A model generated the notes under the pieces. The model had not been told where the DNA came from. It did not search any database and was given only the letters and a program-made list of their open reading frames with translations. From Candidatus Alcyoniella australis (GTDB taxonomy: Bacteria; Lernaellota; Lernaellaia; JAVCCG01; Alcyoniellaceae): a stretch of 64,000 nt of DNA. Below are positions 1-64,000 of the stretch, piece after piece (the first letter of the stretch is position 1; every line of letters starts with the position of its first letter). The stretch covers positions 1 through 64,000 of the forward strand of contig JAVCCG010000017.1 in the NCBI GenBank assembly GCA_030765605.1, read 5' to 3'. Position numbers and translations under genes: made by a program.

Positions 1-662
1 GCGCGGTTGATCAGCACGGCGCAGGGCAGGCCGAGCTTGCGCACCATTTGTACGGCCAGATCGAGGTCGTTGAGTCCAAACGGCGTGGGCTCGGTGACCA
101 TCAGCACGAAGTCAGCGCCGGATACCGAGTTCAGCGCAGGGCACGAGGTGCCCGGCGGCGCGTCAAGGATTACCAGCCGATCGCTGTCCAGCCGACGTTT
201 GACCTCGCGGATCAACGGCGGGCTTTGGGCCTCGCCCACGTTGAGTCTGCCCTGTAAAAAGCGCACGTTGCCGCTGTGGCCACTGAGCACTTCGCCGATC
301 GGCCGTTCGATTTCGCTGATCGCGTCACGCGGGCACGAGGCCAGGCAGTTGCCGCAGGAGTGGCACAGCTCGTCGAAGGTCATCACCGATTTTTGCAGCA
401 CGGCCAGGGCGTTGAAGCGACAGGCGCGGGCGCATGCGCCGCAGAAGTCGCAAAGCTGATAGTTCACGCGCGGCACACGGGTATTGATGATTTCGCGTTT
501 GGTTATTTTTGGGTGGAGGAAGAGCTGGCCGTTGGGCTCCTCCACGTCGCAATCCGCGTAGAGCACATCGCCGGCCACGCGCGCAAGGTTGGTCGCCAGA
601 GTTGTTTTGCCAGTGCCCCCTTTTCCAGAGGCCACAGCAATTCTGAGTTGTCGATCGCTCAT
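1..662 (-). CDS. MinD/Mrp-type P-loop ATPase with inserted ferredoxin domain (3' end cut by window edge)
   Basis: Cytoplasmic P-loop ATPase of the MinD/NBP35 superfamily; at least 220 residues are visible and the C-terminus lies beyond the left edge. The N-terminus has the deviant Walker A SGKGGTGKTT (about residues 12-21). It is followed by two Cys clusters (CDFCGACARAC and CHSCGNCLASC, about residues 65-105) typical of a 2x[4Fe-4S] ferredoxin insert, then the switch motif LDAPPGTSCP. Such ATPases occur next to NifX-like and DUF5320 genes in anaerobes, as here, and probably move or assemble metal clusters; the exact client is unknown. The ATG at 662 is the only good start before the cytochrome gene. 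It lies last in the leftward cluster, 35 bp after the cytochrome stop. Confidence 0.85.
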   Translation of the reverse strand, partial: MSDRQLRIAVASGKGGTGKTTLATNLARVAGDVLYADCDVEEPNGQLFLHPKITKREIINTRVPRVNYQLCDFCGACARACRFNALAVLQKSVMTFDELCHSCGNCLASCPRDAISEIERPIGEVLSGHSGNVRFLQGRLNVGEAQSPPLIREVKRRLDSDRLVILDAPPGTSCPALNSVSGADFVLMVTEPTPFGLNDLDLAVQMVRKLGLPCAVLINR

Positions 663-697
663 TTTTTCCGTTGCGCTCGCGGCCGACGATCGCTCGT

Positions 698-1771
698 CTA
701 CTTGCCGCTGAAGGGCATTGCCAGTTTTTTCAGCTGGTCCTGGGTGATTTCGGATCCGTAGGTGAACCACTGCACCAGCGGCTTCTCGTCGCTTTGGAGC
801 AGCACCCACTTGTCGCCGTCCTTGTCCAGGAAGGCCCATTCGAGCTGGTCGGTGACCGCCGGGACCACGCCCTTAAAGAACGTCGCCTTGCCGTCCTCGA
901 AGCTCATCATCGGTACGGACTCTCCGGCCTGCAGCAGCTTGACCGCCTCGTTGGCGTGGCAGCTCTCGCAATGCCGCCCGCGGCTGATCGAGTGCGTGTA
1001 GTAAGGACCGTAGCCCACGAACTTCTTATCGCCGGTCACCAGGCTCATCGCTGTGCCCGACGTAACCTTGCCCTCGTAGTTGACCAGCAGCAGCCAGTCC
1101 TTGTTCTTGATGAACGTGCCCTTGCGCGAGCCGGTGCGCAGGAACGTATCGAAGTGGCAGTTGTTGCACGAGAAGGTGCTCTGCACGTGGCAGGCCGAGC
1201 AGTCCAGCTTGTCGCCGTGGACAGTGTGCGAAAGCAGGGTCGAGTCCATTGGCAGAGCGTTTGTGGACTCGGCCGAATGGCAGTCCAGGCAATCGGTGTC
1301 CACTGCGCCTTGGTCGCGCATGGTCGTGTACTGCGTGCCGTTGCCGTGTACGTCTTCGCCGCGATGGCAGCGCGAGCAGCTGAAGCCCGCGGCCATGTGT
1401 ACGTCAAGGCAGCCGGCGTTGCGATCCATGCCGAAGGTGCCCTTCTCGCGGCTGTGGCAGGCAAAACAGGTATCGTTCTGATGCGACATCGCGCCGGAGT
1501 AGCTGAAGTTTTCTCCGCGCTTCTCCGCGTGGCACTGGTCGCAGGACTTGACATGGCAGTTGCTGCAGTCCAGCTGGTCGTAGGGAATGCCCGTGAGCGA
1601 CATGAAGCCGCCCTCTTTCTCATACCAGTAGCGCATGCCGTTGCCCGTGGCGTGCAGGCTCTTGTCGAAGAACGAGCTGTCAGCCTCGTCCTCGGCCAGC
1701 GCTGCCACGGTGAGCAACATTAACGCTGCAATTACCCCCAAGGCCACAATAGACCTTCCGCGCAACTTCAT
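698..1771 (-). CDS. Multihaem c-type cytochrome (8 CxxCH motifs plus one degenerate site)
   Basis: Exported cytochrome c of 357 aa. Residues 1-26 form a signal peptide (MKLRGRS, hydrophobic core, ALA). CxxCH haem-binding motifs begin at about residues 69, 77, 102, 132, 161, 191, 202 and 268. A ninth motif at residues 121-125 reads CLDVH, so the second Cys is lost. The C-terminal 80 residues have no haem motif. It should act as a periplasmic or surface electron carrier. The haem spacing is irregular and I do not recognise a named family. A GGGGGAGA ribosome site precedes the ATG. It sits inside the MinD/NifX cluster, which is an unusual partner set. Confidence 0.88.
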   Translation of the reverse strand: MKLRGRSIVALGVIAALMLLTVAALAEDEADSSFFDKSLHATGNGMRYWYEKEGGFMSLTGIPYDQLDCSNCHVKSCDQCHAEKRGENFSYSGAMSHQNDTCFACHSREKGTFGMDRNAGCLDVHMAAGFSCSRCHRGEDVHGNGTQYTTMRDQGAVDTDCLDCHSAESTNALPMDSTLLSHTVHGDKLDCSACHVQSTFSCNNCHFDTFLRTGSRKGTFIKNKDWLLLVNYEGKVTSGTAMSLVTGDKKFVGYGPYYTHSISRGRHCESCHANEAVKLLQAGESVPMMSFEDGKATFFKGVVPAVTDQLEWAFLDKDGDKWVLLQSDEKPLVQWFTYGSEITQDQLKKLAMPFSGK

Positions 1772-1820
1772 TCTCTCCCCCTTGTGCGATTAAATGCTTG
1801 TATGCGATACAACGCGCGGC

Positions 1821-2054
1821 TTAGCCGCGTACGAGCTTGACCTTGCAATCCGGGCACATCTGTTCAAAGCACGGCGTGCCTTGCTGGTGCGCTATGCGCT
1901 TGCCGCACTGCGGGCAGACACACGCGCCGCCGGGACCGTTGGCCTGGCCGCCCATGCGTCCTTGTCCGCCGCCACGTCCCAGGCCGCGACCGCCGCCGCC
2001 TTGTCCACGGCCTCCGCCGCCCTGTCCACCGCCTTGTCCTTGTCCGGGCATCAT
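1821..2054 (-). CDS. Small Gly-rich zinc-ribbon protein
   Basis: A 77-aa protein. The first 40 residues are Gly/Gln/Arg repeats (GQGGGGRG type), and the last 35 carry two Cys pairs (CPQC and CPDC, with an extra Cys at each side) that look like a zinc ribbon or a small metal-binding knuckle. Two ATGs start the frame; AAGGAGCGA precedes the first. Similar Gly-rich small proteins accompany DUF5320 and NifX-like genes in anaerobe genomes. The function is unknown. The Gly-rich half is low complexity, so only the C-terminal half is informative. Confidence 0.65.
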   Translation of the reverse strand: MMPGQGQGGGQGGGGRGQGGGGRGLGRGGGQGRMGGQANGPGGACVCPQCGKRIAHQQGTPCFEQMCPDCKVKLVRG

Positions 2055-2096
2055 TCGCTCCTTATACCACAGGCCGGGGCCTGTGAATGATGTAAT

Positions 2097-2495
2097 TTAC
2101 TTCTGGGACTCGAGATCGCCGATGCGGGCCTTGATCGCTTGCAACTCGCTCTCCAGGGCCTCGGCCTCACCCTTGAGGTATGAGGCTTCCTGTTCGGCTG
2201 TGGGTTCGGGATAGGCTGCTTGTGGGCCGGAATTCCAGCCCATGTTTTGGCCCTGGCCCCAGCCCTGTCCGCGTCCGCCACCCCAGGCGCGGCCCCTGCC
2301 GCCTCCCCATGGTGCGAATCCGCGACCCGCGCCGCGGCCGTAACCCATGCCGCCGCCGCGACCAGCGCCGCGGCCGTATCCGCGGCCCGGCATAGGACTG
2401 GCGTATCCGGGCGCTGAATTGTCTGCGCAAAAGCCTGCGCCCCGTCCGGTCATCGATCCCATTCCATTGGGTCCTGTTCTGTCTCCACCTGGCAT
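2097..2495 (-). CDS. DUF5320-type Gly-rich protein
   Basis: A 132-aa protein opening with the DUF5320 signature (MPGGDRTGPNGMGSMTGRGA, then a single Cys). A long Gly/Arg/Tyr/Trp-rich centre follows, and a charged helical tail (about residues 100-132, EAEALESELQAIKARI) looks like a coiled coil. DUF5320 members have no known activity but nearly always sit beside NifX/NifB-like and MinD-ferredoxin genes, as here. A clear AAGGAGATAGAAA site precedes the ATG. The stop is 3 bp from the upstream NifX-like gene's coding end, so the two are probably co-transcribed. Confidence 0.75.
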   Translation of the reverse strand: MPGGDRTGPNGMGSMTGRGAGFCADNSAPGYASPMPGRGYGRGAGRGGGMGYGRGAGRGFAPWGGGRGRAWGGGRGQGWGQGQNMGWNSGPQAAYPEPTAEQEASYLKGEAEALESELQAIKARIGDLESQK

Positions 2496-2498
2496 TTT

Positions 2499-2909
2499 CT
2501 ATCTCCTTCTATTGTTATATCCCAGCGCGGAGCGACCGGATTCTCGGTGCATCCTCCCCCGGCCGTGGCCATGGCCGTGTCCGGGGTGTCTGGGGACGAG
2601 GGTTCCTAAAAGAAACTCGTTCAACGACTGGTCGATCTCGCCGACCACGCCGTCGATCACCCTAATGCCGCTGTGACGCAGGGCATGGGCGTCGCAGTTG
2701 CGCAACCCGCCGCAGAGCACCAGGCTCACGCCCTGGCTCAGCAGCAGCATTACCCGCTCTCTGGGGTCAAGCCCCACCAGAGCCAGGTCCTGCTGGTCAT
2801 CGATTTGATTGTTGCAGATATCGACAAGGGTGATGCTCGATGCGCAGTCAAAGCGCGGCGAGATCCTCGTGCCGAAGGTCGGAATCGCGATGCGCTGCTT
2901 CTGTTCCAC
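2499..2909 (-). CDS. NifX/NifB-family (dinitrogenase iron-molybdenum cofactor biosynthesis) protein
   Basis: A protein of about 136 aa of the NifX/NafY-like fold, which binds Fe-S or FeMo cofactor precursors. The family opening is seen as RIAIPTFGTRISPRFD, followed by VLCGGLRNCDAHAL and a His/Gly-rich tail (GHGHGHGRGRMH) that could bind metal. The frame can start at GTG 2927 or GTG 2909. I chose 2909 because family members begin just before the RIAIP strand, and because a sigma54-like promoter would place the transcript start near 2912. Neither start has a good ribosome site, so the N-terminus is uncertain. It is the first gene of the leftward cluster. Confidence 0.72.
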   Translation of the reverse strand: MEQKQRIAIPTFGTRISPRFDCASSITLVDICNNQIDDQQDLALVGLDPRERVMLLLSQGVSLVLCGGLRNCDAHALRHSGIRVIDGVVGEIDQSLNEFLLGTLVPRHPGHGHGHGRGRMHRESGRSALGYNNRRR

Positions 2910-2923
2910 ATTGTCTAATAGCA

Positions 2924-2937
2924 GCACGATTCATGCC
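2924..2937 (-). promoter_or_regulatory. Candidate sigma54 (-24/-12) promoter for the NifX-like cluster
   Basis: Read leftward, the sequence is CGGCATGAATCGTGCT: GG and GC separated by exactly 10 bases, with GGCATG matching the -24 consensus GGCAYG and GTGC close to TTGC at -12. The predicted transcript start is near 2912, which leaves almost no leader before GTG 2909. The divergent gene encodes a sigma54 activator, which supports the call. The short leader is the main argument against it. Confidence 0.4.
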
Positions 2938-3013
2938 GAAGTTGAGGGCATGACATATCGTCATGAAATGATAGGATATTTACCAATTGACGAGCAATGC
3001 TTCTTGCCTCCTG

Positions 3014-3063
3014 GTAGCATAAGTGCTACTTTGGGCTTGAAATGTGGTAGCAAAAACGCTACC
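3014..3063. promoter_or_regulatory. Paired dyad operators GTAGC-N6-GCTAC
   Basis: There are two copies of the same inverted repeat: GTAGC (3014-3018) with GCTAC (3025-3029), and GTAGC (3047-3051) with GCTAC (3058-3062). Their centres are 33 bp apart, about three helical turns. Relative to the candidate sigma54 start at 2912 they lie near -110 and -143, the usual range for enhancer-binding-protein sites. They are probably bound by the Fis-type HTH of the adjacent activator, which may also autoregulate because the second copy ends only 20 bp before its ATG. Confidence 0.6.
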
Positions 3064-3082
3064 GGAAGGTGAAGGAAGTCTC

Positions 3083-4408
3083 ATGAATAATCCTAGTCAG
3101 GCTATTGAGACGATCCTCGATTCGATTGCCGACGGCGTATTTACCGTGGATCATCAGTGGCGCATTACATCGTGGAACGCGGCGGCCGAGCGGATCACAG
3201 GCTTTGGCCGCGAGCAGGCCCTGGGCCAGTACTGTTACGACGTGTTTCGCTCCAACGTCTGTCAATCCGACTGCTTGCTACGTCAGACCCTTGAGCACGG
3301 CAAGCCGCTGATCGACCGCCGGATTGATATCGTGACCGCGGGCGGCGAGGACAAGCCGATCAGCATCTCAACGGCCGTGTTGCGTGACCGCGACGGCGAG
3401 CTGATCGGCGGGGCCGAGACATTCCGTGATCTGTCGGCCATTGAGAGCCTGCGCAAACAGCTGCGCAAGCAGTACACGTTTCGCGACATCGTGAGTAAGA
3501 ACCATCGTATCGAGCAGATCTTCGATATTCTGCCCGACGTGGGCCAATCCGAGAGCACGGCGCTGATCTTGGGCCCATCGGGTTCGGGCAAGGAGCTGTT
3601 CGCGCGGGCGATTCACGATCTGAGTCCGCGACGCGAGGGGCCGTTTGTGGCGGTCAACTGCGCGGCGTTGCCTGACAACCTGCTCGAGTCCGAGCTGTTC
3701 GGCTACGTGGCAGGCGCGTTTACCGACGCGCGGCGCGACAAGCCCGGCCGCTTTGACCTAGCCGCGGGCGGCACGCTGTTTCTCGACGAGATCGGCGATC
3801 TGTCCGCCGCATTGCAGTCCAAGCTGCTGCGTGTGCTCGAGCAGCGCACCTACCAGCCGCTGGGCACCAGCAGCGAGAAAAAGGCCGACGTGCGCATTGT
3901 GGCCGCGACCAACCGCGATTTGCGGCAGCTGATCAGCATCGGTCGTTTCCGCGACGATCTGTACTACCGGCTTAACGTAGTGAGCATTGAGCTGCCGCCG
4001 CTGAGCGAGAGGATTGAGGACGTGCCGCTGTTGGTCGAGCATTTCATTGAGCGGCTCAACCTCAACCAGGGGCGTGAGATCCGCGGCCTGAGTGCGCGAG
4101 CAATGGAGGCGCTGATGCGCTACTCCTGGCCGGGCAACGTGCGCGAGTTACAGAACATCATTGAGCGCGCGTTTGTTATGTGCCGCGATGAGCTGATCGA
4201 TTTGCAGCACCTGCCGCGAGACATCGTGCCCGAGCAGCCGACCGAGCCCGAGCACGAGGGCGACCCGTTGAAGCAGGCCCAGGCCCAAGCCCTGCATCGC
4301 GCCCTGGCCGCGCACGAGGGTCACCGCCAACGCACTGCCGATGCCCTGGGGATCCACAAGACGACCCTGCTGCGCAAGATGAAAAAATTTGGGGTCAGCT
4401 ACCCCTGA
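3083..4408 (+). CDS. PAS-domain sigma54-dependent transcriptional activator
   Basis: A 441-aa enhancer-binding protein. A PAS domain (about residues 5-125) contains a Cys group (C...C...C around [10 protein letters not shown]) that could hold a redox or metal cofactor. An AAA+ domain follows (about 140-370), with Walker A GPSGSGKE, a GAFTDA variant of the sigma54-contact GAFTGA loop, Walker [10 protein letters not shown] and the R-finger region. A Fis-type HTH closes the protein ([20 protein letters not shown]). The frame is open back to GTG 3044, but that codon sits inside an operator dyad; ATG 3083 has GAAGGAAG just upstream. It is divergent from the NifX cluster and is its likely regulator, sensing redox, metal or an Fe-S signal (inference). 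Confidence 0.9.
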
Positions 4409-4500
4409 GCGACGCCCGCCCAAGCGCCTTGCCGGGTGCCGGGCGATGTTATATATCACTCAGACATTGCAAAAATAACCAGCGGGTCAGGAGGCAGATA

Positions 4501-5466
4501 ATGGCGGTGCAGGAGATCACATTGGAGCAGCTCGACGTCGAGCAGTTCATCCAGCGGCAGGTGGAGCAGATCAGGCAGGCGGTGGGTGAGGGGTTGGCGG
4601 TCAACGCCCTGTCCGGCGGTGTGGACTCGGCCGTGGTAACGATGATCGGTCACCGCGCGCTGGGCGATCGGCTCAAGACCTACTTCATCGAGAACGGCAT
4701 CATGCGCGCGGGCGAGGCGCAACAGATCAAGGATTGGTTCGACGAGCTGGGAGTGCCGATCGAGATCGTCGACTCCAAGGACGAGTTCTTCGCCGCGCTC
4801 AAGGGCAAGCTCGACCCCGAGCTCAAGCGCGAGGCGATTACCCAGACCTTTTACAAGAGCGTGTTCGGCAGATTGGTGCGCGAGTCCGGCGCCCACCACC
4901 TGCTGCAAGGGACCAACTACACAGACGTCGAGGAGACCGTGGCCGGCATCAAGCGTCAGCACAACATCCTCGAGCAGCTGGGCATCGATACCGAGCAGGA
5001 GTTCGGCTACAAGGTGATCGAGCCGATCATCGAGCTGCGCAAGACCGGCGTGCGTCTGGTGGGCAAGGCCCTGGGTTTGCCCGAGGTGATCTACACCCGG
5101 CCGCCGTTCCCCGGACCGGCCCTGGCCACGCGGGTGATCGGCGAGGTCACACCAGAGCGCGTGGAGACCGTGCGCCAGGCCACGCTGGTCGTCGAGCAGG
5201 AGCTGGCCGACTCCGGCGCATTCCAGTACCTGGCCGTGCTGCACGAGGATCGGGTCACCGGCATTCGCCAGGGTAAGCGCGACTTCGGATTGCAGATCGA
5301 GGTGCGCTGCTGGGAGAGCACCGACGCGGTGGTGGCCCAGCCGACCGACGTCCCGTTCGCCAAGCTGCGCACCATTGCCGACCGCATCTGCCAAGAGGTG
5401 CCCGGCGTGGTCAGCGTGACCTACAACATCGCCTCCAAGCCGCCGTCCACAATCGAGGTGGTCTGA
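4501..5466 (+). CDS. guaAb: GMP synthase ATP-pyrophosphatase subunit (no glutaminase domain)
   Basis: A 321-aa protein equivalent to the C-terminal two-thirds of GuaA. It adenylylates XMP and accepts ammonia to make GMP. The PP-loop SGGVDSAV lies at about residues 38-45. The GTNYTD and RPPFPGPALATR motifs and the C-terminal dimerisation domain ending in SKPPSTIEVV are all present. The N-terminal class-I glutaminase domain found in bacterial GuaA is missing, as in archaeal split enzymes, so a separate amidotransferase or free ammonia is needed. None is visible in this window. AGGAGG precedes ATG 4501, and a strong hairpin terminator follows. Confidence 0.88.
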   Translation: MAVQEITLEQLDVEQFIQRQVEQIRQAVGEGLAVNALSGGVDSAVVTMIGHRALGDRLKTYFIENGIMRAGEAQQIKDWFDELGVPIEIVDSKDEFFAALKGKLDPELKREAITQTFYKSVFGRLVRESGAHHLLQGTNYTDVEETVAGIKRQHNILEQLGIDTEQEFGYKVIEPIIELRKTGVRLVGKALGLPEVIYTRPPFPGPALATRVIGEVTPERVETVRQATLVVEQELADSGAFQYLAVLHEDRVTGIRQGKRDFGLQIEVRCWESTDAVVAQPTDVPFAKLRTIADRICQEVPGVVSVTYNIASKPPSTIEVV

Positions 5467-5489
5467 ACCGCCACGAAATTGATCGAAGA

Positions 5490-5521
5490 CGGGCCGCTCC
5501 TATCCGGGCGGCCCGTTTTTT
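5490..5521 (+). terminator. Rho-independent terminator after the GMP synthase gene
   Basis: An 8-bp GC stem, CGGGCCGC (5490-5497) with GCGGCCCG (5508-5515), and a 10-nt loop are followed by six T. It overlaps the stop codon of the convergent tspO gene by two bases. Confidence 0.85.
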
Positions 5522-5999
5522 AGTTGAGCAGGTATAGCGCGCTGTTGAGCAGGGATGCGAACCCGACCCACAGCACGTAGGGAACCAGCAGTGCGGCGGC
5601 CATCGGCGAAACTTTCTTGAACGCCGAGTGAGTCCAGGCCAGTAATCCCAGCAGCAGCAGGATCACCACCAGTCCCAGGAACACGTCGTGTAGGCCGAAA
5701 AACATCGGCGACCAGATCGCGTTGAGCCCGAGCTGAATCGCGAACAGCTTCAGCGCTCGCCGCACCGTCGGTCGCTCGATCCCTTGACGCCAGACCAGAT
5801 AGGCGGCAATTGCCATTAAAAGATACAGCGTGGTCCAGACTGGACCGAACAGCCAGTTGGGCGGGTTAAACCACGGCTTGTTCAGACCCGCATACCAAGT
5901 GGGGATCGACGGAACCGTAAACAGCGCGCCCAACACGCCGGTCGCCTGGCAGATCAGAATCAAACCAAGCAGCTTGGCCGTCTCGCGCAATACGCGCAT
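5520..5999 (-). CDS. tspO: TspO/MBR family membrane protein
   Basis: A 159-aa protein with five hydrophobic segments, the TspO/peripheral benzodiazepine receptor fold that binds tetrapyrroles and modulates porphyrin or stress responses. Family landmarks include WYAGLNKPWFNPPNWLFGPVW, the first-loop Trp/Pro-rich block, and the LNAIWSPMFFG segment in helix 3. The ATG at 5999 overlaps the TGA of the upstream peroxiredoxin-like gene (TGATG), implying translational coupling. A GTG three bases upstream is also possible. The link to a redox lipoprotein suggests a role in oxidative or haem stress (inference). Confidence 0.9.
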   Translation of the reverse strand: MRVLRETAKLLGLILICQATGVLGALFTVPSIPTWYAGLNKPWFNPPNWLFGPVWTTLYLLMAIAAYLVWRQGIERPTVRRALKLFAIQLGLNAIWSPMFFGLHDVFLGLVVILLLLGLLAWTHSAFKKVSPMAAALLVPYVLWVGFASLLNSALYLLN

Positions 6000-6553
6000 C
6001 ACTGGATTTGGCGGAGAGCGTCGAGCACCGTGGTATTGGCCGGGATGTCGGACATGCCCGAGCTGTAGTGCAGGTAGGTGATCGTGCCCTCGCTGTTGAT
6101 CACGAACAGCGCGGGCATCAACCCGAGCTTGAGCAGGCGGTACTGCTGGCCGTAGAGCTCGCCGAGCCTGGCGTCGGGATCGGGAATACCGACGTAGGGC
6201 AGCTTGTTCTCGGTCCAGAACTCGCGCATCTTTTCCGCGTCATGGCGCGCCACCACTGCGATTTGCGCGTTGGAGGCTTCGAACTTGGCGATCTCGTCTC
6301 GCATCTGACCCAGATGCTTGCGCGAATACGGTCAGCCGAAGCCGCGTAGAAACACCAGCACCAGCGGGCCGTCCTGTAGCAGGCCGCGCAAATCGACCTG
6401 TTCGCCGTCGAATGTCTGCGCCTGAAAATCGGGCGCACTCTGGCCTTTGTTGAGCATCGGTCCTCCACAAGCACTGGCGCTCAGCGCCAGCACGATCAGC
6501 CCTATGAGCAATGTTCCCAGATACAGCCGCGTGCTTCGTAGTGTTTTCCCCAT
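5999..6553 (-). CDS. Peroxiredoxin-like (AhpC/TSA) selenoprotein lipoprotein, in-frame UGA read as Sec
   Basis: The 184-aa reading frame is interrupted by one TGA (6332-6334, codon 74). Upstream are a lipoprotein signal (ASAC, Cys29), a GQSAPDF start to the thioredoxin fold and LVLVFLRGFG. Downstream the same frame continues PYSRKHLGQMRDEI, then the family tail SSGMSDIPAN. Homologues have CPxC where this has TGA-PYS, so UGA replaces the peroxidatic Cys. A 6-bp hairpin with a GGGTC loop begins 14 nt after the UGA, as bacterial SECIS elements require. Apart from the lipidated Cys29 the protein has no other Cys. GGGAGGG precedes ATG 6553. The alternative is a nonsense-mutated pseudogene, but the flanking frame is intact. 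No sel genes are in the window. Confidence 0.82.
6301..6317 (-). promoter_or_regulatory. Bacterial SECIS-like hairpin
   Basis: A perfect stem GCATCT (6312-6317) pairs with AGATGC (6301-6306) around the loop GGGTC, read on the minus strand. The loop's first G is 20 nt after the UGA at 6332-6334, within the range seen for bacterial SECIS elements. A short lower stem (CGC with GACG, offset by an internal loop) may extend it. Confidence 0.65.
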
Positions 6554-6704
6554 CAGCCCTCCCGTGTTCCAAGGTAGTACTGATACCCGGAGTGAGTTGC
6601 TGACCAATGTCATATTGTATGCGGTTTTTCGGCAGGTGGACGTGCGATAAACGAGCGCGGCGGGCAGCCGTTGCCGCCCACCGCGCATCAATACAGATTA
6701 TTTA

Positions 6705-8882
6705 TCAAGCGGGGTCCGGATCGTCGTCGTCGTCGGGCCAGACCTCGTCGTCGTCATCATCGTCGTCGTAGCCCGTCCAGGGATCCCGATAGGGCAGGTC
6801 GATGGCCAGCACGTCGTCCCATGAGTCCATGTCAGTGACAACCAGCGCGGCCTCGGAGATCGAGTAGATGTAATCGCCGATTACCACTGAGCGCAGTACG
6901 TTGTTGTTGCCGTACAGCGGATCGGAGCCCGTTTCGCCGGTGAAGTCCGAATGGTCCACGTCGTGCAGGTGGGTGAAGCCTTGTTCCACCGTGGCGCGGT
7001 AGATCATTAATGCGTGGTAGTCTTCGCCATACTTGAGATCGTCGTCATCATCGTCGTCGCCATAGCCCCACTCACTGTAGGGGAAGGCCAGCAGGTCTTT
7101 GCTCGCGTAGTACAGGAACGCCTTGTGATCCTGGTTGGCCAGGGATCGACCATCGTAATTGCCGATGTTCTCCTGGTGCAAAATCGTCGGCGCGGCGAAG
7201 TCGCTGACGTCGAACAGTACGAGTTTGACGCCCCAGGTGTCGCCCCACTGATCGCCCTGCAGGCCGAAGCCCAGCAGGTAGTCCTCGCCAAAGGGATGCA
7301 AGTAGGCCGAGTAGCCGGGCATCTGCAATTCGCCGACCACGGCCGGAGCCGTCGGATCGCTCATGTCCAGGGTGAACAGCGGATCGATCTGCTCGAATGT
7401 CACCAGGAATCCGCGATCACCCAGGAAGCGCGCCGACCTGATCTCCTCGCCCGGCGCGATGTCGCGCAACGCGCCGACGACCGTCAACTGCATCGAGCCC
7501 TGCTCGAGCACGAACACGTGGTTGGCCTGTTCCCCGCTCCAGTTACCGGTGGTGGTGGCGATCCGCAGGTAGTCCTGGTACTCGCTCATCGAGAACTGAT
7601 TAAGCACCCAGCCCTCGACCTCGCCCGTGCCCACGTAGATCGCCTCGGAGGCGGTGGAGGCGATGTCGAACTTGTGGATCAACGAGCTGTCGGGGTCGTA
7701 GTCCTCGAACCAGTCCCAGGCCTGCCACGGATCGGTGGTCACGTACAGCGCGCTGGTCGAGGCATAGACGATCGAGCCGTCGGCGATCAGCCCGATGTCG
7801 TGCTGCTTGGCCGCCGGATCCTTCATATCGATGGAGATCACGCTCAGCGAGTCGGTTCCCTGGGAGTTGCTCGGTCGATAGAGGTCGGTGCAGTCGCTGA
7901 GTGTGCCCGAACTGATCTGCTCGCCCTGGGGCGTGTGCACGATTTGGTACAGCCGCGGCATCCAGGATTCGAGTTCGCTCGATTCGATCAGCTCGCGGTT
8001 CTCGCGCTCGAGTGCGTCGTAGGCCGCGTTGATCGCGTCGAAGTCGCAGTTTTCCCAATATTCGTCGCAGTACGGCGAGGGGTCGATCCAGGTCTTGTAG
8101 TCCGGCCCCTTGTCGCTGGACCAGAGGGCAACGCGCACGCCGTTGTCAACGCGGCGCGAACTCAGGTAGTAGCCCTCGACGTAGTCCTCGCGCACCAACT
8201 GCATTGCGGCGGGGTCGGAGATATCGACCACCGTAAGTTTGAGTACCTCCCGCGGCAGCTGTTCAACGTCCAGGTCGGGCCAAACGTCGTCGGGGAGCTG
8301 ACTGCGGCCTACAGCGGAGAAGACCAGCACGTAGTCGGCATAGAGGAACATCTCCGTGGCCACGCCCGTGATCTCGATTCGGCCCAGCTCGGTGGTCTGG
8401 TCCGCGGGCTTGGGATCGAACACCAGCAAATGGCCGTTGGTCACCAGCACCAGCCGCTCGCCATCGGTCTTGACCAGGTCGGCCTCGTCGACTCCCTCCT
8501 CCTGCACGTTGGTGTCGGAGTGGTCGTCGTCATCGCGCCCCGCGTCGTCGTCGTCGCCCGTCGAGTCGTCGTCGCCCGAGTCGTCGTCGCCCGAGTCGTC
8601 GTCAGCCGAGTCGTCGTCGCCGAGTTCGTCGTCGTCATCGCCGTACCAGCCGAACGGGTCGTCACGGTACTCGTCGATGATTCGTTCCATCTGTTCGATC
8701 TCGAGCGCGCGCAGATAGCTTAGCGCCTCGTTGCAGCTCTCCATGCGGTGCAGGTTGTTCGACGTTTGGGCGGTCTCGCCGCCGCCATTGCCGTCGCCCT
8801 GGCATGAGACGAAGATCAGCGGCGCAACGAGCAGCGCCAGCCCGAACGCGATCATCGATATAATTCTGAGCCTGGTTCCCAT
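6705..8882 (-). CDS. Asp-rich lipoprotein with C-terminal beta-propeller (COG4880-like)
   Basis: A 725-aa surface or periplasmic lipoprotein. The signal peptide ends at FVSC (Cys27). Residues 82-120 are Asp/Ser/Gly repeats (DDDSGDDDS units). A large domain follows that opens with NVQEEGVDEADLVKTDGE, the hallmark of secreted beta-propeller proteins distantly related to WD40. A second Asp-rich stretch lies near 600 and an Asp tail ends the protein. The function of the family is unknown; calcium or polysaccharide binding is possible. GGGGGA precedes ATG 8882. An in-frame upstream extension to 8987 lacks a ribosome site and would spoil the signal peptide. Confidence 0.85.
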   Translation of the reverse strand: MGTRLRIISMIAFGLALLVAPLIFVSCQGDGNGGGETAQTSNNLHRMESCNEALSYLRALEIEQMERIIDEYRDDPFGWYGDDDDELGDDDSADDDSGDDDSGDDDSTGDDDDAGRDDDDHSDTNVQEEGVDEADLVKTDGERLVLVTNGHLLVFDPKPADQTTELGRIEITGVATEMFLYADYVLVFSAVGRSQLPDDVWPDLDVEQLPREVLKLTVVDISDPAAMQLVREDYVEGYYLSSRRVDNGVRVALWSSDKGPDYKTWIDPSPYCDEYWENCDFDAINAAYDALERENRELIESSELESWMPRLYQIVHTPQGEQISSGTLSDCTDLYRPSNSQGTDSLSVISIDMKDPAAKQHDIGLIADGSIVYASTSALYVTTDPWQAWDWFEDYDPDSSLIHKFDIASTASEAIYVGTGEVEGWVLNQFSMSEYQDYLRIATTTGNWSGEQANHVFVLEQGSMQLTVVGALRDIAPGEEIRSARFLGDRGFLVTFEQIDPLFTLDMSDPTAPAVVGELQMPGYSAYLHPFGEDYLLGFGLQGDQWGDTWGVKLVLFDVSDFAAPTILHQENIGNYDGRSLANQDHKAFLYYASKDLLAFPYSEWGYGDDDDDDDLKYGEDYHALMIYRATVEQGFTHLHDVDHSDFTGETGSDPLYGNNNVLRSVVIGDYIYSISEAALVVTDMDSWDDVLAIDLPYRDPWTGYDDDDDDDEVWPDDDDDPDPA
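8517..8645. repeat. GAC/GAT trinucleotide-rich tract encoding an Asp linker
   Basis: Low-complexity DNA of GTC and GTCGCCCGA units (plus strand), encoding DDDSGDDDS-type repeats in the beta-propeller lipoprotein. Near-identical 15-bp units lie side by side, so copy number could vary by slippage. Confidence 0.7.
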
Positions 8883-9218
8883 TGCATCCCCCGCATCGAC
8901 CGATTGAAAATTCCGCCTCGACCATTGTTCAGTGGCAAAAAATATACCAATTGCCGCCACCGCGTCTGGTCGAAACACCCGCGACAATGATAATCAATAT
9001 TTACCCCGTTCAATAGAAATATTAATTCGTTAGGCAGCTTGATCGAATCCCGGTTCGTCTGATGAAAAACTGATATGCAGCGCGGAAAACCGTCGACAGC
9101 GGGCCGAGGTAATGGGTGAAATTGCAAAGGGACCGCAACTCTGATAATGATTTATTATTGACGGGTTTCGGTTACAGACGACAAAAAAAATTTAATACCC
9201 CAGGCCAGGAGGCTCGAA
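8883..9218. promoter_or_regulatory. AT-rich divergent promoter region with Fur-box-like sites
   Basis: This 336-bp gap between divergent envelope genes has no credible ORF. GACAATGATAATCAATATT at 8983-9001 matches 16 of 19 positions of the classic Fur box. A second partial site (GATAATGAT at 9143-9151) abuts a TTGACG (9158-9163) that could be a -35 for the rightward porin gene. Iron or another metal regulator may control both genes; this is inferred from sequence similarity only. Confidence 0.5.
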
Positions 9219-10523
9219 GTGAATAGAAGCATATTCACGCTTTGCTTGCTGTTGTTGACCGTCGCGCTTGCGGCGCCGCTGCCCGCGTCGGCCGGTCAGG
9301 CGTTCATCCCGACCTCGTTCGGCCTCACCGCGCGCGGCATTGCCATGGCCAACGCGCTGACCGCGATCCCCGATCCCGGGGCGTCGTATTTCAATCCCGC
9401 GGCCCTGGCCGCAGAACCCGGCGGGGAGATCGCTGTCAGCTTCGAGTTCGCATCGCCGGACTTCACCGTGAAACGCGAGCTGGACAACAAGACCACGGCT
9501 TATGACGAGGACAACGAGATCATCGCCGCGGCGATGAAGTTCGATCTCTCGGGCATGTTCAAGGGCGATCGGATAGTCGCCCTCGGGATCTCGATGGCCA
9601 TGGACGACTACATGCGGCAGTTCGTCAGCTTCGGCGACGTGCGCGACGACCGCGGTCAGTTCGTGCGCTACGGCACGCCCGGCGTGTTCATGGCGTTCTC
9701 CCTTGCCGCGCAGATCATCCCGCAGTTGACCCTGGGCGTGGGCGCGCACATCAACATCGAGGCCAGCGCCAAGATGTCGCTGGTCACCGACCTGAGCGGC
9801 AACACCTCGTCCGAGAGCATGTCGATGGCTGCCAAGGCGAGCATGGGACCGCTGGCCGGACTCTACCTGGCGATCGACCGCTATCACGCGGGGCTGGCCT
9901 ACCGCGGCGAGAACATGGGCAAGCTCGGACCGATGGACGTGCAGACCGACGCCACGGTATCGCAGTCCAAGCTCGCGGGCCTGCCGCTGTCGCTGAACTT
10001 CCGCGACAACTTCACCCCGCAGCAGGTCGCCCTGGGATTCGCCGTGGACGCCACCGACTGGATGCTCGTGGGCGTCGACGCGGCCTGGCATAACTGGGCC
10101 GGGTTCAACGATGAGGTCGACGACTACAACAAGGACCAGGGCCGTGCGGACAGCGATGTCGAGTTCAAGGATGTGTTCGTCCCGCGACTGGGCCTGGAGT
10201 TCAAACCCCTCGACGGGCTGTTCGCGCGTTGCGGCTACGCCTACGAGCCCACGCCGCTGAGCAAGCCCGGGACGTTCAAACCCGTGCCGGACAACGAGCT
10301 GATGCAGGGCTACGTGGCCGTGGACAACGCCAAGCACGTGGCGAGCCTGGGAGTCGGCTACACCTGGGAGAAACCGCCGCTGCTGGCGCTGCCGATCAGC
10401 TTCGACGCGTATTACCAGCTGCACTACCTTGTCCCCGAGACCTGGGAGACATCCGACGGCTATGAGTACGCCTCCGAGGGCATGATGCACACCGGAGGCC
10501 TGGGCCTCACGCTGCGCTTCTGA
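9219..10523 (+). CDS. FadL/OmpP1-like outer-membrane beta-barrel protein
   Basis: A 434-aa protein with a cleavable signal peptide (about 1-26, ending PASAGQA), an N-terminal FGLTARGIAMANALTAIPD block and a SYFNPAALA motif, both typical of the FadL/TodX hydrophobic-compound transporters. It has alternating strands throughout and a C-terminal Phe preceded by LGLTLR, as expected for BAM-assembled barrels. The substrate is unknown. The start is GTG 9219 behind a perfect CCAGGAGG. It is followed after 13 bp by an Ig-repeat lipoprotein that may be co-transcribed. Confidence 0.82.
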   Translation: MNRSIFTLCLLLLTVALAAPLPASAGQAFIPTSFGLTARGIAMANALTAIPDPGASYFNPAALAAEPGGEIAVSFEFASPDFTVKRELDNKTTAYDEDNEIIAAAMKFDLSGMFKGDRIVALGISMAMDDYMRQFVSFGDVRDDRGQFVRYGTPGVFMAFSLAAQIIPQLTLGVGAHINIEASAKMSLVTDLSGNTSSESMSMAAKASMGPLAGLYLAIDRYHAGLAYRGENMGKLGPMDVQTDATVSQSKLAGLPLSLNFRDNFTPQQVALGFAVDATDWMLVGVDAAWHNWAGFNDEVDDYNKDQGRADSDVEFKDVFVPRLGLEFKPLDGLFARCGYAYEPTPLSKPGTFKPVPDNELMQGYVAVDNAKHVASLGVGYTWEKPPLLALPISFDAYYQLHYLVPETWETSDGYEYASEGMMHTGGLGLTLRF

Positions 10524-10536
10524 TTGGAGGTGCACG

Positions 10537-13197
10537 ATGCAGATCGCACGTAGATTGATTCCGATTTTGCTGCTCGCCGCGCTGCTGTTTGGTTGCCAGG
10601 GCGAGGAGCTTGAAGACCTCAACCCGCCCTGGACCAGCGGCGCGTTACAGATCGAGATGTGCATGCCCTACATCGGTCAGCAGAACGTCAGCCTTGCCAT
10701 GCGGCCGGTGATCATCTTTGACAAGCCCGTGGACCAATCGAGCCTCGCTGGGCAGATCAGCCTGGCGCGGGTGGACGACGGCGTCGAGACCGAGTTGCCC
10801 ATCGAGCTTGCCGTCGATGGTCGCAGCGTTTGGATCGACCACGAGCCGGGCCTGGAACAACTGACCGATTACGTGATCCATTTCGGCGACCGCATCAGCG
10901 GGATCGACGGCAGACGTTTCACCGGCCTGAACGTTTCGTTCAGCACCGAGGGGCACAACCCGATCGCGGGACGCCGTCCCGAGGTGATCGCGCTGATGCC
11001 GATCGTCGATAACAGGGTCTACGAGATCGCCACGCTTTGGGCGGCGTTCAGCGAGCCGATCCAAACCGCGACCGTGGTCTACGGCGATACCGTGCGGCTG
11101 ACCCGCGACAGCGATGAGAGCCTGGTGCCCACGACGATCTGGCCGGGCTGGACCGTAATGACCATCGACCCGGACGAATATTTAATCGTGGGCGAGAGCT
11201 ACACGCTGACCATCGGCAGCGGGATCGAGGACCTCAACGGCGAGAGCCTGATCGAGTACGTCTACGGCTTTACGGCCCTATTCTCGGGCGAGCTGGTCGA
11301 CCTCACGGTGACGCACTGTCCCAGCGCCAACGATCCGGACACGCCGTGCGGCAACACCGAGATCGACGACCTGCCCACGTCCAAGGTCACCGGCCGCTCG
11401 TCCAACACGTTCTATACGATCAGCAAGCTGATCGGCGAGGGCTACGTCTATCACGGCGGGCCGTTGCGATCGGTTATGGGCGGCGCGGAAACCAATCCCG
11501 ACATTACGCCGGTGCTGCTGCCGCGCGGTCAGCAGGTCAACGTCAGCGCCCTGGGCGTGAGCCTGGGCGGCGAACTCTCCACCGGAGTGACGTCCGGGCC
11601 GATGACCCTGACCCTGCTCAGCGACGTCTACGGCTTCCAACTCGGAGCGGAATATCTCTATGGCTCGCCCGGCGGTAAGCCGGGGATGTACATGATCCTC
11701 GACACCGCGCTGGTGGCCCAAACGCCGCTGGTCAACGCGATGTTCTCGCAGAACATCCTCGGCACGCAGCTGGTCGGCACTTCCGAGGTCAACCCGCAGA
11801 CCGGCGATTTGTTCATGGACCTGGGCTCCTACATTACCCTGGATTTATTGGGCGAAAGGGCCACCACCGTGGTCTCGCTTAGCTACCAGCCGCCCAAAGA
11901 TCCCTACGACTTCGAGCCCGACACCACGCCGCCCTCGGTGGTCTCGGTCGGGCCCGTGCCCGACAGCGACAACGCGCCGCTGACCGAGCCGGTGACCGTA
12001 ACCTTCGACGATGTGGTGCTGCCCGCAAGCCTCGAGGGCAAAATCCGTCTGCGCGGCGGAACTCACGAGGGCCTGTGGAAGTTCCGCGGAACAACCGCCG
12101 TGTTCCATCCATCGCAGCCCCTCGAGCCGCTGACCCAATACACGCTGATGGTCGATGCGGGCATCGAGGACATGCTGGGCAACGCAATGGAGCAAGGCTA
12201 CAGCTCGACCTTCACCACCCGCGCGTCCGAGGCCAGCGCCGAGGCTCCCACTTTGGGCACAACCAGCCCCAGCCAGGGCGGAACGCATGCGGTCGACATG
12301 CCGGTCGATCTGTTCTTTGGACAGGCCATCGATCGCGACAGCGTGGAGCCGGGAGTCAACGTCAGCATGATCGACGTCTCGTCCGGGGGCGCGGTGGACG
12401 GCTCGTGGCTGGTCGGTTTTCATCAGGTGCGTTTTATTCCCAACGAGCAGTTCACGCCGGGCTCCACTTATCGGCTGACGATCGGCGACAGCATAACCAA
12501 CGTCGAGGGCGTGCGCCTCGATACCGAGCCCAATCGCCTTGCAGGCGGGCCTGATATCGAGATCGAATTCAACGCAGTGGAGTCGCTGGGCTACATACCG
12601 TTGGTGCTGATGATCGCGCCGGTGGCTGACGCCGACGACAGCGGGTTCCTCGGCATCGGCGAGCAACCGACTCCGGAAAACTCGATTTCGATGGACATCG
12701 CATTGATCAAAGAATCGAGCTATGCCAGCGGGATCATGGTCGCCTTTGCGCGCGGCCTGGAAGACGTCGGCGGACGCCAAGTCTTCGGCCTTGACCTGGG
12801 GGCCGGGATCCTGATGCACGTGACTTCCACCAGCATCGAACTGGCGCTCGAAAAGGGTTCCAAGGAGGAGCCGGGGCTGCTGGACATGGGACGAATCATC
12901 ATCGCCTCCACTGATCCGGGCTCGGCCGATATCTACGATCTCGGGGACGGAGGTCTGGGGTTGGATATCCTGATGCAGACCGAGTTCAGCGTGGAGAACG
13001 AGCTGCTCAACGGGTTCCTGGTTCACGAGTTGGTGCTGAGCCTCGACGCTGCAATGGACTTCACCGCCGACGGCAGGATGGCCACGCTGATCTCCGGCCA
13101 GAGCACGATCATCATGGACGTGCCGATCATCGGCAGACTCGAGATCCCGGCGGACGTCAGAATGCGGGCGGTTACGCCGCAGCTGGAAAGGCCGTAA
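10537..13197 (+). CDS. Large lipoprotein with repeated Ig-like (Big_5/SbsA-type) domains
   Basis: An 886-aa exported lipoprotein; the lipobox LFGC places Cys20 as the acylated residue. At least four Ig-like modules of the Big_5 type can be seen by their repeated LTPYTLTIG-like endings and GxxL...F starts (about residues 40-135, 145-240, 470-565 and 575-670). A C-terminal 200-residue domain with alternating hydrophobic strands resembles no family I know. It is probably an envelope or adhesion-type structural protein. GGAGGTGCACG precedes the ATG. It follows the FadL-like gene by 13 bp, so the two may form a unit. Confidence 0.75.
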   Translation: MQIARRLIPILLLAALLFGCQGEELEDLNPPWTSGALQIEMCMPYIGQQNVSLAMRPVIIFDKPVDQSSLAGQISLARVDDGVETELPIELAVDGRSVWIDHEPGLEQLTDYVIHFGDRISGIDGRRFTGLNVSFSTEGHNPIAGRRPEVIALMPIVDNRVYEIATLWAAFSEPIQTATVVYGDTVRLTRDSDESLVPTTIWPGWTVMTIDPDEYLIVGESYTLTIGSGIEDLNGESLIEYVYGFTALFSGELVDLTVTHCPSANDPDTPCGNTEIDDLPTSKVTGRSSNTFYTISKLIGEGYVYHGGPLRSVMGGAETNPDITPVLLPRGQQVNVSALGVSLGGELSTGVTSGPMTLTLLSDVYGFQLGAEYLYGSPGGKPGMYMILDTALVAQTPLVNAMFSQNILGTQLVGTSEVNPQTGDLFMDLGSYITLDLLGERATTVVSLSYQPPKDPYDFEPDTTPPSVVSVGPVPDSDNAPLTEPVTVTFDDVVLPASLEGKIRLRGGTHEGLWKFRGTTAVFHPSQPLEPLTQYTLMVDAGIEDMLGNAMEQGYSSTFTTRASEASAEAPTLGTTSPSQGGTHAVDMPVDLFFGQAIDRDSVEPGVNVSMIDVSSGGAVDGSWLVGFHQVRFIPNEQFTPGSTYRLTIGDSITNVEGVRLDTEPNRLAGGPDIEIEFNAVESLGYIPLVLMIAPVADADDSGFLGIGEQPTPENSISMDIALIKESSYASGIMVAFARGLEDVGGRQVFGLDLGAGILMHVTSTSIELALEKGSKEEPGLLDMGRIIIASTDPGSADIYDLGDGGLGLDILMQTEFSVENELLNGFLVHELVLSLDAAMDFTADGRMATLISGQSTIIMDVPIIGRLEIPADVRMRAVTPQLERP

Positions 13198-13287
13198 CCC
13201 GGGCTGTCCCGTCGTTCTCGTCGATATTCCACCGACGCAGGTTGGTGCTGCGCGAGCCTTGCAGCGCCTCGCGGCCGACGGATTTCG

Positions 13288-13317
13288 TTGACAAGCGATC
13301 CGGCCTCTTTCTATGAT
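13288..13317 (+). promoter_or_regulatory. Sigma70-type promoter
   Basis: TTGACA (13288-13293), 18 bp, TATGAT (13312-13317). It lies 36 bp before the start of the small membrane protein gene at 13354. Confidence 0.6.
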
Positions 13318-13353
13318 CGACGCGTGCTATCTTAAAAATCTATGGAGGGGCAG

Positions 13354-13716
13354 ATGCAGCAGTACAAGAAAGACCCGATCGTCTTCCTGGTGATTAACTT
13401 GTTTACGATGCTGATCCCGTACTTCCTGCACGTGGGAAGTTTCTTTAACGCCAAGCGGCCCGACGCCAAGATCAATTGGGTGGTCGATTGGCTGCTCTCG
13501 ATGTGCACCTGCGCCATCGGCTGGCTGTTCGTCGTGTTTCCCAAGCACAGCAAGCTGCTCGACGAGCTGCGTGCCGAGGTCGGACTGCCGCCGAAGAATC
13601 TGGGTATCCTCCACGCCTTCCTCTCGCCGTGGGGTGTCTATGAGATGGCCGTGGGCATCAACGAAATCGTCGACGCCCAGGCCCAGCAAGCAGCCGCTCC
13701 GCCGCCCCAGGGTTGA
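13354..13716 (+). CDS. Small two-helix membrane protein, unknown function
   Basis: A 120-aa protein with two hydrophobic segments (about residues 8-25 and 40-60), a short Lys-rich loop between them and a Pro/Ala-rich tail (QAAAPPPQG). I do not recognise the family. The GGAGGGG at 13345 serves ATG 13354; the earlier ATG at 13342 overlaps that site and is less likely. A promoter lies just upstream. The next gene (DUF2752) starts 25 bp after the stop, so they may be co-transcribed. Confidence 0.6.
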   Translation: MQQYKKDPIVFLVINLFTMLIPYFLHVGSFFNAKRPDAKINWVVDWLLSMCTCAIGWLFVVFPKHSKLLDELRAEVGLPPKNLGILHAFLSPWGVYEMAVGINEIVDAQAQQAAAPPPQG

Positions 13717-13741
13717 TGCGGAGGGCGGACTGAAGATCCGC

Positions 13742-14233
13742 ATGTACAGGGCCCCGGAGCATTTTTCCCGGGGCCCTTTGTCCGTGCACAACCTGCGCCC
13801 GGCCCTGCGCGACCTGTTCGCGCCGGAGTTTATCGCGCTCAGCGTAGTGCTGCTCGCGGCGTTTGCCCTGCAAAGCGGCAACGTCGGGCCGCCGCTGTGC
13901 CCGTTTCGGCACTTGACCAACCTGCCGTGTCCGGGCTGCGGCATGACCCGCGCGTTCGTGGCCCTGGCCCACGGCCGGATCGTCGAGGCGCTGGGCTACA
14001 ACCTGCTGGTGCTGGTGCTGTTTCCGGTGGCGGCTTGGCACTGGAACCGGCTGTTCTGGTACTTCGCCCTGGGGCTTGACGCGCCGCGCCTTGTGCCGCC
14101 AAGCTGGCTGCGGCCTTTAGGATACGTACTGCTCACCACGGCGCTGATTTTCGCCTTCTGGCGGATGGCCCTGCATTGGGACGAATTCAGGCCCCTGGGG
14201 ATCATCCGCGATTGGTTGGCCGATGCAATCTAA
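13742..14233 (+). CDS. DUF2752 membrane protein
   Basis: A 163-aa integral membrane protein. It carries the DUF2752 signature CPFRHLTNLPCPGCGMTRAF (about residues 55-74), with paired Cys, followed by hydrophobic helices. The family's function is unknown. The reading frame is open further left, but the DUF2752 motif and an ATG at 13742 set the start. The usual ribosome-binding spacing is poor (GGAGGG is 14 nt away), so the start is approximate. It overlaps the next gene by 11 bp. Confidence 0.75.
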   Translation: MYRAPEHFSRGPLSVHNLRPALRDLFAPEFIALSVVLLAAFALQSGNVGPPLCPFRHLTNLPCPGCGMTRAFVALAHGRIVEALGYNLLVLVLFPVAAWHWNRLFWYFALGLDAPRLVPPSWLRPLGYVLLTTALIFAFWRMALHWDEFRPLGIIRDWLADAI

Positions 14234-14858
14234 TACAAAGAACTCCTCGCAACGCAGCCTGCTTAGCAGGCTGGTCTCAACGCTGATCGTTACGCTGATG
14301 GCCCTGCTGTTGATCGCCTGGCTGGTGCTCGGCGAGAGCAAGGCGCAGATTTCCGGCCAGTTCCAATCCGCGGACTACGAGAGCCTGGCCGCGGCAATGC
14401 TCGACCCGGCGACGTTTGCGAACCTCGACAGCGGGTTCGACGGCATCGATGCGGACGTGATCGAGACGCTGTATTCCCTCGACGATCCGGCACTGTCAGA
14501 GCGGCTCTACCTGTTGAGCATTGTCACGAACCTGGGCGTGGTGCACGGCCAAAGTACGGCGCTGCTGTTGTGCTCGGTGAGTACGGGCGAGGCGGAGCAG
14601 GCAGTCGTGTGCAAGGTGCCGGACGTGCGCGACCTGGCCCGACGCAATCTGAGTTTCAAGTCGGACCAGCGCGTGACCGAGGCCTACCGCGGCGCGCTGC
14701 GCGGCCTGGACCTCGAGTTCAGATGTCCCGCAGAGGTGCCCTGTGGCTATCAGATCGAGGCCCGCGTCAAGACCTGGCTGCCCAAAGGCATGGCGCGCGG
14801 CCTGGTTATCGACGAATTTAAAGCGGTGATATCCGCCCTGGATCAGTCCGAGCCCTGA
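14223..14858 (+). CDS. Membrane-anchored protein of unknown function
   Basis: A 211-aa protein with one N-terminal transmembrane helix (about residues 15-37) and a soluble domain that holds a few Cys (LLLCSV, VVCKV, FRCPAEVPC). No family is recognised. It starts inside the DUF2752 gene (11-bp overlap), indicating coupling, and its 3' end overlaps the convergent glycosyltransferase gene by 41 bp. Confidence 0.6.
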   Translation: MQSNTKNSSQRSLLSRLVSTLIVTLMALLLIAWLVLGESKAQISGQFQSADYESLAAAMLDPATFANLDSGFDGIDADVIETLYSLDDPALSERLYLLSIVTNLGVVHGQSTALLLCSVSTGEAEQAVVCKVPDVRDLARRNLSFKSDQRVTEAYRGALRGLDLEFRCPAEVPCGYQIEARVKTWLPKGMARGLVIDEFKAVISALDQSEP

Positions 14859-16392
14859 CCCGCAGCAGGTTCCAGCCCGCGGCGTCGGCCAGCTGCACGC
14901 GCACCAGGTCCCACTGTTCGATAAAGCGCGCCACCCGCCGCGCATCGTCGCGCGGAAAAAGGATCGCGTCGATGTGTCCGCCGCTACGCATGTACGGCCC
15001 GATGTCGAACGGCTCGAGGTACTTCTGCTCGCCGGGCATGTAGCTCAGCGAGCGGATTCCGGTCAGCGCGGAGAACGCCAGCGAGTCGTGGGTCAGCACG
15101 ATCTCGCCCGGGTCGAGCAGCTTGGTGGCGGCGATGCACGCTGCGTGCGCGCCGTTGTCGCGCGCGCACCACTTGTTGCGGCCATCGTAGGTCGAGAGCA
15201 GGCCGATATTGATCAGCGCGATCAGCGCCAGCAACGCTACGGCAACCTTGCGCGCCGGACGCTCCAGCGAACGTCGGTCGCGGCGTAGCGCAAACGTAAC
15301 GATCCCGCCGACCGCGAACACGCCGCATACCAGGTAGTCGAGCATGAACGGGATCAGCACGGTGAAGAAGCGATTCTCCACCAGCCAGGGGATGATCAGC
15401 ACCACCCCGAGATACGGCGGCACGTAGAAGTCGGCTGCGCGCCTGCGCCTGATCAGCGAGTACAGCCAACCGATGGCCATCAGGCCGAACAGCGCGCGCA
15501 GCGCCCAGCGCACGCCGCGGCTCTCCCGGTCTTCGCGCAGCAGCAGGCTCTGGGGCGCGTACCAGCTCGCGCGTTCGAGGTTGTCTTCAACCCGCTGGAC
15601 GAGCTTGTGTGACAGCGGGTCGATCTGCCCGCCGTTCGGACTCCAGCCCTTGGTGCGCAGCACGCTGGTCTGCGACGGCGAGAGGTTGCCCGGCTGCAAG
15701 GTTTCGATCGTTAAGTAGTAGGGCAGCGCCACGAACAGCGCCAGCGCCCCGACGGCCAGCAGTTTGCGCCAGGCCCCGCTCATACGCAGCAACAGGTAGA
15801 GCGCAGCCCCGACGATCAGGGCGATGCCGATCTGTCGCGTGAGTGCGGCGCACAGCACGCAGGCCAGACCGACCCAGAAGTGCGCGCCGAGCCTGTCGCG
15901 TTTGACCGACTGTTCCAGGCACAGCAGCGCGGCCAAGGTCCATGCAAGATACGGCGCCTCTCCCTGAATGCGCCCGCAGAACAGGTAGAAGGTCGAGCCG
16001 GCCATCGCCAGCAGCGCCAAACCGCTGATCAGCGGACCCCATGAGCGGCCGTAATAGCGCAGGGTCAGCAGCAGGCACAGCGCGCCGCTGAGGATGATCC
16101 CCAGCTTGAGCATGGCCAGCGATTCGCTGATCCGCGCGAACAGCGAGAGGTAGGCGGGCAGCACCGGCGGGTAAATCGTGAACGGCGCCAGGTCGGGATG
16201 GTTGATGCTCACCAGCCCCATGCCGCGCGCCAGGGCCCGCGCCCCGAGCACGTAGGCGCCGGAGTCAAAGCGCGGGTAGGGCGGCTCGGCCAGCCGCACC
16301 AGCAGCAGCAGGCCCAGCACCAGCGCGATCAGCCACAGCCAACGCGGCAACGCTTGTTCTGTTTTTTCAGCTTCCGCTTTTAGCCGGTCCAT
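14818..16392 (-). CDS. GT39/ArnT-like integral membrane glycosyltransferase
   Basis: A 524-aa polytopic membrane protein. The N-terminal PRFDSGAYVLGARALARG carries the acidic first-loop residue typical of GT-C transferases that use polyprenyl-phosphate sugars. About ten further helices and a short C-terminal periplasmic domain follow. It probably transfers a sugar from a lipid carrier to a lipid or glycan. It is divergent from a pyruvyl transferase/GT2 run, in keeping with a surface-glycan locus. ATG 16392 is the natural start. The substrate is unknown. Confidence 0.75.
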   Translation of the reverse strand: MDRLKAEAEKTEQALPRWLWLIALVLGLLLLVRLAEPPYPRFDSGAYVLGARALARGMGLVSINHPDLAPFTIYPPVLPAYLSLFARISESLAMLKLGIILSGALCLLLTLRYYGRSWGPLISGLALLAMAGSTFYLFCGRIQGEAPYLAWTLAALLCLEQSVKRDRLGAHFWVGLACVLCAALTRQIGIALIVGAALYLLLRMSGAWRKLLAVGALALFVALPYYLTIETLQPGNLSPSQTSVLRTKGWSPNGGQIDPLSHKLVQRVEDNLERASWYAPQSLLLREDRESRGVRWALRALFGLMAIGWLYSLIRRRRAADFYVPPYLGVVLIIPWLVENRFFTVLIPFMLDYLVCGVFAVGGIVTFALRRDRRSLERPARKVAVALLALIALINIGLLSTYDGRNKWCARDNGAHAACIAATKLLDPGEIVLTHDSLAFSALTGIRSLSYMPGEQKYLEPFDIGPYMRSGGHIDAILFPRDDARRVARFIEQWDLVRVQLADAAGWNLLRVRARTDPGRISPL

Positions 16393-16491
16393 CGGTTCAA
16401 CTTGAATCCTGACGATCTAACAAGCAATATTTAGACAGCTTCACTTGGTAGCACTGAAAAGCCCTGCGCGACAAGTAAAAGGAGAAGCGCC

Positions 16492-17697
16492 ATTCGTCTG
16501 GGACTGATATCACTGCATCGTTGCGGCAACATCGGCGACGAGGCGATCCTCGAATCGCTGGCGCGGCAGGCGCGCGTTGTAGCGCCGCACGCCGAGCTGT
16601 ACTCGTTCACCTTCGGCCCGGCGGGCCACGCCATGCTAAAGCTGGGCGACCCGGACGATCCGAGCGAGGCGTCGAGGCGTCACGAGCTGTTCAGGCCGGG
16701 GAAGGCCGACCCGCGTCGGCTCTCGATCAGCGCGTTCCTGTTGCGCGCCCAGGCGCTGAGCATGTTGCTGCACATCGAGCAGCTCGACGCGCTGGCCTAC
16801 GCCGGAGGCTACTGGCTGCACGACCTGAATCCCGTCAACTTTGCGGCGATCAGCGGCGTACTGCGAATCGCACGCGGCATGGGACGCCGGGTCGGGGTGA
16901 TCGGTGTGGGCGCCGGTCCGCTGGAATCATCCGCGGGCAAACGGCGAGTGCGCCTGGCCCTCGAGAACGCCGAGGCGCTGACCGTGCGCGACGAGCACAG
17001 CCGCCGGGTTTTAATCGACGCCGGGCTGTCGCGGGTCGAGCTGACCGCGGACCCGGCGTTGGAGCTGCCCAGCGCGCCGCAGAGCGAGGCTGAGCTGATC
17101 TTGGAGCGTGCGGGTCTCGACCCCAACCAACCCTTGGCAATCATCACGCCCTGCGCTTGGTTTCGCATGAGCGAGTTCTACAGCCGCCGCGACCAGCACA
17201 TCGCGGCCATGGAGCGCAGCCTGGCCATCGTGGCCGACGGCCTGGCAGAGGCCGGGATGCAGCTGCTGATGCTGGCGAGCATGGCCCCCGAGGACACGCT
17301 GACCTCGCGCAGGATTTTGAGCCTGATGCGCGGCCAAACCGCCACAGCGGTGATCGAGGCCATTGATCTGTTGCCCGGCCAGGTCCAGGCGCTGATCGGC
17401 CGGGCGCGGCTGCTGGTCTCAATGCGGCTGCATCCGCTGATCTTCGGGCTGAACTGCGGCGTGCCGCTGGTGGCGGTGGACTACGACGCCAAAGTGCGCG
17501 AACTGTGCGGGCGCGCCGGGATCGAGCAGTGGATGGTCGATCCGGGCCAGGGCGATTTCAGCGGTGCGGCCCTTGATCTTGTGCGCTCGTTACTCGACGA
17601 TCCAAGTAAGCAGCTTGCCATGGCGGCCCGGGGGCGCAGCGCGATGGTCGCGCGGCTCGCGGGGAACGCCGCGGCGATCAGGAGGCTGGTCCGATGA
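16492..17697 (+). CDS. Polysaccharide pyruvyl transferase family protein (CsaB-like), apparent ATT start
   Basis: A 401-aa enzyme of the CsaB/WcaK family, which adds ketal-pyruvate to cell-wall or exopolysaccharide sugars. The N-terminus reads (M)RLGLISLHRCGNIGDEAIL, carrying the conserved GNIGDEA nucleotide-binding block. Later landmarks include GVIGVGAGPL, a LTVRDEHS segment and the C-terminal LVSMRLHPLIFG block. The only ATG (16633) would delete GNIGDEA. Between the upstream stop (16432) and that ATG there is no ATG, GTG or TTG; AAAAGGAGA sits 6 nt before ATT 16492, which aligns with the family Met. CTG 16498 is the alternative. The stop overlaps the next gene by 4 bp. Confidence 0.8.
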   Translation: MRLGLISLHRCGNIGDEAILESLARQARVVAPHAELYSFTFGPAGHAMLKLGDPDDPSEASRRHELFRPGKADPRRLSISAFLLRAQALSMLLHIEQLDALAYAGGYWLHDLNPVNFAAISGVLRIARGMGRRVGVIGVGAGPLESSAGKRRVRLALENAEALTVRDEHSRRVLIDAGLSRVELTADPALELPSAPQSEAELILERAGLDPNQPLAIITPCAWFRMSEFYSRRDQHIAAMERSLAIVADGLAEAGMQLLMLASMAPEDTLTSRRILSLMRGQTATAVIEAIDLLPGQVQALIGRARLLVSMRLHPLIFGLNCGVPLVAVDYDAKVRELCGRAGIEQWMVDPGQGDFSGAALDLVRSLLDDPSKQLAMAARGRSAMVARLAGNAAAIRRLVR

Positions 17698-18905
17698 AAT
17701 TCACCATCGTTATTCCGGCCTACAACGAGGAGCAGGCGATCCGCGCCATTGTCGAGCGCTGCCTGGCGGCGCGCGAGGCGCTGGTGCGCGACACGCTTCT
17801 GGAACAGGTGCAGATCACCGTGGTCTCCGATGGTTCCAGCGACCGCACGGCGCAGATCGCTAGCGAGTTCGAGCCCGAGATCAAGCTGATTGCTTACGAG
17901 CGCAACCGCGGTTACGGCGCGGCGATCAAGCGCGGGTTCGCCGAGTCGGACGCCGAACTGGTCGGTTTCTTGGACGCCGACGGCACCTGCGATCCGCTGG
18001 TGTTCGTCGAACTGGTCAATAAGCTGCACAATGAGAACGCCGATGTCTGCCTCGGGTCGCGCATGACGCCCCAGAGCCGCATGCCCGCCACGCGACGGCT
18101 GGGCAACCGGCTCTACCGTCGGCTGATCAACATCATCGGCGAGTCGGAGATCACCGACGCGGCCAGCGGCATGCGCGTGATCCGGCGCGAGCGGTTGCCC
18201 GACCTCTATCCGTTGCCCGACGGCCTGCACTTTACCCCGGCGATGAGCTGCCGCGCGGTGCTCGACGAGGGGTTGAAGATCGTCGAGGTGCCGATGACCT
18301 ATGAGGAGCGGGTGGGCGAGAGCAAGCTCAACGTGCTCGGCGACGGAATGCGCTTTCTGGTGGTGATCCTCGATATCGCGCTGACCTACCGACCGTTAAG
18401 ATTGTTCGGCGCGCCGGCGCTGCTGCTGCTGATCCTAGCCCTGGGTTTCGGCGGCGGTATGCTGGTCGACTACGCGGCCACGGGCAAGGTCGCCGACTCG
18501 ATGATCTTCCGCGCCATCGCGGTGGTCGCGTTCGCCGTGGGCGGCGCTACGCTGCTCAGCGTGGGCGTGCTCGGCGAACAAGCTGCCGCTCTGCTCCATC
18601 CGCGTTCGGCCGGACATCGACCGATCGCCGGGTTGATGAGCCGCGTCCTGGGCCAGGCGGTGCTGCTCGGGGCCAGCGCCGCGCTGCTGGTAATCGGCGG
18701 TCTGCTCGGTCTGCGGCCGCTGTTGCAGTATGCGCTGGGCGGCCACATCGCCGTGCACTGGAGCCAGTTGATCCTCGCCGGACTGTGCGTGGTGCTCGGG
18801 GTCCAGGCTTTCGCTCTGGGCGCTCTGGGACGGATGCTCAGCCACTTGCAGATCAAGCGCCGCGCCCAGCTCGACGAGCTTTTGGGGAACGGCCCGCAAC
18901 AGTGA
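17694..18905 (+). CDS. Family 2 glycosyltransferase with C-terminal membrane helices
   Basis: A 403-aa protein. Its GT-A domain (about residues 1-230) has IVIPAYNEEQAI, VVSDGSSDRT, the metal-binding GFLDADGTC and an RNRGYGAAIKRG motif, like dolichyl-phosphate-mannose-type synthases. About five hydrophobic helices follow, and a charged tail. It probably makes a polyprenyl-linked sugar donor for the GT39-like enzyme (inference). It is coupled to the genes on both sides by ATGA and GTGA overlaps. Confidence 0.85.
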   Translation: MKFTIVIPAYNEEQAIRAIVERCLAAREALVRDTLLEQVQITVVSDGSSDRTAQIASEFEPEIKLIAYERNRGYGAAIKRGFAESDAELVGFLDADGTCDPLVFVELVNKLHNENADVCLGSRMTPQSRMPATRRLGNRLYRRLINIIGESEITDAASGMRVIRRERLPDLYPLPDGLHFTPAMSCRAVLDEGLKIVEVPMTYEERVGESKLNVLGDGMRFLVVILDIALTYRPLRLFGAPALLLLILALGFGGGMLVDYAATGKVADSMIFRAIAVVAFAVGGATLLSVGVLGEQAAALLHPRSAGHRPIAGLMSRVLGQAVLLGASAALLVIGGLLGLRPLLQYALGGHIAVHWSQLILAGLCVVLGVQAFALGALGRMLSHLQIKRRAQLDELLGNGPQQ

Positions 18906-20353
18906 GGATCGCCTGTGTAAATCCGCCGTTCATCGGCCGTTACTCGCGCTCTCAGCGCAGTCCGGGCGTGATCAAAAGCGGCACGATGTACTACCCCTAC
19001 TGGCTGGCGCACGCTGTCGCGCTGCTCGAACAGCGCGGGCACCAGTGTCTGCTGCTCGACGCGCCGGCCTCGGGCCTGGGCCTGGATGCCACGCTCGAGC
19101 TGCTGGACGATTGGCGGCCGGGCCTGGTGGTGCTCGACACCTCGACCCCGAGCTTTGAGAGCGACGCGCGCATCGCCGCGCAGCTCAAGGGGCGGCTTAG
19201 CGGTGCGCGGGTGGTGCTGGTCGGAACCCACGTCTCGGCCCTGCCCGAGAGCTGCCTCGCGGCCGCGTCTCCCGTTGACGGCGTGGCGATCGGCGAGTAC
19301 GACCTGACCATCGCCGAGCTGGCCGATGTTCTGGCCGGGGACGGCGATCCGCTCGATGTGCCGGGCCTGGCCTGGCGCGCTGACGACGCGATCGTGCGCA
19401 CCGCCGGGCGCGCGCCGATCGAGGACCTGGATCAGTTGCCCTGGATCGCGCCGGTCTACGCCGCGCAGCTCGACCCGCGCGACTACCGCTTCAGCCTGTC
19501 CGGCTTTCCCATGGCAATGCTGATCTCCGGCCGCGGTTGCCCCAACGGCTGCTTTTTCTGCGTCTACCCCCAGACCATGCACGGCAGACGATATCGCGCG
19601 CGCAGCCCCGAGCACGTGGTGGGCGAGATGGAGTGGATCGAGCGCAACATGCCGACCGTGCGCGAGATCGTGTTCGAGGACGATACGTTCACCGCCGACG
19701 AGTCTCGCGTGCTGGCGATCTGCGAGCTGATCCGCGGCCGCGGCCTGCGGCTGCCGTGGTTCGCCAACGTGCGCGTGACCACCGGCCGCGAGACGCTGCG
19801 CGCCATGCGCGACGCGGGATTTCGCGCCTGCGCCGTGGGCTATGAGAGCGGCTCGCAGCAGCTGCTCGACGAGATGCACAAGGGAATCACCCTCGAGCGC
19901 TCCTACCGTTTTGCCGCGGACGCGGCCGAGCTCGGCGTGCTGGTCCACGGCTGCTTCATGGTCGGATTCCCGGGCGAGACCGAACAGACCATGCAGGCCA
20001 CGCTGCAACACGCGATCCGCCTGAATCCGGACAGCGCGCAGTTCTACCCGCTGTTTCCCTATCCGGGGACCGAGGCTTTTGCCTGGGCCGAGCAGCACCA
20101 GGCCCTGACCAGCACGGACACTGCGCAGTGGGTCGACGGGCAGGGCCGACACCGCGCGGTGCTCTCGCTGCCCGGACTTTCCTCGCAGCGGATGTTCGAG
20201 TTCTGCGAGCAGGCCTCGCGGCGATTCCACTTCCGGCCGCGCTATTTGGCCAAGAAGCTGTTGCAACTGCTGACTCGGCCCGTTGAGGGGCTGCGGTCGC
20301 TACGCGCCGGCCTAAGCTTCGTGCGCTATTTATTGGGGAGCGGCCGTGGCTGA
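18902..20353 (+). CDS. B12-binding-domain radical SAM protein
   Basis: A 483-aa protein. The N-terminal cobalamin-binding-like Rossmann domain opens VRIACVNPPF (about residues 1-150), and the radical SAM cluster motif is GCPNGCFFC (CxxxCxxC; about residues 215-223). A TIM-barrel follows with FEDDTF and ESGSQQLLD. Members modify lipids, sugars or natural products; the substrate here is unknown. I chose GTG 18902, which overlaps the preceding TGA (GTGA). Its place between two GT2 genes suggests glycan or polyprenyl tailoring. Confidence 0.85.
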   Translation: MRIACVNPPFIGRYSRSQRSPGVIKSGTMYYPYWLAHAVALLEQRGHQCLLLDAPASGLGLDATLELLDDWRPGLVVLDTSTPSFESDARIAAQLKGRLSGARVVLVGTHVSALPESCLAAASPVDGVAIGEYDLTIAELADVLAGDGDPLDVPGLAWRADDAIVRTAGRAPIEDLDQLPWIAPVYAAQLDPRDYRFSLSGFPMAMLISGRGCPNGCFFCVYPQTMHGRRYRARSPEHVVGEMEWIERNMPTVREIVFEDDTFTADESRVLAICELIRGRGLRLPWFANVRVTTGRETLRAMRDAGFRACAVGYESGSQQLLDEMHKGITLERSYRFAADAAELGVLVHGCFMVGFPGETEQTMQATLQHAIRLNPDSAQFYPLFPYPGTEAFAWAEQHQALTSTDTAQWVDGQGRHRAVLSLPGLSSQRMFEFCEQASRRFHFRPRYLAKKLLQLLTRPVEGLRSLRAGLSFVRYLLGSGRG

Positions 20354-21347
20354 ACTGTGCGTGGCGATCCTCACCCGCAACGAGGAGCGCAACCTACCCG
20401 AACTGCTCGAGAGCTTGGTCGCCCAGAACATCGACCGCTCGCGATTTTGCGTGATGGTTGTGGACAACACATCGAGCGATCACACCGTGGAGATCGCCCG
20501 CAGCTTTGCCGACCGGCTGCCTGGTCTGCGCGTTGTCGACAATTCGCTGCGCGGGATTGCGATCAGCCGCAATCTGGCGCTACGCGAGGCCCAGCAGCCC
20601 TTAATCGCTTTTACCGACGCGGACTGCGTGGTCCCGCCGCACTGGGTCGGAAGGCTGCTCGAGGGCTATCGCGCGCACCATGAGCGCGACGCGGCGGTGG
20701 TGGCGGTGGGCGGGGGCAACGTGCCGCTGGCCGGGCAGGGCCGCTTCATGGACGCGTTGGGCATCACCCTGCGCAGCTTCTTCGGCAGCCACGGCTCGGT
20801 GCAGGGGATGGTCTTTGAGCGCGACCGCGATGTGGAGCACATACCCACGCTGAACATCCTCTACGACCGCGAGCGCGTGCTGGGGATCGGCGGATTCGAC
20901 GAAAAATTCCTGATGGTCTCCGAGGACCCGGAGCTCAACCACCGCCTGCGCAACGCGGGGCTGCGCATCGTCTATCTGGCCGACTGCGTGGTGCAGCACA
21001 AGATGCGCCCCGACCTGCGCTCCTGGCTGCGCAACGTCAAACTCTACGGACGCGGCCGCACGCAGATTATCCGTAAACACCCAGATCATTTTCAGCTCAA
21101 GTTCTTGGTGCCGCCGCTGGTGGTGCTGTGCCTGGCGCTGACGCCTTTGGGGTTGCTGTGGCGGCCGCTGGCATTGCCGCTGTGCTACTTCGTTGCGACC
21201 CTGTTGTTGGCCGCGGCGCTGGCGATCAAGGCGCGACGTATCGACTGCCTGGGCTGGGCCTGGGTGATTCTCTCGCTCAACCCGATCGCCTATGGACTGG
21301 GCATGATTCAGGGTTTTTTCAAGCCGCAGCCGGGTCCTGATGATTGA
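20346..21347 (+). CDS. Family 2 glycosyltransferase
   Basis: A 333-aa GT-A protein: VAILTRNEERNLPELL at the start, VVDNTSSDHT, the metal-binding FTDADCVVPP and a SEDPELNHRLRNAG acceptor-site motif, followed by about two C-terminal hydrophobic helices. It starts at GTG 20346, 8 bp inside the radical SAM gene, so it is translationally coupled. It is the last gene of the four-gene glycan run. Confidence 0.85.
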   Translation: MAELCVAILTRNEERNLPELLESLVAQNIDRSRFCVMVVDNTSSDHTVEIARSFADRLPGLRVVDNSLRGIAISRNLALREAQQPLIAFTDADCVVPPHWVGRLLEGYRAHHERDAAVVAVGGGNVPLAGQGRFMDALGITLRSFFGSHGSVQGMVFERDRDVEHIPTLNILYDRERVLGIGGFDEKFLMVSEDPELNHRLRNAGLRIVYLADCVVQHKMRPDLRSWLRNVKLYGRGRTQIIRKHPDHFQLKFLVPPLVVLCLALTPLGLLWRPLALPLCYFVATLLLAAALAIKARRIDCLGWAWVILSLNPIAYGLGMIQGFFKPQPGPDD

Positions 21348-21352
21348 CCCAG

Positions 21353-21380
21353 AGCCTGGATTGTTCAGGCTAAATATTTT
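21353..21380 (+). terminator. Possible weak terminator
   Basis: AGCCTG (21353-21358) pairs with CAGGCT (21366-21371); an A/T-rich stretch AAATATTTT follows. It lies between the convergent GT2 and MTA phosphorylase genes and overlaps the stop of the latter. Confidence 0.35.
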
Positions 21381-22228
21381 GAGACGATCGGCCCGAGCTT
21401 GCGCACGGTCTGCTCGGGAATCACCGCGCGGTCGGTGATGATCCCGTACTCCAGGGCCGAGGCGCATTTGCAGTTGCGCTCGCCGCCGATCTTGGGCACG
21501 GCCGCGGCGATTAGCTTCTGCGCCACGACCACGTTGCTGTTCATGATTTCGAGGATCGACTCGATGCTCACGTCGTCGTCCGGCTCGCGCCAGCAGTCGT
21601 AGTCCGTGCACATCGCCATCGTGGCGTAGCAGATCTCGGCCTCGCGCGCGAGCTTGGCCTCGGGGATGTTGGTCATGCCGATCACGTCCATGCCCCAACT
21701 GCGGTAGACGTTGCTCTCGGCGCGCGTGGAGAACTGCGGGCCCTCCATGCAGATGTAGGTGCCGTACTGGTGGATCGTCGCCCCGACCTCGATCCCCGCG
21801 TCGTAGAGGATCTGCGCCAGCTCGGAGCAGACCGGATCGGCGAACGCCACGTGGGCCACGATCCCCTCGCCAAAGAACGTGGGCACGCGCGATTTGGTGC
21901 GGTCGAAGAACTGGTCCGGGATCAGGATCTGCCCCGGCGCGATGTGCTCCTTGAGGCTGCCCACGGCAGAAACCGAGATGATCCACTGGGCGCCGATTTG
22001 CTTGAGTGCGTAGATGTTGGCGCGGAAGTTGATGTCAGAGGGCATCAGCCGATGGCCGCGCCCGTGACGCGGCAGGAACGCCAGCGTGACGTCGCCGAGC
22101 TTGCCCACCACCAGCGCGTCCGAGGGCTCGCCGAAAGGCGTGTCGATGCGCTCCTCGCGCACGTCGGTCATCCCGTCCATCTGGTACAGGCCGCTGCCGC
22201 CGATGACGCCGATTACTTTGTCGCTCAT
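21365..22228 (-). CDS. mtnP: S-methyl-5'-thioadenosine phosphorylase
   Basis: A 287-aa purine nucleoside phosphorylase superfamily member that splits methylthioadenosine into adenine and methylthioribose-1-phosphate. It has IGVIGGSGLYQ at the N-terminus, the phosphate-binding PRHGRGHRLMPSDINFRAN, QFSTRAESNVYR and the substrate block GMTNIPEAKLAREAEICYATMAMCTDYDCW. The ATG at 22228 overlaps the stop of rlmN by 4 bp and has GGAGGATCCCA upstream. With metK and ahcY elsewhere in the window it completes methyl-cycle salvage. Confidence 0.93.
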   Translation of the reverse strand: MSDKVIGVIGGSGLYQMDGMTDVREERIDTPFGEPSDALVVGKLGDVTLAFLPRHGRGHRLMPSDINFRANIYALKQIGAQWIISVSAVGSLKEHIAPGQILIPDQFFDRTKSRVPTFFGEGIVAHVAFADPVCSELAQILYDAGIEVGATIHQYGTYICMEGPQFSTRAESNVYRSWGMDVIGMTNIPEAKLAREAEICYATMAMCTDYDCWREPDDDVSIESILEIMNSNVVVAQKLIAAAVPKIGGERNCKCASALEYGIITDRAVIPEQTVRKLGPIVSKYLA

Positions 22229-23274
22229 TGGGATCCTCCGAGGGGCTTTAATTCTGCCACTAATTGACCGCAGGCGGCGGCGATGTCCGAGCCGCGGGGT
22301 TTGCGAACCATCGCGGCCACGTTTGCATCGAGCAGTATCTGTTGAAACTCGCGCACACGCCGCTCTTCGGGCGGGGCGTAGTCTATACCGGGACCGGGGT
22401 TGAGTGGAATCAGGTTGACCTTGGAGGGCACCCGTCCCATCAGCGTGGCCAGCCGCCGCGCCTGGCGGTCCGAGTCGTTGACCCCGGCGATCAGCACGTA
22501 CTCGAATGTGAATCGGCGGCGGTGCGCCAGTTGCACACGCTCCAGCGCGTCGAACAGCCGCTCGAGGTTGAAACGACGGTTGATCGGCATAATCCGTGCG
22601 CGCGTGGCGTCGTCCGGCGCGTTGAGGCTTACCGCCAGGCTCACGCCCGTGCGCCGGATCATCTCGTCGATGCGGTCGGCCAGGCCTACGGTGGAGAGCG
22701 TCAGCCGCCGCGTCGAGAGGTTCGGCCCGTTGGCGCTGAGCATGATCTCGCAGGCGCGGGCCACGTTCTCGAAGTTGTCCAGCGGTTCGCCCATGCCCAT
22801 CAGCACTACGTTGCTGATCTCGCGCCCGTTCTCGGAGCGCAGCAAGAGCATCGCCGCCAGCCACTGGCCGCAGATCTCGCCCGGGCGAAGGTTGCGCCGC
22901 AGGCCCAGCGCGGCGGTCGAGCAAAACGCGCAGCCCATACGGCATCCGACCTGGGTGCTGACGCACAGCGTCATGCGCCGCGGTTCGGGGATCAGCACCG
23001 CCTCCACGGCCAGGCCGTCGGCCAGCCGCATCAGCAGCTTGCGCGTGCCGTCGGCCGCGATTTGCTCTTGTTCGATCTGCGGTAGGTCCACGCTGAAGCG
23101 CTCGGCCATCCGGCTGCGGAACACTTTGGCCAGGTTGGTCATCGACTCGAAATCGACCACGCCCTGGTGGTAGATCCAGCGCAACACCTGCGCCGCGCGG
23201 TAGCGCTCCTTGCCTAGATCGCTGATCAGCGCGGCGAGCTGGGGCTCGCCGTAATCGAGCAGGTTGTCGCGCAA
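22225..23274 (-). CDS. rlmN: 23S rRNA (adenine-2503-C2) methyltransferase RlmN
   Basis: A 349-aa radical SAM methylase that modifies A2503 of 23S rRNA (and A37 of some tRNAs). The cluster motif GCRMGCAFC carries the three Cys, GMGEPLDNFENV is diagnostic, and the C-terminal methyl-carrying Cys is in AAACGQLV. The start is TTG 23274 with GGGAGG seven bases upstream; no ATG is suitable. It is translationally coupled to mtnP. Confidence 0.95.
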   Translation of the reverse strand: MRDNLLDYGEPQLAALISDLGKERYRAAQVLRWIYHQGVVDFESMTNLAKVFRSRMAERFSVDLPQIEQEQIAADGTRKLLMRLADGLAVEAVLIPEPRRMTLCVSTQVGCRMGCAFCSTAALGLRRNLRPGEICGQWLAAMLLLRSENGREISNVVLMGMGEPLDNFENVARACEIMLSANGPNLSTRRLTLSTVGLADRIDEMIRRTGVSLAVSLNAPDDATRARIMPINRRFNLERLFDALERVQLAHRRRFTFEYVLIAGVNDSDRQARRLATLMGRVPSKVNLIPLNPGPGIDYAPPEERRVREFQQILLDANVAAMVRKPRGSDIAAACGQLVAELKPLGGSQ

Positions 23275-23371
23275 GAAAACCTCCCGGCGGGGTTAGCCCA
23301 GATTGGCGAGGATAACGAAATTATTGCTAGCAGATTGTGTGCTGCAGCAGAAGCTTCGTGGATAATTCGGT

Positions 23372-23929
23372 CTAACAGTCGACCGCGAACCACGAGCGCT
23401 CGATCACCTCGCCGGCCTCGAAAATGACCATCACCGCCTGGCATCCGTTGTTGACCAGCCAGATCGCGGTCCCGCTATGCGTGGGCGATTGCTTGATTTC
23501 GGTGGTGCCCGGCGTGACTCCGAGCAGGGCCTCGATTTGTTCGATGGTCATTCCGGGCAGGATCTGCTCGGAAATCTGTTCGGCGTCCATGCTCTGGGCG
23601 ATCTGTTCGCTTGCCGGATAGGCAGACACCGATTGTGCGGCAGCCGCCTGTTGCTCGTAGGTCTCCATCTGTTGCCGTTCGGTCTCGGCCTGCCGCACGT
23701 ACTGCATCACGCCCAGGCCCAAAAAGGCGATGATGATCACCGCGGTTCGCAGCCAACGGCTGGCGGGCTTGGGCTTGGGCTGCTCCGCGTTGGGCTTGGC
23801 AGGCTGAGCTATCTGCGCCTGCTGCATCATCGACTGGTAGCGCGCCGGCTGCTTCAAACCGCAGAACGGGCAGGTGGGCGCCTCGGCGCTGATTTGCTCC
23901 TGGCATCGAGGACAGGAAAAGAAATTCAT
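23372..23929 (-). CDS. Zinc-ribbon membrane protein with BamE/SmpA-like C-terminal domain
   Basis: A 185-aa protein. An N-terminal zinc ribbon (CPRC and CPFC, residues 6-23) is followed by a Gln/Pro/Lys-rich linker and one membrane helix (about 62-78). A C-terminal segment LPGMTIEQIEALLGVTPG resembles the SmpA/BamE repeat. Its function is unknown. The layout suggests a cytoplasmic Zn ribbon with an extracytoplasmic domain. ATG 23929 is the start; no strong ribosome site is visible. Confidence 0.65.
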   Translation of the reverse strand: MNFFSCPRCQEQISAEAPTCPFCGLKQPARYQSMMQQAQIAQPAKPNAEQPKPKPASRWLRTAVIIIAFLGLGVMQYVRQAETERQQMETYEQQAAAAQSVSAYPASEQIAQSMDAEQISEQILPGMTIEQIEALLGVTPGTTEIKQSPTHSGTAIWLVNNGCQAVMVIFEAGEVIERSWFAVDC

Positions 23930-24014
23930 ATGCTACCTATGCCACATCCGAGACTGTTATGCCACTGCGCCGCGCGGCTGGCCGTGGTACTCGTACTGCG
24001 CTAGGTATTCATTC

Positions 24015-24020
24015 TATAAT
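24015..24020 (+). promoter_or_regulatory. TATAAT box immediately before the CAP-domain gene
   Basis: TATAAT ends 9 bp before ATG 24029, and no Shine-Dalgarno is visible between. If it is a true -10 box, transcription starts at about the ATG, giving a leaderless mRNA. No good -35 is present at 16-18 bp, so this is tentative. Confidence 0.3.
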
Positions 24021-24028
24021 CCCTTCTC

Positions 24029-25258
24029 ATGCGCACACTAAAAATCGTCGCGGCACTGTTGGTGGTGGCCGGCCTTTTCGGCGGCGACCATCCGCGATAC
24101 ATCAGCGATTACTACAACGCCCCCGCGCCGCGGGTCGAGATTTCCAAAGACGAGCAGCAGGTGGCCGATCGGGTCAATGATGCGTTGCGCAGCCGCGGCC
24201 TTACGATCCTGAGTATGGATCCGCGGATGGTGCTGGTCTGCCGCCACATCAGCGCCTATCTGCAGGCCAACGGCATCGAGCGCGTCGACGTCTTCGATTC
24301 GGACGAGATCAAGCGACAGCTCAACGATGCGGGCGTGACCGACGGCCGGATCATGATCCACCTGGGCAACTCCCACGGGGTCGACGAGTTCATCGGATCG
24401 TCGCTGGACAAGCTGGTGGAGCAGGTGCGCAACGCGGGCATGACCCACGTGGGCGTGGGGGTCGTCTCCGGCGGAATGCTCTCGCGGGTGAGCTTCATCA
24501 CCTTGATCATGACTAAGCGGCCGGTGTTGCTGGGCACGCTTCCGCGCAAGGTCGCGGGCGGAACGCGCCAGAGCCTGTCGATTGCACCGGCGCGCGGCGT
24601 GAAGAACGTCGGCCTGCACTTCAGCGACCCGGCGGGCCGCGAGCTGCCCGTGGAACTGCGCGGCGCAGCGGGCGGTAAACGTTTCGCCGAATTAAACTTC
24701 AACGCCGGCGGCGGCGCGTACACCATCGAGGTGACTTTCGAGGGCGACTACGGCCCGGAGGTCGGCGCGCTGTTTCAGGTCCAGTGCCAGGGACCCGCGG
24801 CCGCGCAGTCGCAGGCCTCGGTCAGCCCCTACACGGAGATCGACTGGGATATCCGCAACGAGCAGGAGGCCGAGGACCTGATCCTGATGTTGATCAACGA
24901 CGAGCGGATCAGCGCCGGTCTGACTCCGCTTACGCTCTACGGCCCGCTGTCCGACGTGGCCCGTGGGCACAGCCGCGACATGGCGCAGAACAACTTCGTC
25001 GGGCACCTCTCGCCGGGCCGCGGCGACGTCTCGGATCGCGTGGACGCCGCGGGGATCAAGTGGTCGCGCGTCACCGAGAACATCGCCCGCGCCGAGACGA
25101 TCCAGGACGCGCACCGCGGGCTGATGGGCAGCCCGGTGCATCGGCGCAACGTGATCGATTCGGAGGTCAACTTCGTGGGCATCGGCGTGGTATTCATCGA
25201 CGGGCCCTATGGCGGTCGCCAGGTGCTGGTGACCGTCGATTTTCTCGCCATGCGCTGA
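24029..25258 (+). CDS. Secreted CAP-domain (SCP/PR-1, YkwD-like) protein
   Basis: A 409-aa protein. The N-terminus is weakly signal-like (MRTLKIVAALLVVAGLFGG). The C-terminal third (about 290-409) is a CAP domain: MLINDERISAGLTPLTL, the catalytic-site-like GHSRDMAQNNFVGH, and HRGLMGSPVHRRNV. The first 150 residues (VNDALRSRGLTIL...DSLDKLVEQVRNAGMTHVGVGVV) look like a degenerate second CAP domain. A beta-rich middle joins them. CAP proteins are secreted and often bind lipids or peptides; the role here is unknown. Upstream sequence suggests a leaderless start. Confidence 0.78.
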   Translation: MRTLKIVAALLVVAGLFGGDHPRYISDYYNAPAPRVEISKDEQQVADRVNDALRSRGLTILSMDPRMVLVCRHISAYLQANGIERVDVFDSDEIKRQLNDAGVTDGRIMIHLGNSHGVDEFIGSSLDKLVEQVRNAGMTHVGVGVVSGGMLSRVSFITLIMTKRPVLLGTLPRKVAGGTRQSLSIAPARGVKNVGLHFSDPAGRELPVELRGAAGGKRFAELNFNAGGGAYTIEVTFEGDYGPEVGALFQVQCQGPAAAQSQASVSPYTEIDWDIRNEQEAEDLILMLINDERISAGLTPLTLYGPLSDVARGHSRDMAQNNFVGHLSPGRGDVSDRVDAAGIKWSRVTENIARAETIQDAHRGLMGSPVHRRNVIDSEVNFVGIGVVFIDGPYGGRQVLVTVDFLAMR

Positions 25259-25268
25259 GAGGGTTGCA

Positions 25269-26387
25269 ATGAATCGTATCTCACTGCTGTGGGTGATGGT
25301 TTTACTGCTGCTGGTTTGCGCCACCGCGGCCTGCGAGGGCAGCAGCGATGAGTCAGACGCGCGGGGCGGATCCGACAACGACGCTGACGACGATGATGAC
25401 GACGACGAATTGCCGGACGAGTGCGACAATCCGTTTTGCGTGTTCCAGGAGTACGACTTGGGGTCCGATTGGATTTGCGCTCCGGGCGACGAATACGGCT
25501 GCTCGTGTTACGAGGATTACGAGCAGTTTATTATCGAGGCTCAGCAATTCGCCGCGCCCTTGCCCGGCGGGCTCGACGAGCTGCTGGCGCAACTCGACGC
25601 CATTGAGGGTGGCGACGTGCCGATAGTCGAGGGCCCGCTGGAGCCCGAGGAAATGCGACGGATTGTGCTCGAGGCGCTCAACGTCGATTTCCTGATCCAG
25701 GGCATTGACCAGCGGCCGCTGTGGACCGTAATCGTCTCCCAGGAGCAGCAGACCAACTCGCTGCAGCAGCGAATCGTGTTCAGCGACCCCTACATCGGAT
25801 CGTTCGAAGCGCTGTTGGCGATTCCCGACGACGGAGAGGAACTACCGGCGATCGTAGTGCGTCACGGCCACACCGAGTACCCCCAGGGGACCTTTGGCCA
25901 GACCTTTGGCAGCGGCGCGGTGCGGCGCGGATACGTGGTGCTGATCCCGCACAGCCGCGCGCTGTGCGGCGGCGACTACGAGCGCACCACCACCATGGAT
26001 CTGCTGATCGAGGGCTTCACTTTTCAGGGCTTGCGCTATTACGAGACCCTGCTGATGCACAAGTATCTGCGCTATCTGGGGTGGCGCGACAACACGGTGG
26101 ATGCCGACGCCCTGGGGCTGCTGGGCCACTCGGGCGGCGCGGCGTCGGTCAACCTCAGCGTGCGCATCGACCAGGGGTTCGCCGCGTTCGTGGGCGACTT
26201 CAATTCGACCTACTGCTGGCTGGATGACGTGGGGCGCTTTCTCGACGACACGGTGCCCCCACTATGGGCCTATCACGACTTGATCAACGATTACACGACC
26301 TGCCCAATGCCGTACTACGCCGCACAGTACGGCGAGCTGAACAATCAGGACCTGTGGGATTTCTTCGAGGAAAATCTTGGGCAGTAG
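25269..26387 (+). CDS. Asp-rich lipoprotein with alpha/beta-hydrolase domain
   Basis: A 372-aa protein. The lipobox Cys is 22, and Asp residues 40-46 form an unbroken run, followed by a Cys-rich segment with six Cys (DECDNPFCVF ... CSCYEDY). The C-terminal half is an alpha/beta hydrolase of the acyl-peptidase type: RHGHTEYPQGTFG, RGYVVLIPHSRALCGGDYE and the nucleophile elbow LLGHSGGAASVN. It is probably an envelope esterase or peptidase. RBS GAGAGGG, ATG 25269, starts 10 bp after the CAP gene stop. Confidence 0.78.
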   Translation: MNRISLLWVMVLLLLVCATAACEGSSDESDARGGSDNDADDDDDDDELPDECDNPFCVFQEYDLGSDWICAPGDEYGCSCYEDYEQFIIEAQQFAAPLPGGLDELLAQLDAIEGGDVPIVEGPLEPEEMRRIVLEALNVDFLIQGIDQRPLWTVIVSQEQQTNSLQQRIVFSDPYIGSFEALLAIPDDGEELPAIVVRHGHTEYPQGTFGQTFGSGAVRRGYVVLIPHSRALCGGDYERTTTMDLLIEGFTFQGLRYYETLLMHKYLRYLGWRDNTVDADALGLLGHSGGAASVNLSVRIDQGFAAFVGDFNSTYCWLDDVGRFLDDTVPPLWAYHDLINDYTTCPMPYYAAQYGELNNQDLWDFFEENLGQ

Positions 26388-26399
26388 TTCGGACTAGAA

Positions 26400-26488
26400 A
26401 CGGCAGGGCCGCGGCAGGCGAAGTTCGTCCTGATCGCTCCACGGCTTTACGTCAGTCCGGTTTCATTCATCCTACGCGGCCCCGCCGT
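26400..26488. repeat. Long inverted repeat filling the gap after the hydrolase gene
   Basis: Arms of 14 bp, 26400-26413 (ACGGCAGGGCCGCG) and 26475-26488 (CGCGGCCCCGCCGT), pair with one mismatch around a 61-nt loop and are followed by GTTGTT. It may be a large terminator-like structure or a REP-type element. The whole interval 26388-26713 otherwise holds no gene I can support. Confidence 0.45.
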
Positions 26489-26713
26489 GTTGTTAAGATG
26501 AATATCAACATTCGTGCCAGGGACGCTGGTCTCGAAATTCCAACGGGTTAGCCGTGAAGCTCCAATTCCGACCGGATCGACGGACTACTGTTATCCGATG
26601 TTCGTCTCAGATATCCGTGGCAAATCAAAATGGAAAGATTGCGCCGGATCGCGGATAATCCGAATAATCAGAATAACCCGGACATCGACGGCATACAGCA
26701 GACAGGAGAGAAG

Positions 26714-27631
26714 ATGAGCATTCTGGTTGTGGGCTCGGTTGCCCTGGATACGATCAGCACGCCCTACGGCAAGGTCGAGCGCGCCCTGGGCGGCTCGGCG
26801 ACCTACTTCAGCGCGGCAGCGCGTTTCTTTGCGCCGGTGCGGTTGGTCGGCGTGGTTGGTGAGGATTTCCCCGAGGAGCACGTACGCTTTCTCAACGAGC
26901 ACGAGATCGACACCAGCGGGCTGGTGCGCACTGCGGGCGAGACGTTCCACTGGATCGGCGAGTACGGTCATGAGCTGGGCGACGCGCGCACCATCGACAC
27001 CAAGCTGGGGGTGTTCGCCGAGTTTCGGCCCGAGGTGCCCGAGCATTTCCGCGACAGCGAGGTGGTGTTCCTGGCCAACATCGATCCCGAGCTGCAACTG
27101 GACGTGCTGCGCCAAGTGCGCAATCCGCAGATCGTGGCGCTGGATACGATGAACTTCTGGATCGAGGGCAAGCTCGAAGCACTGCGGCGGGTGCTGTCCG
27201 AGGTCGACGTGCTGCTGATTAACGAGACCGAGGCGCAAATGCTCTCGGGCGAACGCGGGCTGATCGCCGCGGCGCGCAAGGTCTGCGCCATGGGTCCTTC
27301 GACCCTGGTGATCAAGCGCGGAGCCCACGGCGCACTGCTGATCATCGACGACGAGCTGTTCTGTTCGCCGGCGTTTTTACTCGACGAGGTGCACGACCCC
27401 ACGGGCGCGGGCGACACTTTTGCCGGCGGGTTCGTCGGCTATTTGGCGCGCGCCGGCAGCCTGAATTCGCGCACCGCGCGGCAGGCGGTGGTCGCCGGAT
27501 CGGTGATGGCCAGCTTTAACGTGCAGAGCTTCTCCTTGGAACGCCTGGGTGCGCTCGAGCAAGGCGAGGTGTTGCGACGGCTGGAGGAATTCGGCCGGCT
27601 GACCGCGTACGAGCCGCTGGCGCTCGACTGA
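26714..27631 (+). CDS. PfkB-family sugar/nucleoside kinase
   Basis: A 305-aa cytoplasmic kinase. The N-terminus is MSILVVGSVALDTIST followed by the GGSATYFSAAA substrate-binding glycines, with the ATP/anion-hole motif DPTGAGDTFAGGF (about 242-254). It is a ribokinase-like fold; a nucleoside or sugar substrate cannot be told. ATG 26714 follows GGAGAG. An in-frame extension to 26630 lacks a ribosome site. Five bases separate it from the rhomboid gene. Confidence 0.88.
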   Translation: MSILVVGSVALDTISTPYGKVERALGGSATYFSAAARFFAPVRLVGVVGEDFPEEHVRFLNEHEIDTSGLVRTAGETFHWIGEYGHELGDARTIDTKLGVFAEFRPEVPEHFRDSEVVFLANIDPELQLDVLRQVRNPQIVALDTMNFWIEGKLEALRRVLSEVDVLLINETEAQMLSGERGLIAAARKVCAMGPSTLVIKRGAHGALLIIDDELFCSPAFLLDEVHDPTGAGDTFAGGFVGYLARAGSLNSRTARQAVVAGSVMASFNVQSFSLERLGALEQGEVLRRLEEFGRLTAYEPLALD

Positions 27632-27635
27632 CGCG

Positions 27636-28865
27636 ATGCTGCTCCCGGTGGGACACGGTCAGGGCCTTAAGCGCTGGCCGTGGCTCACTTTCGGGCTCAT
27701 CGGCGTCAACTTCGTCTGCTTAGCCCTAACCGCAATCGCCCTGGTTTTCGTTCCCGTCGATACGCTGACGGATCTGCTGGCATTCAAGCCCAGCAGGTTT
27801 CTGCCCTGGACTCTGCTGACCTCGTTATTCCTGCACGCGGGCATCGGGCACCTGCTGGGCAACATGCTGTTTCTCTATTTGGCCGGACCGCCGTTTGAGG
27901 ATCGTTACGGTCGCTGGGGACTGCTGCTGCTCTATCTGTCCGGCGGTGTGTTCGCGAGCCTGTTCTACGCCGTCTTTCACTGGGGCGCTCAGACGCCGCT
28001 GGTCGGGGCCAGCGGCGCGATTTCATCGCTGCTGGGCATGGCGCTGGTACGTTTTCCCAATATCAGGATCCGCTTCTACTTCACATTTATGTTCGTGTTC
28101 TGGTGGCCGTTCGAGGTGCGGGCCTGGATCATGCTGCCGCTGTGGTTGGCCCTGCAGGTGACCTTCGCCCTGCTGGCCGAGGGGCAGGGCGCGGGAGTGG
28201 CCTTTTCGGCGCACATCGGCGGGTTCCTGTTCGGAGTGGCCGCGGCCCTGGCCATCAAACGTTTGGGCTTGGAGGATCGGCTGACCCCCGAGGAGGTTAA
28301 GGATGCCGACAACTGGTACCAGCCGCTGTTTAAGCCCGACGAGCGTCTGATACTTGTCGAGGATCTGCTCAACGTCAACCGCGTTGCCGAGGCCTCGCGC
28401 GAGATCGCGGCCTACCTGAGCGAGAACCCGCATACCCCCGAGGCGCTGGGTCTGCACACGCGCGTGCTGCTCGATCAGGGCCGCGACGGTGCAGCGCTGC
28501 AGCAGGCGCGCCGAACCATCTCCGGCCTGCTGCTCGCGGAAAATCCCGACGGCGCGCTGGGCTTTCTGCGCAAACTGCGCGACGGCGGGTACGATCCCGA
28601 TCTGGGCCCGTTGCCCTATTTCAAGCTCGCCTCGCAGCTCAAGGCCCGTACGGATTACCACCATGCCGTCGAATACTACCTCGAGTCGGTGCGCGTCGCG
28701 CCCGGCTCGAGCCTGGCCGCCAAGGCGCTGCTGGCCGCGGCCGGGATCTGTAAGGACAAGCTGCGGGACGGCCCACGCGCCAAAAAGTTTTACGACGAGC
28801 TGCTGCGCAAACATCCGAGCTCGCCCCAGGCCGACGCGGTACGCAGCATGCTGGTTGAAATGTAA
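27636..28865 (+). CDS. Rhomboid intramembrane protease fused to a TPR-like domain
   Basis: A 409-aa protein. Six hydrophobic segments (about 1-215) carry the rhomboid catalytic pair: Ser in GASGAISS and His in SAHIGGFLFG. Residues 230-409 form helical repeats (TPR-like). Rhomboids cut within membrane helices; the TPR part may recruit partners. It directly follows the PfkB gene in the same direction. Confidence 0.88.
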   Translation: MLLPVGHGQGLKRWPWLTFGLIGVNFVCLALTAIALVFVPVDTLTDLLAFKPSRFLPWTLLTSLFLHAGIGHLLGNMLFLYLAGPPFEDRYGRWGLLLLYLSGGVFASLFYAVFHWGAQTPLVGASGAISSLLGMALVRFPNIRIRFYFTFMFVFWWPFEVRAWIMLPLWLALQVTFALLAEGQGAGVAFSAHIGGFLFGVAAALAIKRLGLEDRLTPEEVKDADNWYQPLFKPDERLILVEDLLNVNRVAEASREIAAYLSENPHTPEALGLHTRVLLDQGRDGAALQQARRTISGLLLAENPDGALGFLRKLRDGGYDPDLGPLPYFKLASQLKARTDYHHAVEYYLESVRVAPGSSLAAKALLAAAGICKDKLRDGPRAKKFYDELLRKHPSSPQADAVRSMLVEM

Positions 28866-28880
28866 TGGTGAGCTGTCGGT

Positions 28881-29609
28881 TCAGCGATGCGTGGTCAAGT
28901 GCCCGTTCAGATGGCCGATCAATGAGCCGAAGAAGTTTTTAGTTGAGGCGATTGGCGATGGTTCCCAATAGCTGCCCTGTTGACCCCGATCTTGATCTGA
29001 AAGGATCAAGCAGGATGCGCTGTACAGACGCTCGGCCATTAGTTTTTCACAGAATAGGCGATACCTTTCAGCGTATGATGCGCCCTTGAACTCTTTAAGC
29101 ACTGGGAAATGACTTTCGTTTACCCTGACTGGCTTGGTGGAGCCATCTGTTTTCTCTAAGAGCATGAAGTAGCCCAGCCACGGATGTGGCGAACTGTTAA
29201 AGGCACCGTCGCGATAGGCAGTCCACAGATCTGTAGCGTTGCCCAGGGACTCTTCGATTCGATTGTTGAAGTTGTTTCCAAACGAGCCGACCTGTGACTT
29301 GAGTTCGATCGCTGCAATAAGTTGGTTGTCAATAATTACGATAAGATCCCATTCCTTCATCGGTCTGAAAAAGCCCGGGATGTCGGTTTTCCCTTTTTTC
29401 GTTCGAAAGATCGTGTCTTCGGGTACACCGGCTTCAAGCAGAAGTTCCGAGAGCATGTCGAGGAATCCATCGAGCTGCTTGCCCCCGGTGGCTGCTCCTC
29501 TACTGCCTTGGTCTATATTGCCTGCCATACTTTGTTTGCGTTGTTGAAGCTCTCTGGTTTGCCAGAATGTCTTGACTGCTTGCCTTATCCGTTGGTCAAC
29601 AGTGTTCAT
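28881..29609 (-). CDS. Type II restriction endonuclease of the XhoI/PaeR7I family
   Basis: A 242-aa protein. It shows the family block GAATGGKQLDGF near the N-terminus, then a PD-(D/E)xK nuclease core (WDLIVII ... AAIELKSQ, with a Glu-x-Lys) and a downstream NRIEESLGNA. Known members cut CTCGAG; that specificity here is inference from the family only. It overlaps the methyltransferase stop by ATGA, so R is translated after M. GC content is visibly lower than flanking genes, suggesting transfer. Confidence 0.8.
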   Translation of the reverse strand: MNTVDQRIRQAVKTFWQTRELQQRKQSMAGNIDQGSRGAATGGKQLDGFLDMLSELLLEAGVPEDTIFRTKKGKTDIPGFFRPMKEWDLIVIIDNQLIAAIELKSQVGSFGNNFNNRIEESLGNATDLWTAYRDGAFNSSPHPWLGYFMLLEKTDGSTKPVRVNESHFPVLKEFKGASYAERYRLFCEKLMAERLYSASCLILSDQDRGQQGSYWEPSPIASTKNFFGSLIGHLNGHLTTHR

Positions 29610-30595
29610 GAGTGGATTTCTATTTTAGCGTTGGTAAACAGACCTTCAGTTTCTCTACGGACACGGGTTGCCGAGTACTTAAAGTACTCAGGGTCGGTCT
29701 CTACTCCAATGCTGTTTCGGCCAACACGAGCGGCCGCCAGGCAGGTTGTTCCGGAGCCCAGGAACGGATCCACAACTACGTCTCCGACAAAACTGTACAT
29801 CCTGATCAGTCGTTCGGCCAGTTCCAAAGGGTAGGGGGCTGGATGATCCTTGGTGGAAGCTCCTGTCAGACCGGTCCATATCTGCTGAAACCACAACCGG
29901 TGTTTTTGCTCGGGAATCAGACTCAAGACGCGTACAGGTACGCTGGGCTTTCGATAGCCCCCGGGCTTGCGTTCCATTAGAATGAATTCGATATCGTTTT
30001 TAATTATTGCATTGGGTTCGTAGGGCTTCCCGAGAAAACCGCCGCCTCCATTTTCCACTTCATATGAAGCGTTGGCGATCTTATGCCAAATAATTGGGGC
30101 TAAGTTGTCAAAGCCGATATTTCTGCAATGTTCCTGAATGGAGGCATGTAGTGGAACGACCATATGCCTGCCGCCGTTTTTCCGTCTGGAAAGGCAGACG
30201 TCGCCTACAACGCAGATCAGTCTTCCACCGGGGACCAAGGCGTCGAAGCACTGCTGCCAGACCAAGTCGAGCTGTTCTAAAAACAGTTGATAATCTTTGA
30301 TATGGCCCATCTGTTGATCGGTTTTCCTATATTCTTTCAAAGTCCAATATGGAGGTGACGTCAGAACCAGATGTACGCTGTTGTGCTCGATAAAATCCAT
30401 CTTGCGAGCATCGCCGAGAACAAGGTGGTGCTCAGAGGGGACCATAGGGAGTTGCTGCTCGATATCAGCGACGATCTTCTGGTCCTTTGCGAACATGGGG
30501 AGCTGTTTTTGGTGGTTGGTAATCGAGCCAATGCTTTTTGGAAGATGGCTTTGCCAATCGATTGACAGTGTGAGAGTTGACAGGTTTAGATTCAA
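29606..30595 (-). CDS. DNA methyltransferase of the restriction-modification pair (beta-class)
   Basis: A protein of about 329 aa. The catalytic motif TSPPYWTLKEY (about residues 79-89) comes before the SAM-binding motif DPFLGSGTTCLAA (about 287), the beta-class order. TSPPYW is typical of N4-cytosine enzymes and some N6-adenine ones. It should protect host DNA against the coupled XhoI-family nuclease. The start is uncertain: TTG 30595 extends an odd N-terminus; ATG 30496 is an alternative and neither has a good ribosome site. Confidence 0.82.
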   Translation of the reverse strand: MNLNLSTLTLSIDWQSHLPKSIGSITNHQKQLPMFAKDQKIVADIEQQLPMVPSEHHLVLGDARKMDFIEHNSVHLVLTSPPYWTLKEYRKTDQQMGHIKDYQLFLEQLDLVWQQCFDALVPGGRLICVVGDVCLSRRKNGGRHMVVPLHASIQEHCRNIGFDNLAPIIWHKIANASYEVENGGGGFLGKPYEPNAIIKNDIEFILMERKPGGYRKPSVPVRVLSLIPEQKHRLWFQQIWTGLTGASTKDHPAPYPLELAERLIRMYSFVGDVVVDPFLGSGTTCLAAARVGRNSIGVETDPEYFKYSATRVRRETEGLFTNAKIEIHS

Positions 30596-30706
30596 GTGTC
30601 CGTCGGGTGCTCTGCTGGGGTTTAGAGCGAGGCAACAATCGCCTCGTGTACCGCCAATGCGAAGATAGCGGAATTCAACTTACGTCGCAATGGACGATGT
30701 TGCGTG

Positions 30707-32338
30707 CTAGTTGACCTTGGTCGCCCAGATTTCCTTGTGCAGGTCCACGTACTGCACCTGGTAGACCAGCCAGTTGCGGGTCGGGTGGAACATCGGGTCG
30801 GTTTTGTAGGGGTGGCGCGAGCTCTCCAGCCGTCGAAGATCGCTGCCGTCGAGGTTGACCAGGAACAGGTCTGTAACGTAGTTGGCTTCGCCGCCGAACA
30901 CTCCCAGCGGCGTAACCATGCTGTTGCTCACCGGCTTGTTGGGGTTGATAAAGATTCCCTCGAACGCCAGTTGCTTCGAGTGCGGCGAGAACGCCGCCTC
31001 GCCAAAACCCTCGTAGTTATCGGCCGGAGCCAGCATCGGCTGGGCCAGCCCGCCGATGGCGTCGACGATCATTAGCACGTTGCCCACCTCGTCGGACGAG
31101 GAGTGCTGGTGAAAGGCGATTCTCAATCCATCGGGCGTGAAGAACGGCCTGGTCGAGAGGCCGTCGTTGGTCAGCTTCAGTGCGCCCACTCCGGGGCGAT
31201 AGGTGTAGATGTCGTCGCTGACGACGCGACCCAAGTCTTCGGTGGTGAAGCTGCGCGCGCGCGTGGTGGGTCGGCCCTGGAACGCCAGCAGATTCTCGTT
31301 GGGCGACCAGACCGGGTTGGAGGCCACGATGCCCGAGACCGTCTTGACCGTAGGCTGGCCCTCTTCCTGGAGGCGCATGACGTGCAGCAGCTCCGGGCCC
31401 CAATTGTAAACGTTGGAGCTGCCGCGGCTCATGGCGATGTAGGCCAGGTAGGAGCCGTCGGGGCTGGCTGCCGGCGAATGCCCCTGGGCGATCATCGTTG
31501 TTTTGTGTCGCCTGAGTTCCACGCGATACAGCACCGGTTTGCCGTCTTCCCCGGAGGCCTGGTACACCAGCTCCTCTTTTCCCGGAAGCCAGCAGTAACC
31601 CAGGTCCCAGACCTCCCAGGCCGTAAATTGCGCCAGCTCGATCTCCTCGCCACCGGGAAACTTCTTGACGATCAGCGTCGAATCCTGGGCCGGAGCCCGG
31701 TGCTGCACGGCGTCGCGCAACTGGTCGAACGCACCGAACAGCGTGAACTTGGGCGTTTTAACGAATGCGACGTACTTGCCGTCCGGACTAAAGCGCGGAT
31801 TGATCGCATCGAACTTGGCGTAGCCGGCGACGCGCACGGTGGAGGGAAAGACGAAAACCTTGAGGGCCGCCGCGGCCACCAGCAGCAGGATCAGTACGCC
31901 AATGATCTTCAGCCACGGCAAGCTGCGGCCGTCCGCGGATTGCGAATCGTCGTCGGAGCCGCTGGGCTCGGGCCGTAACGGCGGCAGCCCCTTGAGCCGG
32001 CGCAGCCGTTCCTTGATCAGCACGTTGCCCGGCGAGAGCTTGTCGGCGGCCTCGAAATGTTCGATCGCCCGGTCTTTGATCCCGGCATCCTTATAGTGCT
32101 GGGCCAGTTGCATATGCAGGGCCAACGATTCGGGTTTTTCCGTCAGCTCTTGGTGCAGGCTTTTAATTTTTTGCACCTCGTCGGCCGCAACGCCCTCGAG
32201 CACAATCTCCAGCTCGCGCTGGCGGTCGGCCCTCGGCGCGCTGACCAAGCGCATCCTGGCTCCGCAGTTGCTGCAGACAATGGCGTTTTGCAGGTTCGGC
32301 GTGCCGCAGCTGGAGCAAGTTTGCTGACCAGGACTCAT
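30707..32338 (-). CDS. Zinc-ribbon/TPR membrane protein with TolB-like propeller
   Basis: A 543-aa protein. The N-terminal zinc ribbon is CSSCGTPNLQNAIVCSNCG. A TPR-like helical section (about 50-115) and one membrane helix (about 147-167) follow. The C-terminal PD40/TolB-like propeller blades have repeated FSPDGKYVAF, GSYLAY, NENLLAF, DGLRIAF and SKQLAFEG motifs. It probably scaffolds partners at the periplasmic face. GGGAGGG precedes ATG 32338; the upstream extension to 32401 is unlikely. Confidence 0.75.
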   Translation of the reverse strand: MSPGQQTCSSCGTPNLQNAIVCSNCGARMRLVSAPRADRQRELEIVLEGVAADEVQKIKSLHQELTEKPESLALHMQLAQHYKDAGIKDRAIEHFEAADKLSPGNVLIKERLRRLKGLPPLRPEPSGSDDDSQSADGRSLPWLKIIGVLILLLVAAAALKVFVFPSTVRVAGYAKFDAINPRFSPDGKYVAFVKTPKFTLFGAFDQLRDAVQHRAPAQDSTLIVKKFPGGEEIELAQFTAWEVWDLGYCWLPGKEELVYQASGEDGKPVLYRVELRRHKTTMIAQGHSPAASPDGSYLAYIAMSRGSSNVYNWGPELLHVMRLQEEGQPTVKTVSGIVASNPVWSPNENLLAFQGRPTTRARSFTTEDLGRVVSDDIYTYRPGVGALKLTNDGLSTRPFFTPDGLRIAFHQHSSSDEVGNVLMIVDAIGGLAQPMLAPADNYEGFGEAAFSPHSKQLAFEGIFINPNKPVSNSMVTPLGVFGGEANYVTDLFLVNLDGSDLRRLESSRHPYKTDPMFHPTRNWLVYQVQYVDLHKEIWATKVN

Positions 32339-32440
32339 GCAATCCCTCCCTAGTGCGATGCAACGCAGAGGTTGAGGCGCACTTGATGAACCATATTGCA
32401 TTCGACGCGAGTTGACCCAAATTATTTTACGGATGCGCGC

Positions 32441-34852
32441 TTAAAGCAACTCGAGCTCGACGATCGCCACGCCGCCGCCGCCCTCGCCGCGCTCGCCGGG
32501 TCGCCACGAGGCCACGTAGGGGGATTGCGTCAGGTATTCGCGCACGAGCCCTTTGAGTACGCCCGAGCCGTGGCCGTGGATGATCGTTACCCGGCCGCGG
32601 CTGTCGCGCATCGCACGGTCGAGAAAATACTGGGTGCGGGCCAGGGCCTCCTCGGCGATAGTCCCGCGCAGGTCCAGCCGGTTCGCATCGTTCCCAAGCG
32701 TCGCAGCATCGGCGGGAGTTTCTCGCTCGAGACTGATGCGGGTGATCGTCTCGCTTCCACCACTCGCGCCCCGGAGCGGCAGCGCCACGTCGTCGGCCGC
32801 CAGGGTGATCACCGCCGAGCCCAGCTGCACACGCACCTCGCTGCGGTGGTCCGGGCCGGTGACCAGCTTGCCGTGGGCGTTCATCGGCGCGACCACTACC
32901 TCGTCGCCGGGCCGTAGCGCCGACCAGTCGTGGATCAGCACGCTCTCGATGGTTTTACGTTGCGAGGATTTTTCGGGCGCCGCCTGGACCACCAGGCGTT
33001 CGACCAGGCGGATCTCCTCGCGCGCCCCCTGGGCAGTTCGGTCCGAGGGCTCGGAGCGGAACGCGGCCAGCGCGGTCTTGATTTTCTGCCGCGCGCGGTC
33101 GGCCTCGCGCCGGATATTCTCCGCGGTCCTGCGTTGCAGCTCCTCGCGGCGCTCGCGTAAACGCCGGGTGATCTTGCGCTGCTTTTCGCGCTCCTCCGCG
33201 GCCTGATGCGCGTACTGCGCGGCTTTGTTCGACTGATCGATCAGCTTCTGGCGTTCGCGGTCGAGGCGTTCGATCGCGCCCTCGATCAGGCTCGCGCCCG
33301 AGCCGACGAGCTGCTCGGCGCGGTCGATCAGTTCAACGGGCAGTCCCAGTTTGCGAGCGATCGACAGCGCGGAACTGCGGCCGGGAACCCGCGGCAGAAA
33401 GCGGTAGGTCGGGACCATCCGCCGCTCGTCGAACTCCACGCTGCCGTTGTCGAATCCCTCGCGGCTCTCGGCCAGGGCCGCGAGTTCGGCGAAGTGGGTG
33501 GTGACCATCGTGCGGCAATCGCGCGACGCCAGCACTTCGAGCAGCGCCGTGGCCAAGGCTACGCCCTGGCGCGGGTCGGTCCCCTCGCCGACCTCGTCGA
33601 GCAGCACCAGGCTACGCTCGTCGATTCCGGCCAGGATCTCGCGGATCGTCTCCAGGTGTGCCGAGAAGCTGCTCAGGTGCGCCTCGAGGCTCTGCTCGTC
33701 GCCGATGTCCGCGAACACCGCGCCAAACAGAGCGATCTGCGAGCCGTCGCCGCAGGGCAGGTGCATCCCGGTACGGGCCATCAGCGCGAACAGCCCCAGG
33801 GTCTTGAGCAGCACGGTCTTGCCGCCGGTGTTCGGGCCGGTGACCACCAGCGTCGTGGTCGCGGGGCCGATCTCCAGATCGTTGGGCACGACCTCATCGC
33901 CGGCGAGCACCAGCAGCGGGTGCCGCGCCGCACGCAGCACCACCTGGCGGTCGACGCTGATCTGCGGCTCGACAGCGGACATCCGCTCGGCGAGCAACGC
34001 CCGGGCCATGATCGCGTCGAGCTCGATCAGGCACTTGCCCGCGTCGAGCAGCCCCGGGGCCACCTGCAGCACGCGGCCGCTGAGTTCGCGCCTGATCCGC
34101 GTCTCCTCGTGGCGGACCTGCAGCTCGCAGGTGCGCAGGTCGTTGCCCAGGCGCGTGACCTCGCGCGGCTCGATGAACAGGCTGGCGCCCGAGGAGGAGA
34201 TGTCGTGCACAATGCCTTCGATGCGGCTTTTGTGCTCGATCTTTACCGGGACCACGTATCGGCCCGAGCGTACCGTGACCAGCCGTTCCTGCAGATACTG
34301 CGTCACGGCCGGTGTGTCGAGCAGCCGGTCGAAGGTCTCGCCGATCTGCTCGCGCAGCCGAATCTGACGGGCGCGCAGGCGCTCGAGCTCGGGGCTGGCC
34401 GTGTCGAGCATCTGCCCCTGGTCGTCGAAGCAGCGTAGGATCTCGTGCTCGACCCCCTTGGCCGAGACCAGCCGCCGTGTGCGCTGGTGCAGCAGCGGCA
34501 GGTCGCTGTGCATCTCGTTGATCGTCTGCTTGATCAGCCGCGAGCAACGCAAGGTGCGGGCCACGGCGATCAGCTCGTCGGGATCGAGCGCAGCGTCGAG
34601 CCGCACGCGTTTGATCACGTCGTCCAGGTCGTGGACGCCATCGAAGTTCAGGTCGCGACCGGTGGAGAGTACCCCGCGCGACTCGGATGTCTCGGCCAGA
34701 TCCGCGCGGACTTGATCGAGGTCGCTTTGCGGCTCGAGCGCCCGGCAAGCAGCGGCGCCGCCGCGGGTGCGGGCGAAGCCGGCTAAATACTGCAGCAGCC
34801 TGGGCCAGTCCAACGCGGCCAGCGTGCGCCGCTCTAGGGTCTCACGCGCCAT
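32441..34852 (-). CDS. mutS2: MutS2-type endonuclease/ribosome rescue factor
   Basis: An 803-aa protein of the MutS2 family, with a core/lever region, Walker A TGPNTGGKT (about 340), Walker B SLVLLDEVGEGTD and TTHFAELAAL, then a long Glu/Arg-rich coiled coil (about 530-650) and a C-terminal Smr nuclease domain (RLDLRGTIAEEA, HGHGSGVLKG). MutS2 suppresses recombination and also acts on collided ribosomes. ATG 34852 is one base after the stop of the upstream gene, so they are co-translated. Confidence 0.93.
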   Translation of the reverse strand: MARETLERRTLAALDWPRLLQYLAGFARTRGGAAACRALEPQSDLDQVRADLAETSESRGVLSTGRDLNFDGVHDLDDVIKRVRLDAALDPDELIAVARTLRCSRLIKQTINEMHSDLPLLHQRTRRLVSAKGVEHEILRCFDDQGQMLDTASPELERLRARQIRLREQIGETFDRLLDTPAVTQYLQERLVTVRSGRYVVPVKIEHKSRIEGIVHDISSSGASLFIEPREVTRLGNDLRTCELQVRHEETRIRRELSGRVLQVAPGLLDAGKCLIELDAIMARALLAERMSAVEPQISVDRQVVLRAARHPLLVLAGDEVVPNDLEIGPATTTLVVTGPNTGGKTVLLKTLGLFALMARTGMHLPCGDGSQIALFGAVFADIGDEQSLEAHLSSFSAHLETIREILAGIDERSLVLLDEVGEGTDPRQGVALATALLEVLASRDCRTMVTTHFAELAALAESREGFDNGSVEFDERRMVPTYRFLPRVPGRSSALSIARKLGLPVELIDRAEQLVGSGASLIEGAIERLDRERQKLIDQSNKAAQYAHQAAEEREKQRKITRRLRERREELQRRTAENIRREADRARQKIKTALAAFRSEPSDRTAQGAREEIRLVERLVVQAAPEKSSQRKTIESVLIHDWSALRPGDEVVVAPMNAHGKLVTGPDHRSEVRVQLGSAVITLAADDVALPLRGASGGSETITRISLERETPADAATLGNDANRLDLRGTIAEEALARTQYFLDRAMRDSRGRVTIIHGHGSGVLKGLVREYLTQSPYVASWRPGERGEGGGGVAIVELELL

Positions 34853-34853
34853 C

Positions 34854-35549
34854 TCAGGTTCCTGGTTTGCGGCGCGGGCGGCGTAGGTCGAACCTGCCGC
34901 GGATGCTGTCGTCGATCAGCAACGTGCCCTGGAATACCTGGAACTGCAGGTCGCTGGAGAAGCTGTCGCTGCCGTTGAGTTCGATCTTGTGCGCCAACGG
35001 ACCATCGGGTCCCTCGAGTCGAAATCGGAAGGATCCGGAGAGCCTGTTTTGCAGACCCTCGGTGCGAAGCACGATTCCGGGCGTGGCAACCTCGGACAGT
35101 TCGGGCGGCAGCTCGTCAAAATCGAGCAGTTCCAGCCGGCCGACGAGGATTGTCTGTGTCTGGCTTTTGCTCATCCGCTGCTCGATTATGTTGAATCGCG
35201 TCTCGATTTTGCCGCTGTCGGAAAACGCCAGCCGTCCGTGGAACTCGTCCCCCTGATATTCGTAGTGCGGCGCGTGCGGCCAGAGGGCCAGGACCAACAG
35301 CAGCGCCAGCAATACGCAGGCCAGCAGCACGAAGGTCGGCATCGGCAGGCCCAGGACCTTGCGCTGTTTGGGCGTCATCTGCCCGACGCGCACGGCCTCG
35401 CGGGTCAGGCTCCTGATGCGTTCCGAGCGGTCCTGGGTTTCGTTTAATCGTATCGGCCGCCGTTCGCGGCGTCGCTGGGCCTGGGCCTTGCCGCGCTCGA
35501 CGATCCGGGCGACATCCGAATGCTCGTCGTCCTGCTTGCGTCTGCTCAT
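34854..35549 (-). CDS. Single-pass membrane protein of unknown function
   Basis: A 231-aa protein: an Arg/Lys/Gln-rich cytoplasmic N-terminus (about 1-65), one membrane helix (about 70-90) and a beta-rich extracytoplasmic domain. No family is recognised. It is next to mutS2 with a one-base gap, so co-transcribed, but the functional link is unclear. The ATG lies about 15 bases after a TATTAT, so a leaderless transcript is possible. Confidence 0.65.
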   Translation of the reverse strand: MSRRKQDDEHSDVARIVERGKAQAQRRRERRPIRLNETQDRSERIRSLTREAVRVGQMTPKQRKVLGLPMPTFVLLACVLLALLLVLALWPHAPHYEYQGDEFHGRLAFSDSGKIETRFNIIEQRMSKSQTQTILVGRLELLDFDELPPELSEVATPGIVLRTEGLQNRLSGSFRFRLEGPDGPLAHKIELNGSDSFSSDLQFQVFQGTLLIDDSIRGRFDLRRPRRKPGT

Positions 35550-35590
35550 CGCACCATAATATCAAAACACGGCAGCCGTGGCTGATTACG

Positions 35591-35618
35591 AAAATGAGCC
35601 GGTCTGGGACCGGCTCAT
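35591..35618 (-). terminator. Rho-independent terminator
   Basis: An 11-bp stem ATGAGCCGGTC/GACCGGCTCAT (35594-35618) with a 3-nt loop is followed on the minus strand by TTTT. It ends the transcript of the 107-aa gene. Confidence 0.65.
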
Positions 35619-35648
35619 CGTGGTTGGTTGTTGGTTCCCGACTTGTAG

Positions 35649-35972
35649 CTAAGCGCGTTTGCGGATCAGCTTGCGGAAGTGCGGCACGACCTCTTTGGGG
35701 ATCATCGTGATCCGGCGGTAGCGGATCGCCACGTTCTCAAGACGCAGCTCGTACTGGCGCTTGGGGTCGTGCTCGCTGGCCTCGATCGTCACCTTCAACG
35801 GAACCTGTGACTCGGTGATCTCGCGTTCGAGCGACTTGTAGGTTTTGTAGTAGGCGAACATCCGGCGGCCGCGCGCCGAATCGAAGAAATCGAAGTTCTT
35901 ATTGCGCGAGGGCGGCTCGGTTGCGCCCAGCAGTCGAAGGAGATCGCGGCCGAACTCTTTGTCCATGCTCAT
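35649..35972 (-). CDS. Small basic protein of unknown function
   Basis: A 107-aa soluble protein rich in Arg/Lys (end FRKLIRKRA), with SARGRRMFAYYKTYKSLERE in the centre. No family is recognised. Two ATGs (35972 and 35966) are possible. It is followed by a terminator and preceded by a 249-bp gap that holds no gene except the small ORF at 36222 on the other strand. Confidence 0.55.
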   Translation of the reverse strand: MSMDKEFGRDLLRLLGATEPPSRNKNFDFFDSARGRRMFAYYKTYKSLEREITESQVPLKVTIEASEHDPKRQYELRLENVAIRYRRITMIPKEVVPHFRKLIRKRA

Positions 35973-36221
35973 ACTCTGCGCCTCTCAAGTGCTGATTGCC
36001 TATTGCGCTGTGATGTCTGCTCAGCGGGATCGGCGATCGCAAAACGGGAAAAGGGGCGCTTTCCCCAGGTGGCTATCGTCCGGGCCTGTCAGGGCCCCTC
36101 AACTTGGCTCCCTAAAGGCCCGAAGATTTTATTTGAACCACGGCCCTTAGTGCAAGCATATTTATTACTTATCTCAAACAAGGCGCTTGTGTCGATGAGC
36201 CCGGATACATATCATTGAGTC

Positions 36222-36338
36222 ATGAATGAACAGAACGGTACCCAACCCGGGGTCGAAATCCGCAACCTGCTGATCGATCTGGCGATTATCCTGGCGATGA
36301 TGGGCCTGCTCACCCTGCGCATTAAGGGCTATTTTTAG
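36222..36338 (+). CDS. Small (38-aa) single-helix membrane protein candidate
   Basis: The translation has a polar start (MNEQNGTQPGVEIRN), one hydrophobic helix (LLIDLAIILAMMGLLTL) and a short basic end (RIKGYF). The frame is uninterrupted and the hydrophobic stretch has sharp edges. There is no good Shine-Dalgarno. It lies outside larger genes. This could be a genuine small membrane protein or chance. Confidence 0.4.
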   Translation: MNEQNGTQPGVEIRNLLIDLAIILAMMGLLTLRIKGYF

Positions 36339-36357
36339 CAGGGGAAAACATATTCCC

Positions 36358-36389
36358 ATAAAAAAGCCGAGGGCGCAGGCCCTCGGCTT
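36358..36389 (-). terminator. Terminator of the tRNA-Arg transcript
   Basis: GCCGAGGGC (36366-36374) and GCCCTCGGC (36379-36387), extended by AA/TT, form a stem with a GCAG loop. On the minus strand TTTTTT follows, directly downstream of the tRNA. Confidence 0.8.
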
Positions 36390-36397
36390 GGATCGTC

Positions 36398-36474
36398 TGG
36401 CGCGCCCGGGAGGATTCGAACCCCCAACCTACGGATCCGTAGTCCGTTGCTCTATCCATTTGGGCTACAGGCGC
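36398..36474 (-). tRNA. tRNA-Arg (anticodon ACG)
   Basis: A 77-nt cloverleaf with the acceptor stem GCGCCTG/CGGGCGC (one T-G wobble). The D stem is GCCC/GAGC, the anticodon stem ACGGA/TCCGT encloses the loop CTACGGA (anticodon ACG), the T loop is TTCGAAT, and CCA is encoded. The minus strand is the template order. A terminator follows. Confidence 0.95.
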
Positions 36475-36669
36475 TTCAAATGGGCGGCCTTAATAGCACG
36501 CCCGATCGATCGCTGTCAACCCTTCGACTTTCCCCGGTTTGAAGGCCGGGCTTGCTCAGGATTGACCCTTCGGCTTGTACTCCGGGCAGGCCCTGAGAGG
36601 CGCTTTCAACCCCGCCTTGAAAGGCGGGGGTTGGCGTCGTCGAATGGGTCAACTGATAATTCTACAGTA

Positions 36670-37770
36670 CTACAGCTCGCTGAGCTTGAGGTTGAACGCT
36701 TCGGCCACGCCGGGGCAGGTGACCCGGCCCTGGTGTACGTTCACGCCGAGCTTCAGCGGCTGATTCTCCGCGATCGCCCGCCCGAACCCCTTGTCGGCCA
36801 GCTCCAACGCGTAGCTCAGCGTGACGTTGGTCAGCGCGTAGGTGCTGGTGCGCGGCACGATCCCGGGCATGTTGGCTACGCAGTAGTGCACTACGCCGTA
36901 CTTGACGAACGTCGGCTCGGCGTGGGTCGTGGCCCGGGTGGTTTCGATGCAGCCGCCCTGGTCTACGCTGATATCGATCAGCGCTGATCCGGGACGCATG
37001 CTTTTGACCATCTCGCGCGTCACCAGCTTGGGCGCCCTGGCCCCGGGGATCAGCACCGCGCCGATCAATAGATCCGCGCGCGCGACCTCGGTGGCGATGT
37101 TGGCGCGGTTGCTCATCAGGGTCACGACTTGGCCGCGGTGGATATCGTGGATGTAACGCAGCCGTTTGGGGCTGATGTCGAGGATCGTCACCAGCGCGCC
37201 CATGCCCACCGCGATCTCGCAGGCGCACGAGCCGGACACGCCCGCGCCGATGATCACCACCCGCGCGGGGGCCACGCCCGATACTCCGGCGAGCAGTACT
37301 CCCGAGCCGCCGTTCTCGGTCTCGAGGCACCACGCTCCGACCTGCGCCGAGAGCTTGCCCGCGACCTCGCTCATCGGCGTGAGCAGCGGCAGGCTGCCGT
37401 CGGGCAGTTCGATGGTCTCGTAGGCCACGCCGGTGCACTTGCTGTGCATCATCCGCTGGGTCAGGTCCCTGTCGGCGGCCAAATGCAGGTAGGTGAACAG
37501 CAGCAGGTCCGGCCGCAACAGGTCGATCTCGGGCCCGATCGGCTCCTTGACCTTGATCACCATCTCCGAGCTGTTCCAGACATCCGCGGCCTTGGAGACC
37601 AGCTTGGCCCCGGCCTGCTGGAAATCGCGGTCGGAGATGCCGCTGCCTACGCCTGCTCCGCGCTGGATCAGCACGCTGTGCTTGTGTGCGACCATCGCTG
37701 CCACGCCCGCGGGCGTGATGGCCACGCGCCTCTCCTCGGTCTTGATCTCTTCTGGGACCCCGACGATCAT
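36670..37770 (-). CDS. ald: Alanine dehydrogenase
   Basis: A 366-aa NAD-dependent enzyme interconverting alanine and pyruvate plus ammonia. It has MIVGVPEEIKTEERRVAITP and RGAGVGSGISDRDF at the N-terminus, KVKEPIGPE, the NAD motif VVIIGAGVSGSCA and the VANMPGIVPRTSTYALTN segment. It could reoxidise NADH during amino-acid fermentation and link with the AlaC-like aminotransferase and TPL products (inference). ATG 37770 is the start. Confidence 0.93.
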   Translation of the reverse strand: MIVGVPEEIKTEERRVAITPAGVAAMVAHKHSVLIQRGAGVGSGISDRDFQQAGAKLVSKAADVWNSSEMVIKVKEPIGPEIDLLRPDLLLFTYLHLAADRDLTQRMMHSKCTGVAYETIELPDGSLPLLTPMSEVAGKLSAQVGAWCLETENGGSGVLLAGVSGVAPARVVIIGAGVSGSCACEIAVGMGALVTILDISPKRLRYIHDIHRGQVVTLMSNRANIATEVARADLLIGAVLIPGARAPKLVTREMVKSMRPGSALIDISVDQGGCIETTRATTHAEPTFVKYGVVHYCVANMPGIVPRTSTYALTNVTLSYALELADKGFGRAIAENQPLKLGVNVHQGRVTCPGVAEAFNLKLSEL

Positions 37771-37881
37771 GGCGTTACTCCAAATGTTTGTGTGTGCAGC
37801 AGGAACGGGTGCCTAGTGGTAATAAGGATTTTATCCCAGATGGGAGAATTGGCAATAGCTAAAGGATGTTGAAGGAGCGAC

Positions 37882-38298
37882 TCAGCTCAGGACCATCTCG
37901 TTTAGCCCCATCTCCTGCAACACCTCCGGATAGAGCCCGAAGGCCGGCCTGAGCAGAGGCAGCACCTTCAGCGCGCGCCCCACGTCCCCCTCGGCCTTGA
38001 TCTTGCCGCGGACCAGCTCGGCGATCACGTCTTGGCGGCCGTGCCAGAAGCGGTGAAATCCCTCTGAATCCTGGGTCAGCACCAGGTCTGCGTTGTTCTT
38101 CTCGTCGAAGCTGTAGCTCAGGCATTTGCCCTCGGGAGCTTCGGGGTCGCCGAAGAATACGTTGAGTGTCAGGTCGTGATCCGCGCAGATGAAGCACATC
38201 TTGATCTTCATCCGTGAGATTTTCTCCGCGGCCGCGGGGTTGCCCGCCAACCTGTCCAGATACGTTCCCCACACTTTTTTACAGAGGTTCTTATCCAT
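37882..38298 (-). CDS. SCP2-like sterol-carrier domain protein
   Basis: A 138-aa protein. Features resembling the SCP2 fold are LSYSFDEKNNADLVLTQDSEGFHRFWHG and the later LVRGKIKAEGDVGRALKVLPLL. SCP2 domains bind lipophilic ligands and often serve as subunits of enzymes; no target is evident. GGGAGGGGG precedes ATG 38298, and the in-frame upstream ATG at 38331 is less likely. Confidence 0.68.
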   Translation of the reverse strand: MDKNLCKKVWGTYLDRLAGNPAAAEKISRMKIKMCFICADHDLTLNVFFGDPEAPEGKCLSYSFDEKNNADLVLTQDSEGFHRFWHGRQDVIAELVRGKIKAEGDVGRALKVLPLLRPAFGLYPEVLQEMGLNEMVLS

Positions 38299-38453
38299 TG
38301 CCGCCCCCTCCCGAGTGTATCGAAAGGGCATACACTGATGCCTCTCAGGTTGTCGAACTGAACCTACTTCAATGATACTAAATCAGGGAAGTGGGCGCGT
38401 GTCAACGCAATCAATCACCGAATTTCGTGATTCTTACCCTGTATGTTGATGGT

Positions 38454-38481
38454 TTGACACAGATCGCGAGGTCTCTATAAT
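38454..38481 (+). promoter_or_regulatory. Consensus sigma70 promoter of metK-ahcY
   Basis: TTGACA (38454-38459), 16 bp, TATAAT (38476-38481): both hexamers are perfect. The predicted leader is about 34 nt before ATG 38522, so there is no room for a SAM or SAH riboswitch in the transcript. An AATCAC...GTGATT dyad at 38413-38432 just upstream could be an operator. Confidence 0.88.
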
Positions 38482-38521
38482 GAATCGCCTTTGTCAATGC
38501 CGGATACAAGGAGAAAATTCG

Positions 38522-40956
<2,435 letters not shown>

Positions 40957-40983
40957 TCGGCTGAAGCGACATTTAGAACCTTC

Positions 40984-41015
40984 AAGGCCCGGCGCTTGCC
41001 GGGCCTTTTCATTTT
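40984..41015 (+). terminator. Rho-independent terminator after ahcY
   Basis: A 10-bp stem AAGGCCCGGC/GCCGGGCCTT (40984-41007) with a GCTT loop, then TTCATTTT. Confidence 0.85.
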
Positions 41016-41081
41016 GCTGCGCATGGATAATGCGGGTTGGGGCGCTTGCCTCGAAACAGGCCTGCCGATAATCTGCGGCCG

Positions 41082-42005
41082 ATGAAAAAAATTAAACACT
41101 GGTTGCAGGCCATCGGCCTGTTCCGTGGATTTTGGCTGGTGAGCCTGATCCCGGTCTCGACCGGCGCGGCGCTGGCGTGGCACGGAGGCGCACGGTTCAG
41201 CGCGCCGCTGTTCGCCCTGACCCTGGCCGGAGTTTGGGCGCTGCACATTGCGGCCAATCTGCTCAACGACTACTACGACCACATCAACGGCACGGATGAT
41301 CACAACCAGGTAATCACGCCGTTCAGCGGCGGCACGCGGGTGATCCAGCAGGGGCTGCTCCCGGCGCGCTCGCTGCGGCGCGCGGCAATCGGTTGCCAAG
41401 TGGCCGGGGTGCTGCTGCTGACGCTCTGCGCCGCAATCAGCGGTCGCTGGTCGATCATGATCTGGGCGCCGCTGGGCGTACTGGGCGGACTGTTCTACTC
41501 CGGCGCCGGGCTGTGGCTGATCTCGCGCGGGCTGGGCGAGCTGACCCTGGGCGCGGTGTTCGGCCCGACGCTGGTCAGCCTGGGCTGCTATGTGCAGTCC
41601 GGATCGATTAGCAACGCCGCCTGGCTGGCCGGGATCGTCTTCGGCCTGGGCGCAAGCGCCGTGCTGACGATCAACGAGTTCCCCGACGTGCCTGCCGACG
41701 AACTGGCGGGCAAACGCACGCTGGTGGTGCGCCTGGGCCGACAACGCGGATTCGCACTCTACGCAACGATGATCGCGCTGATGCCGGTATGCATCCTGCT
41801 CGGCGTGGGATTCAGACTGTTCCCCATCGGCTGCCTGGCCGCGCTGATCCCTGCGGCTCTGGGCGCGCTGATCGTTGCGCGCGGCGAGCGGCCGCTGCGC
41901 GAGCTGGCCAAACAGATCGCGGCCTCGCGCAACACGATCGTGCTGCACGTGTCCACCTGGGCGCTGTTTCTGGCCGGCATCGGCTCGCACCAAATCGGTC
42001 GATGA
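41082..42005 (+). CDS. UbiA-family prenyltransferase (MenA-like)
   Basis: A 307-aa polytopic protein. The two Asp-rich Mg-prenyl-diphosphate motifs are NLLNDYYDHINGTDD and NEFPDVPADELAGKRTLVVRLG. It transfers a prenyl chain to an aromatic or other acceptor. The MenA-like sequence suggests menaquinone, but no other men gene is nearby. The start is ATG 41082, without a strong ribosome site (TTG 41037 is an alternative). Its stop overlaps the next start (ATGA). Confidence 0.83.
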   Translation: MKKIKHWLQAIGLFRGFWLVSLIPVSTGAALAWHGGARFSAPLFALTLAGVWALHIAANLLNDYYDHINGTDDHNQVITPFSGGTRVIQQGLLPARSLRRAAIGCQVAGVLLLTLCAAISGRWSIMIWAPLGVLGGLFYSGAGLWLISRGLGELTLGAVFGPTLVSLGCYVQSGSISNAAWLAGIVFGLGASAVLTINEFPDVPADELAGKRTLVVRLGRQRGFALYATMIALMPVCILLGVGFRLFPIGCLAALIPAALGALIVARGERPLRELAKQIAASRNTIVLHVSTWALFLAGIGSHQIGR

Positions 42006-44356
42006 AACCGGTCGGCCGTTCCGAGCTGCTAGGCGTCTCGGGGCTGTTGCTGCTGCTGATCGCGCTGTTCCTCTCGCCGCTGCTGATCCCCGGCGTGATG
42101 CCTTCGGCCTCGGGCATTTTGCACGTTTGGCCGACCTTTGAGATCGACGCGGACTATCGTCCCTACAACGATCTGCCCTCGGACCTGGCGGTGCAGCACG
42201 AGCCGTGGACGCATTACGCCCGGCAGCGGTTGGCCCAGGGCGAGCTGCCGCTGTGGAACCCGCACCAGGCCGCGGGCGTGCCGTTCATCGCCAACATGCA
42301 ATCCGCGGTCTACTCGCCGCTGACCTGGATCGTCTACCTGCTGGGTGACCGCTGGGGGCCGGTGGCGCGCGCCGCGCTGATTCTCTACCTCTCGGGCATG
42401 CTGGCCTTCCTGCATTTGCGCGGGCTGGGTTTGGGCCCGCGTCCGGCCCTGGTGGGAATGGTCGGCTGGACCTTTGGCGGGGCCCTGGCGCACTGGCTGT
42501 TCTGGCGCAGCTCGTTGTTCGGATTTCTGCTTCCCGGCTCGCTGTACCTTACCGACCGCGCCTTTAAACGGCCGGATAAACTCGCCTCGTGCGCGTTGCT
42601 ACTAGCGGCGCTGGTGGCCCTGGGAATCACCGCGGGCCACCCCGAGCGGGTGATGCTCTGCGCTGTGGCCGCGGCTGCCAACCTAGTCTATCGCAGCTTG
42701 ATCTGCGGCCTGCCGTGGCGCGAGCGTGGGCGCGCGATCCTGGGACTTGTGGGCGGAGGGCTCTACGGCGGGCTGCTCTCGTCAGCCGCGCTGCTGCCGT
42801 TTATCCAGTACTCGCAAAACAGCGTGGCCTGGGTCTCGCGCGCCGGGGGCTACGCCGCGGGCCTGCTGCCCAAGTCCGCGGCCGTGCTGTTGTTCGCGCC
42901 GGATCTCTACGGCAATCGCGGGCTGTGGTTCAGCATCGATTGGTCCGCGCCGTGGACCAACGATTGCGAGGCGCTCAACGCGGTTGTCGGCCTGGCGCTG
43001 CTGATGCTCGCGGCAATCGGGCTGCGCCGCGGCAGGGCGGGGCGTTGGTTTTATTTTGCGTTGGCAGTGGGCGCGGCGCTGTTGGCCTACGGCGTGTGGC
43101 CCGCCTGGCCGCTGGCCAATCAGCTACCCCTGCTCGATCGCATGGCCCTTGGCCGCTTCAGCGCGCTGTTGGCCTACGCGCTGGTGGTGCTGGCCGTCAT
43201 GGCCCTGCAGGATTTGGCGCAGGGAAAGTACGACCCGCTTTCCGGGCCCTCGCTGGTGCGCATCGGCGCGCTGTTCAGCGTTGGAGCGCTGCTCGTGGCC
43301 TGGAATCTGCTCAACGTCGATCGCTTTGTGCGCTCGCCGGGGATCCAAACCTGGTGGGTCGGCTGCGCCGTGCTTGCCGCGTTGAGTGCCGTAATCTGCC
43401 TCTGGCTGCTGCGCGGCATCGGCCGCAACAGCGGCTGGGCCTGGGTCGGACTGGTAGTGTTGGTGTTCCTCGAGACCGGCGGGCGCTGGGCCGGGTTCTC
43501 ACCGCAGGTGCCCGATGAACTGTATTTTCCGCGCACAGCCGCGGTCGAACAACTGCGCGCTGCTGCCGGTCGCGGACGTTTCGCGGCGGTGGGATTGGCC
43601 AACCCGTTTGCGCCCAACCTGGCTACCGAGTACGGGCTGCGCGACGTCAAGGTCTACGACAACCTGGAGATCATGGAGTACCGCGTGCTGTTCGACGAAC
43701 GGATCGAACATTTCAGCACTGGTCAGATCACCCAGCGCTTTGACCTTGACGCGCTAAGCGTGCTCGGGGTTCAGGCGGTCCTGGCGGTCAACGAGGACCC
43801 GGCGACCCTGGCGACGGCCGACGCCTCGCGCCTCGAGCCATACTACGCGGGTCGCGGCGTGTTCATCAGTCGCAATCCCGAGGCCCTGCCACGAGCGTTT
43901 TTTGTCAGCGCCGCGCGTCAAATTGCGAGCCCGGCCGACGTGTTCGAGCGCGACGCTCAGGGCCTGATCGCACGCCGCGCAGTGCTGTTGCAGCAGGCGC
44001 AGCCGCCGTTGCAGCCGATTCCACTCGAGTCCATCGATGCAGTACGCTGGCTGCGCGACACACCGGAGCTGGTGCAGCTTGAGGTCGATGCGCCACGGCG
44101 AGGCTGGCTGGTGCTGCTCGACTCGTACTTTCCAGATTGGTGCGTGCTGGTAGACGGCGAGCAAGCAACGCTGCTGCGCGCAAACCTGGCGTTCCGCGCG
44201 GTGGCGATCGAGGCCGGCCGTCACGTGGTGCGCTTCGAGTATCGGCCGCGCTGGGTTTACCTCGGGCTGCTGCTCAGCGCTCTGGCCACGCTGATTTGGC
44301 TGGCGGCGGCTGCGACCTGCGTGCTGCGCGGTCGACGGATGACAAGCGGCGACTAG
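42002..44356 (+). CDS. YfhO-family large membrane protein
   Basis: A 784-aa polytopic protein of the YfhO/GT-C-like type: an N-terminal helix, a conserved PLWNPHQAAGVPFIANMQSA loop, about ten further helices and a C-terminal beta-rich domain closing with another helix. YfhO proteins assist glycosylation of lipoteichoic or other polymers in Firmicutes; here an O-antigen or lipid-glycan role is inferred. ATG 42002 overlaps the previous stop. Confidence 0.75.
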   Translation: MKPVGRSELLGVSGLLLLLIALFLSPLLIPGVMPSASGILHVWPTFEIDADYRPYNDLPSDLAVQHEPWTHYARQRLAQGELPLWNPHQAAGVPFIANMQSAVYSPLTWIVYLLGDRWGPVARAALILYLSGMLAFLHLRGLGLGPRPALVGMVGWTFGGALAHWLFWRSSLFGFLLPGSLYLTDRAFKRPDKLASCALLLAALVALGITAGHPERVMLCAVAAAANLVYRSLICGLPWRERGRAILGLVGGGLYGGLLSSAALLPFIQYSQNSVAWVSRAGGYAAGLLPKSAAVLLFAPDLYGNRGLWFSIDWSAPWTNDCEALNAVVGLALLMLAAIGLRRGRAGRWFYFALAVGAALLAYGVWPAWPLANQLPLLDRMALGRFSALLAYALVVLAVMALQDLAQGKYDPLSGPSLVRIGALFSVGALLVAWNLLNVDRFVRSPGIQTWWVGCAVLAALSAVICLWLLRGIGRNSGWAWVGLVVLVFLETGGRWAGFSPQVPDELYFPRTAAVEQLRAAAGRGRFAAVGLANPFAPNLATEYGLRDVKVYDNLEIMEYRVLFDERIEHFSTGQITQRFDLDALSVLGVQAVLAVNEDPATLATADASRLEPYYAGRGVFISRNPEALPRAFFVSAARQIASPADVFERDAQGLIARRAVLLQQAQPPLQPIPLESIDAVRWLRDTPELVQLEVDAPRRGWLVLLDSYFPDWCVLVDGEQATLLRANLAFRAVAIEAGRHVVRFEYRPRWVYLGLLLSALATLIWLAAAATCVLRGRRMTSGD

Positions 44357-44375
44357 CGCACTAACATCCACGACC

Positions 44376-45509
44376 ATGGATGATCGAACCATCGCCGTTG
44401 TCGGCGGCGGTCCGGCGGGCGCCTACCTGGCGCATTTGCTCGGGGCTGCCGGTGCGCGCGTGGACCTCTACGAACCGCGCGGCGCGTGGGAAAAACCCTG
44501 CGGCGGCGGCGTGCCGCCCAAAGTGCGCCAGCTGATCCCCGAGGCCGCGAGCTACGGCGGACCGCGCAATGTAGTGGACACCGGCGTGTTCATCAGCCCG
44601 CGCGGAATCGAGATGAGCTTTCGCTCCGGGCGACCGCTGTGGATCGTGCCGCGCCTTGATTTCAACAAGCATTTTCTCAACCTGGCGCGGCAACACGCGG
44701 GCGTGGCGATCCATCGTCTGCGGGTCAGGGCGGTCCGGCGCGACGGCGATGGCTGGGTGCTGCACTGCGGCAAGGGCGAGCGGCCGCGACGCGCGGACTT
44801 CCTGGTGGCTGCCGACGGCGCGAGCTCGCTGGTGCGCAGGTCCGTGCTCGGAGCGCTGGGCCGCCGCAACCTGACGACCTGTTTTGGATTTCTCACCGAT
44901 CCGCCGGACGACCCCACGCGCGCGGTCAGCCAGTTTCTCCCCGGATCGGGCTACATCTGGGCCTACCCGCGGCCGGACCGGATGTGCGTGGGCGCGGGCA
45001 CCTGGGGCTCGGCGCGTTCGCTGGATCGGGTAGTGCGGCGCTTTATCGATCAGCGTTTTCCCGGCATTAAAATTCGCTCGCGCTGGTCGGCGCTGATCCC
45101 GTTCGTGCACGAACCGGAACTCTACGACCGGCCCTGCTCAGGCGAGCGCTTCGCCGCGTTGGGCGACGCCGCGGGCTGGGTCGACGCGATCACCGGCGAG
45201 GGGATCCTCTACGCGCTGTGGGGCGCGCGGCTGCTGGCGCAACGATTAATCGAGGACCGTCCGTTGCTGTTCGACGATGACTGGCGCGACGCCTTTGGCC
45301 GCGAGCTGCGGCGCGTATCCCAGATGGGCCTGCGCTTCTACCGGCCGGAGAACATCGAACGCGCTTTTAGCCTGGCCGCGCGCTCGCGCACGCTGGGCGA
45401 ACTGGTGGCGCAGATCATGACCGATCAGCCCGAGTACAGTCGGGTGCCGATGATGTTCGCCCGCCGACTGCCGCTGGTGGCCCTGGACCTGCTGCGGGGC
45501 AGACGATGA
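44376..45509 (+). CDS. Geranylgeranyl-reductase-family FAD oxidoreductase
   Basis: A 377-aa flavoprotein. The dinucleotide motif IAVVGGGPAGAYLA opens the protein. The family blocks are EKPCGGGVPPKV, VAADGASSLVRR and ALGDAAGWVDAITGEGILYAL. It saturates the prenyl chains of quinones or lipids. It sits 19 bp after the YfhO-like gene in the run that starts with a UbiA prenyltransferase, so it probably reduces that product. A GTG or ATG start at 44376 fits. Confidence 0.87.
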   Translation: MDDRTIAVVGGGPAGAYLAHLLGAAGARVDLYEPRGAWEKPCGGGVPPKVRQLIPEAASYGGPRNVVDTGVFISPRGIEMSFRSGRPLWIVPRLDFNKHFLNLARQHAGVAIHRLRVRAVRRDGDGWVLHCGKGERPRRADFLVAADGASSLVRRSVLGALGRRNLTTCFGFLTDPPDDPTRAVSQFLPGSGYIWAYPRPDRMCVGAGTWGSARSLDRVVRRFIDQRFPGIKIRSRWSALIPFVHEPELYDRPCSGERFAALGDAAGWVDAITGEGILYALWGARLLAQRLIEDRPLLFDDDWRDAFGRELRRVSQMGLRFYRPENIERAFSLAARSRTLGELVAQIMTDQPEYSRVPMMFARRLPLVALDLLRGRR

Positions 45510-46624
45510 ACCGTCGCGAATGGTCGGTGGCGGCGCTGTTGGGAGCGGCGTTCTCGTTCTACGTGGTTTTCGACCAGTACGGCCTGCTGGGCTGGGCCCA
45601 AAGCGCGTTGGGTGTGGACGTGTGGGGCATGGCGCCGCTGCTTGGTTGCCTGGTGGTCTGCGGAGCGCTGAGCGCCGTGGCCGCGTCGCGGGCGATCGTC
45701 GCGCTGCGGCCGGGATTCGCGGCGCAGATCAAGCTGATTGCCACGGCCCAACTCGCCGAAGGGATCGTCGGACTGTTGTGCTTGGCCGCGGACTCGCGCG
45801 CAGAGCTGTTGTGGCCGTTGGCCGCGCTCGGAGTCGTGCAGGGCGTGCACATCGTGCTGATCCTCGGGTTGCTAAACAGTGCCACGCGTCCGGCGCGGCT
45901 GGGCTGGTCAGCGGGCGTGGCCGCGGGCATCGCCTATTTGCTTGCTAATTTGCTGACGGCGGTCTTCCCTGACGATCCGCGCGGCCTGTGCCTCGCGGCC
46001 TGCGTGCTGAGTCTGGTTGTGGGCTTGCTCGCGGCCCTGGCAGTGGAGCAATCGTTGCCGCAGGTGGAACTGCGCGAGCTCAATCGGGAGCCGGGAGGCC
46101 GCTCGCTGATCGCCGTGCTGCTGCTGGTGGTGGTACTCGACAGCGCGCTGTGGCAGGTGCTGACCTCCCTGGGCGGCGGCGTGGCCTTGGGGCCCCAATC
46201 TCCGCGCGAACTGTGGCTGCTCAATGGGTTGCTGCACCTGGCCGCGGCAATCGTTGGGGGGCTGCTCTGGCCGCTGCTCGGGTCGCGTCGCCTGGCCGCG
46301 CTCGGCGGACTGCTGATCGGCCTGAGCGCGGCGCTGGTGGCTTGGTCCCCGGACAACGCGCCGCTGTGGGGCGTGCTGCTGCTGCAAAGCGCGTCGGTCG
46401 GGATCTACTCGGTGGCGCTCTATGCCGCGTGGTCCGAGCTTGGGCTGCGGGCCGTGGGGCCGGGCATCGCCCTGGTCGGCTTTGTCGGATCTCCGTTGGG
46501 CGTGGGCCTGGGAATGTTGCTGGGACGCTTCCCGCGCCTCGGATTGTGGCTGCTGGCGCTGTGTGCGATCTGCGTCGGACTCGGTTTTCTCATACGGCCG
46601 ACATCGCGCAGTACAGATCGCTGA
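45506..46624 (+). CDS. MFS-like polytopic membrane protein
   Basis: A 372-aa protein with about twelve hydrophobic helices and short loops, resembling a permease. No diagnostic family motif is seen; it could be a flippase or exporter for the product of the UbiA/GGR pathway (inference). ATG 45506 overlaps the stop of the reductase gene (ATGA). Confidence 0.6.
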   Translation: MNRREWSVAALLGAAFSFYVVFDQYGLLGWAQSALGVDVWGMAPLLGCLVVCGALSAVAASRAIVALRPGFAAQIKLIATAQLAEGIVGLLCLAADSRAELLWPLAALGVVQGVHIVLILGLLNSATRPARLGWSAGVAAGIAYLLANLLTAVFPDDPRGLCLAACVLSLVVGLLAALAVEQSLPQVELRELNREPGGRSLIAVLLLVVVLDSALWQVLTSLGGGVALGPQSPRELWLLNGLLHLAAAIVGGLLWPLLGSRRLAALGGLLIGLSAALVAWSPDNAPLWGVLLLQSASVGIYSVALYAAWSELGLRAVGPGIALVGFVGSPLGVGLGMLLGRFPRLGLWLLALCAICVGLGFLIRPTSRSTDR

Positions 46625-46648
46625 CTAAAGCTGATGGATAATTCGGGC

Positions 46649-46677
46649 TTGACTGCACGCTGCGAGGGGGTGATAAT
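46649..46677 (+). promoter_or_regulatory. Sigma70-type promoter
   Basis: TTGACT (46649-46654), 17 bp, GATAAT (46672-46677); it would give a leader of about 108 nt before ATG 46792. Confidence 0.5.
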
Positions 46678-46791
46678 TTAGTCGCCTGCCTGTGTGGTCG
46701 GACAGCGAGTAAGCGGTTGACCGGCCTTTCCTCCCTATGTTAGCGTGATTTAGGCGTAATACGATTACGCATTCGACGGAAGGGCAGAAAA

Positions 46792-47208
46792 ATGTATCGC
46801 AAACTCCTGTTGATATCGATCATGATGGCACTGCTGGCCGTGCCGATGAGCATCATCGCCGGACAGATTCCCTCTCCTGTGCCGCCCAAACCGCCTCCGA
46901 TCCAGAGCACCTACCCCTTCGGCCCCGAGGAGACGGTCTACGGCGTGACTGTGCAGGAGGGCTGGTTTAAGAAGATGCACATCCAGCACGATTGGCATTA
47001 CGCCTACTACATGAACTGCCACACCGTGTCCAAGCACTTCCTCAATCGCTATGGTAACGGCCAGATGGTGAAGATCGATGACGCGCTGGATGAAACCAAC
47101 TCGCTGGACATCATCAACATCTCGAGCCACTACGATTGGTCGCGCATCGCGCTGAGCGCGTTCACCGGCTCCAACTACTGTTCGGTAACGATTACCGAGC
47201 GACCCTAG
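46792..47208 (+). CDS. Small secreted protein of unknown function
   Basis: A 138-aa protein with a signal peptide (MYRKLLLISIMMALLAVPMS), a Pro-rich start to the mature part and two Cys (NCHTVS and SNYCS) that could form a disulphide. No family is known to me. It is alone, with its own promoter and a strong terminator. Confidence 0.65.
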   Translation: MYRKLLLISIMMALLAVPMSIIAGQIPSPVPPKPPPIQSTYPFGPEETVYGVTVQEGWFKKMHIQHDWHYAYYMNCHTVSKHFLNRYGNGQMVKIDDALDETNSLDIINISSHYDWSRIALSAFTGSNYCSVTITERP

Positions 47209-47231
47209 AACCGCAACGCAGCTGATACACG

Positions 47232-47264
47232 ACGGGGGACCCGCTTGGGTCCCCCGTTTTTTTT
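47232..47264 (+). terminator. Rho-independent terminator
   Basis: An 11-bp stem ACGGGGGACCC/GGGTCCCCCGT (47232-47257) with a GCTT loop, then eight T. Confidence 0.93.
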
Positions 47265-47285
47265 CATCGATGAAATATTGGTTGG

Positions 47286-47918
47286 CTAACAGCCGTCACC
47301 AAGCAGCATTCCCAGGTCGCCCCGGCCCTGGCGCACGACCTCCATCGGTCCGTTGACAAAGCTGATGATCGTGCTCGGCTGGGGTTCGACCAGGCCGACG
47401 TTGAGCATCAGGTCGATGGCGTTGCCGAACGCCTGCTCGATCTCGCCGACGCTGGCGAGCAGTCCGCCGTCAGGGTCGCGGGCCGAGGTAGAGAGGATCG
47501 GCTCGCCCAAAAACGCCAGCAGCCGCTGGCAGGTCGGCTCGTCGGGCACGCGGATACCGACCTCTTTGCGCTTGGTCAGCACCTTGCGCGGCGCGGGTTT
47601 TTTAGCCTCGAGGATGAAGGTGAACGGTCCGGGCAGCAGGCACTTGATCGCGCGGTAGGCCTCGTCGTGCAGGTTGGCGTACTCGGCGATCATCGGCAGG
47701 TTGGGCACCAAAATCGACAGCGGACGCGAGATGCTTTTACGTTTGATCTGGTAGAGCTTGTCGATGCCCTTGGAGTTGTCGATGCTCACCGACAGCGCGT
47801 AGGTGCTGTCCGTGGGATGGACCACGATCCCTCCGCGTCTTAGCACACCCACCGCCTCGCTCAGCGCGCGATGATCAGGGTGTTCGCGGTGGTAGGTTCG
47901 GGTCGTCACTTCGCTCAT
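47286..47918 (-). CDS. Sua5/YciO/YrdC-family protein (threonylcarbamoyl-AMP synthase-like)
   Basis: A 210-aa protein. YrdC-fold landmarks are GGIVVHPTDSTYALSV, KLYQIKRKSISRPLSILV and a PGPFTFILEAKK segment. These enzymes make threonylcarbamoyl-AMP for t6A37 in tRNA; the short single-domain form could also be YciO with a separate role. I chose ATG 47918 (AAGG upstream) over 48011. Confidence 0.82.
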   Translation of the reverse strand: MSEVTTRTYHREHPDHRALSEAVGVLRRGGIVVHPTDSTYALSVSIDNSKGIDKLYQIKRKSISRPLSILVPNLPMIAEYANLHDEAYRAIKCLLPGPFTFILEAKKPAPRKVLTKRKEVGIRVPDEPTCQRLLAFLGEPILSTSARDPDGGLLASVGEIEQAFGNAIDLMLNVGLVEPQPSTIISFVNGPMEVVRQGRGDLGMLLGDGC

Positions 47919-48004
47919 CGAGCAGCTACCTTTAAAAGGGTGAATAAACGTTGCGATTGTACCGCCGGTTTCAAAGCTGTCAAGGGAGCCGCAGTCCGCG
48001 TCGA

Positions 48005-48033
48005 TTGACAAGCCCGGGGGCGATGGCTATTTA
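48005..48033 (+). promoter_or_regulatory. Sigma70-type promoter of trxB
   Basis: TTGACA (48005-48010), 17 bp, TATTTA (48028-48033); ATG is at 48075. Confidence 0.6.
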
Positions 48034-48074
48034 AAAGAGCGTTCCACAACTTTCTATTCGATCGGGAGATACGG

Positions 48075-48995
48075 ATGGACTTGTATGACAGCGTAATAAT
48101 CGGTGCCGGCCCCGCCGGACTGACGGCTGCGATCTACGCCGGCCGCGGCGGAATTAACGGCGTGCTGCTCGAGCGAATGATTCCCGGCGGCCAGATCGCG
48201 GCCACCGAGTTGGTCGAGAACTACCCCGGATTTCCAGAGGGGATAATGGGCGCGGACCTCGCGGCCAAGATGCGCGAACAGGCGCTCAAATTTGGCGTGA
48301 ACATCGAGAGCATCGACGTCGAGGCCGTGCAGCGGGCCGACGACGGATTTGAGATCCACGGCTCGGGCAAGACCCTGCACGCACGTAGCGTGATTCTGGC
48401 GATGGGTACCCAGCCGCGGATGCTGGGCATCAGCGGCGAGGCCGAGTTCTTCGGCCGCGGCGTCTCGACCTGCGCCACATGCGACGGCCCGCTCTACCGC
48501 GGCAAGCAGGTGGCCGTGATCGGCGGCGGCGACTCGGCGATCCAAGAGGCGCTGTTTCTGACCAAATTCTGCTCGCGGGTGCACGTGATCCATCGCCGCG
48601 ACGCCCTGCGCGCAGTGCCGGCTCTGGGCGAGCGCGCCAAAGCATCGGAGAAGATCGAGATCCACTGGGACAGCGTGCCGCTGGCCGTGCTCGGCGACAA
48701 CAGCGGAGTCAGCGGACTGCGCCTGCGCAACGTCAAGACCGACGAGCAGTCCGAGCTGGAGCTGCCCGGCGTGTTCATGTTCATCGGTTTGCTGCCTAAC
48801 ATCGCCTGCGCCCAGCCGCTGGGGCTCAAGCTGGACGAGGGGCGCTTCATTCTTACCGACCAGCAGCTCGCCACGTCGATCCCCGGCGTATTCGCTGCGG
48901 GCGACATTCGTTCCAAGACCCAACGTCAGCTGGTGACCGCAGTGGGCGACGGTGCCCAGGCGGTGTTTAGCGTCGAGAGGTATCTCGAACCGTGA
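48075..48995 (+). CDS. trxB: Thioredoxin reductase
   Basis: A 306-aa FAD/NADPH flavoprotein. It has GAGPAGLTAA for FAD, the redox pair CATC (Cys133 and Cys136), GGGDSAIQEA for NADPH and a C-terminal GVFAAGD. It reduces thioredoxin and, indirectly, peroxiredoxins such as the selenoprotein of this window. It is transcribed from its own promoter and overlaps the following SDR gene. Confidence 0.95.
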   Translation: MDLYDSVIIGAGPAGLTAAIYAGRGGINGVLLERMIPGGQIAATELVENYPGFPEGIMGADLAAKMREQALKFGVNIESIDVEAVQRADDGFEIHGSGKTLHARSVILAMGTQPRMLGISGEAEFFGRGVSTCATCDGPLYRGKQVAVIGGGDSAIQEALFLTKFCSRVHVIHRRDALRAVPALGERAKASEKIEIHWDSVPLAVLGDNSGVSGLRLRNVKTDEQSELELPGVFMFIGLLPNIACAQPLGLKLDEGRFILTDQQLATSIPGVFAAGDIRSKTQRQLVTAVGDGAQAVFSVERYLEP

Positions 48996-49753
48996 GCATC
49001 GAGGTCGACCTTTCCGGACAGGTCGCGCTGGTCAGCGGCGCTGGACGCGGCATCGGCGCTGCCATCGCCCTGAGCCTGGCGCGCTGCGGCGCCGACGTGG
49101 CGCTGGGCGCGCGTAGCGCGGCGCAGCTCGAGGCCGTGGCCACGCAGATCGAGGCGCTCGGACAGCGGGCGCTGGTAGTGCAGGCCGACCTGCGCGAGCC
49201 CGAGGCCGCCGAATCCATGGTGCAGCGCACCCAGGCGGGTCTGGGCGGTCCGCAGATCCTGGTGCACGCCGCGGGCGTCGAACGCCACAAGGCCACGCTC
49301 GAGACCTCGGACGAGGACTACGCCGCGGTGCTCGACACCAACCTGGGGTCGTGCTTCCGGCTTTGCCGCGCCGCGGGTCGGACGATGATCGAGGACAGCG
49401 GCGGCAGCATCCTGCTGATCGCCTCGGTGGGCGCGTTCGTGGCCATGCCGCGCAACGCCCCGTACCACGCGAGCAAGGCCGGGATGGTGATGCTCGCTAA
49501 GTCCCTGGCCGTGGAGTGGGCGCGCCACGGAATCAGGGTCAACGCCCTGTGCCCAGGCTACGTGCAGACCGCGATGCTCGACTCGCTGCTGGGCGACGAG
49601 CAGCGCAAGGAGCGCTTTCGCAAGATGATTCCCCTGCGACGCTTTGCCGATCCCGATGAGATCGGCCGACTGGCGGCCGTGCTCGTCTCTCCGCTGAGCT
49701 CGTACATAACCGGCACCGCGATCGTGGCCGACGGTGGAATCAGCGCAAGCTAG
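48992..49753 (+). CDS. Short-chain dehydrogenase/reductase (FabG-like)
   Basis: A 253-aa SDR. It has VSGAGRGIGAAIA for cofactor, the active-site YHASKAG and the Ser of LLIASVGA, and the C-terminal GTAIVADGG typical of the classical subfamily. The substrate is unknown; 3-oxoacyl-ACP reduction is one option. It starts at GTG 48992, overlapping trxB by 4 bp. Confidence 0.87.
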   Translation: MSIEVDLSGQVALVSGAGRGIGAAIALSLARCGADVALGARSAAQLEAVATQIEALGQRALVVQADLREPEAAESMVQRTQAGLGGPQILVHAAGVERHKATLETSDEDYAAVLDTNLGSCFRLCRAAGRTMIEDSGGSILLIASVGAFVAMPRNAPYHASKAGMVMLAKSLAVEWARHGIRVNALCPGYVQTAMLDSLLGDEQRKERFRKMIPLRRFADPDEIGRLAAVLVSPLSSYITGTAIVADGGISAS

Positions 49754-49759
49754 CCCGGC

Positions 49760-49821
49760 TTTGAGCCGGCACAAATCTCGCGTATTACGCTGGTCGTTGA
49801 CCAACGATCCACTCCGCGACG
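49760..49821 (+). repeat. Dispersed intergenic repeat, copy C
   Basis: A 62-bp copy of the family found at 56846-57225. It shares TTTGAG, CAAA, CGCG, TACGCTGGTC and TCCGCGACG landmarks and starts 6 bp after the SDR stop codon. Confidence 0.6.
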
Positions 49822-49874
49822 CGGAAAATATCGTGGAGCAACGTGCTTAGTCCGCTCGCGTGTTTTACCGCACT

Positions 49875-50414
49875 TCAATGGTGCTGGTTCGCCCAGATGC
49901 CGATTTCCCTATCGCGGGCCTGCTGCTCGACCTCGAGATAGTGCTGCTTGAGCTGCTGGTCGTAGTCAAAGTGACGGATGACCTCGGCCAGTCCCTGCTC
50001 GATCATCAGTTCGGAAAAGTCACTGCCGTCGGGCAGCTCCACATGGGCCAGCAGTCGGCCGTATTTATCGCGGTGGCTGCGCTGCTCGTTGGCCCGATCC
50101 AGACGCAGCAGCACGCGCCTGCTTGAAAGCAGAGTGCGGGCCTGCTGCTTGGCCTTCTGGGCATAGGGCTGGTCCGGACTCCCGGCGCGGGCCAATTCCG
50201 GAGTGTCGATTCCGATTACGCGTACGCGCTCGATCCGTCCGTGTTCGTCAATGCGAGCGTTGAATGTATCGCCGTCTATCACGGTTACGACCTTAGCGCT
50301 AAGCTCGTTTTTCCCTGCTGCGGCGTTGTCCTGTGCAGCGCGATGCAGGCCGACGCTGACCAGCACGGCGGCAATTATCAGCAGCGGTAGAATCCAGCGG
50401 ATTTGTTTTCTCAT
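49875..50414 (-). CDS. Membrane-anchored or secreted staphylococcal-nuclease-like protein
   Basis: A 179-aa protein with an N-terminal signal or anchor (MRKQIRWILPLLIIAAV). The nuclease core is VVTVIDGDTFNARID, RVRVIGIDTPE and RDKYGRLLAHVELPDG, carrying the catalytic Arg, Asp and Glu. It is a Ca-dependent DNA/RNA nuclease outside the cytoplasm. GGGAG precedes ATG 50414. Confidence 0.9.
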   Translation of the reverse strand: MRKQIRWILPLLIIAAVLVSVGLHRAAQDNAAAGKNELSAKVVTVIDGDTFNARIDEHGRIERVRVIGIDTPELARAGSPDQPYAQKAKQQARTLLSSRRVLLRLDRANEQRSHRDKYGRLLAHVELPDGSDFSELMIEQGLAEVIRHFDYDQQLKQHYLEVEQQARDREIGIWANQHH

Positions 50415-50653
50415 CGAAATACTCCCACGGTCGATCAACTAAAAAAGTATATCGCGGATCAGGTGCGAGACTTAGTTGTCTGGACAGGCATGCTTTGTCT
50501 AGCCTTCATCAAGAATGCGGACGAAGACACTGTTGGTGAAGAATTCGGGATAGCCTGCGGCACGACTTTGCAGTAAGATTTGACCTCAGGTTGCGCGCGA
50601 AAACCGTGCGGAGTAACCTTTGAGTCCCGCAGCCACTCAGGCGTTGAGCAACA
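50415..50653. other. Divergent intergenic region, no gene seen
   Basis: This 239-bp gap separates the nuclease and korA starts. It is lower in GC, with scattered partial dyads (TGTC-TG-GACA near 50480), and holds no promoter I can defend. Confidence 0.5.
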
Positions 50654-51807
50654 ATGTCTATCAGAGCCACCAAGCAGATTGAAAACAGCCCGTTACCCGG
50701 GGGACCGGCGTTCATTCAGGGTAACGAGGCCATCGCAGATGCCGCGGTAATCGCCGGTTGCCGCTTTTTCGCCGGCTACCCGATCACTCCATCGAGCGAG
50801 ATCATGCGCCGCATGATCGAGCGCTTCCACACTCTGGACGGCCGCTTCGTGCAGATGGAGGACGAGTTGGGCTCGATCGCCGCGGTGATCGGCGCGGCCT
50901 GGACCGGCGCCAAGGCGATGACCGCCACCTCGGGCCCCGGCCTGAGCCTGATGATCGAGAACCTGGGTTACGCCACGATGACCGAAACCCCGCTGCTGCT
51001 GGTCAACGTCCAGCGCGTGGGGCCGTCCACAGGCCAGGCCACACGTCCGGCGCAGGGTGATGTGATGCAGGCGCGCTGGGGTGGGCACGGCGGTTTCCCC
51101 TGCATCGCGCTGGCTCCCTCATCGGTGCAGGAACTGATCGACTTCACCATCCGCGCCTTCAACCTGGCCGAGGCGTTTCGCACGCCGGTGCTGCTGATGG
51201 CCGACGAGATCGTCGGGCATCTGCGCGAGAACTGCGTGTTCCCCGAACAGGTCGAGATCTGGCAGCGCTATTACGCGCCGGGCGAGCCGCCGTTCGACAC
51301 CGACCACCCGAGCCTGGTGCCATCGATGCCCAAGTTCGGCGATGGCGAGGATCTGCTGATTACCGGCTCGACCCACGATGCCCGCGGCCTGCGCATGGCA
51401 TCCAGCGCCGAGGTCCAAGCGCGCGTAAGCTGGCGGCTGCACGAGAAGTTCGAACGCGGTCGCGACGAGATCGTACGCACACAGCACTTCGGCGAAGCGC
51501 AGCCCAAGCTGCTGCTGGTCTCGTACGGCGGCTCGGCGCGCGCTGCAAGGCAGGCGCTGACCCGGCTGCTCGACCAGGGACGCGACGCGGGCCTGCTCAA
51601 ACTCGACACGCTCTGGCCGTTTCCCGAGCAGCAGCTGCAAGCCGCGGCGGCCAAGGCCGATCAGGTACTGGTGGTTGAGGCCAACTGCGGACAGATCGTA
51701 CTCGAGGTCGAGCGGCTGCTGCGCAACGGCCCGCGTGTGACCGCGCACCTGCGGCACGATGGCGAGGCGATAACTCCCAGCGAGGTGCTCGCCGCGGCGG
51801 AGGCGCT

Positions 51808-51811
<4 letters not shown>
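50654..51811 (+). CDS. korA: 2-oxoacid:acceptor oxidoreductase, alpha subunit
   Basis: A 385-aa subunit of the KorA type: FIQGNEAIADAAVIAGCRFFAGYPITPSSEI, the ATSGPGLSLMIENLGYA and RPAQGDVMQARWG motifs. With KorB it oxidises a 2-oxoacid and CoA to acyl-CoA, CO2 and reduced ferredoxin. The gamma and delta (ferredoxin) subunits are not visible here. It starts the korA-korB-tpl operon; ATG 50654 has only a weak ribosome site. Confidence 0.9.
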
Positions 51812-53996
<2,185 letters not shown>

Positions 53997-54025
53997 CGAG
54001 CCCAAACATTTCAGGCTGATCCGCG

Positions 54026-54054
54026 GGGCCGGGCGTTCGTCCGGCCCTGTTTGT
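54026..54054 (+). terminator. Likely terminator after tpl
   Basis: GGGCCGG (54026-54032) pairs with CCGGCCC (54041-54047) and is followed by TGTTTGT. Confidence 0.5.
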
Positions 54055-54126
54055 ATTCGGCCACAGGCTGCGCAGCCGCGCTGGTGTATAATCGGGGCGC
54101 ATGACGAACCGCGAGAGGTTGGATTG

Positions 54127-55131
54127 ATGCGTCTACGATGCCTGCTGTTGCTGCTGCTCGTACCGGCTCTGGTACTCCTCGCGTCTTTTGCCTGCGAAGA
54201 CGGCGGAGGCGACGATGAGGACGACAGCGACGATGACGATGATTCCGGCGACGACGACTCGGGCGGCGACGGTGAGCCGCCGACGATGCGTACGGTGACC
54301 GAGCTTGGAAATACCGACGACCAGACCGGCCCCTATCCGGTGGAAGCGCGGATCACGGACAACGTCAGAGTCGCGGGCGTGCGGCTTTATTACGATCTGG
54401 GCCAGGGCTTCCAGGATTTCTGGATGACCAAATTCGGCGCCGACGGCTATCGCGGACAGATCCCGGGCCAGGAAGCGGGGTCCACGATCCGCTACTTTGT
54501 CAAAGCCTGGGACGATGCGCTCAACGAATCGTACTGGCCCGCTGGCGGCCAGGACGCGCCCCAGGTGTTCCACGTGCGCGGCACCGTGGCCTTGGCTTAT
54601 GATGACGACCTGCTGCCCGATTCGTATTACGGCGTGCAGCGCGCCGGCGACTGCCTGGTGGTGCGTTTCACCCCGCCGAGCTACCCGGCGCAGTTCCTGA
54701 CCTTCAGCCATTACATCTGGGATTACCAGATGCCTCCCGATGATCGCTACCGGCCCATCGTGCTGTTCGACCCCAGCGCCTCGGGCATTCCGCCGATGCC
54801 CAACGTGCCCAACGTGCCCAACGACGGTATTTGGCGCGGCGAGATTGTGGAAGAGGGCACCATTGAGCGCCGTACTTGGTACAACTTCGAGTTCGACGGC
54901 GAGCCCGAGCTGGAGCAGGCGCTGGAGTCGGGCGACGCCTACATCGGCGTGGAGTTCGTCGAGGTGGCGAACGACGAAGAGGATATCCTCACCTTCGGTC
55001 TGGACACCACCGATCCGACCCATGCACGCACCTGGTACTTCGACCAGAGTCGGCTGACCTGGATCAACATCGACGAACATCTGCACGTCAAGGGCAACCT
55101 GATGTTCCGCAGCAGCGTCCAGTTGCAATAG
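54127..55131 (+). CDS. Asp-rich lipoprotein of unknown function
   Basis: A 334-aa lipoprotein: lipobox SFAC (Cys23), then Asp/Gly/Ser repeats (about 27-50) and a beta-rich domain. The first 100 residues of the mature part (VRLYYDLGQGFQDFWM ... IRYFVKAWDD) look Ig/FN3-like; the rest is unfamiliar. ATG 54127 is preferred over TTG 54124. It belongs to the Asp-linker lipoprotein set of this window. Confidence 0.7.
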   Translation: MRLRCLLLLLLVPALVLLASFACEDGGGDDEDDSDDDDDSGDDDSGGDGEPPTMRTVTELGNTDDQTGPYPVEARITDNVRVAGVRLYYDLGQGFQDFWMTKFGADGYRGQIPGQEAGSTIRYFVKAWDDALNESYWPAGGQDAPQVFHVRGTVALAYDDDLLPDSYYGVQRAGDCLVVRFTPPSYPAQFLTFSHYIWDYQMPPDDRYRPIVLFDPSASGIPPMPNVPNVPNDGIWRGEIVEEGTIERRTWYNFEFDGEPELEQALESGDAYIGVEFVEVANDEEDILTFGLDTTDPTHARTWYFDQSRLTWINIDEHLHVKGNLMFRSSVQLQ

Positions 55132-55148
55132 CCGAGGCTGGCCGCCTG

Positions 55149-56840
55149 ATGTGTAAACCCACTGCCGTGGACCCAGTTCTTCGGCTGCCGCTGATCGTTC
55201 TTCTGCTGTTGTGCCTGTTTATTGCGGCTTGCGGCGACCGGCAACAACCTCCAGCTCAACGCAGTCACGAGGCGCCCGATGTGAGCTTCGGTGCAAACCG
55301 CGCAGCCGCGGTCTCGGCCACGGACTGGCCGCGGGCGTTGGTCGCGCCCGAGGTGCGTGAGCTGCCGCAATTGCGTCCCGGCCAGGCGATTGCGGGCAAG
55401 CCCGGCGGTCCATTGGTGGTGCTGGGGATCGACGGCGCGGACTGGCAGGTGCTTGGGCCGCTACTGGCGCGCGGCGAGCTGCCCAATCTGGCGCGTATTT
55501 TGGCCTGCGGAGCGTACGGGTTTTTGGAAACCGACGTGGGCTACTCGCCGATCTCCTGGTCGACCATCGCCTGCGGCGCATCGCGTGACCGCCACGGCGT
55601 GGGCTATCAGACGGCCCTGGACCCGCAGCTCAGCTCGCGGCTCAAGGTGCCGCCGCTGTGGGAGATCGCCCTGGACCGCGGGCGCTCGGTGGGCGTGGTG
55701 CAGGCCTACTTCGGCATGGGATTGCCCGACAAGCGCGGCAGCTATTGGGGCATGCTCAAGTGGCCGCAGAACGAGATCGAGCTTTACAACGCACAGCTCC
55801 CCGAGGGCCTGTCAGCCGCGATGCCCCAAGGATTCGCCGAACTCAACCGCAGCGACGTCAAGGCCTATTTGGCCACCGAGCGGCTGCCCGATTTGTTCTT
55901 CACGATCATCGACAGTCTCGACGTAGCCTGCCATTACAACCTGCACGGGTTCGTTGCCGCGCGTCCCGGGGCCGCGCCGTCCGAGCCATCCGCCGCAATG
56001 CTGCGGGCGATGGCGCAGCGCATAGAACAGACCGCCGTCGGTATCGATGCCGTGCTGGGCTACGTCTGGGATCGTCTGCCAGAGCAGGCGACCCTGGTGC
56101 TGGTCAGCGACCACGGACAGGGGATTCTCGACCTGCGCTACGAGCTGCGGCCGGGATGGGCCATGTTGCAGGCCCTGGGTTGCGAATCCATCGAGCCCGG
56201 TCAACAGGCCTGCCGCATCGAGGCCGGGACGCTCGATGTGCGGTATGAGCGCAAAACCTTGCGGCGTCCCTGGATCGAGCTGCGCGGTGTCGAGCTGCCG
56301 CTGGAAGTCGAGTACGGCTCGATCGAGATCAGGCCCGGCAACGTCGATGCGGCGCAGTACGCAGCTTGGGCCGACGCCTTGGAGCAGAGTCTGCCGCGCC
56401 AGGGGCCCGAGGCGTTGTACTCAAAAGTGCAGCGTGATGGTGAGCGGATCGTACTGCAGCCGCTCGATCCGTGGCGCGCGGTGCTCGAGGCAAAGCCCCA
56501 TGAGCAGATGGCGCAGTGGGAGCGCTACCCGCGTTTTCTTGCCAATCACGGCGAGGCAAACCCGGGGATAGTGGTTTTTGCCGGGCCGGGGATCATGCCC
56601 GGCCGCACGATCGAGGGTGCACGCCTCGAGGATGTCGCGCCCACCGCGCTCTATGCCATGGGCCTGGCTCCGGCCGACACCATGACCGGCCGCGTGCTCA
56701 GCCAGGCGTTCAGCGAGCAGCGGCTGGCCGCTTACCCGCCCAAACCGCCGCGCAGCTATGCGCGCGTGGAGTGCCAGGCGCCGCCGGGCGCGGACGCGCA
56801 GACCCTGGAGCGCCTCAGGTCGCTGGGCTACCTGCACTAG
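55149..56840 (+). CDS. Lipoprotein of the alkaline-phosphatase/nucleotide-pyrophosphatase superfamily
   Basis: A 563-aa lipoprotein (lipobox IAAC, Cys28). The metal-binding start VVLGIDGADWQVL, the likely Ser/Thr nucleophile in YSPISWSTIACG and the LVSDHGQGI metal motif identify the type I phosphodiesterase fold. A C-terminal RLRSLGYL is typical of the family. It should hydrolyse phosphodiesters or phosphoglycerol-type substrates in the envelope. ATG 55149 starts 17 bp after the previous stop. Confidence 0.8.
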   Translation: MCKPTAVDPVLRLPLIVLLLLCLFIAACGDRQQPPAQRSHEAPDVSFGANRAAAVSATDWPRALVAPEVRELPQLRPGQAIAGKPGGPLVVLGIDGADWQVLGPLLARGELPNLARILACGAYGFLETDVGYSPISWSTIACGASRDRHGVGYQTALDPQLSSRLKVPPLWEIALDRGRSVGVVQAYFGMGLPDKRGSYWGMLKWPQNEIELYNAQLPEGLSAAMPQGFAELNRSDVKAYLATERLPDLFFTIIDSLDVACHYNLHGFVAARPGAAPSEPSAAMLRAMAQRIEQTAVGIDAVLGYVWDRLPEQATLVLVSDHGQGILDLRYELRPGWAMLQALGCESIEPGQQACRIEAGTLDVRYERKTLRRPWIELRGVELPLEVEYGSIEIRPGNVDAAQYAAWADALEQSLPRQGPEALYSKVQRDGERIVLQPLDPWRAVLEAKPHEQMAQWERYPRFLANHGEANPGIVVFAGPGIMPGRTIEGARLEDVAPTALYAMGLAPADTMTGRVLSQAFSEQRLAAYPPKPPRSYARVECQAPPGADAQTLERLRSLGYLH

Positions 56841-56845
56841 GCGGC

Positions 56846-57225
56846 TTGGCGCCGCGGCCAAACACGCGCAGTACGCTGGTCCTATTACAATGGGCCTCCC
56901 CGCGACGAAAGATTTTGGGGGTAGGCAAAGGTCGATAAATCGATCTTTGTGTGTAGGCTCGCCTGGGGGCACCTTTGAGGTGCCCGCAAAACTCGCGAGC
57001 GGACCAGGGTCGTAGTGCAACGACCTTCTCCGCGACGGCAGCTTTGAGGTGCGGCCAAACACGCGCAGTACGCTGGTCCTATTACAATGGGCCTCCCCGC
57101 GACGAAAGATTTTGGGGGTAGGCAAAGGTCGACAAATCGATCTTTGTGTGTAGGCTCGCCGGGGGGCACCTTGTGAGGTGCCCGCAAAACTTGCGCAGCA
57201 CGACCCAACGCTCCGCCCCGCGTCG
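56846..57225 (+). repeat. Tandem copies of a dispersed intergenic repeat with two conserved hairpins
   Basis: A 145-bp block at 56854-56998 recurs at 57051-57196 with only a few changes. Within and between the blocks, a 62-bp core (TTTGAG, CAAA, CGCG, GGTC, CCGCGACG) appears at 56846-56907, 56974-57037, 57043-57104 and, degenerate, 57171-57225. Each block holds hairpin 1 (AAAGGTCGAT/ATCGATCTTT) and hairpin 2 (GGGCACCT/AGGTGCCC); in hairpin 2 only the loop differs. No supported gene lies here. The function is unknown. Confidence 0.85.
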
Positions 57226-57305
57226 CGGCATGGGTCGACGCTAGACGACCAGGGAAATCTGCGAGCCATGCCCCGGCTCGAAGCCGCCCCCGCGAGCGTT
57301 TGCTC

Positions 57306-57327
57306 AAATATTGTAATTACAATATTT
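57306..57327. promoter_or_regulatory. Perfect 22-bp palindrome
   Basis: AAATATTGTAA (57306-57316) is followed directly by its exact reverse complement TTACAATATTT (57317-57327). It sits 46 bp upstream of a promoter -35 and is very AT-rich in GC-rich surroundings. It is a likely operator. Confidence 0.55.
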
Positions 57328-57373
57328 ATCCCCCTTGTTCCTCGGCATATCAGGATAAAGCTGCGGATCAGCG

Positions 57374-57402
57374 TTGACAGCGCCGGGCATGCTGATTACA
57401 AT
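57374..57402 (+). promoter_or_regulatory. Sigma70-type promoter
   Basis: TTGACA (57374-57379), 17 bp, TACAAT (57397-57402); it drives the gene at 57453. Confidence 0.75.
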
Positions 57403-57452
57403 CTGCGCCCGGTCCTAGGGGCCGGTAAAGCTCTGAACCCACGGAGGCGCTT

Positions 57453-57761
57453 GTGCAAAAAGATCAGCTGCTCAAATTGACCGTTCCCAAACTGCGCGAA
57501 GAGGCGCTGAAAGTCGAGACCATCTCCGGTGTCACCGGGATGAGCAAGACCGAGCTGATCCACGAGCTCGCCGCGCACTTCGGCATCGTGATTGATGTCG
57601 AAAAAAAGAAACGCGTCGACACCTCGGTGTTGAAGAAGCAGCAGAAGGCGCTACGCGAGGAGAAGGAAAAGATCCGCCCCGAGGCCGACCGCAAGCAGCT
57701 CAACATTTTGCGCAAGAAGATCAAGAAGACCAAACGCCAGACCCGCAAGGCCGTGATCTAG
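57453..57761 (+). CDS. Small basic protein with Rho-N/SAP-like domain
   Basis: A 102-aa protein. The first 45 residues (LLKLTVPKLREEALK ... MSKTELIHELAAHFGI) match the Rho N-terminal helix-extended-loop-helix fold, which binds nucleic acid. The Lys-rich tail (RKKIKKTKRQTRKAV) supports nucleic acid binding. GTG 57453 with ACGGAGG is the start. It has its own promoter and a strong terminator. Confidence 0.72.
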   Translation: MQKDQLLKLTVPKLREEALKVETISGVTGMSKTELIHELAAHFGIVIDVEKKKRVDTSVLKKQQKALREEKEKIRPEADRKQLNILRKKIKKTKRQTRKAVI

Positions 57762-57786
57762 CCCGGACTTATTCATGCTGTAAAAT

Positions 57787-57818
57787 AAAAGCCCCCGCCG
57801 ATCGGCGGGGGCTTTTTT
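57787..57818. terminator. Bidirectional terminator
   Basis: GCCCCCGCC (57791-57799) and GGCGGGGGC (57804-57812) around GATC, with an A run on the left and TTTTTT on the right. It serves the converging 57453 and 57840 genes. Confidence 0.93.
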
Positions 57819-57839
57819 ATTGCGGTCTCGGATGATCGA

Positions 57840-58484
<645 letters not shown>

Positions 58485-58558
58485 GGTCACTCCTTATCGA
58501 GCCTGGAAACATTTGTATTGTGCACACATTGTAGCCGCGTCGCGGCTGGGGACAAGGT

Positions 58559-59755
58559 CTATTCAACTTCCGCGCCGAGCATTTTGCGAATGCCGCGCAC
58601 AGCCTGTTTGATTCGTGGTTCGTTTTCGACCAGGGCGAAGCGCACGTAGCCCTCGCCGAACTCGCCGAAGCCGATGCCCGGGCTGGCCGCCACTTTGGCC
58701 TCGGCCACCAGCCGTTTGCAAAAGGCCAGCGAACCCTCGTCGCGGTACTGCTCGGGAATCTGAGCCCAGACGAACATCGTGCCGCGCGGCTTATCCACCG
58801 GCCAACCGGCGCGCACCAGCCCGTCGCACAGCGCGTCGCGCCGCGAGCGATAGGTCTCGACGATCCCGCGCGTCACCTCGGGGTCGGAGCGCAACGCGAT
58901 CACTGCCGCGATCTGGATCGGCTGAAATACTCCGTAATCCAGGTAGCTCTTCATGCGGCCCAGGGCCGCGATCATCTGCTTGTTGCCCACGGCGAAGCCC
59001 ACGCGCCAGCCGGGCATGTTGTAACTCTTGGACAGCGAGTAGAACTCCACGCCCACGTCCTTGGCCCCGGGCACCTGCATCAGGCTCGGAGCCCGGCCCT
59101 CGAACATCAGATCAGCGTAGGCGAAATCGTGGATCAGCATCACCTGGTTGCGCCGCGCCCAATCGACCAGCCGTTCGAAGAACTCGAGGTCGACCATCGC
59201 CGCGGTCGGGTTGTGCGGGAAGCTGAAGATCAGCGCCTTGGGCTTGGGCCAGGTAGTGCGGCCGGCCTCGAGCAGGTCGGCGAAGAAGTCGCGGTCCGGG
59301 CCGATCGGCACCGAGCGGATGTTGCCGCCGGCGATGCCCACCGAGTAGATGTGGATCGGGTAGGTTGGGTTGGGCACGAACACTACGTCCTCGGGTCCGA
59401 TGCAGGCCAGCACCAGGTGCGCCAGCCCTTCCTTGGAGCCAATGGTGACGATCGCCTCGTGCTCGGGGTCGATATCTACGTCGTAGCGCTCGGAGTAGTG
59501 CTCCGCGATTTGGTTGCGCAGGCCGGGGATCCCCTTGCTCATCGAGTAGCGGTGGTTCTTGGTTTCACGCACGGCCTCGACCAGCCGCTCGACAATGTGC
59601 GGCGGCGTGGAGCCGTCGGGGTTGCCCATTCCGAGGTTGATGATGTCGTCGCCGGCGCGGCGTGCGGCCATCATCTGCTGCACTACCTCGGAGAAGACGT
59701 AGGGTGGCAGACGCCGCATGCGGTGGAATCGTTCGGAGAGCCAGTTGTCGGTCAT
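58559..59755 (-). CDS. Class I/II aminotransferase (AlaC-like)
   Basis: A 398-aa PLP enzyme with [29 protein letters not shown], the PLP-Lys [15 protein letters not shown] and the C-terminal [18 protein letters not shown]. The close relatives are glutamate-pyruvate (AlaC) and LL-diaminopimelate transaminases. Proximity to alanine dehydrogenase in the window supports alanine metabolism. ATG 59755 starts 6 bp after the M18 stop. Confidence 0.87.
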
Positions 59756-59761
59756 CGGCGC

Positions 59762-61171
59762 TCAGCCCCGCTCGAAGAACGTGCGGTACGCCTGGTAGGT
59801 GGCGTAGAGGTCGGCCTTGCTCACCAGCTCGAACGGGCTGTGCATCGAGAGCAGCGCCGGGCCGCAGTCGAGCACCTCCGGGCCGTGCAGCGCCACGAAC
59901 TTGGCGATCGTGCCGCCGCCCCCGAGGTCGACGCGTCCCATGCCCGCCGCCTGCCAGGGGACTTTGCCGGTATTGAGGATCCGCCGCACCTTGCCCAGGA
60001 ACTCGGCCGAGGCGTCCGACGCGCCGGACTTGCCGCGCGAGCCGGTGTACTTGGTCAGCACCACGCCGTTGCCGATCAGCGCGGCGTTGCGCTTATCGTG
60101 GACTTCGGGCCAACCCGGATCGAGGGCTGCCGTCACATCGGCCGAGAGCACCTCGGAGGCCGCCAGCAGTCGGCGCAGTCCGCGCTCGGAATCGTCCCCG
60201 CCCTTGATCCGCAGCAGCTCGCCGAGGAACTCGAGCCAGAAACGACCCTGGGCACCGGTGTTGCCCTCGGAACCGATCTCCTCCTTGTCGAACAGCAGCG
60301 TGGCGATGTTGCGGCCCGAGCGCTTGGCGTCGATCAGTGCGCGCAGACCGGTGTAGGCGCAGCAGCGGTCGTCGTGCCCATAGCCGCCGATCAGCTCGCC
60401 GTCGAATCCAACGTCCACGGCCTTGCCCGCGGGCACGGCCTCGAGCTCGGCGCTGATCAGGTCCTCCTCGACCATGCCGTAGCGCTCGTTGAGCAGCGCG
60501 AGCACCGCGAGCTTGATGCGGTCTTTGCCCGTGCAATCGGGGTAGGGCGCGTGGCCTACGATCAGGTTGAGTTTCTCAGCGGGGAACGCCTCGGGTACGC
60601 GCTGGCGGTTCTGGTCCTGGCTCAGGTGCGGCAGCAGATCACTGACGCACAGCACTGGTTCGCCCGGCTCGTCGCCGATGCTGACCTCGACCGCATCGCC
60701 GTTGGCCAGCAGCACCACGCCTTGCAGCGCCAGCGGTCGCGCCATCCATTGGTACTTTTTAATTCCGCCGTAGTAGTGGGTCTTGAACAGACCGAGGTTC
60801 GACTCCTCGTACAGCGGATTGCCCTTGAGATCGAGGCGCGGCGAGTCGATGTGCGCGCCGACCATCAGCATTCGATCCAGGCTCTTGCCATCGATCCGCG
60901 CGGCGAGCACGCACTTGTCGCGGTAGACCTGATAGACCTTGCCGCTCCCGGAGGATTTGTCCAGACGCGTAAATCCGGCCTGATCCAAAATCTCGGCCAC
61001 CCGGCGCGCGGCCAGCCGCTCGGTCTTGGACGCGTCGAGGAACGAGACGTAATCCTTGGCAAGGCTATGGGCCTTGTCGATTCCGGCGCGGCCCAGCAGA
61101 TCCCAGGCGCTGGCGGTTTCGTGGGTGTACTTCTTCAGCAGTTCGTCGGCTTTTTGTTTGCTCTTTGCCAT
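59762..61171 (-). CDS. M18-family metallo-aminopeptidase
   Basis: A 469-aa enzyme with the binuclear zinc ligands in GAHIDSPRLDLK, DDRCCAYTGL, LFDKEEIGSEGNTG and LSMHSPFELVSKAD. It trims acidic or other N-terminal residues in the cytoplasm. ATG 61171 is 10 bp downstream of the lipoprotein gene and 6 bp precede the aminotransferase start, so they form an operon. Confidence 0.9.
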   Translation of the reverse strand: MAKSKQKADELLKKYTHETASAWDLLGRAGIDKAHSLAKDYVSFLDASKTERLAARRVAEILDQAGFTRLDKSSGSGKVYQVYRDKCVLAARIDGKSLDRMLMVGAHIDSPRLDLKGNPLYEESNLGLFKTHYYGGIKKYQWMARPLALQGVVLLANGDAVEVSIGDEPGEPVLCVSDLLPHLSQDQNRQRVPEAFPAEKLNLIVGHAPYPDCTGKDRIKLAVLALLNERYGMVEEDLISAELEAVPAGKAVDVGFDGELIGGYGHDDRCCAYTGLRALIDAKRSGRNIATLLFDKEEIGSEGNTGAQGRFWLEFLGELLRIKGGDDSERGLRRLLAASEVLSADVTAALDPGWPEVHDKRNAALIGNGVVLTKYTGSRGKSGASDASAEFLGKVRRILNTGKVPWQAAGMGRVDLGGGGTIAKFVALHGPEVLDCGPALLSMHSPFELVSKADLYATYQAYRTFFERG

Positions 61172-61181
61172 TTTCAGAATC

Positions 61182-61985
61182 CTATTCGCAGGCCGTAGCG
61201 CGCATCAGCAGTTCGGCCTCGAGTTGGTTGCTCACCGCTCCCAGGGCGTCGGCGACCTGTACGCTGAACTGTGACGACGACTCCGCGGGCGCGGTTTCGG
61301 TCAGGGTTACCTCAAGCTCCAGAGTTCCCTCGGTCTGTTCCAGATCCGGGGAGATGATGAACGGATTAATGCTTCCTTCATCGATGATGACCAGAATCAT
61401 CCCACCGCCGAGATTGCCGTCGAGATCGGCGAAATCGACCAGCATCGTGCTGGTGCTGCCCACCAGATTGCACACCGGGTTGGGATCGAAGCGCAGGTTG
61501 CTGATCGAGGGTGTGCGGTTGGCCGGGGCCACCTCGAACGTCGCCTCGAGTACGTTGCTTTGGTTACCCGCGGCGTCGACGATCCAGACGGCTAGTAGAT
61601 GCTCACCAGGTTGCGCGTCCTCGGCCGGCAGCACATTGGACATCAGCTCGCCCTCGCCGCGCTCCTCGTGGATGATCGTCACCGGCTCGCGCTCCACCGT
61701 ATCCACTGCCGCGTGAATCGATCCGCCGATCAGGTCGGCATCGGGATCAACGAAATGGATCACGAAGTTCAGCGCGCCGCCCTGTGGCACCTGCTCGGGG
61801 TAGGTGATCAACTCCGAGATCTGCGGCGCACTGTAGTCGTCGTCATCGTCGTCGTCGATGTCGTCGTCCTGGTCGTCGTCATCATCATCATCGTCGTCGC
61901 CGCTATCCGCGCAGGCTGCCAGCAGCAGCGCGGTTAGGGCGATAGCGAGCAGAATGCGCCAAAGTGTGATGCGTGTTGTTTTCAC
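61182..61985 (-). CDS. Asp-rich lipoprotein
   Basis: A 267-aa lipoprotein (lipobox LAAC, Cys25). Residues 30-50 are almost all Asp, with one Gln and one Ile. Two beta-rich, Ig-like segments (FVIHFVDPDADLIGG and TMLVDFADLDGNLGG) repeat with the same length, so the mature part looks like tandem domains. Unknown role. The ATG overlaps the stop of the 87-aa gene (ATGA). Confidence 0.72.
   Translation of the reverse strand: MKTTRITLWRILLAIALTALLLAACADSGDDDDDDDDDQDDDIDDDDDDDYSAPQISELITYPEQVPQGGALNFVIHFVDPDADLIGGSIHAAVDTVEREPVTIIHEERGEGELMSNVLPAEDAQPGEHLLAVWIVDAAGNQSNVLEATFEVAPANRTPSISNLRFDPNPVCNLVGSTSTMLVDFADLDGNLGGGMILVIIDEGSINPFIISPDLEQTEGTLELEVTLTETAPAESSSQFSVQVADALGAVSNQLEAELLMRATACE
61837..61902. 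repeat. GAC/GAT triplet tract
   Basis: GTC/ATC triplets on the plus strand encode the Asp linker of the lipoprotein at 61182-61985. It could slip during replication. Confidence 0.6.
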
Positions 61986-62245
61986 CAGATGTCCGATGGG
62001 ATGTCGCCGTTGGCCGCCAGTAGCAGGTCGACCAGGGCGTCGTTAAAGAAGTTGTGCGAGTCGTTGATCGAACGCGCCGTCTGCGAGGCGTAGAACTTGC
62101 GACCCTGGGCGATCTCGTCGGCCAGCGCCTCGAACAGATTGTCGCGGCGGATGCCGCTGCGCACCCTGGGACCGTTGTAGAGCAGGATGTCCGAGACGAT
62201 GCCCCGCGCCAGCTCGCGCGCCTTGGAAGGATTGTCGATGGTCAT
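61982..62245 (-). CDS. Small protein of unknown function
   Basis: An 87-aa charged helical protein (DNPSKARELARGIVSDILLYNG, then NLFEALADEI and NDALVDLLLAANGDI). I do not recognise it. It overlaps the lipoprotein gene and the HtrA-like gene by 4 bp each, so all three are translationally coupled. Confidence 0.65.
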   Translation of the reverse strand: MTIDNPSKARELARGIVSDILLYNGPRVRSGIRRDNLFEALADEIAQGRKFYASQTARSINDSHNFFNDALVDLLLAANGDIPSDIW

Positions 62246-63606
62246 TTGACCTCCACCGCGACCATCCGCCGCTCGCCGTCGCGCACGCTCTCAAACAGCA
62301 CGCTGGTGCCCGGCGCGCGGCTCCACAACAGCGTGGCCAGCTGCTCGGGCCGGTTGATCGGAAAGCCATCGGCCTTTTCGATCACGTCGCCCACCTGCAG
62401 GTCCACGGCCTGCTGCACGGTGGCCGGATCGATCTTTACGACCATCACGCCGCCGCTTTGGTCCAGTCCCTCGGGCATTGCCACTACGCTGATCCCGATC
62501 AAGGCCTCGGTGCCCTGCGGCCACTGCGATTCGTAGAGCCGGTAGTCGTCCGGCGCGGGCAGCAGACGAGCATTAAGCTCGTTGGGCTGACCGTGGCGCA
62601 CCAGCTCGATCTGCACCTCGGAGTAGGGCGGGATGCGCGAGATCAGCCGCTGCAGCGAATGGAAGTCGTCGATCGGCTCGGAGTTCACCGCGGTCAGCAT
62701 GTCGCCGGGAATAATTCCCGCTTTAGCCGCCGGTGTTCCCGGCCGCGCCTCGGTTACCATTACCGCGCCGCCGCGCTGCTTGCCTCGCGCCCGCGCCTGG
62801 CCCGGAGTAAGGCTTGAGCCGGAGAGCCCAAGGAACGAACGGCGGACTTTACCGCCGGAGGCGAGCTGAGCCGCGACCCACCTACACGTATCCAGCGGCA
62901 CGGCGTAGCCCACACCCTGGCGCGTACCCAATCTGGTCAGCAGCCCGATCACGCGGCCGTCGAGGGTCAGCAGCGGCCCGCCGGCCAGCTCGTCGATCAC
63001 CGCGATGTTGGTCTGGATAAAGGTTTCGTAACCATCGTACCCCTCGGGCAACCGGCCCGAGGCGAGCACCACGCCGTGAGCCATGCTGCGTCCGCCGGAG
63101 AGTATCCCGCCCACGCCCACCACCCAGCGTCCCGGCTGGGGCGTCACGCTTCCGGCCAAATCGGGAACGGGCAGTTCCTCTCCCGCGTCGACCTTTAGCA
63201 GCGCCAAATCGCAAAGCTCGTCGATGCCCACAAGCTCGGCGGGCAGCTCGCGGCCGTCGGGCAGCTCGACAAACGTCGCCAGGTTGCCCTCGACCTGATG
63301 CGCGGTGGTCAGGATCAGCCCCTGGGGGTCGATCGCCATGCCCGAGCCCAGGCGCAACGCCGAAGCGCTGCCGGTCTGCAAGGCCACGGATCCGGGCTGC
63401 TCGATCGCGACCTGCTGAATGTGGCGCGTGCGCACCAGCACCACGGAGGGCGCGACGAATCCGGCGACGTCGATGATCCGCGCCTCCAGGTCGTCCAGAC
63501 CCGGCGCGGGCGGCATCAGCGGCTGGACCACCGGCGGCGGCGCGGGCTCGCAGCCCGCCGTCAGTGCCAGTAGCGTAATAATCAATGCGAAAACGAGCTT
63601 GTTCAC
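62242..63606 (-). CDS. HtrA/DegP-like lipoprotein lacking the catalytic serine (pseudoprotease)
   Basis: A protein of about 454 aa: lipobox TAGC, a trypsin-like domain with His (TTAHQVEG) and Asp (ELCDLALLK), then two PDZ domains (about 245-330 and 360-450; GSEPIDDFHSL and GDVIEKADGFPINRPEQ). The usual GNSGGPL becomes ELAGGPL, so the catalytic Ser is Ala (codon at 62983-62985). It probably binds but does not cut substrates. GTG 63606 (GAGGA upstream) gives a clean signal peptide; ATG 63627 is the alternative. Confidence 0.82.
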   Translation of the reverse strand: MNKLVFALIITLLALTAGCEPAPPPVVQPLMPPAPGLDDLEARIIDVAGFVAPSVVLVRTRHIQQVAIEQPGSVALQTGSASALRLGSGMAIDPQGLILTTAHQVEGNLATFVELPDGRELPAELVGIDELCDLALLKVDAGEELPVPDLAGSVTPQPGRWVVGVGGILSGGRSMAHGVVLASGRLPEGYDGYETFIQTNIAVIDELAGGPLLTLDGRVIGLLTRLGTRQGVGYAVPLDTCRWVAAQLASGGKVRRSFLGLSGSSLTPGQARARGKQRGGAVMVTEARPGTPAAKAGIIPGDMLTAVNSEPIDDFHSLQRLISRIPPYSEVQIELVRHGQPNELNARLLPAPDDYRLYESQWPQGTEALIGISVVAMPEGLDQSGGVMVVKIDPATVQQAVDLQVGDVIEKADGFPINRPEQLATLLWSRAPGTSVLFESVRDGERRMVAVEVK

Positions 63607-63654
63607 GTAATCCAGTCCTCGGATCATCGAAGCTATCGGATGCTCTCGGGCATG

Positions 63655-64000
63655 TCAAACAGGGGTGGGGGGGACGCCGCGTCCGCGGATTCGACCTTTG
63701 AACGGCAGTAGCAGCCGACTGCGTCGGCGCAGCTTGCGTACCTGCGCAAGGTGTAGCAGCGCCTCGCGTTCGCCGGCCTCGATGTAGTCCTCGATCCGGC
63801 CGAAGTCGGCCCAGTGGATGCCTCCCACCTCGGGTCTGAGCACCAGGTCGGCCCTGTCCAGCTCCTGGTTGCGCAGGGCGTACTTGGCGATCTCGTTGGC
63901 GCGATAGATCACCTCCAGCGAACGTTTGGTCGGCGCGACAGTCGAAAGATCGGCCGAGACGTCGACCGCGATCACTCTGCTGGCCCCCAGCCGCCGGGCC
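63655..64000 (-). CDS. Patatin-like phospholipase (C-terminal end only; 5' end beyond window)
   Basis: A partial 114-residue C-terminus. ARRLGASRVIAVDVSAD and the DLVLRPEVGGIHWADF, IEDYIEAGE segments match the last part of patatin-like (RssA-type) proteins; the catalytic Ser and Asp lie beyond the right edge. It reads in from the right edge in frame without a stop. Adjacent in orientation to the HtrA-like gene. Confidence 0.75.
   Translation of the reverse strand, partial: ARRLGASRVIAVDVSADLSTVAPTKRSLEVIYRANEIAKYALRNQELDRADLVLRPEVGGIHWADFGRIEDYIEAGEREALLHLAQVRKLRRRSRLLLPFKGRIRGRGVPPTPV

Follow-up and report, generated by a model that had tools for sequence, protein, structure and literature searches.

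A reading frame on the minus strand of the window (the whole 64,000-nucleotide stretch of DNA analysed here) is crossed by an in-frame UGA, which raises the question of whether the gene is broken or encodes a selenoprotein and, in the latter case, what chemistry its product could perform. An earlier note on this DNA had described a 184-codon selenoprotein frame at 5999-6553, and we reproduced that frame on the minus strand, with the UGA as codon 74. Read from 6553 to 5999, its translation runs MGKTLRST...LALSASACGG...LVLVFLRGFG-UGA-PYSRKHL...RQIQ-stop, that is, 184 codons followed by a terminal UGA. Annotation without selenocysteine (Sec) decoding would truncate the gene at the internal UGA, and the protein would be missed. 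The features that bear on the question are as follows.

5999..6553, minus strand: putative selenoprotein gene for a peroxiredoxin-fold putative lipoprotein; 184 codons, frame open with the UGA read, matches to PF00578 and PF08534, homologues
6332..6334, minus strand: UGA codon 74, assigned to selenocysteine from the homologues with UGA at the same codon and the genomic Sec machinery
6323..6325, minus strand: Ser77 codon; alignments put it where UxxC proteins have their partner Cys and peroxiredoxins their peroxidatic Cys
6301..6317, minus strand: SECIS-like hairpin GCATCT-GGGTC-AGATGC, from folding; recurs in the four nearest relatives
6467..6553, minus strand: lipoprotein-type signal with lipobox ...LSASA-C29, read by eye in the translation
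6557..6563, minus strand: Shine-Dalgarno-like GGGAGGG just 5' of the ATG, seen in the sequence
5520..6000, minus strand: tspO (PF03073, E 5.8e-51), whose start overlaps the selenoprotein stop (TGATG)

Two Pfam domains span the UGA, PF00578 (E 3.6e-20; 72.6 bits against a cut-off of 26, which places the protein in the AhpC/TSA superfamily) and PF08534 (E 1.4e-18), and GC3 downstream of the UGA is 0.86, a coding-like value. One alternative to Sec is a true stop: the gene may be in decay and carry a nonsense mutation, or a Cys codon (TGC or TGT) may have been misread in sequencing. Taken alone, a single UGA in a draft assembly would have this appearance, and the window's own phylum offers no close relative for comparison: among its seven genomes searched, only the window's genome has the gene, which suggests that it was lost in relatives or acquired by transfer. 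The phylum of the genome bearing the nearest gene (G350) has it in one of nine genomes.

Homologues from farther afield bear directly on this alternative. A contig scan with the window protein alone as query found no relative. The first relative, L023, is 35% identical to the window protein and has the UGA too, and a two-row alignment of these proteins (A1) led to 77 loci; the patterns used for fetching were [RQ][EK][FY]W[TA][EK]NK and [GS]MSDIP[AE]N, with the Sec codon outside both. UGA occupies exactly the codon-74 position in 75 of the 77 homologues, and Cys is found in two (L106, CPFA; L124, CPFC). The statement in the earlier note that relatives have Cys at this site is therefore wrong for the near family. 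The two Cys forms, the only ones among the 77, belong to Leptolinea, and L106 also lacks the partner Cys. Record titles include Chloroflexota, Desulfobacterota, KSB1, Spirochaetes, Firmicutes, Actinobacteria, Fusobacteria, Lokiarchaeota and Bathyarchaeota; most of these records are MAGs, and single taxon names may reflect binning errors. Archaeal MAGs (L121, L122 and L123 from Lokiarchaeota and L127 from Bathyarchaeota) also have this protein, their Sec codon being UGA, and cluster in the tree as a starred group of their own. Archaeal SECIS elements are located elsewhere than bacterial ones.

Comparison with the nearest relative, L150, reveals 56% protein identity before the UGA (23/41) and 55% after it (60/109), and the nucleotide differences 3' of the UGA number 38, 24 and 80 at codon positions 1, 2 and 3, respectively. 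Similar identity on either side and third-position-biased change argue that a frame crossing the UGA is not a chance feature; the decayed downstream sequence that the earlier note had named as counter-evidence is not seen. Set against the recurrence of UGA at one codon across the homologous records, the upstream-like conservation beyond it and the coding GC3, a true stop is very improbable; to the extent that sequence can decide, decay, a sequencing error and ordinary termination are ruled out.

The genome (4.29 Mb, 98% complete) also holds the Sec machinery that the earlier note had proposed searching for. selA lies on the same contig, 1.7 kb past the window end (579.8 bits, over its cut-off), and the genome further contains selB (355.8 bits), selD (386 bits) and one tRNA-Sec with a UCA anticodon (76.1 bits). 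selD itself carries UGA in SHGAGUACK and the formate dehydrogenase of the genome carries it in RIUHSS, in both cases at the usual Sec site, so that, with the peroxiredoxin-fold gene, the genome has at least three likely selenoproteins. The window was also screened by coding bias for other genes crossed by UGA; this weak screen, which missed the present gene as well, returned just an adjacent gene pair and apparently non-coding frames. L034, a distant AhpC/TSA protein from a genome of the window genome's class (G005), has RGGW-UGA-PYCNTQL, which makes it probable that a second member of the class uses Sec.

A changed genetic code, with UGA read as Trp or another residue, would also account for the frame, which is open whichever residue UGA encodes. 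However, guaA and the Sec gene itself terminate in TGA, both homologues with a sense codon have Cys at this site, and selA, selB, selD and tRNA-Sec are all in the genome, so that such a code has a negligible chance of being correct. We thus rejected gene decay, sequencing error and a changed code on the conserved UGA, the conserved downstream sequence, the Sec machinery and the TGA stops. The selenoprotein reading is strongly supported by the complete machinery, the conservation of the UGA and the lack of decay 3' of it, and no result of the analysis argues against Sec insertion: the gene is not broken, and its codon 74 is almost certainly decoded as Sec.

The earlier note had also reported a SECIS-like hairpin with a 6-bp stem and a GGGTC loop, and this element is present, the first base of its stem being nt 15 after the UGA. 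In the mRNA it reads GCAUCU-GGGUC-AGAUGC (nt 15-31), and its apical loop (nt 21-25) starts with G, as in bacterial SECIS elements. At the same place, the window gene and the four relatives that form a clade with it (described below) pair 6, 6, 5, 6 and 5 bp. Joint synonymous resampling of the five genes gave a mean of 3.0 bp against the 5.6 observed (fraction 0.0005, which is not a clean probability because the genes are related), and for the window gene by itself the hairpin is modestly better than synonymous resampling (fraction 0.043). Across 82 genes, the hairpin region is more stable than its synonymous resamples (mean z -1.47, compared with -0.14 to -0.36 for stretches of these genes outside it), and in the wider family the common hairpin sits a few nt farther 3' than in the window gene. 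An Rfam search found no listed SECIS family at the hairpin.

What kind of protein does this gene encode? The N-terminal signal suggests that the product is probably lipid-anchored outside the cytoplasm, and the translation bears out the claim that the lipidated Cys is the sole thiol of the mature protein, which has no Cys besides the lipobox Cys29. Sec74 is probably its only redox-active residue. The lipobox is absent from L150. An AlphaFold model built on a 42-row alignment (pLDDT 90, pTM 0.82; the first 30 residues are uncertain) has peroxiredoxins as its closest solved folds, the best PDB match being Bcp1 (Z 23.5, rmsd 1.5 over 147 residues). In an alignment to Bcp-type peroxiredoxins that is gap-free near the site, Sec74 pairs with the Ser/Thr of PxxxT/SxxC, Ser77 with the peroxidatic-Cys position and Arg70 with the Pro, and the canonical motif PxxxT/SxxC(U) is thus lacking. 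Since Sec stands at the Thr of TxxC and Ser at the peroxidatic position, the protein is not a canonical peroxiredoxin. The earlier description of a peroxiredoxin-like protein with UGA in the active site therefore holds for the fold and is only loosely right for the site: model and alignment together describe a peroxiredoxin fold whose nucleophile stands where that of thioredoxins does.

Most members of the wide family have UPFC or UPYC at this site. Cys is present at position +3 in 71 of the 75 Sec genes, and 62 of these 71 have no further Cys in the domain. The window protein instead belongs to a five-member clade with L150, L052, L053 and L057 (support 100/96 after masking of the motif columns), in which the residue at Sec+3 is S, A, A, A and T for the window protein, L150, L052, L053 and L057, respectively, and Sec is kept; L057 is a long branch, and its exact position in the clade is less sure. 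There is no Cys at all in L052, L053 and L150, and L057 has five, all near the N-terminus. Judging from these alignments, the partner Cys was lost while Sec was kept, in a clade that spans at least three phylum-level groups. In a limited literature search, we did not find this partner-less clade inside the PF00578 family, or its lipoprotein form, described. The clade provides a natural test of lone selenol chemistry on a peroxiredoxin fold and bears on why the family holds Sec so firmly where Cys would seem enough.

These features suggest a mechanism. SelB and tRNA-Sec would decode codon 74 with the aid of the downstream hairpin, yielding a 184-residue protein of predicted peroxiredoxin fold that the lipobox would anchor outside the cytoplasm. 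Sec would sit at the helix start, where thioredoxins carry their first, attacking Cys. With the second Cys replaced by Ser, oxidised Sec could not form an internal Se-S bond; a hydroperoxide would presumably oxidise Sec, and a separate external thiol would then reduce it. Because there is no other Cys, and by analogy with glutathione peroxidases, we somewhat favour a one-Sec cycle of this kind, in which the protein would act as a peroxidase or reductase and depend on an external thiol for recharging. The main functional rival is a thioredoxin-like reductase role, in which the protein would be an envelope thiol:disulfide oxidoreductase whose single Sec attacks disulfides or S-oxidised proteins. 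Sec at the thioredoxin nucleophile position, the UxxC motif of most of the family and the very name of the nearest known group, 'Prx-like thiol:disulfide oxidoreductase' (PMC13188914), all speak for such a role. Dithiol exchange, however, normally requires the second Cys that this clade has lost, and in the entry for GPX-like selenoproteins (UxxT, PMC13188914) the +3 position is likewise taken by a hydroxyl residue, which leaves the oxidoreductase role a credible but less probable account than the one-Sec cycle.

The position of tspO adds a possible second consequence of UGA decoding. The earlier note had called the two genes translationally coupled; the overlap of stop and start in TGATG is confirmed, and coupling itself is plausible from that overlap. 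In the roughly 40 nt upstream of the tspO start, no obvious Shine-Dalgarno run was seen. Because the selenoprotein stop overlaps the tspO start, translation of tspO would probably depend at least in part on ribosomes that have passed the UGA. Taken together with the lack of a visible ribosome site, the overlap would allow a stricter reading in which TspO is under selenium control and its synthesis strictly requires passage of the UGA, the gene then serving both as enzyme and as selenium gate; we regard this as unlikely. As far as their ORFs show, tspO is not adjacent to the gene in L052, L053 and L057, and the link therefore looks local. At L053:4480-5979, where tspO would be, an apparent outer-membrane efflux protein is encoded 14 nt past the stop of this Desulfobacteraceae gene. 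Elsewhere in the window, a multihaem c-type cytochrome (698-1771, minus strand; PF14522, PF14537) lies a few kb off, and a secreted beta-propeller protein with long Asp-rich runs (PF09826) is encoded at 6705-8987 on the minus strand.

A comparison with known systems places the window protein as a small variant branch of an already known kind, the Prx-like selenoproteins. Prx-like selenoproteins appear in reviews under UxxC or UxxU (PF00578), with UxxS treated as a family of its own, cd02970/PF13911 (PMC13188914, PMC9312934); Prx-like UxxC proteins, 'Prx-like 1' of PMC2398784 among them, are already common in marine metagenomes (PMC2398784, PMC1088965), and archaeal members are known as well (PMC9499178). 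The UxxC/UxxU thiol:disulfide oxidoreductases share with the window protein the AhpC/TSA domain and Sec as the first residue of the CxxC site, and the wider family retrieved here is UPYC/UPFC, whereas the window protein has UPYS and a lipobox and its sister genes have UPYA or UPYT; the absence of Cys or Sec at +3 sets them apart from that group as described. The PRX_like2/AhpC-TSA_2 selenoproteins (PF13911) share the UxxS motif and a peroxiredoxin-like fold, but profile scores separate the two, the window protein reaching 16.5 against a cut-off of 27 for PF13911 and 72.6 for PF00578. Its best NCBIfam match is the SelL-related redox protein NF040769 (E 1.3e-20, residues 39-135), although at 73.8 bits it falls below the cut-off of 120. 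SelL proteins carry a UxxU motif. Selenocysteine peroxiredoxins (TxxU) have the same fold, whereas the window protein has its Sec three residues earlier, at the Thr position, and Ser at the peroxidatic one. Closest in logic are the glutathione peroxidases (UxxT): they are a different family, to which the window protein gives no GSHPx match up to E 1, and they, too, pair one Sec with a hydroxyl residue three positions on, in a thioredoxin-type fold.
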